The notes beneath the pieces are model-generated. The model was not told where the DNA came from, ran no database searches, and saw only the letters and a program-made list of their open reading frames with translations. A DNA stretch of 56,073 bases, taken from assembly GCA_016882525.1 (NCBI GenBank), contig VGPU01000010.1, positions 1-56,073 of the forward strand, read 5' to 3'. Shown piece after piece: positions 1 to 56,073 of the stretch. This DNA comes from Cyanobacteria bacterium M_surface_10_m2_119. Lineage in GTDB: Bacteria > Cyanobacteriota > Cyanobacteriia > PCC-6307 > Cyanobiaceae. Numbering within the stretch: the stretch's first letter is position 1; each line of letters starts with the position of its first letter. A program made the translations under genes and the position numbers.

Positions 1-136
1 ATGGTCACCGGCGATTCATCCAGGTTTTGCGCACCATAACGCCAGGGGTGGGGTGTGCAAGCCGTCGTTACCACCAGTGGCAGGGGGGGCCATCGGCGCT
101 CAGAGTGAAGGCTCTGTGGCCGCTGGGCCTGAGCCG

Positions 137-814
137 ATGGTGTTGCCTCGCACTCCCGAGCCGGAACTGATGGATGGCGTCGACCAGGTGGAGGCCTATG
201 CCGCGGCGGATTTCGAGGCGTCCGACCAGGCGATGGTGGAGCGCCTGGCTGACTTCTGCGGCGGCCGGGTGGGAGCGCAGCTGGTGGATCTGGGCTGCGG
301 GCCGGGCAACATCAGCTTCCGGCTGGCCCGCCGCTGGCCCGAGGCCAGGGTGCTGGGGCTGGATGGGGCTCCGCGCATGCTGGCGGTGGCCGAGGAGCGC
401 CTGGCGGCTGAGCCCGCCCTGGCTGGCCGCCTGCGGTTCGAGCAGGCCCTGCTGCCCCTGCCCGAGCCCACGCCCCTGGCTGGCTGTTTCACCACCGTGG
501 TGAGCAAAAGCCTGCTGCACCACCTCCACGACCCCCTCGCCCTCTGGCGCACGGTTGCCCAGCTGGCCGCCCCCGGGGCCCTGGTGCTGGTGCAGGATCT
601 GCGCCGCCCGCCCAGTGCCGACGCCGTGGAGGCACTGGTGGCCGCGTCGATGGTCGATGCCCCGGAGGTGCTTCGCCGCGACTACCGCGCCTCCCTGCAT
701 GCGGCGTTCACCCCGGAGGAGGTGGTGGAGCAGCTGCGCCAGGCGGGGCTGGCTGGGTTGGAGGTGGTGTCCCTGGACGAAGCCCATCTCGAGGTGCGGG
801 GCCGGTTGCCCTGA
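137..814 (+). CDS. class I SAM-dependent methyltransferase
   Basis: The 225-residue product has the Rossmann SAM-binding motif [10 protein letters not shown], at about residues 50-60, followed by a second acidic motif ([11 protein letters not shown]) and a post-I region ending in [10 protein letters not shown]. The substrate cannot be told from sequence. The ATG at 137 is preferred because the protein from [10 protein letters not shown] onward looks like the usual N-terminus of this family; an upstream in-frame start at 53 adds only low-complexity residues. It is followed after 36 bases by prfC on the same strand, so the two may be cotranscribed. The 1-136 stretch before it holds no gene that I can support. 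Confidence 0.85.
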
Positions 815-850
815 TGGCGGCGCTGCTCCCTGCTCTGCCAGGCTGAGCCC

Positions 851-2533
851 ATGAGCAGCAGCAGCACCGCCCTGGGCACCAGCGCCTCCTCCCTCTCTGT
901 GCCCGCCGGCCCTGGTCCAGAGCTGGAGGCCCTGGCGGAGGCCGTGGCCCGGCGCCGCAATTTCGCGATCATTTCCCACCCCGACGCGGGCAAGACCACC
1001 CTCACCGAAAAACTCCTGCTCTACGGGGGGGCGATCCAGCAGGCCGGGGCAGTGAAGGCCAAGGGCGAGCAGCGCAAGGTGACCTCCGACTGGATGGAGC
1101 TGGAGAAGCAGCGCGGCATCTCGATCACCTCCACGGTGCTGCAGTTCGACTATTCGGGCAGCACCATCAATCTGCTCGACACCCCAGGCCACCAGGACTT
1201 CTCCGAAGACACCTACCGCACGCTGGCCGCCGCCGACAACGCGGTGATGCTCGAAGACGCGGCCAAGGGCCTCGAGCCCCAGACCCGCAAGCTGTTCGAG
1301 GTCTGCCGCATGCGCCAGATCCCGATCTTCACCTTCATCAACAAGATGGACCGGCCGGGGCGCGAGCCCCTGGAGCTGCTCGATGAGATCGAGCAGGAAC
1401 TGGGCCTGGCCTGCTGGCCGGTGAACTGGCCGATCGGCAGCGGTGATCGCTTCCGGGGCGTGATCGACCGTCGCACCCGGGAGGTGATCCTGTTTCAGCG
1501 GGCGGAACGGGGCCGCGCCTCCGCGGAGAAGGTGCTCGGCGTGGACGCGGCGCGCAGCAGCGGCGCGGTGGAACCCGAGCTGCTGGAGGCGGCCCTGGAG
1601 GAGCTCGAGCTGCTGGAGGGTGCCGGCAACGAGCTGGATCTGGAGCTGGTGCACGCCGGCGAGCTCAGCCCGGTGTTCTTCGGTTCGGCCATGACCAACT
1701 TCGGCGTGCGGCCGTTTCTCGATGCCTTCCTGGAGCTGGCCCAGAAGCCGATCGCCCGCGCCAGCAGTGCCGGGGCGATCGAGCCGGTGGCGCCGGGCTT
1801 CAGCGGCTTTGTGTTCAAGCTGCAGGCCAACATGGATCCCCGCCACCGCGACCGGGTGGCCTTTGTGCGGGTGTGCAGCGGCAGGTTTGAGAAGGACATG
1901 GCGGTGCAGCACGCCCGCACCGGCCGCACCATCCGCCTCTCGCGTCCCCAGAAGCTGTTCGGCCAGGACCGTGAGGTGGTGGAGGACGCCTACCCCGGCG
2001 ATGTGATCGGTCTCAACAACCCGGGCATGTTCGCCATCGGCGACACCCTCTATGTGGGGCCGAAACTGGAATACGAGGGCATCCCCTGCTTCAGCCCGGA
2101 GATCTTCGCCTGGCTGCGCAACCCCAATCCCTCGGCCTTCAAGAGCTTCCGCAAGGGGGTGAATGAGTTGCGGGAAGAGGGGGCGGTGCAGATCCTCTAC
2201 GACACCGACGAGAGCAAGCGCGATCCGATCCTGGCGGCGGTGGGCCAGCTGCAGCTGGAGGTGGTGCAGTACCGCCTGGAGAATGAATACGGGGTGAAGA
2301 CCCGGCTCGAACCCCTGGGCTTTGCCGTGGCCCGCTGGGTGGTGGGCGGCTGGCCGGCCCTGGAAGCGGTGGGGCGGATCTTCAATTGCAAGACCGTGCG
2401 GGATGCCTGGAACCGGCCGGTGCTGCTGTTCAAGAACGACTGGAACCTGAACCAGCTGCGGGAGGACCATCCCGAGCTCGAACTCAGCGGGGTGGCTCCG
2501 GTGGTGAGTGGGGTGGAGCCGATCAGCCTCTGA
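851..2533 (+). CDS. prfC: peptide chain release factor 3 (RF3)
   Basis: This 560-residue translational GTPase matches RF3 in length and order. The G1 loop is HPDAGKTTL (about residue 45), G2 lies in the KQRGISIT segment, G3 is DTPGHQDF, and G4 is NKMDR. The C-terminal half carries the beta-barrel and the RF3-type end. The [10 protein letters not shown] sequence after G3 is characteristic of RF3 as opposed to EF-G. RF3 recycles class I release factors from terminating ribosomes in the cytoplasm. The first 30 residues are a Ser/Ala/Gly-rich extension. A very long open frame on the opposite strand is only its antisense shadow. Confidence 0.96.
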
Positions 2534-2597
2534 GTGCCACGGGTCCCACAGTCGCCGGATCGCCGCGCCAGACTTCCTGTAACAAACCATCACGGCG

Positions 2598-2843
2598 ATG
2601 CCCGAGCCGCTCTGGCTGGTGCGGCCCCGTCCTGACGGGGGCTGCGATTACGTGAGCTTTCAGTTGCAGGCTTCGGTTGAGACGCCGGCCTGCCATGAGG
2701 TGGAAATTCGAGAGGGTAGCCATCTCCCTCCCCAGATGCCGCTGTTGAAACGTCGTCACCGCCTCGATCTCGCCGAGGCCGAACGCTGCCGTGAGCGGTT
2801 GCAGCAGGAAGGCGGCTTCCGTTGCAGCGACCCCCTCTTCTAG
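2598..2843 (+). CDS. small hypothetical protein
   Basis: This 81-residue soluble protein starts MPEPLWLVRP and ends GFRCSDPLF. It has a basic LLKRRHRL segment followed by a charged helix, an arrangement reminiscent of small picocyanobacterial DUF1651-type proteins, but the match is too weak to assign. It lies 64 bases after prfC and 52 bases before the CPP1-like gene on the same strand. Codon use matches the neighbours, which supports it as real. Function unknown. Confidence 0.6.
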   Translation: MPEPLWLVRPRPDGGCDYVSFQLQASVETPACHEVEIREGSHLPPQMPLLKRRHRLDLAEAERCRERLQQEGGFRCSDPLF

Positions 2844-2895
2844 GGGAGCCTCGATACGCTCAGGGACAGGCGTTCCACCCTGCTCCCCCCCGGTG

Positions 2896-3582
2896 ATGAC
2901 CGACCCCACTGACCAGAACGCCGATCAGGGGGCCAGTTCCGCCCTCACCCCCTACGAGCGCCTAGGGATCGAGGCCGATGCCAGCTTTGATGCTGTGCAG
3001 GCCGCCCGGCAGGCGCGCCTGGATGAGGCCGGCGACGATCCGATCGCCCGCTCCCGGGTGGAGGCGGCCTACGACGCGGTGTTGATGGATCGCCTCAAGG
3101 AGCGGCAGCAGGGACGGGTGAGCACCGCCGCCCGCAGCGCCTCGGCGCGGGAGCAGCAGCAGGCCAGTCCCGCCCCCCGGCTGCCGATGCCTGCCCTGCC
3201 CCGGATGCCGCTGCCCCGGGTGACGGCGCCCAGCCTTTCAGCTCCCAGCTTTGCCCTGGCCGAGGGCAACGACCGCTGGCTGGCCCTCGGAGGTTCCGGC
3301 CTCTGTCTGGCCCTGCTGCTGCTCCTGCCCGCTCCGCCCGCGGAATTGCTGCTGGCGCTGGCCACCGCCCACTGCGTGGTCTGCCTGCAGCGCCGCCGTC
3401 GCCGCTTCCTGTCGGCGGTGGGCTGGGGCTTCGGACTGCTCACGCTCGGCCTGGTGCTCGGTGGGCTGCTGGCGGCAGCCGCCCCCGCGAGCCTGCCCCT
3501 GGGCCTGCCGCTTACGCCCCAGCAGGTGCAGAGCCTGCCGGCCCTGATCCTGCTGCTGCTCGGTTCTCTGCTGGTGGCCTGA
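2896..3582 (+). CDS. CPP1-like family protein (DUF3353), J-like domain with membrane segments
   Basis: The 228-residue protein has an N-terminal J-like helix region ([12 protein letters not shown], then [14 protein letters not shown], about residues 20-75), a Pro/Ala/Ser-rich linker, and three or four hydrophobic segments from about residue 125. This order is that of cyanobacterial relatives of plant CPP1/CDF1, a chaperone-like protein of protochlorophyllide oxidoreductase. The HPD motif of true DnaJ proteins is absent. Membrane location is inferred. The ATG at 2896 was chosen because upstream in-frame sequence is not domain-like. Its last 71 bases overlap the 3' end of hslO on the other strand. 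Confidence 0.82.
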
Positions 3583-4498
3583 GCTCCTCGATCAGGTCCT
3601 CCAGCTCGCTGCCCTCCACCCGGTACACGGCATTGCAGAAGTGGCAGGTGAGCTCGGCCTGGCCGTCCTCGGCCAGCATGTTGCTCAGTTCATCGCGGCC
3701 CAGCAGCTTCAGGGCGCCGAGACTGCGCTCGCGGCTGCAGGGGCAACGGAAGGCCACGGGCTGGCAGTAGGCGGGCTGATGGGCCTCGGGCCCCCCGAGG
3801 GGCTGGGGGTCGAGGTCGGGGAAGATGTCGGTGAGCAGGGTCTCCAGGTGGCCTTCGCAGGCCGCCAGCCGCTGGCTGAAGCCACTCACCTCGCGGCAGC
3901 GCTCCTCGAGCAGGGCCACCAGGGCGGGTTCGCGGGCGGCCTTGGGCAGCACCTGCACCAGCACGCCGCCGCTGCAGCACACCCCGCTGCTGTTGATCTG
4001 CTCTCCAACGAACACCGCCGAGGGAGTCTGCTCGGAATGGAGCAGGTAGGAGGCGACGTCGTCGCCGATGCCGCCGCTCACCAGTTCCACCGTGGAGCTG
4101 AAGGGCTCCCCTTCACCCAGGTCGCGCACCACATGCAGGTAGCCCGTGCCGGTGGCGGTGCGGAAGTCGAAGTGGCGGCTGCCGTCGCTCTCCTCCACCA
4201 GATCGAGCTCCAGGGAGGGCTCGCCCACGTAGCCACGCACGCTGCCGTCCCGGCCCGCGTCCACCATCAGGCCGCGGAGGGGGCCATCGGAGGAGATGCG
4301 CAGATTCACCCTGCCGTGGGCCACCTTCATCGAGCTCGCCAGCAGCAGGCCGGCCGTCATCGCCCGGCCGAGCAGGGCGGTGGTGAGGAAGGAGAGGTGG
4401 TGCCGCTCCGATGCCCGCCGGCTCGCCTCGGTGGTGGTGACGGCCACCAGCCGGATGCCGCCTCCGGCTGCGGTGGCTCGCAACAGCTGGTCGCTCAC
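3512..4498 (-). CDS. hslO: redox-regulated chaperone Hsp33
   Basis: The 328-residue product is an Hsp33 holdase, which protects unfolding proteins under oxidative stress in the cytoplasm. The N-terminal domain starts [15 protein letters not shown]. The C-terminal redox switch has the four zinc-binding cysteines as CPCS near residue 250 and CHFC about 30 residues later, followed by a short Pro/Ala-rich tail. It begins with GTG at 4498, and this GTG shares bases with the TGA of the upstream ABC ATPase (GTGA overlap), which implies translational coupling. The 3' end runs 71 bases into the convergent CPP1-like gene. Confidence 0.95.
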
Positions 4499-5184
4499 AC
4501 TTGCCCGTGCGCAATGGGGGCATCGTACGGATGGTGTTCCCCAGGCCCGTCGGGCTCCGGCGCCCTCTCCAGGTGCCCCTGCGTGAGCTGCCAGGTGCAG
4601 GGGGTCAGGGCGGCGAACAGGTCGGGTTCGTGGGTGACCACCAGCACCGCCCGCTCCCGGGCCAGGGCGGCCAGCAGATCGACCACATCGCTGCGCACAG
4701 CCCAGTCGAGCCCTGCGGTGGGCTCATCGAGCAGCAGCACCCGGGGATCGCGCAGCAGCTGCACCGCCAGGGCGAGCCGTCGCTGCTGGCCGCCGCTGAG
4801 CTGCTCCGGCCGCTGCTGCAGGGAGACCCCGCTCAGCCCCACCAGCTCCAGCACGGCAGCCAGGCGATCACCATCCAGGCGCCGCTGGCCCAGCCGCAGC
4901 TCCTGGCCCACACTCAGGCCCAGGAAGTGGCGTTCAGGGAACTGGAACACCAGCCCGCACAGCCAGCGCCGCTGGCGGGCGCTGAGGCGCTGGCCGCTCC
5001 AGCTGATCTGCCCCCGCTCCGGTTCCGCCAGGCCGCTGATCACCTCCAGCAAGGTGGTCTTGCCGCTGCCGCTGCGCCCGGCCACCAGGGCCAGCTGGCC
5101 AGGGGCAAGCTGGAAGGTCACGTTCTCCAGCACCGGTCGGGCCGCCGTGGCCGGCTGATAGCGCACCCCGCTGAGTTCGAGCAT
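4495..5184 (-). CDS. ABC transporter ATP-binding protein, ECF/EcfA-like
   Basis: This 229-residue nucleotide-binding subunit has Walker [12 protein letters not shown] (about residue 40), Q-loop FQFPERHF, signature LSGGQQRRL, Walker [13 protein letters not shown] and the H-loop THE. The FQFPE Q-loop resembles energy-coupling-factor ATPases and their plastid NAP/ABCI relatives. No permease is adjacent, so the substrate is unknown and it must work with a membrane partner encoded elsewhere. The ATG at 5184 gives the normal MLELSGVRY start. It overlaps hslO by four bases downstream. Confidence 0.88.
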
Positions 5185-5256
5185 CGTCCCAGCATGCCTG
5201 CGGGGCGTACGGGTGGTGGATAGTGAGGGTTCCGCCGTCACTCCCCCAGTCCCGCC

Positions 5257-5709
5257 ATGGAGGTGCGCTTCCGCGAGTTCGATCCGTTCAACTGCTGGAT
5301 CTGGATGCGCTTTCCCCATCCCCCCGGCCAGGGAGAGCGGGGCTACGTGGAGACCACCTTCGACAGCTGGTTCTTCCTCGGCAAGCTCGGCGGCTTCAAT
5401 GCCGAGAACCTCCAGGCCCACGAGGAGGGTGCCGAGCTGAGCTGGATGGCCTACGACGCCGAGTCGGCCGCCGGGGCGATGCCCGCCCTGATGCACAACA
5501 TGGGTCCGGTCGAGTACCAGGGGGAGTGGGCCCGCTGCTGGGTGGATCTGGGCACCAGCGACGCCTTCGGCCTTGACGTGCTGATCAACGCCCTCCGCCA
5601 GCTCGACAACGACGTGGTGGAGATCGCCGAGCTCTGCATCGGCGGCCTCAATGAGGACTGGCCGGTGGAGGAGCAACCCGAAGCCCTCTTTCCCCTGATG
5701 GGCGACTGA
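5257..5709 (+). CDS. DUF3531 family protein
   Basis: This 150-residue soluble protein begins MEVRFREFDPFNCW and is rich in Trp and acidic residues, with YVETTFDSWFFLGKLGGFN in the first third and a conserved-looking DVVEIAELCIGG end. I recognise it as the DUF3531 family of cyanobacteria and plastids, for which no biochemical role is known to me. It diverges from the ABC ATPase across 72 bases and is followed eight bases later by rsmE, so it is probably cotranscribed with that rRNA methylase. Confidence 0.85.
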   Translation: MEVRFREFDPFNCWIWMRFPHPPGQGERGYVETTFDSWFFLGKLGGFNAENLQAHEEGAELSWMAYDAESAAGAMPALMHNMGPVEYQGEWARCWVDLGTSDAFGLDVLINALRQLDNDVVEIAELCIGGLNEDWPVEEQPEALFPLMGD

Positions 5710-5717
5710 GGCGCAGG

Positions 5718-6494
5718 ATGGCGCGGGAATGGCGGCGGTTGCTGGTCACACCCGAGCGGCTGCTCGCCTCGGGCGGCGCCCTGCCCCTGGAGGCGCAGGA
5801 GGCCCACTACCTCCGCCGGGTGCTGCGGCTGCGCGCCGGCGACCCCTTCGCCGTGGTCAATGGGCGGGGCCAGCTCTGGGCTGCCCGCCTGGAGCTGGAG
5901 GCGGTGGCCCCCCCACTGGCGGTGCTGGAGCAGGACCTCGCCTGTCCCCTCCTGCAGGAAGCGGCCCCCAGGCCCCAGTTGGCCCTGGCGGTGGCGCTTC
6001 CCCGGCTCGATGCCGACGTGCTCCTGCGCATGGCCTGTGAGTTGGGCGTGGATCGCCTGCAGTTGCTGCGGGCCTGCCGCAGCGTGGCGCAGGATCGCCT
6101 CCGGCCCGAGCGGCGCGAGGCGATCCTGCGGGAGGCCGTGGAGCAGTGCGAGCGGTTGTGGCTGCCCGAGCTCGCGGCTGATGAGGAGGCGATTCGCTGG
6201 CTCGCGGCTCCGGCGTCGACCGGCGCCCGGCCTGCTGATGGGGTGATCAGGCTGCTGGCCAGCACCCGGCAGCAGGGGCTGCCACTGATGGAGCATCTGC
6301 TGCCCGCCGCGGGAGCGGAGCAGGTGTGGGTGGCGATCGGCCCGGAAGGGGGGTGGACCCCTGACGAGGAGCGCGCTGCCGTCGAAGCCGGCTGGCAGCC
6401 CGTGAGTCTCGGCTCAACAATCCTGCGCTGCTCGACGGCCGCGGTGGCGGCTGTCGCCGGGATGGTGAGCTGGCGGCGACAGCTCAGCTCTTGA
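5718..6494 (+). CDS. rsmE: 16S rRNA (uracil-1498-N3)-methyltransferase
   Basis: The 258-residue SPOUT-family protein has a small N-terminal PUA-like part (HYLRRVLRLRAGDPF, about residues 32-45) and the knotted SAM-binding domain, with ELGVDRLQLL, the IGPEGGWTPDE motif (about residue 210) and the terminal LGSTILRCSTA motif. RsmE modifies U1498 of 16S rRNA in assembled 30S subunits. The start ATG follows a GCGCAGG sequence. The third residue from the catalytic motif, usually Arg in LGxRILRxETA, is Ser-Thr here, which is tolerated in the family. The last 11 bases overlap the convergent gene. Confidence 0.94.
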   Translation: MAREWRRLLVTPERLLASGGALPLEAQEAHYLRRVLRLRAGDPFAVVNGRGQLWAARLELEAVAPPLAVLEQDLACPLLQEAAPRPQLALAVALPRLDADVLLRMACELGVDRLQLLRACRSVAQDRLRPERREAILREAVEQCERLWLPELAADEEAIRWLAAPASTGARPADGVIRLLASTRQQGLPLMEHLLPAAGAEQVWVAIGPEGGWTPDEERAAVEAGWQPVSLGSTILRCSTAAVAAVAGMVSWRRQLSS

Positions 6495-6891
6495 ACATCT
6501 CAGCCGCCATCGCCTTGAAGCCGGCCAGATTGGCGCCGGCCGTGCGCCGGCGGCTGGGCACCGCGTTGGCGGGGTTGAGGTTGTCGGGGGCGAAAGTGGC
6601 CTTGCTCGGTGCGGGGCGGGACTCCTGGGCAGCGCGCAGTTCCGCGGCGAGGGCCTCGGCCGTGGTGAGGGTCGGTTTGGCGGGCTGGGCTGCGCTGGGC
6701 GCGCTGTCCTGAACGGTGCCGGTGGCGGCACTTGAGGCTGCGGGTGCAGCGCTTTTCGGGGCGGAGGTTTTGGGGGCCGCGGGTGCGGGGGCGGCGACGG
6801 CCACCTGCACGGCTGCCGGTTCCTGCCTGGTCTGGCCCTGATCGCCGCCGCTCAGATCGAGGAAGAAGGATTCCTTGCGCTTGAAGATCAT
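6484..6891 (-). CDS. hypothetical protein with Ala/Pro-rich middle
   Basis: The 135-residue product starts MIFKRKESFFLDL, has a low-complexity Ala/Pro/Ser region at about residues 30-85, and ends in a charged, Arg-rich segment (PSRRRTAGANLAGFKAMAAEMF). The N- and C-termini look conserved-type, while the centre is a linker. No membrane segment. A TTG four codons upstream (6903) is an alternative start. It converges on rsmE with an 11-base overlap and diverges from the DUF92 gene. Function unknown; the short conserved ends suggest a protein-protein tether. Confidence 0.65.
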   Translation of the reverse strand: MIFKRKESFFLDLSGGDQGQTRQEPAAVQVAVAAPAPAAPKTSAPKSAAPAASSAATGTVQDSAPSAAQPAKPTLTTAEALAAELRAAQESRPAPSKATFAPDNLNPANAVPSRRRTAGANLAGFKAMAAEMFKS

Positions 6892-6929
6892 CGCCGCAAC
6901 CAAGACGTGGGCCGATTATCCAGCGTCCG

Positions 6930-7766
6930 GTGCGGCCGGCAGCCCGCTGCTTTGGGCTGTGCAACACACTGGTGGCCCCTTGTCCTGCGGCGGCCGTGGC
7001 TGTTCCGTTCCCCGCCTGGCTGCCGGCCCAGCAGCCCATCACATGGCTGGTGGCCTTCGGGCTCAACGGCGTGCTGATCGCCCTGGCGCAGCGCCTGCCC
7101 CTGCTCACTCCGGCTGGCTGGTGCCATGCCGCGATCCTCGGCACCGTGCTCTGGGGCTGTCTGGGGCCGCGGGGTTGGCTGGCGGTGGTGGCCTACCTGC
7201 TGCTGGGGTCGCTGGTGACGCGCCTCGGTTTCCGCCGCAAGCAGGAGCGGGGGCTGGCTGAGGCCCGCGGCGGCCGACGGGGGCCCGAGAACGTGTGGGG
7301 GTCGGCGGCCACCGGCGCCCTGGTGGCCCTGGCCGTGCCCCTGGTGCCGGCCGTCTGGGTGGAACCCCTGCTCATCGCCTTCGCCGCCAGCTTCGCCGCC
7401 AAGCTCGCCGACACCTGTGGCAGTGAGATCGGCAAGCGGTGGGGCCGTCACACCTGGTTGATCACCACCCTGCGGCCCGTGCCACCCGGTACCGAGGGCG
7501 CGATCAGTCTCGAGGGCACCGCCGCCAGCCTGGCGGGCAGTGCCCTGATGGCCTCCCTGGCCAGGGCCCTCGACCTCGTCCCCGACGGTCGGGCTTTCGC
7601 GCTGGTGGTGGTCGTCGGTCTGGCGGCCACCCTGCTGGAGAGCCTGATCGGTGCCACGGCCCAGGGGCGCTGGCGCTGGCTGGGTAACGAGGCGGTGAAT
7701 GCCCTTCAGACCGCCCTGGCGGCCCTGCTGGCCCTGTTGATCTGGCCCGCCCTGGCCCCCTTCTGA
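6930..7766 (+). CDS. DUF92/TIGR00297 membrane protein, VTE6-like
   Basis: The 278-residue polytopic protein has about seven membrane helices and the family signature KLADTCGSEIGKRWG followed by LRPVPPGTEGAISLEGT. Plant members (VTE6) phosphorylate phytyl phosphate in tocopherol and phylloquinone salvage; cyanobacterial members are annotated likewise. Membrane location is clear from the hydrophobic runs. The start is uncertain: GTG codons at 6930, 6972 and 6996 are all in frame, and 6996 fits the family N-terminus (WLPAQQPITWLVAFGLN) well. Its 3' end overlaps the sigma-factor gene on the other strand by 61 bases. Confidence 0.85.
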   Translation: MRPAARCFGLCNTLVAPCPAAAVAVPFPAWLPAQQPITWLVAFGLNGVLIALAQRLPLLTPAGWCHAAILGTVLWGCLGPRGWLAVVAYLLLGSLVTRLGFRRKQERGLAEARGGRRGPENVWGSAATGALVALAVPLVPAVWVEPLLIAFAASFAAKLADTCGSEIGKRWGRHTWLITTLRPVPPGTEGAISLEGTAASLAGSALMASLARALDLVPDGRAFALVVVVGLAATLLESLIGATAQGRWRWLGNEAVNALQTALAALLALLIWPALAPF

Positions 7767-8608
7767 CCGTGGGCCGTCAGCCTTGGGGCCTGGGGCACCT
7801 CCAGGCCGGCGGCAGCAGCGCGCCGTAGCTCCAGCATCAGTGCCAGGCCCCGCTGCCGGCAGAACTGGCTGCTCCAGCCCAGCTGGGTTGCGAGGGTGCA
7901 CCAGCTGAGGCCATCGATCCAGCGTCCCTCCAGCAGCTCGCGGTCGTCCGGAGCGAGCTGGGCGAGGGCCTGCCGCACCCACGCCAGATGCCCATCGGCG
8001 TCGTCGCCGCCGGGGGCGGCCAGGCGCTCGTGCCAGTTGCCGCCCCCATCACTCCCCGCTGCACCGTCCTGTTGTGCCCCACCATCTCCGCCCACTCCGC
8101 CCAGGGGGCGGTCGAGGCTGGTCACCGCCAGGGCGCGCTGCACCCCCGCAGCCTCCTCCAGCTGGCGCAGGCTGCACTGCAGTGCTCCCGCGAGCTCGGC
8201 TCCCGCCAGGGGCGGCAGACCGGTCTGTCGACGCTGCTCCTGCAGTCTCCGGGCCCGCTGCAGCAGTTCCCGCAGCCGACGCGGGGTGTTGATCGGCTGC
8301 TGGCGGTCGCGTTGATCCAGCTGCATGGCCCCCCGGATGTAGGGCACCGCGAAGCTGCTCAGGGCGCAGTTGCGGCCGCTGTCAAAGGCCTCCACGGCCC
8401 GGATCAGCCCCTCGTAGCCCGCGGAGCAGAGCTCCTCGAAGCATCGGCCGGTGCGGCGGCTCTCGCGGTTCGCGACCAGACGCACCAGGCCGAGGTTTTC
8501 GCGGACCAGGGCATTGCGCCAGTGCAGCCGCGCCGCATCGGAGCGGCTGTGGTCGCGGTGGAGCAGCAGCCTGGCATTGCGCTCCTGGCAGGTGGTGGAT
8601 GGGGCCAT
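7706..8608 (-). CDS. group 3 (SigF-like) sigma-70 factor, divergent
   Basis: The 300-residue protein has a sigma region 2 (LVRENLGLVRLVANRE, then LCSAGYEGLIRAVEAFD and SFAVPYIRGAM, about residues 32-95), a region 3 helix set, a Gly/Asp-rich spacer at about 170-205, and a degenerate region 4 (LAQLAPDDRELLEGRWIDGLS, about 225). The extended spacer and basic tail are not typical of housekeeping sigma factors. Group 3 sigma factors in cyanobacteria direct stress or pilus-related transcription; the regulon here is unknown. No anti-sigma gene is adjacent. The last 61 bases overlap the DUF92 gene. Confidence 0.83.
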   Translation of the reverse strand: MAPSTTCQERNARLLLHRDHSRSDAARLHWRNALVRENLGLVRLVANRESRRTGRCFEELCSAGYEGLIRAVEAFDSGRNCALSSFAVPYIRGAMQLDQRDRQQPINTPRRLRELLQRARRLQEQRRQTGLPPLAGAELAGALQCSLRQLEEAAGVQRALAVTSLDRPLGGVGGDGGAQQDGAAGSDGGGNWHERLAAPGGDDADGHLAWVRQALAQLAPDDRELLEGRWIDGLSWCTLATQLGWSSQFCRQRGLALMLELRRAAAAGLEVPQAPRLTAHGQKGARAGQINRASRAARAV

Positions 8609-8633
8609 GGGGTCGTGGGGACAGAACGGGATG

Positions 8634-8651
8634 GCCCCCGTGTCGGGGGGC
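8634..8651. repeat. GC-rich inverted repeat in sigma-factor leader
   Basis: Six-base arms GCCCCC (8634-8639) and GGGGGC (8646-8651) are separated by six bases, just upstream of the sigma-factor ATG at 8608. It could fold in the 5' leader. There is no following T-run, so a terminator is unlikely. Confidence 0.35.
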
Positions 8652-8708
8652 TCCCTTCACCGTCCGCCCGTGGTCCCGGCCCGCCCTCCCCGCCCTGGGG
8701 GGCGGTCA

Positions 8709-8724
8709 TCCCCCATTCGGGGGA
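8709..8724. repeat. second GC-rich inverted repeat in the same divergent spacer
   Basis: Arms TCCCCC (8709-8714) and GGGGGA (8719-8724) surround a four-base loop, in the 162-base spacer between the sigma-factor gene and the small membrane protein gene. No T-run follows on either strand. It may be a leader structure or simply a product of base composition. Confidence 0.35.
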
Positions 8725-8737
8725 GGCGGGGTGCCCC

Positions 8738-8743
8738 TAACCT
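8738..8743 (+). promoter_or_regulatory. possible -10 element TAACCT
   Basis: A TANNNT hexamer lies 28 bases before the ATG at 8771. No convincing -35 box is seen. It belongs to a series of similar hexamers before genes in this window. Confidence 0.25.
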
Positions 8744-8770
8744 GAACAGATCGTGGCTGCGGGCGGTTTC

Positions 8771-9160
8771 ATGCCTCCCCTGGCCCCCGCGCCCCCTGCG
8801 CCGATGACCTCCACCACCCCGCGGTCCCTGCAGCTTGAGCTGGAGCTGGAACAGGCGCGCCGGCACGGTCGCTGGCTGAGCGATGAGGAGCAGGCCGACC
8901 TGAGCCAGCAGCGGCGTCGCCAGGACGAGGCCCTCCTGCACCAGCGTCGGCAGCGCCGGAAGCTGGGGATGTTCGCGGCGGTGTGTCTGCTGATCCCGCC
9001 GCTGTGGCCGGTGGCGGTCGCCCTCACCCTCTACCTGCTCTTCCCGGTCACCACGCGCCGCCTGGCCCTCGCCACGGGCATCAGCCTGCTGGCGGTGGGC
9101 GGTCTGCTGGCCGTGCTGGTGGGGGCATTGGTGGTGGCCCTGCTGATGGCGCTGTTCTGA
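8771..9160 (+). CDS. small membrane protein, hypothetical
   Basis: The 129-residue protein has a charged, coiled-coil-like N-terminal half (QLELELEQARRHG, then EEQADLSQQRRRQDEALL, about residues 20-60) and two or three C-terminal membrane helices from about residue 68 (FAAVCLLIPPLWPVAVALTL and the LAVGGLLAVLVGALVVAL end). A GTG at 8753 is an alternative start. The layout suggests a membrane-anchored cytoplasmic coiled coil. I do not recognise a family. Upstream lies the spacer with the two GC-rich inverted repeats. Confidence 0.6.
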   Translation: MPPLAPAPPAPMTSTTPRSLQLELELEQARRHGRWLSDEEQADLSQQRRRQDEALLHQRRQRRKLGMFAAVCLLIPPLWPVAVALTLYLLFPVTTRRLALATGISLLAVGGLLAVLVGALVVALLMALF

Positions 9161-9230
9161 CGGCCAGCACCGCTTGATCGGCTAGCAGCCCGCCCTGGCG
9201 ACAGCCCGCCCCTGGGGGCAGCAGCTGGTG

Positions 9231-9908
9231 TCAGACGCTGGCGGTGGCCAGCCCCAGGGGCTGCAGGTCGGCCCATTGCAGCAGCGCCGGCCACCGGCGG
9301 ACGCGCTCGAACACCTGCCGGTGCCCATCGCTGTTCAGGTGAATGCCGTCGTCCAGGAGCCAGTGCGGCCAGCTGGGATCGGCCAGCAGGCTCTCCAGCA
9401 GGGGCAGGAAGGGCACATCGGCCTGCATGCAGGCCTCCTCCAGCAGCGCCTCATAGCGGCGCACCGTCTCCAGGCCATACCAGAGCACGTCGGCGAAGGG
9501 CATCGCTTCCTCCATCACCGGGGTGAGCCCCAGCACCAGCACGGGGGCGATGGTGCTGGCCTCGGCCAGCCACTGCTGCAGCCCGAACAGGAACCCCTCG
9601 GGATCCAGCTGGGGGCGGCCATCGGCCCGGCCCACCCGGGCGCTGTCGTTGAGTCCCACGGCCAGCAGGATGCCGTGGGGCTGCTGGCGGCGCAGCTCAC
9701 CGCGGCACTCCACCTCCCGGCGCCAGCGGGCCGCCACCCGCTCCAGCCCGTCGCCCCGCACCCCGAGGGGGTAGAGCACGGGGCCTCCGGGCAGTTCCAT
9801 CCAGTGGCGCCGCAGCCGCTCACACCAGCCCCCCTCCAGGGGATCGCCCCAGCCGTACACGCCGCTGTCACCGAGCACGATCAGCTTGCGGGGCACGGGA
9901 AGGGGCAT
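9231..9908 (-). CDS. SGNH/GDSL-type hydrolase
   Basis: The 225-residue protein has the GDSL block I as VLGDSGVYGWG at the N-terminus, block III GLND (about residue 75) and block V DDGIHLN (about residue 200), giving the Ser, Asn and Asp/His expected of an SGNH esterase or lipase. No signal peptide is evident, so it is probably cytoplasmic. The substrate is unknown. The ATG at 9908 (MPLPVPRKLIVLGDS) is chosen because longer starts would run into the divergent mnmH gene, whose start is 25 bases away. Confidence 0.85.
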   Translation of the reverse strand: MPLPVPRKLIVLGDSGVYGWGDPLEGGWCERLRRHWMELPGGPVLYPLGVRGDGLERVAARWRREVECRGELRRQQPHGILLAVGLNDSARVGRADGRPQLDPEGFLFGLQQWLAEASTIAPVLVLGLTPVMEEAMPFADVLWYGLETVRRYEALLEEACMQADVPFLPLLESLLADPSWPHWLLDDGIHLNSDGHRQVFERVRRWPALLQWADLQPLGLATASV

Positions 9909-9933
9909 GGGCGCGGCCAGGCACGATTGGTGC

Positions 9934-11028
9934 ATGGATTGTCCTGCTCCCCAGCCGCGCCTGCCGGTGCCGGCCTTTCTGGCGGGTCGCGGTGCGCTCA
10001 TCGACGTGCGCACCCCGTCGGAATTCGCCCAGGGGCACATCCCCGGCGCCGTCAATCTCCCCCTGTTCGACGATGACGGCCGGGCGGCGGTGGGCACGCT
10101 CTACAAACAGCAGGGCCGGCAGGCGGCGGTGCTGGAGGGTCTGGCCCTGGTGGGGCCGCGCCTGCAGCGGATGGCGGCCCGGCTGCTTGAGCTGGCGGCG
10201 CCGGCTCCCGACCAGCCCCTGCGCCTCCTCTGCTGGCGGGGGGGGATGCGCAGTGGCAGCGTGGCCTGGCTGGCCTCCCAGCTCGACCTGCCCGTGCAGG
10301 TGCTCGAGGGTGGCTACAAGGCCTACCGGCGCTGGGCCCTGGAGCTCTTTGAGCAGCCCTGGCCCCTGCAGCTGCTCGGGGGCCGCACCGGCACCGGCAA
10401 GACGGAGCTGCTGCTGGCGCTCGCGTGCCGCGGCGTGGCGGTGGTGGACCTCGAGGGCCTGGCCCACCACCGCGGCAGCAGCTTCGGGGCCCTCGGGCTC
10501 CCTCCCCAGCCGAGCAGCGAGCACTACGAGAACCGCCTGGCCCTCGCCCTGCACGGCCTGCGCCAGGCGCCGCAGATCTGGCTGGAAGCCGAGAGTGCCC
10601 AGGTGGGCCGCTGCCGCATCCCCGCTGGTCTCTGGCGCCAGATGCAGGCCGCCCCGGTGCTGGAGGTGCAGCGACCCCTGGAGCAGCGGGTGGAGCACCT
10701 GGTGCGCATCTATGGCGTGCAGGATCCCGCTGCCCTGGCCGAGGCCACCAGCCGGATCGCCCGGCGGCTGGGGCCCCAGCGCACCGCCCTGGCCCTGGAG
10801 GCGATCGCCGAGTGCGACTGGGCCACGGCCTGCCGCCAGATGCTCGACTACTACGATCGCTGCTACGACCACGACCTCAGCGGCCACTTCTGTCAGCCGG
10901 TGGAGCTGGGGGCGCTCAACCCAGAGGCCGCCGCCGAGCTGCTGCTCAGCCGCGGTCTGGTGTGCCCACACCGGGGGAGCCTGGACGGGGGGCACCGGCC
11001 AGCAGACGCCGCCGCAGGCGATCGCTGA
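9934..11028 (+). CDS. mnmH: tRNA 2-selenouridine synthase (rhodanese plus P-loop)
   Basis: The 364-residue product matches MnmH/SelU/YbbB. It has an N-terminal rhodanese domain (IDVRTPSEFAQGHIPGAVN, about residues 20-40) with the active-site loop CWRGGMRSG (about residue 95), and a C-terminal P-loop GGRTGTGKTELL (about 150) followed by LEGLAHHRGSSFG. MnmH replaces sulfur by selenium at C2 of the tRNA wobble uridine using selenophosphate, through a geranylated intermediate. The selD partner is not in the window. The ATG at 9934 is preferred over 9886. The gene's last 83 bases overlap phnE on the opposite strand. Confidence 0.94.
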   Translation: MDCPAPQPRLPVPAFLAGRGALIDVRTPSEFAQGHIPGAVNLPLFDDDGRAAVGTLYKQQGRQAAVLEGLALVGPRLQRMAARLLELAAPAPDQPLRLLCWRGGMRSGSVAWLASQLDLPVQVLEGGYKAYRRWALELFEQPWPLQLLGGRTGTGKTELLLALACRGVAVVDLEGLAHHRGSSFGALGLPPQPSSEHYENRLALALHGLRQAPQIWLEAESAQVGRCRIPAGLWRQMQAAPVLEVQRPLEQRVEHLVRIYGVQDPAALAEATSRIARRLGPQRTALALEAIAECDWATACRQMLDYYDRCYDHDLSGHFCQPVELGALNPEAAAELLLSRGLVCPHRGSLDGGHRPADAAAGDR

Positions 11029-12565
11029 GGTCTTCCCCCACCAGGGTGAGCAGGGCGTAGGCCAGCAGCAGGGCCAGCAGTTCATCGAAGGCGAAGGCAC
11101 TGAGGGCCTCCAGCAACTGGCTGCCCAGGCCCGTGGCGCCCACCAGACCCACCACCACCGATTCCCGCAGGATCACGTCGGCCCGGTAGGCGCCGTAGGC
11201 CAGGTAGGGCCGGGCCAGGCCGCTGAAGCGGCCGTAGAGCAGGGCCAGGCGCGGGCCACTGCCGGCCCCGAGCAGGGCCTGTTCGGCCCCGTCTCCCACG
11301 TGCTCACTGGTCTCGAGCAGCAGCCTGCCCAGCACCCCCAGGTTGTGCAGACCCAGGGCCAGCGCGCCGGTGATGATCCCCGGCTGGAGCAGGAACAGCA
11401 GCAGCAGGGCGATCAGGGGCGGCGGCCACAGGCGGCCCAGGGCCCAGAGGGCCTGCAGGGCCCAGCGGCCCCCTGGCCAGGGCTGCACCAGCAGCAGGAG
11501 CAGGGGAGCCAGGCCCACCGCCAGAGCGGCGGCCAGCAGGGTCATCACCACCGTGTTGCCCACGAGCGCTCCCCAGGGCAGGGCCGCCACCGCCCCCCAG
11601 TTGGCCGCTGGCATCGGCGGCAGGGGCTGCCAGCGCAGCAGGCTGGCCGGATCCACCCCGAGGCCCCAGGCCACGGCCCCCAGCAGGGGGAGAAGGGCGG
11701 CACCGGCCCACAGCAGTTCGCGGCCGCTGCCGCCCACCCGGGTCTGCCCCAGGGCCAGCCGGCCCGGCATGGCCCAGCGCTGGCGCAGCCGACCCAGCAG
11801 CATCTCCAGCAGCAGCATGGTGATCAGCAGGGCCCACAGGCCGGTCCAGAGCTCCCGGAAGGCCAGCGATTGCAGGGTGAGCTTGAGTTCCGTGCCCAGT
11901 CCCCCCAGGCCGAACACCCCGAGCAGGGTGGCGCTGCGCAGGGCGCACTCCAGGCGGTAGCCGCTGTAGCTGATCAGCTGGGGCAGCAGGGGCGGCCCGA
12001 GGGCGGTGAGCAGGGCCGGACCGGCAGGGGCTCCGGCACAGCGCAGCGCTTCGAGGCTGCGGGTGGGCAGGGCATCGAGCAGGTCGCTGATCACCCGGGC
12101 CACCAGGGCGCCGAAGGGGAGGATGATCGCCACCACCGCCACGGCCGGCTGCAGGCCCACCAGCTGGAGCAGGAGCAGGCCCCAGAGCAGCTCGTGGATC
12201 GAGCGGGGCAGGGCCAGCAGCCGGCGGATCCAACCGGCCAGGGCCGTACTGCCCGTCACCGTCTGCCACACCACCCGCGAGCTGGCCACTCCCAGCACCA
12301 CCCCGAGCACCACGCTGCCGGCCCAGCCCAGCAGGGCGATGCCCATGGTCACCCCCAGGCCGCTGAGCACCGAGCGCAGCACCAGGGGATCCAGGGAGGG
12401 CTGGAGGCCGGCGCTGGCGAACTGCCCCACCAGCTCCCATCCCCCGCCATGACTGATGCCGGGCAGCACGAGCAGCAGCGGCAGCAGCACCAGCGCGGGC
12501 AGCAGCACCCAGAGGGGCGCCGCCACCTGCGGACCGTTCGCTGCCGCAGCCTGAGCGGGGCTCAC
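10946..12565 (-). CDS. phnE: phosphonate/phosphite ABC transporter permease, duplicated
   Basis: The 539-residue protein holds two tandem permease halves with about 12 membrane helices. The first has an EAA-type loop at SLEALRCAGAPAGPALL (about residue 200), the second near GDGAEQALLGAGSGP (about 430), each followed by a conserved-type ESVVVGLVGATGLG or ATLLGVFGLGGLG stretch. Double-length PhnE occurs in other picocyanobacteria. It would form the membrane channel for the PhnD/PhnC system. Its start overlaps the phnC stop by four bases, so the two are translationally coupled. The 3' end overlaps mnmH by 83 bases. Confidence 0.86.
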   Translation of the reverse strand: MSPAQAAAANGPQVAAPLWVLLPALVLLPLLLVLPGISHGGGWELVGQFASAGLQPSLDPLVLRSVLSGLGVTMGIALLGWAGSVVLGVVLGVASSRVVWQTVTGSTALAGWIRRLLALPRSIHELLWGLLLLQLVGLQPAVAVVAIILPFGALVARVISDLLDALPTRSLEALRCAGAPAGPALLTALGPPLLPQLISYSGYRLECALRSATLLGVFGLGGLGTELKLTLQSLAFRELWTGLWALLITMLLLEMLLGRLRQRWAMPGRLALGQTRVGGSGRELLWAGAALLPLLGAVAWGLGVDPASLLRWQPLPPMPAANWGAVAALPWGALVGNTVVMTLLAAALAVGLAPLLLLLVQPWPGGRWALQALWALGRLWPPPLIALLLLFLLQPGIITGALALGLHNLGVLGRLLLETSEHVGDGAEQALLGAGSGPRLALLYGRFSGLARPYLAYGAYRADVILRESVVVGLVGATGLGSQLLEALSAFAFDELLALLLAYALLTLVGEDLSDRLRRRLLAGAPRPGSPGVGTPDRG

Positions 12566-13275
12566 GGGGCGCCGTCCTCGGCATAGAGAGCCTGCAGCTG
12601 GGCGGTGGTGAGGCTGCTGGCGGGCTGGTCGAAGACGATGTACCCCCTGCGCAGCCCCACCACCCGGTCGAAACCGCCCACCAGCTCCGGCCGGTGCAGG
12701 CTCAGCAGCAGGGCCCGGGGGGCGCTGCCCGCCGCCAGCAGCAGGGCGAGGAGTTCCTCGGCCAGGCGGGGGTCGAGGCTGGCGAGGGGTTCATCGGCCA
12801 GCAACAGCAGCGGCTCCTGGCGCAGCAGCCTGGCCAGGGCCACCCGCTGTCGCTGGCCCCCGGAAAGGGCCGAGACGGGCTGGCCGAGGAGGGCGGGATC
12901 CAGGTCGAGACGTTGAAGGAGGGTGGCGCAGGCCTGGGTCTCCACCGGCATCACCAGGTTGAGAAGGGCCCGTGGCCAGCCCCACCGCGCCAGCCGGGCG
13001 GCGTTGAGGTTCTGCTGCACGCTCAGTTCCTCGATCAGGCGGAGGTCCTGCCAGAGGGTGCCGATGCGCGCTTGCTGGCGCCTGCGGGCTCTGGCGCTGC
13101 GGGCCCGGGGTTCCCCCTGCCAGTGCACCGTGCCGCCATCCGGCAGCAGCAGTCCGTTGGCGACGGCCAGCAGGGTGCTCTTGCCGGCGCCACTGGGGCC
13201 CAGCAGGGCCACCCGCTCCCCCGCTTGGATGCGCAGGCTCACCTCGGCAAGCCGGGGCTCCCGGCGCCCGCGCAC
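12562..13275 (-). CDS. phnC: phosphonate/phosphite ABC transporter ATPase
   Basis: The ATPase has Walker A GPSGAGKSTLL, signature LSGGQRQRVALA, Walker B LLLLADEPLASLD and the H-loop LHRP, as in PhnC. The GTG at 13275 gives 237 residues, but the domain's first strand (LLSLEGITVRG) lies just upstream in the same open frame, and no in-frame ATG, GTG or TTG precedes it. A CTG at 13299 would restore the usual N-terminus. So either the first strand is dispensable or a rare start is used. It sits between phnD with two small ORFs and phnE in one minus-strand operon. Confidence 0.87.
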   Translation of the reverse strand: MRGRREPRLAEVSLRIQAGERVALLGPSGAGKSTLLAVANGLLLPDGGTVHWQGEPRARSARARRRQQARIGTLWQDLRLIEELSVQQNLNAARLARWGWPRALLNLVMPVETQACATLLQRLDLDPALLGQPVSALSGGQRQRVALARLLRQEPLLLLADEPLASLDPRLAEELLALLLAAGSAPRALLLSLHRPELVGGFDRVVGLRRGYIVFDQPASSLTTAQLQALYAEDGAP

Positions 13276-13408
13276 GGTGATGCCCTCCAGACTGAGCAGG
13301 TCGGCGGTGGTCAGGTCGCTGGTGTGGTGATCGATCAGGATGCCGGCCGGCTCACCCCATCGTCCATCTTCCCTGCTGCCGGCCTGCTCATGCCTGCTGC
13401 CGGAGACC

Positions 13409-13495
13409 TCAGGCCTGGGTGAGCCGGAACACGATCAGCGCCAGGATCAGGGCCACCAGGCTCACCTCGATCAGATCCGGTCCCCGGGGATTCAT
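13409..13495 (-). CDS. possible 28-residue single-helix membrane protein
   Basis: A 28-codon frame starts at ATG 13495 and encodes a short polar N-terminus (MNPRGPDLIEV) followed by one hydrophobic helix (SLVALILALIVFRL). It lies in the phn operon between the next small membrane ORF and phnC, seven bases after the former's stop. Its composition resembles small photosystem or cytochrome subunits, but I cannot match it to one. It is too short for certainty. Confidence 0.35.
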   Translation of the reverse strand: MNPRGPDLIEVSLVALILALIVFRLTQA

Positions 13496-13502
13496 GCGGG
13501 GT

Positions 13503-13727
13503 TCAGGAGCGGCGCCGCTCAAGGCTGGCGGCGGAGGGGAGCGCCAGCGCCAGCGCCAGCAGGGGCACCTCCAGCAGAAGCTGGCCATTGCCGAAGGCGA
13601 TGAAGGCCAGGTCCAGCAGGGCGACACCCCGCAGAAAGAGTGACCAGGCCTCATCGCCCTCGCGGCTGGCGCGGCCCCAGAGCACCAGGCCGGCGAGCAG
13701 CAGCACCAGATCGATCAACCAGACCAC
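13503..13727 (-). CDS. small membrane protein in the phn operon
   Basis: The 74-residue product has two clear hydrophobic helices (MVWLIDLVLLLAGLVLW and LLEVPLLALALALP) joined by RASREGDEAWSLFLRGVALLDLAFIAFG. It starts 60 bases after the phnD stop, on the same strand, and precedes phnC. No family is recognised. Its place inside an uptake operon suggests a membrane accessory, but chance insertion cannot be excluded. Confidence 0.55.
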   Translation of the reverse strand: MVWLIDLVLLLAGLVLWGRASREGDEAWSLFLRGVALLDLAFIAFGNGQLLLEVPLLALALALPSAASLERRRS

Positions 13728-13787
13728 GCGGTCTCCCGGGCTGGATACCGATTCTGGCCTGCCTGGCGCCGGCGCGCTGCCCAGGCC

Positions 13788-14729
13788 TCAGCGGATCTTG
13801 CCGATCTGCCGGCCCACCTGTTCGATTTTTTTGTATTCACCGGCCTTCACCGTGGTGAATTGCTGGGCTCCGAACAGGGAGAGGATCTGCTTCTGCTCGG
13901 GATCACTCGGCCGCCAGCTGAGAATGGCGCCGCGCAGCTTGGCGGTGAATCCCTTGCCGAAGCGCTCGTCGAGGTTGGGCTGTCCCAGCCAGAGGTAGTC
14001 GGGGTAGCTGGGGGTGCGCCAGATCTGCATCACCTTGCTGCGGTTGGCCTTGCCGCTGCGCAGGTTGCTCTTCCACACCTGCTCGTTCACCGCACCCGCG
14101 TCGTAGGTGCCGCTCTGCACCAGGGCAATGGTGGCGTCGTGGCTGCCGCTGAAGCCGGGGGCACCGCCGGCGAAGTCGCTCAGCTTCACACCGGCCTGGC
14201 TGAGGAAGTACTGGGGCATCAACCGGCCGGAGGTGGAGCTCTCCGATCCGAAGGTGAACCGCTTGCCCTTCAGCACACTGAGGCCTTTCTGGTTCTGGAT
14301 CGGCTTGATGCCGCTGCGGGTGTTGGCGATGAACACGCTGTAGAACTGGGCATCAATGTCGCGCTGGGCGATCATCTGAGCGCCGGGTTTCTGCAGGCTG
14401 GCCTGCACGCCGGTGAGACCGCCAAACCACACCAGATCGAGACTGCCGGTGCGGAAGGCTGCCACCGCAGCGGCGTAGTCGGTCACCGGCACGTAGGTGA
14501 CGGTCACCCCGAGCTGCTGGCTGAGCTCCGCCGCCACCAGGCCATAGAGGCGGTTGAGTTTTTCGGGGTTCTGGTCGGGGATGGCGCCGATGCGCAGCAC
14601 CGGTCGCGATTTGGTCTGCTGGGCTTCTGCCGCCGGCAGCAGCTGGGGAGGGAGAGGAGCGACGACCGCCGGCAGCAGGGCAAGGCACAGGCCTGCCAGC
14701 GCGGCGGTCCAACGTTCTCGGGTGCGCAT
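13788..14729 (-). CDS. phnD: phosphonate/phosphite-binding periplasmic protein
   Basis: The 313-residue protein has a signal peptide (MRTRERW, hydrophobic core, cleavage probably after AEAQQ, about residue 35) and a PhnD-type binding fold: RIGAIPDQNPEKL, then DLVWFGGLTGVQA (about 105), GSESSTSGRLMPQ and SGSHDATIALVQSGTYDAGAVN. Relatives in picocyanobacteria bind phosphite or methylphosphonate in the periplasm and deliver it to PhnE; the ligand here is inferred only. The ATG at 14729 is chosen because it directly begins the signal peptide. It is first in the minus-strand phn operon. Confidence 0.91.
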   Translation of the reverse strand: MRTRERWTAALAGLCLALLPAVVAPLPPQLLPAAEAQQTKSRPVLRIGAIPDQNPEKLNRLYGLVAAELSQQLGVTVTYVPVTDYAAAVAAFRTGSLDLVWFGGLTGVQASLQKPGAQMIAQRDIDAQFYSVFIANTRSGIKPIQNQKGLSVLKGKRFTFGSESSTSGRLMPQYFLSQAGVKLSDFAGGAPGFSGSHDATIALVQSGTYDAGAVNEQVWKSNLRSGKANRSKVMQIWRTPSYPDYLWLGQPNLDERFGKGFTAKLRGAILSWRPSDPEQKQILSLFGAQQFTTVKAGEYKKIEQVGRQIGKIR

Positions 14730-14819
14730 CAGCGTGTCCGCCCAGGACAAGGGCGGGGTGAAACGGGCCCGCCCATGCTGCTTCACGTGGCTGCCGGCTG
14801 CCGCCGGTTCACCCTGGGG

Positions 14820-16055
14820 CTAGAGGCTCCCCAGGAAGCGCTGCAGCCGCTCCAGACCGTCGCTGATCGTCGCCGGGGCAGCGGCGCAGGAGAGACGGAT
14901 GCAGCGGTCGTCGCCGAAGGCCACCCCGGGCACCACCGCCAGCCCCACGGCATCCAGCAGGCGGTTGCAGAGGGTCATGGAATCGAGGCCGTAGCTGCTC
15001 ACGTCGGGGAAGGCGTAGAAGGCACCCTCGGGCGGCAGCAGCTGCAGGCCGGGGATGGCCCGCAGTCCCTCGCTCAGCAGGGTGCGGCGCTCGTTGAACT
15101 GGGCGGCCATGGCCTGCACGCAGTCCCGCGGACCGCTCACCGCCGCCAGCGCGCCGTACTGGGCAAAGCTGCAGACGTTGCTGGTCGTCTGGCTCTGGAG
15201 GGCGCTGGCGGCAGCGATCACCGCGGGCGCCCCCGCCAGCCAGCCGATCCGCCAGCCCGTCATCGCCCACCCCTTGGCGCAGCCATTCACCACGAACACC
15301 CGATCGGCCAGATCCGGTGCCACGGCAGCGAAGCTGTGGTGGCTGTGCCCCGGGGCCAGCAGGAATTCGTAGATCTCGTCGCAGACCACCGCCACCTGCG
15401 GATGGCGGCGCAGCACGGCCGCAATCGCCTCCAGCTCCTGGCGGCTCAGCACCATGCCGGTGGGGTTGGAGGGGCTGTTGAGCACCAGCAGCTTGCTGGC
15501 GGGGGTGATCGCCGCCTCCAGTTGCTCGGGTTGCAGTCGGAAGCCCTGGGCGGCTTCGGTCGGCAGCACCGTCACCGAGGCGCCCGCCAGGCGGGCGATC
15601 TCCGGGTAGCTGAGCCAGTAGGGGGCGGGCAGCAGCACCTCATCCCCCTGGCCCAGCAGCACCTGGAACAGGTTGTAGAGCGCCTGCTTGCCGCCGTTGG
15701 TCACCAGCACCTGTTCGGCCCGGGTCGGTACGCCGTTTTCAGTGCTGAGCTTGGCGGCGATCGCCTCGCGCAGGGCCGGCTCACCGGCGGCGGGGCCGTA
15801 GCGGGTGTGGCCGGCCTCCAAAGCAGTGGCCGCCGCCTGGCGGATGAAGGCGGGGGTGTCGAAATCAGGTTCGCCCGCGCTCAGGCTGCAGATGTCCCGG
15901 CCTTCGGCGCGCAGCTGTTTGGCCTTGGCCGCGATCGCCAGGGTGAGGGAGGGCTGGAGAGCCTGGGCCCGGGGCGAGAGGGTCAGGCCCGACGGGCCAG
16001 CGGGGCAGTCGCTGACAGGCGTCCCAGGTTCCGGCATCGGCAATGGTGCCGGCAT
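14820..16055 (-). CDS. class I aminotransferase, aspartate aminotransferase type
   Basis: The 411-residue PLP enzyme has SAGEPDFDTP near the start, NSPSNPTG (about residue 190), the CDEIYE cofactor region and the Schiff-base lysine in NGCAKGWAMTGWR (about 260), then the RLSCA substrate-binding Arg near the C-terminus. This is the subgroup I-beta pattern of AspC-like enzymes that transfer amino groups between aspartate or related amino acids and 2-oxoglutarate. The lysine is preceded by CA instead of the more usual SK/LSK. Start at 16055 gives the normal length; the phnD operon lies 90 bases downstream. Confidence 0.92.
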   Translation of the reverse strand: MPAPLPMPEPGTPVSDCPAGPSGLTLSPRAQALQPSLTLAIAAKAKQLRAEGRDICSLSAGEPDFDTPAFIRQAAATALEAGHTRYGPAAGEPALREAIAAKLSTENGVPTRAEQVLVTNGGKQALYNLFQVLLGQGDEVLLPAPYWLSYPEIARLAGASVTVLPTEAAQGFRLQPEQLEAAITPASKLLVLNSPSNPTGMVLSRQELEAIAAVLRRHPQVAVVCDEIYEFLLAPGHSHHSFAAVAPDLADRVFVVNGCAKGWAMTGWRIGWLAGAPAVIAAASALQSQTTSNVCSFAQYGALAAVSGPRDCVQAMAAQFNERRTLLSEGLRAIPGLQLLPPEGAFYAFPDVSSYGLDSMTLCNRLLDAVGLAVVPGVAFGDDRCIRLSCAAAPATISDGLERLQRFLGSL

Positions 16056-16187
16056 CGGAATGGCACGGCATGAGCGTTGGAGCCATCCTGCCGCACGCGT
16101 GCTCCCCCTCAGCGTTGGCGGCGAATCGACAGGCTCGCACCGCCCGTGGTTGATCTCCGGCGGCCTGCCCGGGGAGAGGATGCCCCC

Positions 16188-16832
16188 ATGGATGCCTCCC
16201 CTTCCTCGCTGCAGCCGCCGGTGGTCCCGGCGCCCGCCGATCTCCAGGCCTTGGCGGAGGAATGCGCGGCCTGCCAGCGCTGTTCCCTGGCCGCCGGCCG
16301 CAGCCGGGTGGTGGTGAGCCGGGGCAATCCCCGCGCCCGGCTGATGGTGATCGGCGAGGGGCCCGGCGCCCAGGAGGATGCCAGCGGCCAGCCCTTTGTG
16401 GGGCGGGCGGGCCAGTTGCTCGATCAGATGCTCGCCAGTGTGGCGATCGACTCCAACCGCGACGCCTACATCTGCAATGTGGTGAAGTGCCGCCCGCCCG
16501 ACAACCGCAAGCCCACTCCGGCGGAGATGGCGGCCTGTCGCCCCTGGCTGGACCCCCAGATCCGCCTGGTGGATCCGGCGGTGATCCTGCTCGCCGGCGC
16601 CACGGCCCTCGAGGGGGTGCTGGGCATCAGGGGGGGCATCACCCGCCTGCGGGGCCAGTGGATGGCCGGGGAGGGGGAGCTGCTGCAGGGCCGCTGGCTG
16701 ATGCCGATCCTCCATCCCTCCTATCTGCTGCGCAATCCGTCTCGGGAGCAGGGCAGCCCCAAATGGCACACCTGGCAGGACCTCAAGGCGGTGCGGGAGC
16801 GTCTTGCCGCCGTTGGAGCTTCCGCCAGTTGA
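16188..16832 (+). CDS. family 4 uracil-DNA glycosylase, 4Fe-4S
   Basis: The 214-residue protein carries the thermophile-type UDG signature: two pairs of cysteines (ECAACQRC near residue 22, then CNVVKC and AAC around 100-120) for a 4Fe-4S cluster, motif [13 protein letters not shown], and motif B HPSYLLRN. It removes uracil from DNA to start base excision repair. The ATG at 16188 matches the usual start; a longer frame from 16077 covers the divergent aminotransferase leader. Its stop lies 46 bases before the ispG start. Confidence 0.93.
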
Positions 16833-16878
16833 CGCCGCTTCTGTGACAGCCTTGCAGCCACTTCCGGCCCCCCCCGCC

Positions 16879-18129
16879 ATGACCGGCACCCTGGCCCGCT
16901 CCGACGCGGCATCCTCCGCAGCGAGTGACCTCGCCGCCTGGGCCAGCAACCCCCGTTACGCCACCACCCTGAGGCGTCGCAAGACCCGGAGCGTGCGGGT
17001 GGGGGACATCTGGATCGGCAGTGACCACCCGGTGGTGGTGCAGTCGATGATCAACGAGGACACCCTCGACATCGAGGGGGCCACCGCCGGCATCCGCCGC
17101 TTGCACGAGGCGGGCTGCGAGATCGTGCGGGTGACGGTGCCGAGCCTGGCCCATGCCAAGGCGATGGGCGAGATCCGCCAGCGGCTGATCGACACCTATC
17201 GGCCGGTGCCGCTGGTGGCCGACGTGCACCACAACGGCATGAAGATCGCCCTGGAGGTGGCCCAGCACGTCGACAAGGTGCGCATCAACCCCGGGCTGTT
17301 CGTGTTCGACAAACCCGACCCCAACCGCACGGAGTTTTCCGATGCCGAAATCGCCTCCATCGGCGCGCGCATCAGCGAGACCTTCGAGCCCCTGGTGAAG
17401 GTGCTGAAAGAGCAGGACAAGGCCCTGCGCATCGGCGTGAACCACGGCTCCCTCGCGGAGCGGATGCTGTTCCGCTACGGCGACACCCCCCTGGGGATGG
17501 TGGAGAGCGCCATGGAGTTCATCCACATCTGCGACCGCCTCGACTTCCACAACATCGTGGTGTCGATGAAGGCCTCGCGGGCTCCCGTGATGATGGCCGC
17601 CTACCGGATGATGGCCGACCGGATGGATGCCGAGGGGTTCCATTACCCCCTGCATCTGGGGGTCACCGAGGCGGGTGACGGCGACTACGGCCGGGTGAAG
17701 AGCACCGCCGGCATCGCGCCGCTCCTGGCCGAGGGGATCGGCGACACGATCCGCGTGTCGCTCACCGAGGCGCCGGAGAAGGAGATTCCGGTCTGCTACT
17801 CGATCCTGCAGGCCCTGGGCCTGCGCAAGACGATGGTGGAATACGTGGCCTGCCCCAGCTGCGGCCGCACCCTGTTCAACCTGGAGGAGGTACTGCACAA
17901 GGTGCGCAGCGCCACGGCTCACCTCACGGGCCTCGACATCGCCGTGATGGGTTGCATCGTCAACGGACCCGGTGAAATGGCCGATGCCGACTACGGCTAC
18001 GTTGGCAAGACCCCCGGCGTGATCTCCCTCTACCGGGGCCGTGAGGAGATCCGCAAGGTGCCGGAGGCCGAGGGCGTGGAGGCCCTGATCGCCCTGATCA
18101 AGGAGGACGGCCGTTGGGTGGATCCCTGA
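16879..18129 (+). CDS. ispG: 4-hydroxy-3-methylbut-2-enyl diphosphate synthase
   Basis: The 416-residue protein is IspG/GcpE of the methylerythritol phosphate isoprenoid pathway. It has the TIM-barrel start [29 protein letters not shown]-like sequence, and the 4Fe-4S cysteines in [10 protein letters not shown] (about residue 330) and [10 protein letters not shown] (about 365). It converts MEcPP to HMBPP in the cytoplasm, in cyanobacteria with ferredoxin as reductant. The ATG at 16879 is used; the frame also extends upstream over the end of the UDG gene. Chlorophyll, carotenoid and quinone side chains depend on it. Confidence 0.97.
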
Positions 18130-18174
18130 CGGGAAATCCCCCCGGCCGGGGCCGTTGCGCGGGCTTGCCAGCGC

Positions 18175-18180
18175 TAGCTT
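18175..18180 (+). promoter_or_regulatory. possible -10 element TAGCTT
   Basis: A TANNNT hexamer lies 37 bases before the protease start. No -35 box at normal spacing is seen. Confidence 0.3.
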
Positions 18181-18216
18181 GAAGACAGTTTCCCAGGTCC
18201 TGCATGGGCCTCTGCC

Positions 18217-19572
18217 ATGGGCGGTGCTCGCAGCCGGATGCGTGCTCAGACCGGCCTGATCGTGCTCGTGAGCGCCGGGGTCTGTGCCGCCACGGCCGTG
18301 ATGGCCCGTGAGGCGGTCACCTCCCCGGGCGGCAGCGCCCGCATCCTCGAGAGCCCCAAGGAGGTGATCGACCAGACCTGGCAGATCGTCTTCCGCGACT
18401 ATCTCGACGTCAACGGCAAGTACACCCCCGACCGCTGGCGCACCCTGCGGCGTGACGTGCTGGCACGCAGCTACGGCAGCCCGAAGGATGCCTACGAGGC
18501 CATTCGCGGCATGCTTGCCAGCCTCGATGACCCCTACACCCGTTTTCTTGACCCCCGGGAGTTCAAGGAGATGCAGATCGACACCTCCGGCGAGCTCTCG
18601 GGGGTGGGCATCCAGCTGAGCCTCGACAAGGACACCAAGGAGCTGGTGGTGGTCGCCCCCATTGAGGGCTCGCCGGCCTCCAAGGCCGGGGTGCAGCCCA
18701 AGGATGTGATCACGGCCATCGATGGCAAGAGCACCAAGGGGATGAGCACCGAGGACGCGGTGAAGCTGATCCGCGGCCAGGAGGGCACCCAGGTGAACCT
18801 CACCCTGCGGCGCAAGGCCCAGGTGCTGGAGGTGCCCCTCACCCGCGAGCGCATTGAGCTGCACGCGGTGGAGCATCAGATCAACACCACCCCTGAAGGG
18901 TTGAAGGTGGGGTACATCCGCCTGAAGCAGTTCAACGCCAACGCCACCAAGGACATGCGCAAGGCGGTGCGCGAACTGGAGGCCCAGGGGGTGGACGGCT
19001 ACGTGCTCGACCTGCGCAGCAATCCCGGCGGCCTGCTGATGGCCAGCGTGGAGATCGCCCGCCAGTGGCTGAACGAGGGCACGATTGTCTCCACCAAGAC
19101 CCGCAGCGGCATCACCGATGTGAAGCGGGCCACCGGCCGCGCCCTCACCACCAGGCCCCTGGTGGTGCTGGTGAACGAGGGCTCGGCCAGTGCCAGCGAG
19201 ATCCTCTCCGGTGCCCTGCAGGACAACAAGCGGGCCCTGTTGGTGGGCCAGAAAACCTTCGGCAAGGGCTTGGTGCAGTCGGTGCGGGGTCTCTCCGACG
19301 GCTCGGGCATGACCGTGACCATCGCCAAGTACCTCACTCCCCGCGGCCGCGACATTCACAAGTACGGCATTGATCCGGATGTGCCGGCGAAGATGAGCGA
19401 ACAGGAGGCCCAGCGCCTGCAGCTCGAGGACATCGGCACCCGCAAGGACAGCCAGTACCGCACCGCTGAAACCACCCTGGTCAAGCAGCTCCGTACGGCC
19501 GGCAGCGTGCTGAAGGCCTATAGCCCCGGTAGTGCGAACGTGCCAGCCGCCGTCGGCACGGGCAAGCCCTGA
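18217..19572 (+). CDS. S41 C-terminal processing peptidase
   Basis: The 451-residue protein has an N-terminal hydrophobic export segment, a PDZ domain (GVGIQLSLDK to LIRGQEGTQVNLTL, about residues 125-210) and the S41 tail-specific protease core with the catalytic Ser in NEGSASASEI (about 325) and Lys in KTFGKGLVQ (about 350). In cyanobacteria three such proteases exist, including CtpA, which trims the photosystem II D1 precursor; which paralogue this is cannot be fixed from sequence alone. It acts in the lumen or periplasm. Start ATG 18217 is followed by a typical positively charged n-region. Confidence 0.92.
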   Translation: MGGARSRMRAQTGLIVLVSAGVCAATAVMAREAVTSPGGSARILESPKEVIDQTWQIVFRDYLDVNGKYTPDRWRTLRRDVLARSYGSPKDAYEAIRGMLASLDDPYTRFLDPREFKEMQIDTSGELSGVGIQLSLDKDTKELVVVAPIEGSPASKAGVQPKDVITAIDGKSTKGMSTEDAVKLIRGQEGTQVNLTLRRKAQVLEVPLTRERIELHAVEHQINTTPEGLKVGYIRLKQFNANATKDMRKAVRELEAQGVDGYVLDLRSNPGGLLMASVEIARQWLNEGTIVSTKTRSGITDVKRATGRALTTRPLVVLVNEGSASASEILSGALQDNKRALLVGQKTFGKGLVQSVRGLSDGSGMTVTIAKYLTPRGRDIHKYGIDPDVPAKMSEQEAQRLQLEDIGTRKDSQYRTAETTLVKQLRTAGSVLKAYSPGSANVPAAVGTGKP

Positions 19573-19581
19573 ACCTGAGGC

Positions 19582-19845
19582 ATGGAAGGGTTCCGGGCTG
19601 GCGTTGAGACCGAGACCGTGAGGGCCGACCAGTTGTCAGATGAAGGGACTCTCTGGAGCCTGAAACCCTGGTGGTGTCAGCCCTGGAGCATTGTGCTCAC
19701 CGGTGTGGCGATACCGGCCGCGAGCTGGGTCTGGCCCGCTCGCTGGTGGATCTCCGCCCCTCTGGTGCTGGGAGTCTTGATCTGGTGGTGGTTGTTCCTG
19801 CACGTCGTGCCGAAGGCCTACCGCCGATCGCAGCAGGGCGGGTGA
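19582..19845 (+). CDS. DUF6737-like small membrane protein
   Basis: The 87-residue protein has a Trp-rich core, SLKPWWCQPWSIVLTG (about residues 26-42), then a second hydrophobic helix LVLGVLIWWWLFLHVVP and a basic end. This Trp pattern fits a cyanobacteria-specific family I believe is DUF6737. Two membrane helices are predicted. It starts 9 bases after the protease and is probably cotranscribed with it. No function known. Confidence 0.65.
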   Translation: MEGFRAGVETETVRADQLSDEGTLWSLKPWWCQPWSIVLTGVAIPAASWVWPARWWISAPLVLGVLIWWWLFLHVVPKAYRRSQQGG

Positions 19846-19872
19846 GGCTGGTTCGGATCAGGACGGATGAGA

Positions 19873-20043
19873 TCAGGCCACGGGCTGCATCAGGCCACCA
19901 CCGGGGCTGGAATCGTCATCGTCGTTGTTCCCCGCATCGCCCTGGGTGAGGGCGTAGATGCCGAGGGCGAGCAGGCTCATCATTCCAGACAGCAGCGTGA
20001 AGCTGCCGCCGAAGCCAGTGCCCACTTCCATCACCTCGCCCAT
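19873..20043 (-). CDS. very small membrane protein with acidic Gly-rich tail
   Basis: This 56-codon frame from ATG 20043 (or 52 from ATG 20031) encodes MGEVMEVGTGFGG, a single hydrophobic helix (TLLSGMMSLLALGIYAL), and a tail with NNDDDDSSPGGGLMQPV. The acidic stretch followed by Pro-Gly-Gly-Gly and a Met/Pro end is typical of small cyanobacterial membrane proteins, so I think it is real. Two GAGG sequences sit just upstream of the two ATGs. It lies downstream of mfd and directly behind a large inverted repeat. Function unknown. Confidence 0.6.
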   Translation of the reverse strand: MGEVMEVGTGFGGSFTLLSGMMSLLALGIYALTQGDAGNNDDDDSSPGGGLMQPVA

Positions 20044-20044
20044 G

Positions 20045-20094
20045 CCCTCAAGCCCGTTACAGAAGTTCTCAGAACTGTAACGGAAGATTGAGGG
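20045..20094 (-). promoter_or_regulatory. nested inverted repeat in leader of the small protein
   Basis: Two nested pairs of arms are visible: CCCTCAA (20045-20051) with TTGAGGG (20088-20094), and CCGTTACAG (20054-20062) with CTGTAACGG (20075-20083), all perfect, separated by asymmetric bulges and a 12-base loop. In the minus-strand transcript the outer arm UUGAGGG contains the GAGG just before the AUG at 20043. It may be a translation-controlling hairpin, or an operator; as a terminator for mfd it lacks a T-run. Confidence 0.6.
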
Positions 20095-20133
20095 TGGTGG
20101 GGCTCGGGTCGTCGCAGGCCCGGCACCGATCGG

Positions 20134-23100
20134 TCACACCGCCAGCACGGCCTCGTTCAGCGCCGCCTGCTGGTCGCGCCGCTGCGCGTCGGTGAGGCCA
20201 TCGGCACCGGGGATCTGTGCAGCCATCTGCTCCAGCCACCCCTTGAGCTCCTCCACCTGCTTCTCCATCGGCAACACCCCGAGTCCCCGGGCCAGCACCT
20301 TGGCGGTGGTGCCGGAGCCGGCCTGATACACCAGGCGGCCATGGAGATGCTGGGGCAGGCCCTGGCGCAGCAGGCGGAAGGCGGGCTCCTCCATGGGGGT
20401 GTTCAGGGCGATGTTCGGCTTCTCGGGCTTGATCCGGGAGAAGCCGCAGCGCCTGGCCAGCAGCTTGAGCTCCATCAGCTGCAGCAGGGCGATCACCGGC
20501 GCCGGCAGGGCGCCATAGCGGTCCACCCAGTCGGCGGCGAGCTGCAGCAGCGCCTCGGGGCTGCCGCACTCGGCGGCGGCGCGGTAGGCGGCCATCTTCT
20601 CGTCGTTGTCGGCAATCCAGTCGCCGGGGATGAAGGCGGTGATCGGCAGGTCGATCTGGGTGTCGTCCACCTTGGGGATGTCCTGGCCCTGGATCTCCGC
20701 CAGGCACTCCTGCAGCATCTCCATGTAGAGATCGAAGCCGATGGTCTCCATCTGGCCGCTCTGCTCCACCCCCAGCAGGTTGCCCACGCCGCGGATCTCC
20801 ATGTCGCGCATGGCCAGCTGGTAGCCGCTGCCCAGCTGGGCGAATTCCTGGATGGCCCGCAGCCGCTGGCGCGCCGCCTCGCTCAAAGAGGCATCACCGG
20901 GATAGAAGAGCCAGGCGTGGGCCTGGATGCCGCTGCGGCCCACCCGGCCCCGCAGCTGATACAGCTGGGCCAGGCCGAACTTGTGGGCGTCCTCGATCAG
21001 GATCGTGTTGACGCGCGGGATGTCGAGGCCGCTCTCCACGATCGTGGTGCAGAGCATCAGGTCGGCCTCGCCGGCGTTGAAGGCCACCATGGCGCTTTCC
21101 AGCTCGCCCTCGGCCATCTGGCCGTGGGCCACCAGCAGCTTCAGCCCCGGAATCATCAGCCGCAGCCGCTCGGCCACCTCCTCGATCCCCTCCACCCGCG
21201 GCACCACGTAGAACACTTGGCCGCCGCGGTCGAGCTCCTGGCGGATGGCGCTGCGCACGGCCTCCTCATCCAGGGCGGCCAGGTGGGTCTTGATCGGCCG
21301 CCTGAGCGGCGGCGGCGTGGTGATCAGGCTCATCTCGCGCACACCCGAAAGGCTCATGTAGAGGGTGCGCGGGATCGGCGTGGCGGAGAGCGTCAGCACG
21401 TCCACGTCCTTGCGCAGGGCCTTGATCTTTTCCTTCTGGTTCACGCCGAAGCGCTGCTCCTCATCCACCACCAGCAGGCCCAATTGCTTGAAGGCCGTGC
21501 CCTTGGAGAGCAGCTGGTGGGTGCCCACCACCACATCTACCGTGCCCTCGTTCAGCCCCTCGAGGATCGTCTTGCGCTCGGATGCCGTGCGGAAGCGGTT
21601 GAGCAGGCTCACCTTCACCGGGTAAGGGGCGAAGCGCTCAGACAGCGAGCGCCAGTGCTGCTGGGCCAGCACCGTGGTGGGCGCCAGCATCGCCACCTGC
21701 CGGCCGGCCGTCACGGCCTTGAAGATCGCCCGGATTGCCACCTCCGTCTTGCCGAAGCCCACGTCGCCGCACACCAGCCGGTCCATCGGCGAGGGCTGCT
21801 CCATGTCGCGCTTCACCTCGGCGATCGCCTTCACCTGATCGGGGGTGGGCTCGTAGGGGAAGGAGTCTTCGAGCTCGCCCTGCCAGGGGCCATCGGCGGG
21901 GTAGGCGAAGCCCGGCGCCTTGTGGCGCTCGGCGTAGAGCTTCACCAGATCCACCGCCACCTTGCGGATCGCCTTCTTGGCCCGCTCCTTGGCCCGCGTC
22001 CAGGCGGTGCCGCCCATGCGGTTCAGTTCGGGCGGGGTGTCGCCGGTGGCGCGGTAGCGGCCCAGGCTGCCCAGCTGGTCGGCGGCCACACGCAGCAGGC
22101 CGTCGGCGTACTGCACCACCAGGTAGTCGCGCGATTCGCCGCCGATCGCCAGCTTCTCGAGCTTGAGGAATTTGCCGACGCCGTGGTTGCGGTGCACCAC
22201 GAAATCGCCCGGCCGCATCTTGTTGGGGTCGACCGTGCGGCTGGCGGCCTTGCGGCGGCGGCGCACATAGCCCGTGGCGGCCAGGGCGTGCTGGCCGAAG
22301 AATTCCCGGTCGCTGATCAGCACCAGCCTCCAGGCCGGCAACTGCAGGCCCTCCAGCTCCGCGGTGCCCCTGCTCTTGAGGGCCACCGGTGTGCCCTGCT
22401 CCACCAGGCGGTCGATCGCCGGGGTGTCACCCGGGTTGGGCACGAAGCGGCTGATGCAGTCGTGCTCCTCCAGCAGGGCCACAGCCCGGCTGGGCTGGGC
22501 CGAGAGCAGCCAGACGCTGGCCTTGTCCTTCTGGAACCCCTTGATCAGCTCGGCCAGCTTGCCGAAGGCATTGGGGTAGGCCGGTACCGGCCGGCTGGCC
22601 AGATCGAAGCCGTTGGGGTGGTTGTCGCTCTCGTGCAGATCGGCCAGATCGAAGCCGGCAAAGCCGCCGCTTGCCTCCGCCAGGGTGTCGGCCGGCGGGC
22701 GGTGCTGCACGGCGGGCAGGGTGGTGCCGGCCTCGAGCCCCAGCTCGGTTTCGGTTTCGGCGTGGTGGCCGACCACGTGGTCGAACCATTGCTGCCCGTG
22801 GGCCAGGCAGGCCCGTCGTTCATCGATCGCCACCAGAGTGGCGGCCGGCAGGTAGTCGAGCAGGGAAGCGGGGCGCTCCCAGGCCAGGCCCATCAGCCGC
22901 CGCAGCCCTTCGGGCGTGCCCCCCTCCAGCAACTGCTCCAGCGCTTCCGGACTCAGCAGCTGCTCCAGCCCATCGGGCATGGCCTCGCGCAGGGCTGCGG
23001 CGATCAGCGGCCCGTAGCCGCTGGGGGTGAGCCGCACCACCTCGATCGGGTCGAGGGAGCGCTGGGTGGCGGGATCGAATTCCCGCAGCTTCTCCAGGTC

Positions 23101-23721
23101 CTCGCCGAAGAATTCCAGGCGCACGGGGAGCTCACTGCTCACCGGGAACACGTCGACGATGTCGCCGCGGCGACTCCAGCTGCCCTCCTGCTCGATCGTG
23201 GTGACCCGCTCGTAGCCCAGGCGGGTGAGGGTTTCGCCCAGCTGCTCGAGATCCAGGCTGTCGCCCTTGCGCAGGCTCAGGCATTGCTGCTGCAGCGCCG
23301 CCGGGGGCGGCAGGTGGGGCTGCAGGGCCCGCTCGGTGGCCACAATCGCCAGCCGCCGGCCGCCGTTTGCCTTGTTCTCCGCGCTGGCCAGTTCCAGCAG
23401 TTCGCTGAGCACCTGCAGCTGGCCCCAGGTGATCTCGCTGGTGGGATCGAAGGGCTCATAAGGGCTTCCCTCGCTGGTGGGATAGAGCTGGCAGCTGCGC
23501 CAACCCATCAACTCCAGCAGCGCCGCCCAGCGGCCCGCTTCCTCCAGGGTGGGCACGATCACCAGCAGGGACCCCTCGGTCGCCAGGGCGCTGCTGACCA
23601 GGGCCCGGGCCGCCCGGCCCGCACCGCTGAGCCGCAGCCGCTCTCTGCGCCCGATCCGCGCCCGCAGCTCGCCGGTGAGGGGCGCCTGCTGCAGCTGGCG
23701 CACCAGGGGGGCGAGGGGCAT
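20134..23721 (-). CDS. mfd: transcription-repair coupling factor
   Basis: The 1195-residue protein has the Mfd order: a UvrB-like N-terminal part ([16 protein letters not shown] near residue 85), the RNA polymerase-interaction domain ([19 protein letters not shown], about residue 510), the RecG-like translocase with Walker [13 protein letters not shown] (about 650) and DEEQ box [10 protein letters not shown], motifs [10 protein letters not shown], and the TRCF C-terminal domain. It removes stalled RNA polymerase at lesions and recruits UvrA. The ATG at 23721 ([10 protein letters not shown]) gives the normal length. Long open frames on the opposite strand are shadows. Confidence 0.98.
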
Positions 23722-23811
23722 CGGTCGCAGGGGGCGGGGTCCCCGATCCTCGCAACCGGCCTCCGGCATCGGGGGGAGCCGCCCCACCGCCAACTCCCCC
23801 ACAATGAGGTG

Positions 23812-24672
23812 GTGAAGCCCCTGGTGTGCCCGTCCTGTCTGCCCAGGCCCCTGGCCATGGTGCGTCGCCGCGATGGCAGCTGGATCTGTGCCCGCTGCGG
23901 CGGCCCCCTGGTGCCGGTGGAGCGGCCGCGCCGCAGCGCTCGCCTGCTGCAGGTCCTGGGGGGGGTGGCGATGGTGGGGCTGGCGGCGGCCCTGGCACCA
24001 CCGCTGCTCACGGGCCTGCGGCTGGAGGAGCCTCCGGCGCCGCTGGCGACGGTGCTGCCGCCCACGCCTGCAGGCCTGGAGGGCATTGACAAGGACAGCC
24101 TGCTTCGCACGCTGGCCGTGGCCGATGCGGCCTGGACTCCCCGGGCTGAACGGCTCGGTAATGGCCGCACCCGCTATCACTACAAGCGGCGCAGCGGCGA
24201 TCCGCCCCTCTCCCTGGCCGAGATCCGTGTGCTGATGGCCAATCCACCCACCTTCGCCACCGAGCGCAACGCCATCGTTGACCTCCTGGCCACCCTCGGG
24301 CGGGTGGGCGTACGCATCCAGCTCACCGAGCCCCGCAAGCGGGGTGCCGCAGGCGAGTGGGATCCCAGGGCCCGGACCCTGCGCATCAAACCCTCAGCCC
24401 TGAACAACGGCAGCGCCGAATTCGCCAAGGTGCTCAACCATGAAGCGATTCATGTGGCCCAGAGCTGCCGCAATGGCCATGTGCGGGCGATTCCGCGCCG
24501 CCTCGGCCTGGATGATCGCCTGCCTCCCCAGCTCCAGTCGGTGCTGGGGGAGGACGTGTATCGCTCGGCCAGTCCCCTGGAGCGGGAGCTGGAGCGGGAG
24601 GCCTATGCCAACCAGCACCAGCTGGGCCTGGGCGCTTCCCTGGTGCGCCGTTACTGCAGGCCCGCAGCCTGA
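23812..24672 (+). CDS. zinc-ribbon, membrane-anchored HExxH protein
   Basis: The 286-residue protein starts with GTG at 23812. It has a zinc-ribbon (CPSC at about residue 7, CARCGG at about 28), a single membrane helix ([17 protein letters not shown], about 44-60), and a soluble domain with [11 protein letters not shown] (about residue 210), an HExxH metal-binding motif, and a following Glu ([10 protein letters not shown], about 262). This resembles minimal zinc metallopeptidases. The helix would place the HExxH domain on the far side of the membrane from the ribbon. It diverges from mfd across 90 bases. Proteolytic activity is inferred. Confidence 0.68.
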
Positions 24673-25037
24673 GAGGCCTTCACTCGATTCGGATGCGCCC
24701 ATCCAGGCTGCTCGTTCCCGTCGGGTCAGCAGCCTGATCGCTGGCCAGCACGGGGGTGGCTTTTCGATGAAGCGGGCCACTGGATGACAAAAGTCCCTGA
24801 ACGACAAAAGCTTCTGAGCGACGAAAGCAGCCGAGCGACGAAAGCAGCTGAGCGACGAAAGCAGCTGAGCGACGACCGTTGTGCAGTGGCTTGGCAGCGT
24901 TGTGCTGCTGTCTTCGCTTCCTTGCTATTCAGGCGAAATCCCGAGAGGCTGAATCAGGCTTTCACCACTGTAATAGGATCCTGGCTTTTGTCTCTGCCTG
25001 GTGATTGCACAGGCTTCAGACATCAACCTTGTTCCTG
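24673..25037. other. 365-base non-coding spacer with tandem repeat
   Basis: I see no supported gene between the HExxH protein gene and the PAS protein gene. It holds the 17-base tandem repeat listed separately and a short AT-richer segment (about 24940-25000) with CTGTAATAGGATCC, which could be the promoter of the PAS/GGDEF-EAL pair. The open frame reading through the repeat has no recognisable protein features. Confidence 0.6.
24786..24870 (+). repeat. 17-base tandem repeat, five copies
   Basis: Five consecutive 17-base units read GACAAAAGTCCCTGAAC, GACAAAAGCTTCTGAGC, GACGAAAGCAGCCGAGC and then GACGAAAGCAGCTGAGC twice, with a further GACGACC start at 24871. The later units are nearly identical and the first two diverged. 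AGCAGCTGAGC contains CAGCTG. Copies in different stages of divergence suggest expansion by slippage. Confidence 0.9.
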
Positions 25038-25442
25038 ATGCAAAGCGATTCTCCGGTTGCCGCCGACCCTGGGCCTCCCACGATTGCGGAGATGGAGGCC
25101 AGTGATCGTCCGTTTGTTCTCGCGGATGCCCTAGGCAATGTGCTGCGCTTCAACCGCCCCTTTGCTGAGGTCTATGGCTGGAGCGATGCCCAACTGGTGG
25201 GCGAACCCCTCGGTCTGATCCTCCCGGACGCCTTCCGGATGGCGCATCAGTTCGGGTTCTCCCGCTTTCAGGCCACCGAGCGCTCCACAATCCTGGCCCA
25301 TCCCCTGCGCCTGAAGACCCTCTGTGCCGATGGCCGTGAGCTGGTCTCGGAGCACTTCATCGTTGCCGAGAAGGGTGATGCCGGTTGGCTGTTCGGGGCC
25401 ACGCTCACCCCGCTGCCCGATGGCACGCCCGCCGACGCATGA
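25038..25442 (+). CDS. stand-alone PAS-domain protein
   Basis: The 134-residue product contains one PAS domain (about residues 28-125): FVLADALGNVLRFNRPF, EVYGWSDAQLVGEPLGLILP and the distal ADGRELVSEHFIVAEKGDAGWLFGATLTPL. The YGWSDAQLVG part is the family's helix region. No kinase, HTH or catalytic domain is attached. The stop TGA overlaps the ATG of the downstream PAS-GGDEF-EAL protein by four bases, so they are probably made in step and act together, the short protein perhaps as sensor. Confidence 0.85.
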   Translation: MQSDSPVAADPGPPTIAEMEASDRPFVLADALGNVLRFNRPFAEVYGWSDAQLVGEPLGLILPDAFRMAHQFGFSRFQATERSTILAHPLRLKTLCADGRELVSEHFIVAEKGDAGWLFGATLTPLPDGTPADA

Positions 25443-27199
25443 ATGAGGAGTCGGGCCTGGTACGGGAGCTCCGCCGTAGCCTGGCTCGCCTTGAGCTGGC
25501 CCTCGCCCAGATTGCCGATGGCCTGGCCATCACCGATGGCCAGGGACAGCTGCTCTGGTGCAACGCGTCCTTTGAGGGGCTGATCGGCCGGCCGCGGCTG
25601 ATGCTGCTGGGGCAGCCACTGGCCGCCTTGCTCCGCGATGCCGTGGACGCCGATCGGGGCCTGGGGGTGGATGGTCTGGTGGCGGCGCGCCCCAAGGGCG
25701 GCAACGTCACCACCGTGGTGAGACGGGAGCCGCTCCAGGTGGTGGAGATCCATTGGCGTCCTGTCCATCTCGAGCAGCCGGCCCCTTACGTCTTCACCTT
25801 TCACGATGTGAGCGACCGGGTCTCCCTCGAGGAGCTCCGCCACCGCTCCCAGGAGCTGATGGATCAGCAACTGGCCCTGGCGGAGCAGGTGCACACCTGT
25901 CCGGTGACGGGTCTGCCCAACCGGCGGGGGCTGGCGATTGCCATCGAGGATGCACTGGTCCGTCTCGATCGCCATCCCGGCTGGCTGGCGGTGTTGTTCT
26001 GCGACCTCAATCGCTTCAAGGAGGTGAATGACACCTACGGCCACCGGGTGGGTGATCAGTTGCTGATCGAGCTGGCCCAGCGCATGAAGGAGGTGCTCAG
26101 GCCCAACGACGTGCTCGCCCGGCTGGGGGGCGATGAGTTTGTGCTGCTCTGCACCGAGCTCAAGGCGGCTGAGGATGCGGTGCAGATTGCCGAGCGGCTC
26201 CTGCAGGTGGTCGGTCGACCCTGGCGGCCGGAGATCAGTGATGTGCCCTTCGTGATCACCCCCCAGGTGAGTGTCGGCATTTCCCTCTGCAACGGCTGCG
26301 GGCTGAGTCCGGACCAGCTCCTCCATGACGCCGATCTGGCGATGTATGAGGCCAAGCGCCGCCCGGACCGGCCGGTGGTCGTCTTCGATGAGGAGATTGC
26401 CCGCACCCTTGAGTGGCGGGTCCAGATCCGCTCCGCTCTGGAGCAGGCCCTGCGCTCCCAGCAGCTCACGATGCACTATCAGCCGGTGGTGGAACTCGCC
26501 AGCGGCCGGGTGGTGGCATATGAAGCCCTCGTCCGTCCCCAGCATGCGGATGGTCGGCTGGTGTCCTCGGCTGACTTCATCGCGGTCGCGGAAACCTCCG
26601 GCCTGATTCAGGCCCTTGGTGAACTGGTGGTGAGCCAGGTGCTGCAGGATGCACGCCACTCCGGCCTGCTGGAGCGCGGCCTCGGGCTGGCCGTGAACTT
26701 CAGCACCCAGCAGCTGGGTTGCAGTGGCCTGGCCAAGGAGCTGATCGCCGCCGCCCGGCGTTTCGGGTGCCCCCCCGCCCTGCTCACCGTGGAGGTCACG
26801 GAAACGGCGCTGATCGAGCAGCCGGAGCGCACCCGCGAGGAGCTGGCCCAGCTGCGCCAGGCTGGTTTTCGGGTGGTGCTCGACGACTTCGGCATCGGCT
26901 ACTCCAGCCTCAATTGGCTGGCGGAGCTGCCGATCGACGGCCTGAAGATCGACCGGAGTTTCACCGCCACCATGCTGGAGGACCGGCGTCGCCACGCCTT
27001 GATCGCTGCGGTGGTGAACCTCGCCCGGGAGCTGCAGCTGGAGGTGGTCGCCGAGGGGATCGAGTCCGAGGACCAGAGGGCGGCCCTGCTGGCGATGGGC
27101 TGCAGCCTGGGACAGGGTTTCCTGTTCGCACAGCCCCTCAGCCCGGCGGAAGCTCTGGGCTCCCCGACCCCAGGACCGCTTCCTCCAGCAGCATGTTGA
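25439..27199 (+). CDS. PAS-GGDEF-EAL cyclic-di-GMP turnover protein
   Basis: The 586-residue protein has a PAS domain (about residues 20-125), a short coiled coil, a GGDEF domain with intact RLGGDEF (about 230) and an EAL domain with YEALVRP (about 360), DDFGIGYSS and KIDRSF. Both the diguanylate cyclase and phosphodiesterase signatures are intact, so it may be bifunctional with one activity dominating. No transmembrane segment is seen, so it is probably cytoplasmic. It is coupled by an ATGA overlap to the upstream PAS protein. Its last 62 bases overlap the convergent gene. Confidence 0.95.
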   Translation: MNEESGLVRELRRSLARLELALAQIADGLAITDGQGQLLWCNASFEGLIGRPRLMLLGQPLAALLRDAVDADRGLGVDGLVAARPKGGNVTTVVRREPLQVVEIHWRPVHLEQPAPYVFTFHDVSDRVSLEELRHRSQELMDQQLALAEQVHTCPVTGLPNRRGLAIAIEDALVRLDRHPGWLAVLFCDLNRFKEVNDTYGHRVGDQLLIELAQRMKEVLRPNDVLARLGGDEFVLLCTELKAAEDAVQIAERLLQVVGRPWRPEISDVPFVITPQVSVGISLCNGCGLSPDQLLHDADLAMYEAKRRPDRPVVVFDEEIARTLEWRVQIRSALEQALRSQQLTMHYQPVVELASGRVVAYEALVRPQHADGRLVSSADFIAVAETSGLIQALGELVVSQVLQDARHSGLLERGLGLAVNFSTQQLGCSGLAKELIAAARRFGCPPALLTVEVTETALIEQPERTREELAQLRQAGFRVVLDDFGIGYSSLNWLAELPIDGLKIDRSFTATMLEDRRRHALIAAVVNLARELQLEVVAEGIESEDQRAALLAMGCSLGQGFLFAQPLSPAEALGSPTPGPLPPAAC

Positions 27200-27995
27200 A
27201 CTGGAGCAGCTGGGGGTCGCTCAACTGCTGCCGGCTGGCCAGGCCGAGATGTTGTTCCAGGAACTGGCGCCCCTGGCCCGCACTCCATCCCAGCTGTGCC
27301 AGCAGCGCGTCGCTCTGCGTGAGCAGATCGCGGCGGCGCAGCGGCACGGGCACGCTGTCGGGGTCACAGCCCGGCTCGAGGGTCTCGAGGGTGCGCAGGT
27401 AGGCCAGCAGGTCGGCATAGGTGGTGATTCGGCTGCGGCTGCCATGGCCGAAGGCCCGCTCCAGATAGGCCGATTCCTGGGGCCGCTGCCAGCCCAGCCG
27501 CTGCAGTTGCAGGTCGATGCGGGCCAGTTCGCTGCTCCAGTCTTCTGGATCGCCCGGGGGTTCCTCGTGGGGGATGGGGGCCGGTGGGGCTGGGGTCACT
27601 GAGGAGTGGGGCTGGCTGTTGCTGGGGCCGCTGCTCGAGATGGCCATCTCGGCCCTGTGCTCGGCTCTGTGCTCAGCGGTGGGATCGGTTGCTGCGGGTT
27701 CGGCTGCCGCCAGCTGCACGGGCGACGGCGCTGTTGGGGGTGCCGCTGAGCGCGCCGGCGCCGTTGGGGTGGCCGCCGAGGGCACTGGTGCTCGCGTTGG
27801 TCTCGGCATTGGCTGTGGCAGCTGGATCGGCTGTTGCAGCTGGGCCTGCAGACGCTGGCGGGCCCGCTCCTCCGCCTCCTCTGCCGTGGCCCCCTCCCCC
27901 AGGGCGGAGCCGAGCAGGGCGTCGCCTTCGAGGGCCCGGGCCTCCACGATCCTGGCCCCGGCTTCGGCGTGGACCAGTCGCACCTGAACGGGCAT
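27138..27995 (-). CDS. hypothetical protein with duplicated C-terminal module
   Basis: The 285-residue protein starts MPVQVRLVHAEAGARIV, has a helix rich in Ala/Glu, then a low-complexity Pro/Ala/Thr region (about residues 60-145), then two related 45-residue units: LQRLGWQRPQESAYLERAFG with the following SRSRITTYADLLAYL, and LAQLGWSAGQGRQFLEQHLG with SRQQLSDPQLLQF. LGW, the aromatic-LE, G, SR and (T/S)-x-x-x-LL positions recur in both. The ATG at 27995 was chosen because the longer frame enters the divergent TerC leader. Function unknown; it converges on the GGDEF-EAL gene. Confidence 0.68.
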   Translation of the reverse strand: MPVQVRLVHAEAGARIVEARALEGDALLGSALGEGATAEEAEERARQRLQAQLQQPIQLPQPMPRPTRAPVPSAATPTAPARSAAPPTAPSPVQLAAAEPAATDPTAEHRAEHRAEMAISSSGPSNSQPHSSVTPAPPAPIPHEEPPGDPEDWSSELARIDLQLQRLGWQRPQESAYLERAFGHGSRSRITTYADLLAYLRTLETLEPGCDPDSVPVPLRRRDLLTQSDALLAQLGWSAGQGRQFLEQHLGLASRQQLSDPQLLQFNMLLEEAVLGSGSPELPPG

Positions 27996-28024
27996 GGCGG
28001 AACGGGCAGGCGTAGCGATCTTCC

Positions 28025-28030
28025 TAGAGT
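28025..28030 (+). promoter_or_regulatory. possible -10 element TAGAGT
   Basis: A TANNNT hexamer lies 33 bases before the TTG taken as the TerC start. It supports choosing that start over the longer frame from 27994. Confidence 0.3.
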
Positions 28031-28062
28031 GGCGCTGGGCCCCTGTCTGGAAGGCGAAGCGA

Positions 28063-28824
28063 TTGGAAGCGGAGTCGATCGAGTCGCTCACACCTCTGAT
28101 CCAGAGTGCCGATCAGTGGGGGGAAGTGCTGCTCCTCCTTCCCCTGTTGGTGGCCCTGGAGGCGGTGCTCTCCGCCGACAACGCCATCGCGTTGGCGGCC
28201 ATCTCCCGCCGTCTGCACGACCGGGCCCGCCAGGAGATGGCCCTCAATCTCGGCCTGCTGCTGGCCCTGGCCTTTCGGATCGGCCTGATCGTGGCGGCTC
28301 GCTGGGTGCTCAACTTCTGGCCCTTGGAGCTCGCTGCAGCCAGCTATCTGCTCTGGCTCTGCGGCCGTCACCTCCTGCTGGTGGCCCAGGGCCGTGAAGA
28401 GGGCATCGATGGGGATGAGGACGGCGACGGCCTCAGCACCGGGGGAGGCGTTGCCGGCCATGGAGGGCACGTCTCCGCCAGCCTGGCGGGCGTTGTCGCC
28501 ACCCTGGCCCTCACCGATCTCGCCTTCTCCCTCGACAGCGTGGCCGCGGCCGTGGCGGTGAGTGACAGGCTGGAGCTGGTGATCGCCGGTGGCGTGATCG
28601 GGGTGATTGCCCTGCGACTCACCGCCGAGCTCTTCATCCGTTGGCTGGAGCGCTACCGCCACCTCGAGACTGCCGGTTATCTGGCGGTGGGCCTGGTGGG
28701 GATCCGGCTGCTGCTGCGGCTCGGCCTGCCGTCCTTCGTGCCGCCGGAGTGGCTGCTGTTGCTGCTGGTGCTGGGGCTGTTTACGTGGGGCTTCTCCGTG
28801 CGCAACCCGGAGCCCGCAGCGTGA
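28063..28824 (+). CDS. TerC-family membrane protein
   Basis: The 253-residue protein has about seven membrane helices and the family motifs ALEAVLSADNAIALA (first repeat, about residue 35) and DLAFSLDSVAAAVAV (second repeat, about 165), each with membrane-buried Asp residues. TerC proteins are linked to manganese export and to thylakoid protein insertion in plants. The start is uncertain: TTG at 28063 is chosen because it begins just before the family's N-terminus and is downstream of a -10-like hexamer. The spacer to the divergent gene is short. Confidence 0.88.
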   Translation: MEAESIESLTPLIQSADQWGEVLLLLPLLVALEAVLSADNAIALAAISRRLHDRARQEMALNLGLLLALAFRIGLIVAARWVLNFWPLELAAASYLLWLCGRHLLLVAQGREEGIDGDEDGDGLSTGGGVAGHGGHVSASLAGVVATLALTDLAFSLDSVAAAVAVSDRLELVIAGGVIGVIALRLTAELFIRWLERYRHLETAGYLAVGLVGIRLLLRLGLPSFVPPEWLLLLLVLGLFTWGFSVRNPEPAA

Positions 28825-28849
28825 GCGGCAGCGCTGCAGGAGGCGATTG

Positions 28850-29200
28850 ATGCGGGTGGAACTGCGCCAGATCGGCAGTGATCGGCTGCTCGATTCCCTG
28901 GAGATCGAGGCCCTGGCTGCCGTTCCCCAGCCGGGCCGCTGGCTGCCCTGGGGGGACTCCTCCTTTTTCGTGCTGCAGCGCCGTCATCGCTATCGCCTGC
29001 GCAACGGTCGCTACGAGCTGGCGAGCGTGGCCCTGCAGGGCAAGGTGGAGCGCCGGCCGCCGGATGCCCGCCCCTGGGGCGAGGGTTTTGTGATCGGTGA
29101 TCCCCAGTGCCGCTACAACGCCCGCAGCCCCCTGCTGCGCTGCGCGGTGCTTCCCGCCGGCCCCTGCGACCGCTGTGAGCACTTCGAGCCCCGTGGCTGA
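28850..29200 (+). CDS. DUF6464 family protein
   Basis: The 116-residue protein begins MRVELRQIGSDRLLDSLEI and ends with a cysteine cluster, CRYNARSPLLRCAV followed by CDRCEHFE. This pattern matches a cyanobacterial family I believe is DUF6464. Four cysteines could bind a metal ion. It starts 25 bases after terC and overlaps the next gene by eight bases, so the three probably form an operon. Function unknown. Confidence 0.8.
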   Translation: MRVELRQIGSDRLLDSLEIEALAAVPQPGRWLPWGDSSFFVLQRRHRYRLRNGRYELASVALQGKVERRPPDARPWGEGFVIGDPQCRYNARSPLLRCAVLPAGPCDRCEHFEPRG

Positions 29201-29876
29201 GCGCTGGTGCTGGCACCCCTGTCGGCTGGTGGCCGGCCATCGGGTGGCCTCCGGCCAGGCGGGCGACAGCCCCTATCCGGCCGGCACGATTGCCCTTCAG
29301 ACCCCCCATTTCCTGGCGGCGGGCCTCGATCTGAGCGCCTGTTTCCCCGGCACCCTCAACCTCGCCTTCCCCGGCGCTGAATGGCGGCTGAGCGATCCCA
29401 GCTGGCACATCCCTGCCCTGCTCTGGACCGATCGCCATCCGCCGGAGACCTTCTCGTTCTGGCCCGCTCGGCTGCGCTGGACAGGGGCGGTTGCCCCGGT
29501 GGAGGGCTGGATCTACTGGCCCCACCTGGAGACCAAGCAGCGCCACTTTCAGCCCCCCGACAGGCTGGAGGTGCTCGCCCCCTGGATTCCCGCCATTGCC
29601 AGCGCCCCGCAGATCGAACTGGGGGTGGATGGGCGCCGCTGCCGGTTGATCCAGCCCGCCCGTCTGCGGGCCCAGCTGCTGGAATGTCTCAAGTTCCGGG
29701 TGCTGGCGGCCCAGGAGGGTTTCTTCGCCGAGTTCGGGGGGGTGGAGCCGACGGCGGATGGGCTGGCGGCCCTGCGCCGCTGGCTGGGCACCCAGGGCTT
29801 TGCCCAGGCTGCCGACCTGGGCGATCGGGATCTCCGGGCCACCCTGGCCCAGGCCCGCCACCTCTACCTGGACTGA
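29193..29876 (+). CDS. hypothetical protein, possible distant DUF120 riboflavin-kinase relative
   Basis: The 227-residue protein starts with GTG at 29193, eight bases inside the previous gene. It has VAGHRVASGQAGDSPYPAGTI, then FPGTLNLAF (about residue 50), and later KQRHFQPPDRLEVLAP (about 112). CTP-dependent riboflavin kinases of the DUF120 type have a PGTLN motif and an LEV(I/V)AP element in the same order, so I suspect a shared fold. The similarity is short and catalytic function is not shown. The C-terminal third (FRVLAAQEGFFAEFG, GLAALRRWLG) is separate. Confidence 0.6.
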   Translation: MAERWCWHPCRLVAGHRVASGQAGDSPYPAGTIALQTPHFLAAGLDLSACFPGTLNLAFPGAEWRLSDPSWHIPALLWTDRHPPETFSFWPARLRWTGAVAPVEGWIYWPHLETKQRHFQPPDRLEVLAPWIPAIASAPQIELGVDGRRCRLIQPARLRAQLLECLKFRVLAAQEGFFAEFGGVEPTADGLAALRRWLGTQGFAQAADLGDRDLRATLAQARHLYLD

Positions 29877-29916
29877 GGACCTGCGCGATGGCGTGGGCCG
29901 CTGTGGCCGCGCGACC

Positions 29917-29922
29917 TAGGGT
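29917..29922 (+). promoter_or_regulatory. possible -10 element TAGGGT
   Basis: A TANNNT hexamer lies 16 bases before the GTG start of the helicase. If used, the leader would be only a few bases long. Confidence 0.25.
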
Positions 29923-29937
29923 GAAGGTCACATCCCG

Positions 29938-31437
29938 GTGCTGAGCCCCATCACCCGTTCCACCAGCCGCCGCCAGTCCAGTGGCGATCGTCGTTCTTCC
30001 CTGAGTTCCGGGTCCCGGTCCTCCGCGAGCGCCTCTCCGCGACAGGCCTCTGCCCCCCTCTCCGCCCCTGGCGGTGCTCGCCGGCGGCGCCCCTCCGCTT
30101 CGCAGCCCCGCCTGGCTGATGCCGGCGCGGTGCCAGGGCAACGGACTTCCGTTCCGCCACCGGTGGTCGATGCGGCCGTGGCGGCCGCCTTCGCCGAACT
30201 GGGCCTGGGCCAGCCGATTGTGCAGGCCGTGGCGGCCAAGGGCTACACCACCCCCTCTCCCATCCAGCACCAGTGCATCCCCGCGGTGCTCGAGGGCCGC
30301 GATGTCATGGCCGCCGCCCAGACGGGCACCGGCAAGACCGCCGGGTTCACCCTGCCGATGCTCGAGCGGCTCCGCCACGGCCCCCATGCCCGCGGCGGTG
30401 GCGTGCGCGCCCTGGTGCTCACCCCCACCCGGGAGCTGGCCGCCCAGGTGGGCGAGAACGTCGCCGCCTATGGCCGCTATCTCGATCTGCGCAGCGACGT
30501 GGTCTTCGGCGGGGTGAAGATCAACCCCCAGATCAACCGCCTGCGGGCCGGCACCGATGTGCTGGTGGCCACTCCGGGCCGCCTGATCGACCTGCAGCAG
30601 CAGGGCGCTGTGCGGCTCGATCAGGTGGAGATCCTGGTGCTGGATGAGGCGGACCGGATGCTCGACATGGGCTTCATCCGGGATATTCGCCGGCTGCTGG
30701 CCCTGATGCCACCGCGTCGCCAGAACCTGCTCTTCTCCGCCACCTTCAGTGGCCCGATCAAGGCCCTGGCCCATGGCCTTCTGCACAACCCCGTGCAGCT
30801 GCAGGTGACGCCGGAAAACCGCACGGCCACCACCGTGGAGCACCTGCTCCACCCGTGCGACATGGCCCGCAAACCGGAGCTGCTCACCCATCTGATCGCC
30901 AGTCAGGGCTGGCAGCAGGTGCTGGTGTTCGCCCGCACCAAGCACGGCGCCAACCGGATGGCGGACAAGCTCACGGAGGCTGGCATGGCCGCCGCCGCCA
31001 TCCACGGCAACAAGAGCCAGGGCGCCCGCACCCGGGCCCTCGCAGGCTTCAAGAGCGGCGAGCTGCGCGTGCTGGTGGCGACCGATCTGGCGGCCCGGGG
31101 CATCGATATCCACCAGCTCCCCCACGTGATCAATCTCGACCTCCCCAACCAGGCCGAGGACTACGTGCACCGCATCGGTCGCACCGGTCGAGCCGGTCAC
31201 CCCGGCCATGCCATCTCCCTGGTGGCGGCGGAGGAGCATGAGCTGCTGCGGGCGATCGAGCGACTGATCGGCAGCCGTCTGCCCCGGGAGGAGGTGCCCG
31301 GTTTCGAGCCCACCGTGCTCAGTGCCCCACCCCTCGATCTCAGCGGGGGACGCCGCCAGGGTGGCCGGCCTTCGAGGGGCCCCGCCCAGCCGCGCCGGTC
31401 TGGAAACGGCAACAACCGACACACCCGCGACCGCTGA
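29938..31437 (+). CDS. DEAD-box ATP-dependent RNA helicase
   Basis: The 499-residue protein is an RhlE/CrhR-type DEAD-box helicase: Q-motif near [12 protein letters not shown] (about residue 105), [38 protein letters not shown], and C-terminal [11 protein letters not shown] and [11 protein letters not shown] basic Ser/Arg-rich tail precedes the core and an Arg/Gly-rich tail follows it, both likely RNA contacts. Start GTG 29938 gives the longest N-terminus; an internal start near residue 60 is possible. These helicases in cyanobacteria are cold- and redox-responsive. Confidence 0.94.
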
Positions 31438-31471
31438 GCTCGGCTGCGATGGGGGGGCATCACAGGTCGCC

Positions 31472-31675
31472 ATGCCCTACGAGCCCGGATCTCCCCAATG
31501 CCGCGTGTTGATCGATTGCAAAAGCCAGGTGGAATCGATGCTGCTCTCGCTGGAACGCCTCGACGACAGCGAACCCATCCGTGACCAGCTGCGGGCGGTG
31601 CACCAGCAGCTGGAGGGGCTCCATGCCCGTTACCGCAAGTCCACGCCAGCGCTGGAGTCAGAAGTCGGGGAATGA
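31472..31675 (+). CDS. small hypothetical protein, helical
   Basis: The 67-residue product, MPYEPGSPQCRVLIDCKSQV onward, has two cysteines and long amphipathic helices (VESMLLSLERLDD and RDQLRAVHQQLEGLHARY). It follows the helicase by 34 bases and its end overlaps the convergent gene by 46 bases. No family is recognised. Confidence 0.5.
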   Translation: MPYEPGSPQCRVLIDCKSQVESMLLSLERLDDSEPIRDQLRAVHQQLEGLHARYRKSTPALESEVGE

Positions 31676-31857
31676 AGGCCGGCACTGCCGGAGCTGTTCC
31701 TGAGCTCCCGGCAGGTGGCGTAGGCGCAGGCGAGGGTGGCCACCCGCCGCCCTTGCTGGAGCCGATCCCCCTGGCTCACCACGTAGCGCCCGGAGGTTTC
31801 CCGGTAGATGCTGCACCCCGCCCCCGCTTCACCGACATAGGACAGTTCGTGGCCCAT
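31630..31857 (-). CDS. small Cys-containing hypothetical protein
   Basis: The 75-residue product starts MGHELSYVGEAGAGCSIY and continues GRYVVSQGDRLQQGRRVATLACAYATC, with three cysteines, then a Ser-rich tail. The compact, polar first 45 residues look like a beta-rich cyanobacterial small protein. It lies 84 bases downstream of fmt on the same strand and overlaps the convergent 31472-31675 gene by 46 bases. ATG 31857 is preferred over 31929. Confidence 0.5.
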   Translation of the reverse strand: MGHELSYVGEAGAGCSIYRETSGRYVVSQGDRLQQGRRVATLACAYATCRELRNSSGSAGLHSPTSDSSAGVDLR

Positions 31858-31941
31858 GGCTCCAGCTTCGGCTGAATCCTCTCTAGCGATTCGTGAGGGT
31901 TCCGTGACGTGTGCGTCCGCTGACGACACAGAACTTATGGG

Positions 31942-32964
31942 CTAGCCCCCGAGCCGGTCGCCCGGGCGGGCGCCGAGTTGTTGCAGCAGGGCCTGGCCGC
32001 TGGCCCCGGCCTTGCCCGCCAGCTGGGCCTGGCGGATCAGGAGGGGACAGCCGGCGGTGGTCACCACCAGCCCCAGCCCTGGCTCGCAGGCCAGCACCAT
32101 GCCTGCCTCACCGGCATCACTGGCGGTGGGCCAGCGGCCGCAGAGGGCCGCAGCCTCGGGGGTGATCTGGTCGGCCAGGCGCTGCACCAGGGGCTCAGTG
32201 GCCAGCAGCCTCAGGCGCTCCCCGCGCCAGCTGGTGTGGGCTCCCGGGTAGAGGCCCATCACCCGCCGGTGGATGCACAGGCCGGATTGGTGCCAGTCGA
32301 TGGGGTAGTCGTCCTTGTTCAGCAGACGGGCGTAGGTGAGCCCCTCTTCCCGCTGGGGATGCACCTGGAGCCGCTCCAGCCGCTCGCGCTCCGGTCCGGG
32401 GCCGGCGGCCTCGATCAGGGGAAGGGCCTCCACCAGTAGCTCGGCGGTGAGGGCGGCCAGGCGCTCCCCCAGCTGCTGGGCGTTCTCCAGCAGGCCGATC
32501 GGGATCGCCCGCTCCAGCAGCACCGGGCCGGTGTCCAGCCCCGCCTCCATCGCCATGATCCCCACTCCCGTTTCGGGATCCCCTTCGATCAGGCTCCACT
32601 GGATCGGCCCCGCCCCGCGCCAGCGCGGCAGCAGGGACCCATGGCCGTTCCAGCAGCCGAAGGGCGGCTGGGCCAGCACTTCAGGGGGCAGCAGCTGGCC
32701 GAAGGCCACCACCACCGAGAGATCGGCACCCAGGGCTGCCAGCTCGGCCTGCAGCTCGGGTTGGCGGCGGATGCGCTCCGGGGTGAACACCGGCAACCCC
32801 AGCTCCAGGGCCCGTGCCTTCACCGGGCTGGGCATCAGCTCCTTGCCCCGGCCGCGGCGACGGTCGGGTTGGCTCACCACCCCCACCAGGCGGTGGCCCG
32901 CGGCGTGCAGGGCATTGAGGCTGGGCACCGCGTAGGCCGGGGTGCCCCAGAAGAGCACGTTCAT
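31942..32964 (-). CDS. fmt: methionyl-tRNA formyltransferase
   Basis: The 340-residue enzyme has the formyl-transferase domain with FWGTPAYAVPSL at the N-terminus, WNGHGSLLPRWRGAGPIQW (about residue 105) containing the catalytic Asn/His, AMEAGLDTGPVL, and a C-terminal OB-like domain. It formylates initiator Met-tRNA with 10-formyl-tetrahydrofolate. The usual SLLP catalytic motif is intact. It follows tldE by 21 bases on the same strand. Confidence 0.96.
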   Translation of the reverse strand: MNVLFWGTPAYAVPSLNALHAAGHRLVGVVSQPDRRRGRGKELMPSPVKARALELGLPVFTPERIRRQPELQAELAALGADLSVVVAFGQLLPPEVLAQPPFGCWNGHGSLLPRWRGAGPIQWSLIEGDPETGVGIMAMEAGLDTGPVLLERAIPIGLLENAQQLGERLAALTAELLVEALPLIEAAGPGPERERLERLQVHPQREEGLTYARLLNKDDYPIDWHQSGLCIHRRVMGLYPGAHTSWRGERLRLLATEPLVQRLADQITPEAAALCGRWPTASDAGEAGMVLACEPGLGLVVTTAGCPLLIRQAQLAGKAGASGQALLQQLGARPGDRLGG

Positions 32965-32985
32965 GGGTTGACTGCGTTCCTGGGC

Positions 32986-34377
32986 TCAGGCTTCGCCGGT
33001 GATCGACAGGCCGTCCACCCAGACGTGGGGGCAGAGGCCGTCGGGGGTGACCTTGGCGTCGCCCTCAAAGCCCACGATCGCCTGCAGCACCTGGCGGATG
33101 TCGCCCGCGACGGTGGCCGCCTCGATCGAGCGGCGCTCGCCGCCGCGCACCAGCCAGCCGTCGAAGGGCAGGGAGAACGCCCCCTGGCTGGCCTTCACCC
33201 CGGCATGCAGGGCGGAGAGGGAGTCGATCACCACCAGTCCCTGGCCGTCCCCCTGGGTGTGCTGATCCAGGCCCTGCTGGCCGCCGCCGCTGCCCGGTGC
33301 GGCCCCCACCTCGAACCAGTCGGGGCTCACCGACACCTTGGCTCCCAGGCCGGCGTGGCCGGTGGGCGCCACGCCGAAGGTCCGGGCCGTGGCCTCGGAG
33401 TGCAGGAAGTTGGCGAGCACCCCTCCCTCGAGCAGGGGCAGGGCCCGGGTGGGCGTGCCCTCGCCATCGAAGGCGGAGGAGCCGATGTTGCCGGGATGGA
33501 GACCGTTGTCGGTGATCGAGAGGAAGGGCACGGCCAGCTGCTGGCCGAGGGACTCGCGGCTGCTCAGGCTCACCCCGTCGAGCACGGCGCGGGCATTGAA
33601 CAGGCTGGAGAAGGCGCCGATCAGATCGAGGAAGGCCTCCGGGCTGAACACGCAGGTGTAGTGGCCCGTGTCGATCGGGGCGTAGTTGAGGTGGCTGATG
33701 GTGCGCTCGGCGGCCTCAGCGATGCAACCGGCCAGGTCGAGGTCGGCGGTGCCATAGGCCAGGCGCACGGCCCCGGCACTGCGGGGTTTGCGCCCGGCTT
33801 CCTCCGCCCGGGCGTAGAGGTAGATGCTGGCGGTGGTGAGCCGCTGCTGGCGGCAGGCCCCGGCGCTGTTGAGGTAGATGCGCTCGCTGCGGCGCTGGGC
33901 CAGGCCGTTGTAGGGCACGGTGCCGATCGCCGGGTGGCGCTCCAGCAACTGGCGTTCAGCGTCCTTGAGGGTGTCGAGCAGGCTGAGGATCGGGGCGCTG
34001 GGTCGCAGGGGCTGATCCAGCTCCGGCAGGGGGGCGGTGGCCAGGGGCGAAAAGGCGGGGGTGTCGTCGCGATTGCCGAAGGCGCTGGCGGCCTTGGCGC
34101 CGCTCAGGGCCTTCTCCAGGCCCGCAGGGGAGAGATCGGAGGTGCTGGTGATGCCCACCAGGCCGTCGCTGTTCCACACCCGCACGGTGATGGCGCTGCG
34201 CTGGGCCCCCTTCATCTGCTTGGCTTCCCCCCGGTCGACCTGCACCGAGGTGTCGGTGCTGCAGGAGGCGCCCAGGTCCCACTGGTGGATGCCGTGGCGC
34301 TGGGCGAGCTGCTCCAACTGGCCGCGCAGCTGCTCGGCGTTGAGGGTGGTGGGTTGGGTGCCGGTGGAAACGGTCAT
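32986..34377 (-). CDS. tldE: TldE/PmbA-type metallopeptidase subunit
   Basis: The 463-residue protein is the PmbA/TldE member of the U62 family: SAITVRVWNSDGLVGITSTSDLS near the start, long central repeats, and SSAFDGEGTPTRALPLL toward the end. TldE lacks the zinc motif and forms a heterodimer with TldD, which degrades or trims small peptides. ATG 34377 is two bases from the tldD stop, indicating translational coupling. Fmt follows. Confidence 0.93.
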   Translation of the reverse strand: MTVSTGTQPTTLNAEQLRGQLEQLAQRHGIHQWDLGASCSTDTSVQVDRGEAKQMKGAQRSAITVRVWNSDGLVGITSTSDLSPAGLEKALSGAKAASAFGNRDDTPAFSPLATAPLPELDQPLRPSAPILSLLDTLKDAERQLLERHPAIGTVPYNGLAQRRSERIYLNSAGACRQQRLTTASIYLYARAEEAGRKPRSAGAVRLAYGTADLDLAGCIAEAAERTISHLNYAPIDTGHYTCVFSPEAFLDLIGAFSSLFNARAVLDGVSLSSRESLGQQLAVPFLSITDNGLHPGNIGSSAFDGEGTPTRALPLLEGGVLANFLHSEATARTFGVAPTGHAGLGAKVSVSPDWFEVGAAPGSGGGQQGLDQHTQGDGQGLVVIDSLSALHAGVKASQGAFSLPFDGWLVRGGERRSIEAATVAGDIRQVLQAIVGFEGDAKVTPDGLCPHVWVDGLSITGEA

Positions 34378-34379
34378 GG

Positions 34380-35810
34380 TCAGCGGCCCCCCACGGTGAT
34401 CGAGTCGACCTTGATGTGGGGCTGGCCCACGGTCACGAACACGCTGCCGCTCACCGAGCCGCAGAAGCCGGCGGCCAGGTCGAGGTCGTTGGCGCACATC
34501 GAGATGCGCGGCATCACCTCCCTGGCCTCGCCGATCAGGGTGGCGCCCTTCACCGGCTTGGTGAGCTGGCCGTTCTCGATCAGATAGCCCTCCTCCACCG
34601 CGAAGTTGAACTGGCCGGTGGGGCCGACGCTGCCACCCCCCATCGACTTGCAGTAGAGCCCCCGGTCGACCGAGGTGATCAGGTCGGCGGGGGTGTGGGG
34701 ACCGGCTGCGATGTAGGTGTTGCGCATCCGGCTGGCGGCGGCGAAGGCGTGGCTCTGGCGCCGGCCGCTGCCGGTGCGGGCGTGGCCGGTGCGCAGTTCA
34801 CCGGCCCGGTCGCTAAGGAAGCGCTTCAGCACCCCGTTTTCGATCAGAACCGTGCGCTGGGGCTCCATCCCCTCGTCGTCCATGGCCAGGGAGCCGAAGG
34901 CGCCATCGCTGAGGCCCTCGTCGATGGCGGTCACCGCTTCGTGGGCAATGGGTTCGCCCACCTTCTCGGCGAAGGGGGTGGTGCCTCGCTCCACCTGGGT
35001 GGTCTCCAGCAGGTGGCCGCAGGCCTCGTGGAAGATCACGCCGCCGAAGCGGTTGGCCAGCACCGCGGGCATCTGGCCCGCCTCCACATAGTCGGCGTAG
35101 AGCATGGCGCCGGCGCTCTCGCACACCTCCCGGGCGCTGGCGTCCGCATCCCACTGCTGCAGCTGCTCCGGCCGCCCGTGGCTGCCGTAGCGGCGGCCGA
35201 TGCTGGAGCGGTGCTCGCCATCGGCGGCCAGCACGTTCAGGCCCAGCGACTGGTGTAGGCGCACATCGCGGGCGAAGGTGCCGTCGCTGGCGGCCACCAG
35301 CACCTCCTGCCAGTCGCGGGCGTAGCTGCCACGGCGCACCTGCAGGTGCTGGCCATGGCGTTCCAGCACGGCGGTGCCCTCCAGGAGCCGGGCGGTGGCC
35401 TGGGCCAGGTCGGGGCAGCGCTCCAGCCAGTCGGTCTTGGTGCTGGCGTGGTCGCGCAGGGGGGCCAGGCCCTCGAAGCCGCTGAGCCCCGCGCTGCTGC
35501 GCATCAGGCCGAGCATGCCCAGGGCCTGGTCGAGGGCCTCCAGCAGGCCTCCCTCGCTGAGGTCGTTGGTGCTCACGAAGCCATCCCGCAGGCCGCGGAA
35601 CACCCGCAGGCCGGCGCCCATGCCGAAGGCCGGGCTCACGCTGGTGATGCCGTCCTGCTCAGCCAGCACCCCCAGGTGATCGGTGCGCTCCAGGAACACC
35701 TCCACCAGGTCAGCCCCGGCGCTCCGACCCGCCGCCAGCAGGGTTTCCAGCCGTTTCTGCCAGCTTTGATCGAGATGCTGCAGATCGGGGGGGGCGGAGG
35801 TGACGACCAT
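34380..35810 (-). CDS. tldD: TldD metallopeptidase subunit
   Basis: The 476-residue protein has the U62 HExxxH motif in [13 protein letters not shown] (about residue 258), with a downstream Cys, and the N-terminal [17 protein letters not shown] region. Together with TldE it forms the protease that matures microcin B17 in Escherichia coli and clears peptides elsewhere. No obvious ribosomal peptide precursor or modification enzyme is nearby. It is first of the tldD-tldE-fmt run. Confidence 0.95.
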
Positions 35811-35887
35811 GGGAACGGGCGAGGAACGAGGGATCGGGATCAGGGGGCGGGGAGCGGCTCTGCCGGTTGCAATCAGGTGATGCGGGC

Positions 35888-35911
35888 AAAAAGGCCCCGG
35901 CCGCAGGGGCC
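35888..35911 (-). terminator. intrinsic terminator of the acsF transcript
   Basis: On the minus strand, GGCCCC and GGGGCC pair around a seven-base loop and are followed by TTTTT (35892-35888). It lies 46 bases after the acsF stop. It is the clearest intrinsic terminator in the window and probably ends the minus-strand transcript carrying acsF. Confidence 0.9.
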
Positions 35912-35956
35912 AGGGCCTCGATTACCGATGGCGCGAAGCCGCTGCTCCGGCGGAAG

Positions 35957-37072
35957 TCAGCGCACCGCCGGCTGGAACTGCTCGCTGCGGATGGGCTTCA
36001 TCAGGAAGAGCTGGGCCATCTCCAGACCATTGGCAATCCACCAGGGGAGCTTGCGCAGGGTTTTCACCGGAGCGGGAGCGGAGCTGGCATCGGCGGCGCT
36101 GAGCCTGGCGTTGTTGTTCACCAGACGCTCCAGACCGTCCCAGAAGCGGGGGTTGCGCACATCGAGCACCACCGGGAACACCCGGGCGGAGGTCTCGTTG
36201 GTCTTGTCGATCACGTGCTTGTCGTACTCGCGGGCATCCAGCCCCAGGGCCTCATAGAACTCCTTGCGGGCCACGTCGCGCACGTACATCGTGGCGAAGA
36301 CTGCCAGCAGGAAGAAACGGCACCACAGCCGGGCCCGCAGACCGCGCACCGTGTCGGGCTGGGCCTTCATCAGGGCGTCGAAGAAATCACCGTGACGGTT
36401 TTCGTCCTGGCACCAGTTCTCGAAGAAATTAAAGATCGGGAAGATCTTGCTTTCGGGGTTCTTCTCGAGGTGACGGAAGATGGCGATGTAGCGCCAGTAG
36501 CCGATCTTCTCGCTCAGATAGGTGGCGTAGAAGATGAACTTGGGCTTGAAGAAGGTATAGGCCTTGTTGGCGGTGAGGAAGCCCAGATCGAGCTGGAGCC
36601 CGAAGTCGCTCATCGCCTTGTTGAGGAAGCCGGCATGGCGGGCCTCATCGCGCGCCATGTGGGCAAAGCACTCGGCCAGCAGCGGGTTCTTTTCCTTGAT
36701 GCGGCGGCTGAGCTCCTTGTAGAGCAGGAAGCCGGAAAATTCCGAGGTGCAGCTCTGCTCGAGAAACTCGATGAACACCTGGCGGGTTTCCGGGTCGAGT
36801 TTCTCGGCCGCTCCTTCAAACTCCGCGTTGCGCACGAAGTGGTGGCGGTTGTAGTCCTTGCGGAACTCCTCGCAGATGGCCTCCAGCTCCACCTCATTGG
36901 GGCGGAGATCCATCGCCGCCATGGCGTCGAAGTCGGTGGTGTAGAAGCGCGGGGTAAGGATCGTGTCCTTCACCGGATCCTTCACCGCCGGGGCATCAGG
37001 TGTGCCGACCGGTTGACCGGTCTGGACCTGGCCGGTCTCACTGGAGGTGGCGACTGCGGTTGGGGGCACCAT
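35957..37072 (-). CDS. acsF: Mg-protoporphyrin IX monomethyl ester (oxidative) cyclase
   Basis: The 371-residue diiron enzyme forms ring E of protochlorophyllide in the oxygen-dependent path. It has the ferritin-like Glu/His motifs [14 protein letters not shown] (about residue 107), [10 protein letters not shown] (about 146) and [12 protein letters not shown] (about 230). Cyanobacteria often have two paralogues used at different oxygen levels; only one is here. The ATG at 37072 (MVPPTAVAT) gives the usual short leader. A strong terminator follows. TACGAT at 37105-37100 may be its own -10 box. Confidence 0.96.
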
Positions 37073-37099
37073 CGATGAGCAGCACGGAGCAGTGGCTGC

Positions 37100-37105
37100 A
37101 TCGTA
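37100..37105 (-). promoter_or_regulatory. possible -10 element TACGAT before acsF
   Basis: The hexamer lies 27 bases before the acsF ATG, in the 74-base gap after the DUF2996 stop. No -35 at standard spacing. Confidence 0.28.
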
Positions 37106-37146
37106 GGGGGCCTGGGGCGGGAGCCGGTGCGGCGTGTAAAGCCCCT

Positions 37147-37617
37147 TCAGTTGGGGCCGAGCCACTTCTGGCCGTTGAGGCGCTGCACCAGGCGTGACAC
37201 CAGCAGGGCGAGGGTGATCTTCTTCTCGTCGATCAGGAACGACTCCAGCAGGCTGGGGCTGGCACCTGCCTCGGCCACGGCGATCGTCTTGGCGGCGTTG
37301 ATGGATTCTTCGGTGAAGCAGAGCCAGAAGCGGCGCTCCCCCGGCAGTTCACCGATCAGCATCCAGCAGTCACTGCCCACCACCGGCATGGGTCCCTGCT
37401 CGAAGCGGATCCGGGGTTCAGGCCCGCCGTAACTGGCGATCTCCTGCACCAGCGCCGGGATCAGCTGCTCGGGCACGAAGGAGGCGAAGGGGGCGTCCTC
37501 GGGGGCCGGAGGCTTCGCCGGCTTGGCGGCGGCTGGAGCGGCCTTGGCGGCCGCTTCCTTAGGGGGCGCCGGATCCTTAGGGGCTTCCGGGTTGGGTGCA
37601 GGAGTGGGATCGCTCAC
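37147..37617 (-). CDS. DUF2996 family protein
   Basis: The 156-residue protein has an Ala/Pro/Lys-rich N-terminal 45 residues, then a conserved domain with [49 protein letters not shown] and the ending [10 protein letters not shown]. This is the cyanobacterial and plastid DUF2996 family. No function is established that I know of. It lies between the Pro-rich membrane protein and acsF on the minus strand. Confidence 0.88.
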
Positions 37618-37695
37618 CGGGCTCGGGCGCCGTTCTGGGGATGGGGGCGACTTTAGTCAGGCCCGGGAGGGGGCCCCTCGGCCCGCCTGAGCAGC

Positions 37696-38214
37696 TCACC
37701 AGTCGTCGCTGGCACCCTCGCCCCAGTCATCGCCGCCACCGCCACTGCTGGCAGTGCAACCTCCGCCTGAGGCCACCGCCTCAGCGGGTCGGCGGATCAC
37801 CCGGAAGGGAACGGCAACCGTGGGTGCCGGTTCGCCCGGTGCGCGGCTGGGGCCGGCGGCGGCCCCTGGCGTCGCAGCGGGGGCAGCGGGCTCGCTCCAG
37901 GGTGCCCTGAACCGGCCTTCCTGCTCCCGGGGCTGGGCCGGTTCCCGGTCCCACAGGGGGCGACGCACCTTCCGCGGGCCCCGTGGAGCTCCGCTGGCAT
38001 CGGCGCTGCCGGTGCGCAGGGCCAGGTTGGTGCTGGTGGCGCTGAGCAGTCCGCCTCCGCCGGCGGCCAGCAGGATCCACACGCCGATCGGCAGCGCGGG
38101 ACTGCTCCAGATCAACAGCCGCAGGCTCACGGCGGGCCTGGGATTCAGGGCACCGACCAGCATCACCGCCAGCAGGGGGGCAAGCAGGGGCAGAAGCAGG
38201 AGCTGGCGCAGCAC
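37696..38214 (-). CDS. membrane protein with long disordered tail, hypothetical
   Basis: The 172-residue protein has two N-terminal hydrophobic helices (LRQLLLLPLLAPLLAVMLVG and SSPALPIGVWILLAAGGG), then a basic region RKVRRPLWDREPAQPREQEG, then a Pro/Ala/Gly-rich tail ending DDWGEGASDDW. The DDW repeats at the end look like a short linear motif. It follows ubiX by nine bases, so is probably in its operon. No family recognised. Confidence 0.7.
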   Translation of the reverse strand: MLRQLLLLPLLAPLLAVMLVGALNPRPAVSLRLLIWSSPALPIGVWILLAAGGGGLLSATSTNLALRTGSADASGAPRGPRKVRRPLWDREPAQPREQEGRFRAPWSEPAAPAATPGAAAGPSRAPGEPAPTVAVPFRVIRRPAEAVASGGGCTASSGGGGDDWGEGASDDW

Positions 38215-38223
38215 GGCCGGGGC

Positions 38224-38859
38224 TCAGGCGGGATGCGCAGGGGAGTCTGACCCCCGCAGTGGGCCCTGCCAACGCTGCAGGGGAGCCAGTTCGTCGCCGA
38301 GCAGATCGAAGATGCGCACCACCAGGAAGTCCACCATGTCCTCGATGGTGCGCGGCTGGTGGTACCAGGCCGGCACCGGTGGGGCGATCCGCGCCCCGGC
38401 TTCGGCCAGGGCGGTGAGGTTGCGCAGGTGCACCAGGTTCCATGGGGTTTCCCGCGGACAGATCACCAGCGGCCTGTTCTCCTTGAGGTGCACGTCGGCG
38501 GCGCGCTCCACCAGATCCAGCGCGACGCCGCTGGCAATCCGCCCCACGGTGCCCATCGATGCCGGCAGGATCACCATGCCGCGGGTGCGGTAGCTGCCGC
38601 TGGCGATGGCGGACGCCTGATCGTTCCAGCGATGGCAGCGCAGGGTTCCCCGGTCGGTCGCGGTGCGGTCCCGCCAGAACTGCTCCTGCGCCTCGGGCTG
38701 GCCCGGCACCTGGATCCCCAGTTCGGCCTGCCAGACGGCGATCGCCCCCCGGCTCATCACCACTTCCACCTCTTCGCCCCCCCCCAGCAGAAGCTGGAGG
38801 GCCCGCTGGGCCAGGGGTTGGGCCGAGGCGCCCGAGATGGCCAGCACCACGGGCGCCAT
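38224..38859 (-). CDS. ubiX: flavin prenyltransferase
   Basis: The 211-residue protein is the UbiX/PAD1 family: VVLAISGASAQPL at the N-terminus, TRGMVILPASMGTVGRIASG (about residue 95) and CPRETPWNLVHLRNL (about 135), ending in a PAWYHQPRTIEDMVDF region. It makes prenylated FMN, the cofactor of UbiD-type decarboxylases in quinone synthesis. No ubiD is in the window. Start is five bases after the RNase stop. Confidence 0.96.
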   Translation of the reverse strand: MAPVVLAISGASAQPLAQRALQLLLGGGEEVEVVMSRGAIAVWQAELGIQVPGQPEAQEQFWRDRTATDRGTLRCHRWNDQASAIASGSYRTRGMVILPASMGTVGRIASGVALDLVERAADVHLKENRPLVICPRETPWNLVHLRNLTALAEAGARIAPPVPAWYHQPRTIEDMVDFLVVRIFDLLGDELAPLQRWQGPLRGSDSPAHPA

Positions 38860-38864
38860 CGCGA

Positions 38865-41186
38865 TCAGGCCTCGCTGAGGACTGGAACGGCCACGATCGC
38901 CTCGGTCCCGTCGGCCTCGTCGTCCGCTGCGCCCTCCTCAGCCAGCTCGACACCCTCGGGGAGCACCACCGCCAGGTCGATCTGGTGCCGCAGCGCATCC
39001 ACCTTTTCGATCACCACCTCCACGGCATCGCCGAGCATGTACGCGCGGCGGTTCTTGCGGCCCACCAGCCGGTTCTGGCGGGAGCGGTACTCGTACCAGT
39101 CGTCTTTGAGGGAACTCACGTGCACCAGGCCCTCCACGTTGGAGGGGGGCACTTCCACGAAGAAGCCGTAGCTCTGCACGCCGCTGATCACTCCGGGCAG
39201 GGTCTGGCCCACCAGCGGTTCCGCCTGCCGGGCCTGGGCCATGGCCAGCAGGTCGGCCTCCAGTTCGGCCTGGAACCGCCGCCGGCCCGCCAGGCGTTGC
39301 ACCAGCCCGTGCTCCAAAGCCTGCTGGAAGGGGGCCAGCTGGCTGGGGGCCAGCAGGGGCCAGTCGATGGCGCCATGGCAGGCCGGCGAGCTGAGGTCGA
39401 CGCTCACCTTGTGGCGCACGCTGGGGCGGTCCTTGCCCTCGGTGAGCAGCAGCACCAGCAGCTGCTGGTTCCAGATGTCGGCGTAGTGCAGGGCGGGGCA
39501 GCTCCAGGGGGCGAAGGCAGTGGTCTCGCCATCGATGCCGGCCAGGGCATGGGCTGCGGGGCTCGGTTCGAGCTGCTGGGGGGGCATCACGGCCCGCAGC
39601 TGCTGCTGCAGGGCCCGGCTGCGATCGGTGGCGGCGAAGGCGGCAGCCAGTTCGGTGGCGCTCGCCTGGCCGTCCTCGTCGAGCTCGAGGGGAATCTCCA
39701 GGGCCAGGGCCGCCTTGGCCACGTCGTTGAGATCGCTGGGGTCGGCTGCCGGGTTGGCGCTGAAGAGGGCGGGCAGTCCGAGGGCTGCCAGGTGGCTGCC
39801 CAGGGCCCGGTCCGCCAGCAGGATCGCCTCGCGCAGCAGGGCCGAGGGATGGTGGGCGGGCAGCTCCACCAGCCAGCCCTGAAGACCCGGAACCGGGGCC
39901 GGCACCATCAGGTCAGCGAGGCTGTCGATTCCCGGCATCGCCAGGTTCAGCTCCACCGAACCCCGGCCGCGTCGCTGTTGCTGCAGCAGTGCGGCCACCT
40001 CCAGCAGCTCGCCCAGCGGCTCGAGGTGGTCCTTGAGGGGCTTGAGCGGAGCGCTGAGGGTGCGGCTCTTGGGCTTGCGCTCCACAAGGGCCATCAGGGC
40101 CTCGGCGCCCACGCTCGCCACCGGTCTGATCTGGCTGCGGCAGAACCGGTAGGTCTGCAGCGCTCCCTCCCCATCCAGCTCCAGGACGACGGAGAGGGCC
40201 GCCTGCTCCTCGCCCACCTTGAAGGCCGCTGCCTTGGCCAGGGCACCGCTGACCAGGGGCAGCCACTGGCGGCCGACGCAGAGGGCATCGGCCTGCTCGC
40301 GCAGCCAGAGATCGAGGCTGCTGCCGGGGGTGAAGCGCTCGGCCACGGCCGGGCTGTGCAGCCAGAGAACCCAGCCCCCGCCCTCGCGCTTCTCCAGCGC
40401 CAGGGCCGGCAGGCCCGGCGCTTCCCGCCCGCTCCAGAGGTCGAGCAGCAGGGCCGGCTGCGCCGTGAGATCGGTGCGCTCCTTGGCATTCAGGCTGCGC
40501 AGGCTCGCCCTGGGGGCGGCGGAGCGCTGGCTGAGGCGGTGCTTGGTGAGCAGCAGATCCAGGTCGGCCGCCTCGCCGCCGTTCACCGGCAGGCGCCGGG
40601 CCACATGGCCCTGGGGTGAGAACTGGGCCACCGGGTAGCGGTCGATCAGCACTTCCACCACCGACTGGTGTTCCGGATCGAGGTGCTCGGCGTCGGCGGC
40701 GGGCAGCTCCACGCTGGTGAGCAGGCGGTCGTCGAGGGGGGTGGCGACCAGCCGCTCCTGCTGCTGCTCCACCTGGGCCAGCAGGCTTGTGGTGGAGCGC
40801 GCCAGGATGCACTGCACTCCGCCTTCCGGCGAACGACGCCGGCCCCCCTCGCGGGTCACGTGCACCAGCACCCGATCGCCATTCCAGGCATGGTTCAGCT
40901 GGTGCTCGCGCACATAGATGTCGTCGCCGCCGTCATCGCGCAGGGCGAAGCAGAAGCCCTTGCTGGAGCAGCGCAGGCGGGCCGGGATCAGCTCCGGGTT
41001 GTCACGGCGGCGCAGGCCGGCCTCACTCACCTCCACCAGCTCCAGGCGTTCCAGGGCCTCCACGGCGATGCGCAGCTGCTGCTTTTCAGCGCTGCGGCTC
41101 AAGCCGAGGGCCTTCTCCAGGTTGGCCAGGGGTTGGGCCTCCTCAGGGGAGAGTTGGTCGAGCAGGTCGGCGACCGTGAACTTCAT
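38865..41186 (-). CDS. RNase II/R-family exoribonuclease
   Basis: The 773-residue protein has an N-terminal winged-helix-like part, cold-shock-like region (GFCFALRDDGGDDIYV), a central RNB region and a C-terminal S1 domain (GQTLPGVISGVQSYGFFVEVPPSNVEGLVH). It resembles RNase R/II of cyanobacteria and plastids, a 3'-5' exonuclease. The RNB catalytic Asp motif is somewhat divergent and should be checked. ATG 41186 (MKFTVADLLDQL) gives the familiar start. Gene order rnr-ubiX is tight. Confidence 0.85.
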   Translation of the reverse strand: MKFTVADLLDQLSPEEAQPLANLEKALGLSRSAEKQQLRIAVEALERLELVEVSEAGLRRRDNPELIPARLRCSSKGFCFALRDDGGDDIYVREHQLNHAWNGDRVLVHVTREGGRRRSPEGGVQCILARSTTSLLAQVEQQQERLVATPLDDRLLTSVELPAADAEHLDPEHQSVVEVLIDRYPVAQFSPQGHVARRLPVNGGEAADLDLLLTKHRLSQRSAAPRASLRSLNAKERTDLTAQPALLLDLWSGREAPGLPALALEKREGGGWVLWLHSPAVAERFTPGSSLDLWLREQADALCVGRQWLPLVSGALAKAAAFKVGEEQAALSVVLELDGEGALQTYRFCRSQIRPVASVGAEALMALVERKPKSRTLSAPLKPLKDHLEPLGELLEVAALLQQQRRGRGSVELNLAMPGIDSLADLMVPAPVPGLQGWLVELPAHHPSALLREAILLADRALGSHLAALGLPALFSANPAADPSDLNDVAKAALALEIPLELDEDGQASATELAAAFAATDRSRALQQQLRAVMPPQQLEPSPAAHALAGIDGETTAFAPWSCPALHYADIWNQQLLVLLLTEGKDRPSVRHKVSVDLSSPACHGAIDWPLLAPSQLAPFQQALEHGLVQRLAGRRRFQAELEADLLAMAQARQAEPLVGQTLPGVISGVQSYGFFVEVPPSNVEGLVHVSSLKDDWYEYRSRQNRLVGRKNRRAYMLGDAVEVVIEKVDALRHQIDLAVVLPEGVELAEEGAADDEADGTEAIVAVPVLSEA

Positions 41187-41347
41187 CGGGTCTGGCAGCT
41201 GGTTGGCGGTTGCCACCGGAGGTCGCCCCTGGGGGCGTGCGCAGATGGCGGGTGGGAGCGGTGGTCCGGGCTCGGAGCGATGCCCACGACCCCCTGGCTC
41301 CTGCTGGTTGGACTTTAGGCAGTGGGGGTGGCCCCGGCCAGGTGGCC

Positions 41348-41668
41348 TCAGCCTGCCTGCTCCCCCTCTGCCGCCGCCCTGGCCTCGGCCTCGCCTGCTG
41401 AGGCCTTGATGATCAGCCGCAGCCCCAGGATCAGGAATCCGGCGGAGGCCGCCAGCTGCAGGGCATCGGTGGGAATCACCGCCGAGAGGGAGCCGCCGGC
41501 GGCAGCCCCCAGCAGGCTGGCGAGCACGAGTGCGAGGGAGCTGCCCGCGAAGACGGCCCCCGGGCGGGTGGAGGTGCCGCTGATCGTGACGATGGCCAGT
41601 TGCGTCTTGTCACCCAGTTCCGCCAGGAAGACGGTGACGAAGGTGGAGGCCAGCAGGGCGAGATCCAT
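41348..41668 (-). CDS. half-size GDT1/TMEM165 (UPF0016) transporter, unit 1
   Basis: The 106-residue protein has three hydrophobic helices and one copy of the ELGDKTQLA motif, the signature of UPF0016 cation exporters for Mn2+ or Ca2+. Full-size family members carry two such motifs; here each half is a separate gene. It lies 20 bases after the second half gene on the same strand. A functional pump would need both products as a heterodimer. Confidence 0.9.
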   Translation of the reverse strand: MDLALLASTFVTVFLAELGDKTQLAIVTISGTSTRPGAVFAGSSLALVLASLLGAAAGGSLSAVIPTDALQLAASAGFLILGLRLIIKASAGEAEARAAAEGEQAG

Positions 41669-41688
41669 GGGGGGTGATCGGGAGGGGG

Positions 41689-42081
41689 TCAGCCCTGGAG
41701 CAGATCGCTGGGCAGTGGGGTGAGGTGCACCACGGCCTGCCGGCCGAGCCAGAGGCTCAGGCCGACCATCAGCAGTCCGGCGAGCCGCTCCAGCTGGTGG
41801 GCCGGCATCACCCGGGCGAGCCAGCGGCCCAGGATCACCCCCACCAGGCTGGAGCAGATCAGCGCCAGGGAGGCCCCCACGAACACCAGCACCGGACGGC
41901 CGGACTGGGCCGAGAGCAGCAGGGCCGCCAGCTGGGTCTTATCCCCCAGCTCCGCCAGGAAAACCGTGGTGAAGGTGGTGAGAAAGGCGGTGATCCAGAC
42001 CCGGCGGGGCTGGTCGGCCAGCTCCGGTTCGCCGTTGGCCGGGTCGGTCGCTTCGGCCTGGGTGGGGGACTCGCTGCTCAT
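41689..42081 (-). CDS. half-size GDT1/TMEM165 (UPF0016) transporter, unit 2
   Basis: The 130-residue protein has an acidic N-terminus, then FLAELGDKTQLAALLLSAQSG (about residue 42) and three helices, with the second-half EHQ-like VMPAHQLERLAG. It is the complementary half of the manganese/calcium exporter. Its ATG overlaps the stop of the upstream YkgJ-type gene by four bases (ATGA), so translation is linked. Confidence 0.9.
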   Translation of the reverse strand: MSSESPTQAEATDPANGEPELADQPRRVWITAFLTTFTTVFLAELGDKTQLAALLLSAQSGRPVLVFVGASLALICSSLVGVILGRWLARVMPAHQLERLAGLLMVGLSLWLGRQAVVHLTPLPSDLLQG

Positions 42082-42521
42082 GGCCGGCGGATGGCCCGCT
42101 GGAATCGACGCATCACCCTGCCACGTCCTCCGTACTCACTGCGGATCTGCTGGGTGCAACAGGCGATCGCCAGGGCATGGTCCGCCTCCGTCCAGCCAGC
42201 CGGGGCGTCGCCGGCCCCACCGCCGTGTTCCGGGGGCTGGGTCTCCGGGCTGGGTTCCACGGCGCCCGCCCCGTGCAGTTCGGGGGCAAACAGGCTCACA
42301 AGATTGCTCACCCTGCAGAAATCCGGCCGCTCGCTGTACACCCGGCAGCGGCGCCCGCCGGTGTCGTAGTGAATGCACCAGCCATCGGCGCCCACCAGGG
42401 CCAGATAGGCCTGCCGCTGCTCGGGGTTGAGGGCTTCGAGGGCGTCCTCCCGCTGGGCGGGGTCGAGGCGGCAGCAGGCGCCGCAGCCGGCGATGCAGTG
42501 CCACTGCAGGTGCGGGGCCAT
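42078..42521 (-). CDS. YkgJ-type cysteine-cluster protein
   Basis: The 147-residue protein has the zinc/iron-chelating cysteine pattern [12 protein letters not shown] (about residue 9-20), a single [13 protein letters not shown], and [14 protein letters not shown] near the end. Members bind a metal cluster; cellular function is mostly unknown. The ATG at 42521 (MAPHLQWHC) was chosen because the longer frame crosses the divergent psb30 leader. Its stop overlaps the start of the half-size exporter, which suggests a role in metal homeostasis. Confidence 0.82.
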
Positions 42522-42561
42522 GGCCGCAGGGCGAGGACCCTCAGCATCGCAGGCAGAGCGC

Positions 42562-42578
42562 TGTGACAAGCCGTCACA
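42562..42578. promoter_or_regulatory. palindrome between the YkgJ-type gene and psb30
   Basis: TGTGAC and GTCACA flank five bases (AAGCC). This resembles a CRP-type site, but the half-site spacing is one base too wide. It could be an operator for either divergent gene. Confidence 0.4.
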
Positions 42579-42585
42579 TGGGAGG

Positions 42586-42607
42586 GCGGCCCGTCGGTGC
42601 GGGCCGC
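42586..42607. repeat. 8-bp inverted repeat upstream of psb30
   Basis: Perfect 8-base arms GCGGCCCG and CGGGCCGC surround a TCGGTG loop. It lies 52 bases before the psb30 ATG and 11 bases before its putative -10 hexamer, so it is upstream of the start site and more likely an operator or a terminator-like DNA feature than a leader. Confidence 0.55.
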
Positions 42608-42617
42608 TCCTGCCATT

Positions 42618-42623
42618 TAGGCT
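42618..42623 (+). promoter_or_regulatory. possible -10 element TAGGCT of psb30
   Basis: A TANNNT hexamer 36 bases before the psb30 ATG. The upstream palindrome and inverted repeat are at -35 to -60 relative to it. Confidence 0.32.
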
Positions 42624-42658
42624 CTGAACGTGTGATTTGCGCCACCGCGCCGGCATCC

Positions 42659-42766
42659 ATGGGTCTCGACTTCCACCTGATTGCCAACTTCGCCGCCTTG
42701 GCCCTGATCACCCTGGCCGGCCCGGCCGTGGTCTTCATCCTCTTCTACCGCCGCGGCGCCCTCTGA
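42659..42766 (+). CDS. psb30: photosystem II protein Psb30 (Ycf12)
   Basis: The 35-residue protein, [19 protein letters not shown] and ending [10 protein letters not shown], is one transmembrane helix with a polar end, matching Psb30/Ycf12, a small subunit near cytochrome b559. It is found in oxygenic phototrophs. The Arg-Arg-Gly end is usual in the family. It is well separated from the convergent recJ (51 bases). Confidence 0.93.
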
Positions 42767-42817
42767 TCTGGAGTGCTGCGTGGGTGAGTGACGCCCTGCA
42801 CGCGGGCAGCTCTGCGC

Positions 42818-44713
42818 TCAGGCCGCCAGACCCAGGGCCAGGGCCGCATCCTGCAGCAGGGCCCTGAGGTAGGGATGGTCGGGCGCGCTGTCGCTGCGTA
42901 GCTCCTGGCCCGCCGCATTGCGCACCACCAGCCCATCACCCTGGCGCCGGCACCAGTACAGCCGCTCCCGCCGCTGCAGCACCACTTCGCTGCCGGGATG
43001 GGTCCGCAGCCCCACCAGCTCGAGCTGCAGCGTCTCCCGCCCCTGCCAGCGGTTGCGCTGAAGGCGGTAGGCCACATCCACGCGGGGCGGGATGGCCTCC
43101 ACGTTTCCCGCCCAGCGCCAGCCGATGGCCCGCTGATGGCCGCCATCCTGCTCGAGCTCCAGCTGCAGATGGCCCCCGCGCAGGATCTTCCTTTGGCGCA
43201 CCAGGCAGTCGGCGCTCCAGTAGATGGGCTGGAGATGGCCGATCCCGAACGGTTCCAGCCGCTGTTGCTGGCGCAGGAAATCGCGGTTCAGCATGGCCAG
43301 GGGCACGAGGGCCTCCGGCTCCACCGGTTGACCGTCCCCGCGGGTCTGTAGCCAGGCCTGGGCCCGTTCCTCCAGCCGGGCCTGCAGGGCGGCCACCTGC
43401 TCGCCGCGCACGCTGAAACCACCCGCGGCCGGATGGCCGCCGAAGCGTTCGAGCAGGTCGGCACAGGCCTGCAGTGCTCCATCCACGGCAAACCCCTTCG
43501 GCGCCCGCACCGAGGCCCGCAATCGCCCCCCACCCTCGCCGGCCAGCAGGGCGCAGGGCCGGCTCAGGCGCTCCACCAGCCGGGCGGCGACGATGCCGAT
43601 CACACCGTGGTGCCAGTGGTTCTGGGCCAGCAGCACGAAGGCGGGAGCGTGGTTGCCGTCGGCCTCCAGCAGGGCCAGGGCCTCAGCCTCGATCGCTTCG
43701 CAGAGGTCCCGGCGCTGGCGGTTGAGGGTTTCGCAGTCGCGGGCCAGCTCCAGGGCTCGCTCCGGATCGGCCGTGGTGAGCAGCTCCACCACCAGGGTCG
43801 GATCCCCCAGCCGGCCCACCGCATTGATGCGGGGAGCGATCTGGAAGCCCACGGCCTGGGCATCGAGCGGCTCCTCATCGACCCCGGCCAGCCGTTGGAG
43901 GGCCTGCAGGCCCTCCAGCGCGCTGCGGCCCAGCTGGGGGAGCCCATCCATCAGCCAGCGGCGGTTCACCCCCTGCAGGGGTGCCATGTCGGCGATGGTG
44001 CCGACGCAGAAGAGGTCGCGGGCCACCCGGAGGCCCGCCGGGCTGCCGAGGCGCTCGCAGAGCGCTGCGGCCAGCACGTAGGCAAGCCCCACTCCCGCCA
44101 GACCCCGGTAGGGGGAATCGACCGGCGTGCAGGCGGGATGGAGCAGGGCGAGGTGGGGTGGAAGCGTCTCCGGGATGGTGTGGTGGTCGGTGAGGATCAC
44201 CTCCAGGCGCAGTTCCGCGGCCCGCTCCAGGGCTTCCCGTGCTGAAACGCCGTTGTCGACGGTGACCAGAAGCGGCACCCCGGCCTCCGCCAGCTGCTCC
44301 ACCATGGCCGTGTTGAGCCCGTAGCCCTCCTCCAGCCGACTGGGGATCGCCGCCTGGGGGCTGGCCCCCAGGCGCTCCAGCACCCCCACCAGCAGCGCGG
44401 TGCTGGTCATGCCATCGGCGTCGTAGTCGCCGCAGATCGCCAGGCGCTCCCCCTGCCGGCATGCCCGCTCCAGCCGCGTCACGGCGCGCTCCAGGTCGGG
44501 GAAGTGCTGGAGGGGGTCGGGGGCCGGTGGGGGATCGAGCAGCTGGCCCACGGCGGCCGCGCTGGTGTGGCCGCGCCGCGCCAGCAACGCCAGCAGCGGG
44601 CCCGGCAGCGGCTCGCTTCCGGCAGGGTTCAGTTGCTCCAGCGCGGCGGGCTCGGCCAGGGACCCCAGCGGAGCCGGCAGCAGCCAGCGCTGCGCGTCGA
44701 GGGCTGGGAGCAA
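42818..44713 (-). CDS. recJ: single-stranded-DNA-specific exonuclease RecJ
   Basis: The 631-residue protein has the DHH-family motifs CGDYDADGMTST (about residue 105), VTVDNGVSA, LTDHHTIPE (DHH) and a DHHA1 domain with GEGGGRLRASVRAPKGF, followed by an OB-like region. RecJ degrades single-stranded DNA 5' to 3' in recombination and mismatch repair. It diverges from the HAD gene across 86 bases. Confidence 0.96.
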   Translation of the reverse strand: MLPALDAQRWLLPAPLGSLAEPAALEQLNPAGSEPLPGPLLALLARRGHTSAAAVGQLLDPPPAPDPLQHFPDLERAVTRLERACRQGERLAICGDYDADGMTSTALLVGVLERLGASPQAAIPSRLEEGYGLNTAMVEQLAEAGVPLLVTVDNGVSAREALERAAELRLEVILTDHHTIPETLPPHLALLHPACTPVDSPYRGLAGVGLAYVLAAALCERLGSPAGLRVARDLFCVGTIADMAPLQGVNRRWLMDGLPQLGRSALEGLQALQRLAGVDEEPLDAQAVGFQIAPRINAVGRLGDPTLVVELLTTADPERALELARDCETLNRQRRDLCEAIEAEALALLEADGNHAPAFVLLAQNHWHHGVIGIVAARLVERLSRPCALLAGEGGGRLRASVRAPKGFAVDGALQACADLLERFGGHPAAGGFSVRGEQVAALQARLEERAQAWLQTRGDGQPVEPEALVPLAMLNRDFLRQQQRLEPFGIGHLQPIYWSADCLVRQRKILRGGHLQLELEQDGGHQRAIGWRWAGNVEAIPPRVDVAYRLQRNRWQGRETLQLELVGLRTHPGSEVVLQRRERLYWCRRQGDGLVVRNAAGQELRSDSAPDHPYLRALLQDAALALGLAA

Positions 44714-44764
44714 GAGCCAGGGGCGGATTCACCCCATTGTGGTGGCCTGGCCCGGCGTTGCCCG

Positions 44765-44770
44765 TAGCGT
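44765..44770 (+). promoter_or_regulatory. possible -10 element TAGCGT
   Basis: A TANNNT hexamer 29 bases before the HAD ATG at 44800, in the 86-base divergent spacer with recJ. Confidence 0.3.
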
Positions 44771-44799
44771 GCGGGCACTGTGGAGGGAGAAGGCCCGCC

Positions 44800-45537
44800 A
44801 TGGCCCTGCAGGCCCTGCTCTGGGATGTGGATGGCACCCTGGCTGAAACCGAGCGCGACGGTCACCGCTGTGCCTTCAATGCGGCCTTCGCCGCCGCGGG
44901 CATCACACTCCACTGGGATGCCGTCACCTACGGGCGCTGGCTGGCCATCGCCGGGGGCCGGGAACGCATCGCCGCCGCTCTCACCGAACTCGAGCATGCC
45001 CCTCCCACGGCGGAGCGGGTGGAGGCCCTGCAGGCCGCCAAGCAGGGCCATTACGCCGCGCTGATGGCGCGGGGCGCGCTGCAGTTGCGCCCCGGCGTGC
45101 GCACCCTGATCCTCGAGGCCCAGCGCCTCGGCCTGCAGCAGGTGATCGTCACCACCAGCGGTCGCACCGCGGTGGCCGCCCTGGTGGAGCGGCTGCTCCC
45201 CGAGGCCGGCGGGGCCTTCCGCTTCTGGGTGTGCGGCGAGGATGTGGCCCGCAAGAAGCCCGATCCCGAGGCCTACCGGCAGGCGAGCGAGCGCCTGGGG
45301 CTGGCGCCCGATCAGCTGCTGGCGATCGAGGATTCCCCCGCCGGCCTGGCCTCGGCGACGACGGCAGGTCTGGCCTGCGTGATTACGCGGAGCCACTACG
45401 GCCACCATCTCGCCCCTGGCCACTTCGGCGCGGCCCGGGCCGTGCTCTCCGGTCTTGGCCCTGAGGATCGGGTGCTCCAGGGGCCCGCTTGCGAAGGCCC
45501 GGGGATCACGCTCTCCTATCTCGAGACCTTGCTGTGA
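44800..45537 (+). CDS. HAD-family sugar phosphatase, CbbY-like
   Basis: The 245-residue protein has HAD motif I LLWDVDGTLAETERDG (Asp nucleophile at residue 9), motif II VTTSGRT, motif III ARKKPDPEAY and motif IV AIEDSPAGL. This is the CbbY group, whose best-known member dephosphorylates xylulose-1,5-bisphosphate, a Rubisco inhibitor. Phosphoglycolate phosphatase is another possibility. The next gene begins at GTG 45534 inside its stop. Confidence 0.87.
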   Translation: MALQALLWDVDGTLAETERDGHRCAFNAAFAAAGITLHWDAVTYGRWLAIAGGRERIAAALTELEHAPPTAERVEALQAAKQGHYAALMARGALQLRPGVRTLILEAQRLGLQQVIVTTSGRTAVAALVERLLPEAGGAFRFWVCGEDVARKKPDPEAYRQASERLGLAPDQLLAIEDSPAGLASATTAGLACVITRSHYGHHLAPGHFGAARAVLSGLGPEDRVLQGPACEGPGITLSYLETLL

Positions 45538-45881
45538 CGTCCCTGCTCCCCCAGCGCACCCGTTTTCAGCGCGTCAGCGCCGGCCTGGCCGAGGCGCTTT
45601 CGGCCCAACTCAGGGGGGGCTGGCGGCACCGCAGTGTGGTGCTGCTGGCCCTGCTGCTGGGTTTCTACGCCGGCGGCAATGTCACCTCCTATGTGCTCCC
45701 CCTGTTCCCCGGTGGGCGGCCGGCCATCGTGCTCACCCTGGTGCTGGCCCTCGAGCTGCTGGTGCGGCTGCGGAGCCGGATGGTGCAGGGCGTTCCATCC
45801 CTGGGCTGGCGGATCGCCGACAACCTGCGCATCGGGCTGGTGTACGCCCTCGTGCTTGAGGCCTACAAGCTGGGCACCTGA
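45534..45881 (+). CDS. Ycf20-like (DUF565) membrane protein
   Basis: The 115-residue protein has LLPQRTRFQRVSAGL, then a helix (VVLLALLLGFYAGGNVTSYVLPLFPGG), a second helix (AIVLTLVLALELLVRLRSR) and LGWRIADNLRIGLVYALVLEAYKLG. It matches the Ycf20/DUF565 family of cyanobacteria and plastids, whose role is linked in algae to non-photochemical quenching. Start GTG 45534 overlaps the HAD stop by four bases; its stop shares one base with the glycerate kinase ATG. Confidence 0.82.
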   Translation: MTSLLPQRTRFQRVSAGLAEALSAQLRGGWRHRSVVLLALLLGFYAGGNVTSYVLPLFPGGRPAIVLTLVLALELLVRLRSRMVQGVPSLGWRIADNLRIGLVYALVLEAYKLGT

Positions 45882-46954
45882 TGCGGCTTGAGCGCCAGGA
45901 TCTGCTCGAGCGGGGGTTTGAAGGCCCCTGGCTCCTGAGCTGCGGTATTGCCGATCCGGACGGGTGGCATCGGCGCTGGTGTGCACGCCTGCCGCCGGAG
46001 CTGCCCCTGGATCCGGTGCTGCTGCATGGGTTCGCCCTGCCGTTGCTGGAGCGGCTGCATCAGCTTGCGGGGGCTGGGGGCCGCCCCGTGCTCGCCCTCA
46101 ATGCGCCGGTGGGAGCCGGCAAGAGCACCTTGGGCCGGGTGCTGGCGGAGCTGGCGCCCCTCCTCGGTTTCAGGCTCGCCGTGGCCTCCATCGACGACGT
46201 CTACCTGCCCTGGGCGGAGCGGCAGCGGGCCCTGGCCGGCAATCCCTTTGGCGTCACGCGGGTGCCGCCTGGCAGCCACGACCCTGTCCTGCTCTGCGAG
46301 CGGCTGGAGCAATGGCGCTCCGGAGGGGTGCTGCGGTTGCCCCGCTTCGACAAGACCCTCCGCGATGGTGAAGGCGATCGCTGCGCCGATCGGGTGGTGC
46401 CCGCCGATGCCCTGCTGCTCGAGGGCTGGCTCCTGGGTTGCCGTCCCCTCGGCAGTGCCCTGGTCCCCCAGCTCCTGCAGGGCAGCGAGGGGCCTGGAGA
46501 GACGCTGCGCGAGCAGGAACGCAGCTGGCTGGGTCATTGGGACAGGGCTCTTCAGGCCTACCTGCCCCTCTGGCAGAGCTGCCAGGAGCTGTGGTTGATG
46601 CATCCTCTGCATTGGGAGCTGCCGCGCCGCTGGCGCTTTCAGGCAGAGGCCCGCCAACGCCGCAAGGGCGGCGACACCCTGAGTGCCGCCGCCCTTGGGA
46701 ACCTCGTGCGGGCCAGCCTCTGCAGCCTGCCGCCGCAGCTCTATCAGCAGCCCTTGCAGGCGCTCGTAGACCCGCCGGGGGATGGTTCAGCCGGCCGAAG
46801 CAACCTGCAGAAGGTTGCCGGGCAGACCGAAGGACCCATTGCAGGCTCCCTGCCGGCTCGCGATGCGCTTCGACCCGTGGCCGCCGCCCTGTTGGATCAA
46901 CGGCGCCGGCTCCACCACCTGCTGGTGGCGGAACCGGCGCCGGCGGCCAGCTGA
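45881..46954 (+). CDS. glyK: D-glycerate 3-kinase (plant-type)
   Basis: The 357-residue protein has P-loop LNAPVGAGKST (about residue 74), ASIDDVYLPW, NPFGVTRVPPGSHD, PRFDKTLRDGEGDR and LLLEGWLLGCRPL, the signature of plant-type glycerate kinase. It completes photorespiration by making 3-phosphoglycerate. The C-terminal 55 residues contain an unusual Gly/Ser-rich stretch before the usual DQRRRLHHLL end, so an inserted linker or a small frame disruption is possible. Its ATG overlaps the ycf20 stop by one base. Confidence 0.88.
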   Translation: MRLERQDLLERGFEGPWLLSCGIADPDGWHRRWCARLPPELPLDPVLLHGFALPLLERLHQLAGAGGRPVLALNAPVGAGKSTLGRVLAELAPLLGFRLAVASIDDVYLPWAERQRALAGNPFGVTRVPPGSHDPVLLCERLEQWRSGGVLRLPRFDKTLRDGEGDRCADRVVPADALLLEGWLLGCRPLGSALVPQLLQGSEGPGETLREQERSWLGHWDRALQAYLPLWQSCQELWLMHPLHWELPRRWRFQAEARQRRKGGDTLSAAALGNLVRASLCSLPPQLYQQPLQALVDPPGDGSAGRSNLQKVAGQTEGPIAGSLPARDALRPVAAALLDQRRRLHHLLVAEPAPAAS

Positions 46955-46965
46955 GGAGCTGTGGC

Positions 46966-47142
46966 TCAGCTCTCGCTGCTCTCGTCTTCGCTGATCGGGT
47001 AGACGAAGCCCTGGGAGCGACCGCTCAGCACGGCCTTGCCGAGCGACATCGCCTTGCGGGCGGCGTCTGCAGCCTTGGCTTTCCAGTGGGCATGGCGCTG
47101 ATTGCGCTTGCCTTTCGAGGTTTTCTTCTTGGGAACAGCCAT
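46966..47142 (-). CDS. rpmF: 50S ribosomal protein L32
   Basis: The 58-residue protein starts [20 protein letters not shown] and ends [14 protein letters not shown]. It matches bacterial L32, including the basic KKKTSKGKR start. The zinc-binding cysteines of some L32 proteins are absent, as in the C-minus type. It converges on glyK with 11 bases between and lies opposite ftsH across 84 bases. Confidence 0.97.
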
Positions 47143-47200
47143 CCCCGACTCACAGCCAAACGATGATCTTCCCTGCCCGACTGGCCTTTCGTCAAATCGC

Positions 47201-47206
47201 TAAGCT
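47201..47206 (+). promoter_or_regulatory. possible -10 element TAAGCT of ftsH
   Basis: A TANNNT hexamer 21 bases before the GTG start at 47227. Confidence 0.28.
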
Positions 47207-47226
47207 CCAGCCAAAGACGGACTTCC

Positions 47227-49152
47227 GTGAGCGCCAGCCCTGTTCCGGCCCCTGCTCCTGCGCCGGCCGGCCAGCCGGCAGCCCCCCAGGCTGAGCCTGC
47301 AGCGTCCCGCTCCACCCCTCCGAGCCTGCGCGAGTGGTTGGACGGAGAGGGTGCCGCCCCGCAGCCGACCTACAGCCAGCTGCTCAAGGACATCCGCACT
47401 GGCCAGGTGCGTGAGCTCGAACTCTCACCCCGCCAGCGGGAGGTGCGGGTGCAGTTCAAGGACGGACGCCAGGCCCGCGTGGCCATGTTCAGCAACGAGC
47501 AGCAGGTGTTGCGCACCGCCGAGCTGGCCGGCGTGCCCCTGAGCGTGCGGGACGACCGGGCCGATGCGGCCACGGCCTCCCTGGTGTCCAACGGATTGCT
47601 GGTGCTGCTGCTGCTGGCCGGTCTGGCCCTGCTGCTGCGCCGCTCGGCCCAGGTGGCCAACCGGGCCCTCGGCTTCGGCAGCAGCAAACCCCGCCTTCAG
47701 GCCGAGGGCAGCGTGCCGGTGCGCTTTGAGGACGTGGCCGGGATCGCCGAGGCCAAGGAGGAGCTCCAGGAGGTGGTGGCCTTTCTCAAGGCGCCGGAGC
47801 GCTACACCGCCATCGGCGCCCGCATCCCCAAGGGCGTGCTCTTGGTGGGTCCCCCCGGCACCGGCAAGACCCTGCTGGCCCGGGCGATCGCCGGCGAGGC
47901 CGGGGTGCCGTTCTTCTCGATGGCCGCCTCCGAGTTCGTGGAGATGTTCGTGGGCGTGGGGGCCAGCCGGGTGCGGGATCTCTTCCGCAAGGCCAAGGCG
48001 AAGGCGCCCTGCATCATTTTCATCGATGAGATCGATGCCGTCGGTCGCCAGCGGGGTGCTGGCATCGGTGGGGGCAATGACGAGCGCGAGCAGACCCTGA
48101 ACCAGCTGCTCACCGAGATGGATGGCTTCGCCGAGAACTCCGGAGTGATCCTGCTGGCCGCCACCAACCGGCCGGATGTGCTCGATGCGGCCCTCATGCG
48201 TCCGGGGCGCTTCGACCGGCGGATCACCGTGGATCTGCCCGACCGCCGGGGCCGGGAGGCCATCCTCTCGGTGCATGCCCGCACCCGGCCCCTGGGGGAG
48301 GGGGTCTCCCTCAGTGACTGGGCCAGCCGCACCCCAGGGTTCTCCGGGGCCGATCTGGCCAACCTGCTCAATGAGGCAGCCATTCTTACCGCCCGGCGGC
48401 AGCAGACCAGCATCGATGAGCAGGCCCTCAACGACGCCCTTGAGCGGATCACCATGGGACTGGCCGTGGCGGCCCTGCAGGATTCCGCCAAGAAGCGCCT
48501 GATCGCTTACCACGAAGTGGGCCATGCCTTGCTCACCACCCTCGTGCCCCATGCCGACCGCCTCGACAAGGTGACCCTGCTTCCCCGGGCCGGGGGTGTG
48601 GGCGGCTTTGCCCGCACCATGCCCGACGAAGAGGTGCTCGACTCCGGCTTGATCAGCAAGGCCTATCTCCAGGCTCGCCTGGTGGTGGCGATGGGTGGTC
48701 GGGCGGCCGAGCTGGTGGTGTTCGGTCCCAATGAGGTCACCCAGGGTGCCTCGGGCGACCTCGATCTGGTGGCCCGTATCGGCCGTGAGATGGTGACCCG
48801 CTACGGCTTCTCTCCCCTCGGGCCCCTGGCCCTGGAGGCGGAGGGGCCTGAGGTGTTCCTCGGGCGCGACTGGTTGCGCTCCCAGCCGCACTACTCCGAG
48901 GAAACCGCCCAGCGCATCGATACCCAGGTGCGCCTGCTGGCGCGCCAGGCGCTCGATCAGGCGATCGCCCTGCTCACCCCGCGTCGTGCCCTCATGGATG
49001 CCCTGGTGGAGCGCCTGATCGCCGAGGAGACCCTGGAGGGCGACACCTTCCGCAGCCTGGTGGAGGCGGATGAGCGTCGCCGCATCGCCTCCGGTTCAGC
49101 CGGTGAGCCCTCCGCTGAACCGGATGTCAAGGCTGCGCAGGTAGGTGTGTAG
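47227..49152 (+). CDS. ftsH: FtsH AAA+ zinc metalloprotease
   Basis: The 641-residue protein has an N-terminal Pro/Ala-rich region, a periplasmic or lumenal segment ending at the second hydrophobic helix ([18 protein letters not shown], about residue 118), AAA motifs [27 protein letters not shown], and the SRH, then [10 protein letters not shown] (HExxH, about residue 430). It degrades damaged membrane proteins such as D1 of photosystem II. The N-terminal 30 residues look like a low-complexity leader. GTG start at 47227. Its last 57 bases overlap the bicupin gene. Confidence 0.96.
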
Positions 49153-50049
49153 CCCCGCGTCCTGAATCGGCAGCAGGCGGGCCATGCGGCCGCTCTCGTT
49201 GGCGTGGGCGTGCCAGTGGCCCGGAGGGGTGATGAAGGCCCCGCCTGCTTCCCAGTCGATGCGGGTGGGGTTGCGGATGGTGCCGTCGGCGTTGAGCTCG
49301 GTGCCCACCAGGGTGTAGCAGCCGGGATCGCAGTCGAGGATGAGGTCGAGGGCCACCGACTGGTGGCGATGCGGGGGCTGGACGGCCCCCGATGGCACCA
49401 CCCCGAGCATGGCCCAGAGGGTGTGGCTCACGGTGCGGCTGGCAGGAAAGTCGGCATGGGCCAGCAGCACGCTCAGGCGGTTGCTGCGGGCGGCGGAGGG
49501 ATCGGCGAGCAAGGTTGTCAGTTCCTGCTCCAGCCGGGCCGCCGGGTAGTGGGTGGGCTCGAAGCGCGCCCGGCTCGGCTGCACCCCGAGATGCTCCAGG
49601 AGGGGGCCGTCGTGCACCCAGTAGAGGACGCTGGTGGCTTCGGCCTGGAGCAGGGGGGTGGGCCCCCAGGGCAGCACCAGCAGGTCGCCGGCCTGCCAGC
49701 GCAGGCGCCGTTCCCCCCATACCAGCTCTCCGGACCCCTCCAGCACATGGAACAGGGAGCTGGTGGCCTCGGCCGCGGCCTTGAGGCCCTCGCCGGCCTC
49801 CAGACGCAGGAAGTGGGCGGCGAGGGCAGGGCTGGTGGCGGGGCCGGGGCAGCCCAGCTCGACGCTGAGGTCGAGGGGGATCACCCGGGTGGGGCCGGCC
49901 TGGTGCAGACTAGCGGGCCACTGGCGATAGGGCACGGGCTCGGTGAGCCCGGCCCGCACGGGATTGGCGGCCTGGCGGTAGTCGTACACCAGGGCTTTGG
50001 CCTGCCAGTCGCGGGCCAGCTCTGGGGAGTGGATCGGGGCCTTGGTCAT
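49096..50049 (-). CDS. bicupin protein, gentisate-dioxygenase-like
   Basis: The 317-residue protein has two cupin domains. The first has an N-terminal beta region with FHVLEGSGELVWGERRLRWQAGDLLVLPWG (about residues 105-135), and the second has VQPPHRHQSVALDLILDC (about residue 225) and FITPPGHWHAH (about 280). The His/Glu metal ligands appear in the second domain, in a form reminiscent of gentisate 1,2-dioxygenases. No aromatic-degradation genes accompany it. It is convergent with ftsH, sharing 57 bases. Confidence 0.8.
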   Translation of the reverse strand: MTKAPIHSPELARDWQAKALVYDYRQAANPVRAGLTEPVPYRQWPASLHQAGPTRVIPLDLSVELGCPGPATSPALAAHFLRLEAGEGLKAAAEATSSLFHVLEGSGELVWGERRLRWQAGDLLVLPWGPTPLLQAEATSVLYWVHDGPLLEHLGVQPSRARFEPTHYPAARLEQELTTLLADPSAARSNRLSVLLAHADFPASRTVSHTLWAMLGVVPSGAVQPPHRHQSVALDLILDCDPGCYTLVGTELNADGTIRNPTRIDWEAGGAFITPPGHWHAHANESGRMARLLPIQDAGLHTYLRSLDIRFSGGLTG

Positions 50050-50089
50050 GGGCAGGTACTCCCGGATCGGGTCTGAAATAGTTAACGAA

Positions 50090-50095
50090 ACCCTA
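50090..50095 (-). promoter_or_regulatory. possible -10 element TAGGGT of the bicupin gene
   Basis: A TANNNT hexamer on the minus strand lies 40 bases before the bicupin ATG at 50049. Confidence 0.28.
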
Positions 50096-50101
50096 TTGAG
50101 C

Positions 50102-50130
50102 GGGAGGTGGCCCCTGACGGGCTGCCTCCC
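50102..50130. terminator. imperfect hairpin between the sulfur-carrier-like gene and the bicupin gene
   Basis: Twelve-base arms, GGGAGGTGGCCC and GGGCTGCCTCCC, pair with two mismatches around a five-base loop. No T-run follows, so it is a weak terminator candidate for the transcript from thrC and the small protein; it may also act as a boundary. Confidence 0.45.
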
Positions 50131-50175
50131 CTGCTACGGATCAGGGCCAGAGATCAGTGGGATCAGCGCCGCCGA

Positions 50176-50451
50176 TCAGCCGCCGGCCACGGCGGGCACG
50201 ATCGACACCTCGTCGCCGTCGTTGAGGGCGGTGGCCTCGTTCTCGAGGAAGCGGATGTCCTCGCTGTTCACATAGATGTTGAGGAAGCGGCGCAGCTTGC
50301 CGCTCTCATCGCACAGGCGGGCCTGGATGCCGGGGAAGCGGGCCTCCAGGGCCTCCACCAGGGCGCTCACCGTGCCGGCCTCGAGGCTGACGCTGGCCTC
50401 GTCGTTGGTGAACTTCTGCAGGGGGGTGGGGATCAGGACCTGGATGGCCAT
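50176..50451 (-). CDS. MoaD/ThiS-like protein with Gly-Gly end
   Basis: The 91-residue protein has the beta-grasp pattern of MoaD/ThiS sulfur carriers: [13 protein letters not shown], a helix with [27 protein letters not shown], and the end [13 protein letters not shown]. The Gly-Gly end is what an adenylating enzyme would activate and a thiocarboxylate would form on. It lies 69 bases downstream of threonine synthase on the same strand. In Mycobacterium a similar neighbour (CysO) feeds cysteine synthesis. No activating enzyme is in the window. Confidence 0.88.
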
Positions 50452-50520
50452 GGTGGTGGAGATAAGGAGAAAACGGGGGCAGGACTGCCGCCCTGGGGAT
50501 CTGGAGCGCCTGGGTGCAGA

Positions 50521-51789
50521 TCAGCCGTTGGCGTGGCTGGCCTGGGCCTGCTGCCAGGCGGCGTTGAAGCTGTCGAGCTGGGCCTCGATCGTGTAGGGCG
50601 CACCGATCGCATCCACCACCGCTTCGGTCGTCTTCAGACCGTTGCCGGTGATGTAGGCCACCGTGCGCTCCTCGGGGTTGATCTTGCCCTGCTCCACCAG
50701 CTTCTTGAGCACCGCAATCGTGGTGCCGCCGGCGGTTTCGGTGAACACGCCCTCGGTTTCGGCCAGCAGCTTGATGCCCTCGATGATCTCGGCGTCGTTC
50801 ACCGCGGCGATCGTGCCCTGGGTGGCGTTGGCGATGTCGATGGCGTAGGGGCCATCCGCCGGGTTGCCGATGGCGATCGACTTGGCGATGGTGTTCGGCT
50901 TCACCGGGGTGATGAAGTCGCGGCCTTCGGCGAAGGCCTGGGCGATCGGGCTGCAGCCCTCCGCCTGGGCTCCGCTGAAGCGCACCGCCTTCTCCTCCAC
51001 CAGGCCGCACTTGATGAATTCATCGAAGCCCTTGCGGATCTTCGTGAACAGGGAGCCGGAGGCCAGGGGCGCCACGATGTGGTCGGGCAGCTCCCAGCCC
51101 AGCTGTTCGATCACCTCGTAGCCGAGGGTCTTGGAGCCCTCGGAGTAGTAGGGGCGCAGGTTGATGTTCACGAAGCCCCAGCCGTAGGTGTTGGCAACCT
51201 CCGAGCACAGGCGGTTCACCTGGTCGTAGTTGCCCTTCACCGCCATCAGGGTGGGGTTGTAGATCAGGGTGCCAAGCACCTTGCCCAGCTCCAGGTCGCT
51301 GGGGATGAACACGCAGCACTCCAGGCCGGCGTGGGCGGCAATGGCGGCGGTGGAGTTGGCCAGGTTGCCGGTGGAGGCGCAGCTCACGGTGGTGAACCCC
51401 AGCTCGCGGGCGCGGGTGAGGGCCACGCTCACGACGCGGTCCTTGAAGGACAGCGTCGGCATGTTCACGCCGTCGTTCTTGATGTACAGGCTCTTGAGGC
51501 CCAGGCGGCGGGCCAGGTTGTTGGCCTTGAGCAGGGGCGTGAAGCCGGTGCCCACATCGATCGGGTCGCCCTCGATCGGCAGGAATTCGCGGTACCGCCA
51601 GATCGAGGCGGGTCCGGCTTCGATCGTGGCGCGGCTGACGCGGCTGCGGATGGCGTCGTAGTCGTAGACGACTTCCAGCGGGCCGAAGCAGACGTCCTCG
51701 CAGACGTGACGAGCGCCCGGCTCATAGGCATGGCCGCATTCCTTGCAGCGCAGGCCGGTGAAGGTCGAACGGGAGAGCGTGGCTGTCAC
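50521..51789 (-). CDS. thrC: threonine synthase
   Basis: The 422-residue PLP enzyme has an N-terminal cysteine cluster (GLRCKECGHAYEPGARHVCED, about residues 13-33), the Schiff-base lysine in LSFKDR (about 105), a central beta region and GGTTIAVLKKLVEQG near the end. The N-terminal cysteines and length fit cyanobacterial ThrC. It converts O-phosphohomoserine to threonine. Start GTG 51789; the longer frame covers the divergent UPF0182 start. TAGCCT at 51818-51813 may be the -10 box. Confidence 0.93.
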   Translation of the reverse strand: MTATLSRSTFTGLRCKECGHAYEPGARHVCEDVCFGPLEVVYDYDAIRSRVSRATIEAGPASIWRYREFLPIEGDPIDVGTGFTPLLKANNLARRLGLKSLYIKNDGVNMPTLSFKDRVVSVALTRARELGFTTVSCASTGNLANSTAAIAAHAGLECCVFIPSDLELGKVLGTLIYNPTLMAVKGNYDQVNRLCSEVANTYGWGFVNINLRPYYSEGSKTLGYEVIEQLGWELPDHIVAPLASGSLFTKIRKGFDEFIKCGLVEEKAVRFSGAQAEGCSPIAQAFAEGRDFITPVKPNTIAKSIAIGNPADGPYAIDIANATQGTIAAVNDAEIIEGIKLLAETEGVFTETAGGTTIAVLKKLVEQGKINPEERTVAYITGNGLKTTEAVVDAIGAPYTIEAQLDSFNAAWQQAQASHANG

Positions 51790-51812
51790 GGCGCAACCGG
51801 GGCGGGACGTGG

Positions 51813-51818
51813 AGGCTA
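51813..51818 (-). promoter_or_regulatory. possible -10 element TAGCCT of thrC
   Basis: A TANNNT hexamer on the minus strand, 23 bases before the GTG of thrC. It falls within the 85-base divergent spacer with the UPF0182 gene. Confidence 0.28.
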
Positions 51819-51874
51819 GCAACGGCAACCGCCGTGGATCACAAAGCCCGATCTTGGGTGTCGGGATTTTGAGG

Positions 51875-54832
51875 ATGGCTTTGCGCGGGGAGGCGCTGGC
51901 TGGATCCGGCCGGTCGCCGGCGGTAGCTTGTGGCGAACTCCAGCGTGGGCGGACCTGGCTCGCCCCCACCCCTTTGCTCAGTCGCTCTCGCCTTCGCCTG
52001 CCGGTTGTGGGGCTCCTGTTGGTGGCCCTGGGTGTGGCGGTGGGTGCGGCGATGGTGGTGCCACGCCTCTGGATCGAGCACCGCTGGTTTGAGCAATTCC
52101 AGGCGGCACCGGTGCTGTGGCGGCGCTGGTTGCTGCAGCTGCTGGCCTTCGCGGTGGTGATGGGGCTGGGGGTGCCGCTGCAGCTGCAGCAGCTGCAGCG
52201 CTGCTGGCGCCTGCGCCAGGAGGTGAGCCGCAAACGTCTGCAGGAGTCACCACTGATCGCGCTCGGGCACTGGCCGCTGGTGCTGGTGCTCGGGGTTCTG
52301 CTCTTGCTGCTGGCCGGTGGCCTCACCTATCTGCTGGTGCAGGCCCGTGATCTGATCGCCGCCCCCTTCAGCGGCAAGGTCATCACCGGGATCCCTGTGC
52401 TGGCGGATCTGCCCCCCGGGTTGTTCGTCGGCCTGGGGGCAGTGCTGCTGCCACCGTTGCTGCTCTGGCCGTTCACCACCCTGCGCATCGCCCTGGCCGC
52501 AGCCCTGGCGGGATCGGCGACGGCCCTGGCTCGTGGCTGGAGCCTCTGGTTGCCGGCGCTGCTGGCGGTGCCGTTCGCCGAACGGGATCCGGTGGCCGGC
52601 TTCAACCTCGCCTTCACGGTGCTGCAGCTGCCGGCGCTGCACCTGCTGGTGAGTGTGGTGATCGCCCAGGCGGTGGTGGGTCTGGCGGGTTGCCTCTGGT
52701 TGACGCTCACGGAGGGCAGCAGCCTCTCCGATCTGCGCTTCCCCGGCCTGAGCCGCCAGCAGCAGCGGGTGCTGCAGCCCCAGTTGGCGGTGCTGGCGGT
52801 GATGGCGGCGCTGAGCAATGCCCTGGCGCCCTTCGATCTGATGGTGCAGGGCAGCGGTGTGGCGTCGGGTGCCGGCTTCGTCGATCTGCACGTACGCCTG
52901 CCGCTGCGGCTGCTGTTCGCCGGCCTGCTGCTGCTCACCAGCCTGGGCCTGCTGGTGCCCCTGCCCCGGAACTGGCTGCGCCGTGGCGCCCTGATTCCCC
53001 TTGCCACCACCGCCCTGGCGGTGCCGTTCGTTGAATGGATCGTGGCGCCCTTGGTGCAGCGGGTGTGGGTGCAGCCGCGGGAGCTGGCCCTGGAGACGCC
53101 CTACCTGCGCCGCTCCATCCAGGCCACCCGCCGGGCCTTCGGCCTTGAGGCGGTGCAGGAGCGCACGCTGGAGCCCACCCAGCGGCTCACGGCCGCCGAC
53201 CTGGCGGCTGCACCGGGTACTCTCAGCAACATCCGACTGTGGGACAGCAAACCGCTGCTCGAATCCAACCGGCAGTTGCAGCAGCTGCGCCTCTACTACC
53301 GCTTCCCCTCCGCGGCGGTGGATCGCTATCCCCTCAGCCCCGATCCAGCCCGGCAAGGCTCCCAGCAGGTCCTGATCGCCGCCCGCGAGCTCGACACCGC
53401 CGCCCTGCCCAAGGACTCGCGCACCTGGCTGAACCGCCATCTCGTGTTCACCCACGGCTACGGCTTCACGGTGTCCGCCGTGAATGCCTTTGGCCCGGAT
53501 GGACTGCCTCTTTATTTCGTCAAGGACCTGGGCCGCGGCGGCAAGGTGCAGGGCATTCCCGAGCTGGGCCTCCCCACCGAGACGGTGCGCGAGGCCCTGC
53601 CGGTGGGCTCACCTCGCCTCTACTTCGGTTCGGGCAAGGCCCCCTATGTGATCGCCCCCACCCAGGTGCGTGAATTCGACTACCCGGAGGGGGAGCTCAA
53701 CGTCTACTCCCACTACCAGGGCAGCGGTGGTGTGCCGATTCATGGCCCCCTCGATCGGCTGATGGCGGCGGCTTATCTGCCGGAGCCGCGTCTGCTGTTC
53801 ACGGGGTCGCTCACGCCGCGTTCGCGTTTGCTGCTGCGCCGGCAGGTGAACGACCGCCTCGCGGCCCTGGCTCCCTTCCTGCGGTTTGAGAGTCAGCCTT
53901 ATCTGGTCACCGCCCGCGTCGGCCAGACCCCTGGCTACGACCGCAACCAGCATCAGTACTGGATGCTGGATGGCTTCACGGTAAGCCGCAGCTATCCCTA
54001 CGCCGATGCCCATCCCAGTGGCATCCGCTATCTGCGCAACCCGGTCAAGGCGGTGGTGGATGCCTACAACGGTCAGGTCTGGCTGTATGTGAACGATCCC
54101 GAGGATCCGATCCTGCGCACCTGGCGTCGCGCTTTCCCGGAGCTGTTCCTGCCGCTTTCGGCGATGCCCAAGGCCCTGCTGGCCCACATCCAGGTGCCCC
54201 AGAGCCAGTTCGCGATTCAGGCCGAGCGGATGCTCCGCTACCACGTCACCGACGTGCGCACCTTTTACAACGGCGACGATGTCTGGTCGATTCCTCTGGA
54301 GATCTATGGCACGGCCAATACACCCGTGCGCCCGTATCACGTGACCGTGCAGCTCCCGGGGCAGACCAAACCGGAGTTCGTGCTGCTGCTGCCGTTCACC
54401 CCCCTGAAGCGGCCGAACATGGTGGGCTGGCTGGCGGCCCGCAATGATCCGCCCAACTACGGCCAGCAGCTGCTGGTTCGTTTCCCGCAGCAGCGGCTGC
54501 TGCTGGGTCCGCAGCAGATCTCCTCGCTGATTGAACAGGATCCGGCCATCAGCTATCAGTTCGGCCTCTGGAACCGCACGGGCTCGCGGCTGATCCACGG
54601 CAACCTGCTGGTGCTGCCGGTGGGCCGTGGGCTGCTCTACGTTGAACCGATCTACCTGCAGAGCAAGAACAACGACCTCCCCACCCTGGTGCGGGTGGTC
54701 GTCACCGATGGTGTCCGCTTCGTGATGGAGCGCAAGCTGCGCGATGCCCTGGACAAATTGGTGAGTCCACGTCCCAATCAGGGGTTGACCCTGCCCCTGC
54801 CGCCTGATGCGGCGGCGCTTCCCTCCCCCTGA
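51875..54832 (+). CDS. UPF0182 family giant membrane protein
   Basis: The 985-residue protein has seven or eight N-terminal membrane helices in the first 380 residues, then a long soluble part (about 600 residues) with many Tyr/Phe/Pro residues, ending in a basic region KLRDALDKLVSPRP. This is the UPF0182 family. The soluble domain is probably outside the membrane. ATG 51875 is used; an internal start near the first helix (SRSRLRLPVVGLL, about residue 40) is also plausible. Function unknown. Confidence 0.88.
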   Translation: MALRGEALAGSGRSPAVACGELQRGRTWLAPTPLLSRSRLRLPVVGLLLVALGVAVGAAMVVPRLWIEHRWFEQFQAAPVLWRRWLLQLLAFAVVMGLGVPLQLQQLQRCWRLRQEVSRKRLQESPLIALGHWPLVLVLGVLLLLLAGGLTYLLVQARDLIAAPFSGKVITGIPVLADLPPGLFVGLGAVLLPPLLLWPFTTLRIALAAALAGSATALARGWSLWLPALLAVPFAERDPVAGFNLAFTVLQLPALHLLVSVVIAQAVVGLAGCLWLTLTEGSSLSDLRFPGLSRQQQRVLQPQLAVLAVMAALSNALAPFDLMVQGSGVASGAGFVDLHVRLPLRLLFAGLLLLTSLGLLVPLPRNWLRRGALIPLATTALAVPFVEWIVAPLVQRVWVQPRELALETPYLRRSIQATRRAFGLEAVQERTLEPTQRLTAADLAAAPGTLSNIRLWDSKPLLESNRQLQQLRLYYRFPSAAVDRYPLSPDPARQGSQQVLIAARELDTAALPKDSRTWLNRHLVFTHGYGFTVSAVNAFGPDGLPLYFVKDLGRGGKVQGIPELGLPTETVREALPVGSPRLYFGSGKAPYVIAPTQVREFDYPEGELNVYSHYQGSGGVPIHGPLDRLMAAAYLPEPRLLFTGSLTPRSRLLLRRQVNDRLAALAPFLRFESQPYLVTARVGQTPGYDRNQHQYWMLDGFTVSRSYPYADAHPSGIRYLRNPVKAVVDAYNGQVWLYVNDPEDPILRTWRRAFPELFLPLSAMPKALLAHIQVPQSQFAIQAERMLRYHVTDVRTFYNGDDVWSIPLEIYGTANTPVRPYHVTVQLPGQTKPEFVLLLPFTPLKRPNMVGWLAARNDPPNYGQQLLVRFPQQRLLLGPQQISSLIEQDPAISYQFGLWNRTGSRLIHGNLLVLPVGRGLLYVEPIYLQSKNNDLPTLVRVVVTDGVRFVMERKLRDALDKLVSPRPNQGLTLPLPPDAAALPSP

Positions 54833-54857
54833 AGGCAGCCCTCAAGGCCCGGGGCTC

Positions 54858-56030
54858 CTAGAGCAGGAAGAAGCAACTGGCGAACAGCAGCACGTAGATC
54901 ATCACCAGGAAGGCGCCCTCAAACCAGTCGAGGGTGCTGTCTTCGGTGACCCACTGCACGGCGAACACCGAGGCGGTGACGGCCACCATCGCCTGGGGGT
55001 TGAAGAAGATTCCGAGCGGCCGGCCGATCAGGCTGCCCAGCAGCACCAGCAACGGCAGCACGAACAGCACGATCTGGATGCTGGATCCCACGGTGGTGGC
55101 CACGGCCAGATCCATGCGGTTGCGCTGGGCGGAGCGCAGCGAGATCACGAACTCGGCGGCGCTACCGAACATCGGCAGCAGGAAAACACCGGTGAAGAAG
55201 TTGCTGAGCCGGAACTGTTTCACCGAGGCGGCCAGGCCATCCACCAGCGCCTGGGAACTGAACACCAGCACCACCGTGGTGACCACCAGCACCAGCAGGG
55301 CCACCGCCAGAGGGTGGTGGCCATGGTCGGGACTCTGGCCCTCTTGGAGGAGCGCACGGTCGTGCTGGAGCTCCTGTTCCAGTTCCTCCGTCTCGAACGG
55401 CTGCGGCCCTTGGCGGAACAGGTCGCCGTGGGTGAAGAACTGGTAGACGTAGGAAAGGGCGTAGAACACCAGTAGCGCCACCGCCAGCAGCAGCGAGAAG
55501 TTCTCGTGGTGGCCCCCGCTGCGGAACATCCCCAGGTGGTTGAGGGCCGATGGCACGAAGGCCACCATCATCACGGCCAGCAACAGCTTGGAATTGAGCA
55601 GCGCCGTGTTGGTGCTGATGGTCATGCGCCGGTAGCGCAGGCCGCCCACCAGGGCCGCCACCCCCAGCACCAGCAGCAGATTGGTCACCAGGCCGCCCAC
55701 CAGCCCATCGAGCACCACCTCGTAGAGGCCGCCGGTGAGAGCGGAGTAGGCGATCACCAGCTCCACCAGGTTGCCGAAGGTGGCATCCAGGCAACCGCCC
55801 CACTGGTCGCCGAGGCGCTCGCTGATCTGCTCCACCGCGCTGCTGATCAGATGCGCCAGCGGGATGATCGCCAGGCCGTTCAGCAGGAAGATCAGCAGCG
55901 GGTTGATGCCGGTGCCCTGGTGGTCTACCGCCAGTCCCAGGGGCACGAACATCAGCAGTGGCGTGAACGGCGAGCGGAAATAGGCCGCGATCTGCTGCAG
56001 CACAGGCTGGGGACGGGCAGGGGCTGACAT
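54858..56030 (-). CDS. cax: Ca2+/H+ antiporter (CAX)
   Basis: The 390-residue protein has about 11 membrane helices and the CAX repeat signatures LDATFGNLVELVIAYSALTGG (about residue 82) and PMFGSAAEFVISLRSAQRN (about 290), with an acidic middle segment (EELEQELQHDR). It exports calcium from the cytoplasm using the proton gradient. The ATG at 56030 (MSAPARPQPVL) is normal. It converges with UPF0182 across 25 bases. The 43 bases after its start to the window end hold no gene. Confidence 0.94.
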   Translation of the reverse strand: MSAPARPQPVLQQIAAYFRSPFTPLLMFVPLGLAVDHQGTGINPLLIFLLNGLAIIPLAHLISSAVEQISERLGDQWGGCLDATFGNLVELVIAYSALTGGLYEVVLDGLVGGLVTNLLLVLGVAALVGGLRYRRMTISTNTALLNSKLLLAVMMVAFVPSALNHLGMFRSGGHHENFSLLLAVALLVFYALSYVYQFFTHGDLFRQGPQPFETEELEQELQHDRALLQEGQSPDHGHHPLAVALLVLVVTTVVLVFSSQALVDGLAASVKQFRLSNFFTGVFLLPMFGSAAEFVISLRSAQRNRMDLAVATTVGSSIQIVLFVLPLLVLLGSLIGRPLGIFFNPQAMVAVTASVFAVQWVTEDSTLDWFEGAFLVMIYVLLFASCFFLL

Positions 56031-56073
56031 GCGGGCCGAGACAGCTCCCGGAAGTTTGAACGGCCGCTGTGCC

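Follow-up and report, generated by a model that had tools for sequence, protein, structure and literature searches.

A ThrC-like enzyme and a CysO-like carrier encoded side by side in cyanobacteria as a probable MetM/MetO pair for homocysteine synthesis

Sequence comparison suggests that two adjacent genes of a cyanobacterial draft genome, one coding for a PLP-dependent enzyme resembling threonine synthase and the other for a small protein ending in Gly-Gly, are the cyanobacterial form of MetM/MetO and would make homocysteine with carrier-borne sulfur; we put the probability of this reading at roughly 85%. The idea as such is not new, having been published for Streptomyces under the names MetM/MetO. 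What is added here is the genome evidence that the pair is the sole searched-for route to homocysteine in 55 of 92 genomes of the class, together with its exchange for MetA at the level of the family.

The gene pair and its conservation

The contig of the window (the whole stretch of 56,073 nucleotides that was analysed) belongs to a 2.62-Mb draft genome with an estimated completeness of 99.9%. On the minus strand the enzyme gene comes first, followed after 69 bp by the carrier gene; coordinates and strand thus confirm what the first-pass annotation had described as a small Gly-Gly protein directly after a thrC-like gene on the same strand. The features referred to below are the following.

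50521-51789, minus strand: metM-like gene (labelled thrC by the model), 422 aa, PLP-dependent enzyme with a GTG start, predicted homocysteine synthase
50176-50451, minus strand: metO-like gene, 91 aa, predicted CysO-like sulfur-carrier protein
50452-50520, minus strand: spacer between the metM-like and metO-like genes, 69 bp
51688-51747, minus strand: N-terminal four-cysteine stretch of the MetM-like enzyme (C15, C18, C30, C34), putative zinc site
51442-51444, minus strand: codon of K116 in SFKDR of the MetM-like enzyme, expected PLP Schiff-base lysine
51127-51168, minus strand: NINLRPYYSEGSKT, residues 208-221 of the MetM-like enzyme, replacing NSVNPYR.QGQKT of ThrC
50179-50184, minus strand: C-terminal Gly-Gly of the MetO-like carrier, expected site of adenylation and thiocarboxylation

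At the GTG start of the enzyme a relative (L013) aligns at the same place with MTATLSRS, and the C-terminus of the carrier reads PAVAGG. No Rfam family matched the window, spacer included, above its gathering score. Elsewhere in the window, at 25385-27196, a PAS-GGDEF-EAL protein is encoded.

Conservation was assessed in a phylum sample of 194 genomes with a completeness of at least 90%, 92 of which (the source genome included) fall in the window's class by kinship labels. With metM called in class genomes at an identity of at least 75%, 81 of the 92 contain the enzyme, and exactly these 81 contain the carrier too; the enzyme orthologues of the class are 75-97% identical to the window enzyme. 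The carrier gene lies next downstream on the same strand in 77 of these 81 metM genomes, across a gap of 47-702 bp, and the pairs that are not adjacent are 18 kb apart (G070), far apart (G079) or on different contigs (G087 and G187). Outside the class, no enzyme among the matches listed for the 194 phylum genomes is more than 41% identical to the window enzyme, and the single carrier match in these genomes is weak (G032, E 8.3e-9). We also examined named loci, the best 80 of 538, with cyanobacterial record titles. The most similar enzymes among them come from Cyanobium and other Synechococcaceae, for which reason the window's class is taken to be Cyanobacteriia. Synechococcus sp. RCC307 (L093) carries metM, and Picosynechococcus sp. 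PCC 7117 (L116) carries the pair. A complete carrier lies downstream of the enzyme in 78 of the 80 and ends in AVAGG in 77 of the 78 complete copies; in L058 and L121, which have no complete carrier, the contig stops 123 and 195 bp past the aligned enzyme. The pairing of enzyme and carrier is not due to chance and, with 77 of 81 pairs adjacent, the initial doubt as to whether thrC-moaD-like pairs are conserved in other genomes falls away.

Two further carrier-like sequences were noted near metM or metO genes. In one genome the intact metO is followed some 5 kb further on by a partial second copy (G181:C1:225828-226049; residues 18-91, 69%), and on a Leptolyngbyaceae contig a MoaD-like stretch, 34% identical, lies upstream of metM (L121 3575-3781).

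The enzyme compared with canonical ThrC

The window enzyme scores 328 bits against the TIGR00260 thrC model (cut-off 167) and passes Pfam PALP as well, which agrees with its original description as a PLP enzyme. The same genome encodes a canonical ThrC on another contig (C20:20095-21150) that scores 332 bits with the thrC model, and since the two scores are nearly equal this model cannot separate MetM from ThrC. A canonical ThrC was also found in 79 of the 81 metM genomes. When a tree was built, MetM and ThrC formed separate groups with branch supports of 99/94, the Nonomuraea enzyme described below falling on the MetM side; the outgroup branch of this tree is very long and its bootstrap is not fully settled. 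The window enzyme neither groups with the canonical threonine synthases nor shares their fixed residues, and comparison of 17 sequences of MetM with 17 of ThrC gave 37 positions that are fixed differently. Among these, R162 of ThrC corresponds to Y215 of the window enzyme and N159 to R212. Both residues lie in NINLRPYYSEGSKT, where N210, R212, Y215 and S219 are group-specific, and the ThrC stretch replaced here, NSVNPYR.QGQKT, is the one which we take to bind the substrate phosphate. K116, on the other hand, is invariant among the aligned MetM members; its SFKDR motif matches that of canonical ThrC, and its lysine is presumably the PLP Schiff-base lysine of the family. The window enzyme thus resembles canonical ThrC in PLP fold family, lysine motif and expected substrate, with 36-41% identity among the matches listed, but differs in the fixed positions, in having a carrier partner and in a cysteine-rich N-terminal extension. 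The four cysteines of this extension, which is absent from the canonical ThrC of the source genome, could bind zinc. In two members, L037 and L164 2140-3453, the CxxC cysteines have been replaced (SKEGG and SKEGN), and because of these losses the putative zinc site is not essential.

The window enzyme is therefore probably not the threonine synthase of the cell, and the name 'threonine synthase' is probably wrong. As a statement of its main role the first-pass label finds no support, given the separate ThrC and the 37 fixed differences, and a second ordinary ThrC as main role was rejected in view of the separate canonical ThrC, the distinct tree group and the fixed differences. Two of the metM genomes, G164 and G044, contain metM and metO without any canonical ThrC match, and since that match is absent MetM may make threonine there. 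G164 additionally holds MetX-like and PF01053 proteins.

The carrier and its candidate activating enzyme

The carrier passes Pfam ThiS with 66.9 bits (cut-off 22.5). It remains below every NCBIfam cut-off, narrowly for moaD_arch (48.9 vs 49.5) and SAMP1 (53.4 vs 60) and far below for moaD (22.1 vs 66.15) and thiS. Its nearest solved relative is chain 3dwg_C (M. tuberculosis antigen cfp10A, E 2.6e-22), which we take to be CysO, the cysteine carrier of M. tuberculosis; the ThiS/MoaD protein of 4n6e is also among the nearest. These relatives are the reason for assigning it to the beta-grasp carriers and, together with the Pfam ThiS score, they bear out the beta-grasp, CysO-like character first read from its sequence. 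By the function of CysO, MoaD and ThiS, the Gly-Gly end would presumably be the site of adenylation and thiocarboxylation.

Membership in the ThiS/MoaD family and a Gly-Gly end would equally be expected of a MoaD of molybdopterin synthase that sits beside the enzyme by chance. However, the genome encodes a different Gly-Gly MoaD-like protein right beside MoaE, 30% identical to the window carrier over 77 aa, the window carrier misses the moaD cut-off by the margin given above, and its linkage to metM is conserved. We give this explanation almost no credence: a role as MoaD for molybdopterin was rejected because MoaE already has its own MoaD-like neighbour, and with it goes the concern that the small protein might serve only MoaE, to which the window carrier has no link.

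A ThiS-like carrier is encoded in the genome as well. The genome has one ThiF-family match, an E1 fused to a rhodanese domain (C8:39252) that scores above the NCBIfam MoeB cut-off, and because this match is single the three carriers (MetO-, MoaD- and ThiS-like) would share one E1. Directly before it on contig C8 lies a JAMM-type peptidase with the motif HxHP...SxxD. The earlier statement that no E1 is nearby thus holds for the window, which contains none, but not for the genome, where a MoeB-like partner is indeed present as the MoeB-rhodanese protein behind the JAMM peptidase.

CysM/CysO/Mec of Mycobacterium tuberculosis is a carrier-based cysteine system. A route of this type, from O-phosphoserine to cysteine instead of homocysteine, would be in keeping with the closest solved relative of the carrier, taken here as CysO, and with the JAMM and E1-rhodanese proteins of the genome. 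Yet the enzyme partner in the window is not CysM-like and belongs with ThrC rather than with the cysteine synthases, two other proteins of the genome exceed cysteine synthase cut-offs, JAMM and E1 are encoded on another contig, and the exchange partner of the pair is MetA (see below). We regard a cysteine route as extremely unlikely.

Among 20 other genomes (17 with metM, 3 without), the JAMM gene lies directly before E1 in 15; E1 is 1.4 and 2.2 kb from JAMM in two of the rest, and the stretch contains no E1 in three. Of the 81 metM genomes, 19 yielded no JAMM match at E<1e-15, and JAMM is kept in 6 of the 10 family genomes that lack metM. For both reasons JAMM does not belong to the route in general, and as an obligatory partner it is not supported by its distribution across metM genomes and metM-lacking family genomes. 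A different arrangement was seen in G171 (L162 3626-5862), where JAMM, a second CysO-like carrier (at about 4409-4684 of L162, ending in AIAGG) and E1 stand in a row, apart from metM-metO. The account of Iyer et al. 2006 (PMC1779556) lists JAB-E1 units for cyanobacteria, with ThiS/MoaD, JAB and E1-rhodanese together in row 4b. The JAMM-E1 unit found here resembles that row, as does the unit of G171 with the carrier between the two; the main text of PMC1779556 mentions neither 'threonine synthase' nor 'homocysteine' (0 occurrences each).

Homocysteine routes, exchange with MetA and the proposed role

To count other routes, PF01053 (the MetB/MetC/MetY family) was taken as present at E<1e-40, with at most nine candidates scored in genomes where more than nine existed, fragments in G044 and G149 counted as present and a 79-residue fragment in G089 (E 9.8e-23) counted as absent. 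None of the 194 genomes is free of weak PF01053 matches, and matches of E 1e-6 to 1e-12 were taken, without individual inspection, as related aminotransferases. No PF01053 match of E<1e-40 was found in 55 of the 81 metM genomes, the source genome included, and 26 of the 81 have one alongside metM. The MetX model gave no match above its 500-bit cut-off in the 194 genomes or in 14 control genomes, so the threshold was set at E<1e-50, with fragments in G044, G058 and G169 counted as present; such a match occurs in 21 of the 81 metM genomes, among them G169 of the window's family. The source genome has no MetA (PF04204) match, and its best PF01053 match has E 7.2e-6. With the MetX model it yields two partial weak matches near contig starts (C30:182-718 and C57:8-472, best E 2.3e-20), and these pieces may belong to one gene of a divergent MetX-like family whose members elsewhere score about 90-115 bits. 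Neither a MetX/MetY nor a MetA/MetB route was found in this genome by the MetX-model, PF01053 and PF04204 searches. Across the class, the pair is the only homocysteine route among those searched (PF01053, MetA, MetX) in 55 of 92 genomes.

One near-complete genome of the class, G046, has a canonical ThrC and no match to metM, metO, MetA or the MetX model, its PF01053 match being only weak (1.0e-7). It is possibly a methionine auxotroph, provided that no other route exists.

Within the window's family MetA and its partners take the place of the metM pair in many genomes, and the two are nearly mutually exclusive. In the phylum sample, all 10 family genomes without metM hold two full-length PF01053 proteins and MetA, which by coordinates adjoins one of the PF01053 genes in 10 of 10; the 3 family genomes with metM have neither such full-length PF01053 proteins nor MetA, although a MetX-like gene is present in one of the three (G169). 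Beyond the family, a single further genome of this sample (G036) holds MetA, and it has metM too. The same question was put to a family sample of 222 genomes (completeness 95%): 91 contain metM only, 129 metA only, 2 both and 0 neither, and by genus a hand tally gave 14, 15 and 2 of 31 for metM only, metA only and both. Since the exchange follows clades, the genomes are not independent and, owing to shared descent, a Fisher value is no true probability. The telling point is the absence of 'neither' genomes, because it means that two unrelated entries into homocysteine are never both missing among the 222. The sole carriers of metM and metA together, G345 and G393, are possible intermediates of the exchange.

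A tie to methionine that is independent of the literature comes from Nonomuraea gerenzanensis, as its pair (L131) sits behind a SAM riboswitch. This enzyme is 54% identical, and the carrier next downstream 48% identical, to the window pair. The riboswitch (RF00162, 68.7 bits, L131 4816-4957) lies upstream of metM and ends 13 bp before the ATG taken as its start (4971); the actinobacterial evidence consists of this one record of 11.85 Mb, filed as a plasmid. No Rfam SAM riboswitch was detected in the window or in the 20 cyanobacterial metM loci scanned (of 30).

In the Streptomyces system, as reportedly described by Hasebe et al. in 2024, MetO is a sulfur carrier which in its thiocarboxylated form lets MetM turn O-phosphohomoserine into homocysteine. 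MetM/MetO of Streptomyces albulus likewise comprises a ThrC-like PLP enzyme and a sulfur-carrier gene, with O-phosphohomoserine as substrate. It differs in its upstream SAM riboswitch, none having been seen in the cyanobacterial loci; the window pair is a predicted member, its kinship having been gauged via the Nonomuraea pair (54% and 48%). With MetM/MetO the window pair shares a ThrC-like enzyme distinct from the cell's ThrC and a Gly-Gly carrier gene next downstream; it is furthermore related to the actinobacterial pair and occurs in a genome without strong matches to the usual homocysteine enzymes. Another precedent is the HcyS/MetY/HcyD system of Wolinella, in which a carrier thiocarboxylate is said to be used to make homocysteine (work attributed to Krishnamoorthy and Begley, 2011). 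That system uses MetY and O-acetylhomoserine, and with no strong PF01053 match in the source genome there is no MetY-type partner here.

O-phosphohomoserine is an intermediate that canonical ThrC uses as well. In the mechanism we propose, the MoeB-rhodanese E1 would adenylate the Gly-Gly end of MetO and load it with sulfur via the rhodanese domain. MetM would bind O-phosphohomoserine and, as expected from its family, loss of phosphate would leave a PLP-bound unsaturated intermediate. The MetO thiocarboxylate, or sulfide, would then attack the gamma carbon, replacing the water step of threonine synthase; attack by either on this carbon was reportedly found for Streptomyces by Hasebe et al. in 2024. 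Hydrolysis, perhaps aided in some genomes by the JAMM peptidase next to E1, would release homocysteine, which would go on to methionine.

The Microcystis orthologue is described in PMC12172450, where Hasebe et al. 2024 is the reference given for MetM as a homocysteine synthase of Streptomyces with cyanobacterial homologues. According to its passages on this enzyme, S. albulus MetM and the Microcystis 'ThrC' are 51.6% identical, the gene beside 'thrC' resembles metO (47.25%), and a SAM riboswitch lies upstream of metM in S. albulus and not upstream of the Microcystis gene. Addition of threonine raised the MetM orthologue 10.5-fold and the metO-like neighbour 6.8-fold, and the toxicity of threonine was relieved by methionine or alanine (PMC12172450). 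We infer that threonine excess starves the Microcystis cell of methionine, so that the methionine operon is turned on. In vitro, the orthologue displayed threonine synthase and threonine deaminase activity; the passages on its incubation with O-phosphohomoserine, with or without sulfide, report an HPLC peak near methionine that was not assigned and no homocysteine identified (PMC12172450). The same source found that methionine did not increase where cellular ThrC was high, and its conclusion is that in vivo the enzyme apparently falls short of full MetM function.

Such activities could also be those of a second, cyanobacteria-specific threonine synthase with a deaminase side activity, the small protein being an accidental or unrelated neighbour. 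A score above the NCBIfam thrC cut-off and the two metM genomes without a canonical ThrC match point the same way. Against this, the pair is kept in 77 of 81 genomes, canonical ThrC is present in 79 of 81, metM is replaced within the family by metA, a methionine gene, the Nonomuraea pair carries a SAM riboswitch, and threonine induces rather than represses the Microcystis gene along with its metO-like neighbour (PMC12172450). We consider such a second threonine synthase quite improbable.

A further alternative places MetM at the branch point and lets it make either product, homocysteine when thiocarboxylated MetO is at hand and threonine otherwise, so that the sulfur load of the carrier would set how O-phosphohomoserine is split. 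The one substrate common to both reactions speaks for it. We still consider it because G164 and G044 have no canonical ThrC match and because the Microcystis orthologue has been reported to form threonine without the carrier (PMC12172450). A separate ThrC, which would then be needless, is however kept in 79 of 81 metM genomes, and we judge a two-product MetM to be unlikely. If it were true, the sulfur load of one small protein would set the split between methionine and threonine across much of the cyanobacteria.

The reading as MetM/MetO returns to what the first-pass annotation had proposed, namely that a ThrC-like enzyme could use a thiocarboxylated carrier and O-phosphohomoserine to produce homocysteine. 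That proposal matches the published Streptomyces system and agrees with the genomic findings: the pairing is conserved, 79 of 81 metM genomes hold a ThrC besides, 55 of 81 lack a strong PF01053 match, the pair and MetA replace each other within the family, and the Nonomuraea pair has a SAM riboswitch. The pair offers a candidate for the homocysteine step where cyanobacteria show none of the usual genes, as in those 55 of the 81 sampled metM genomes. The standing annotation 'threonine synthase' would be corrected, and the published 'moonlighting threonine synthase' would gain an alternative reading. Within one family, two unrelated homocysteine routes swap almost exclusively between its two halves.
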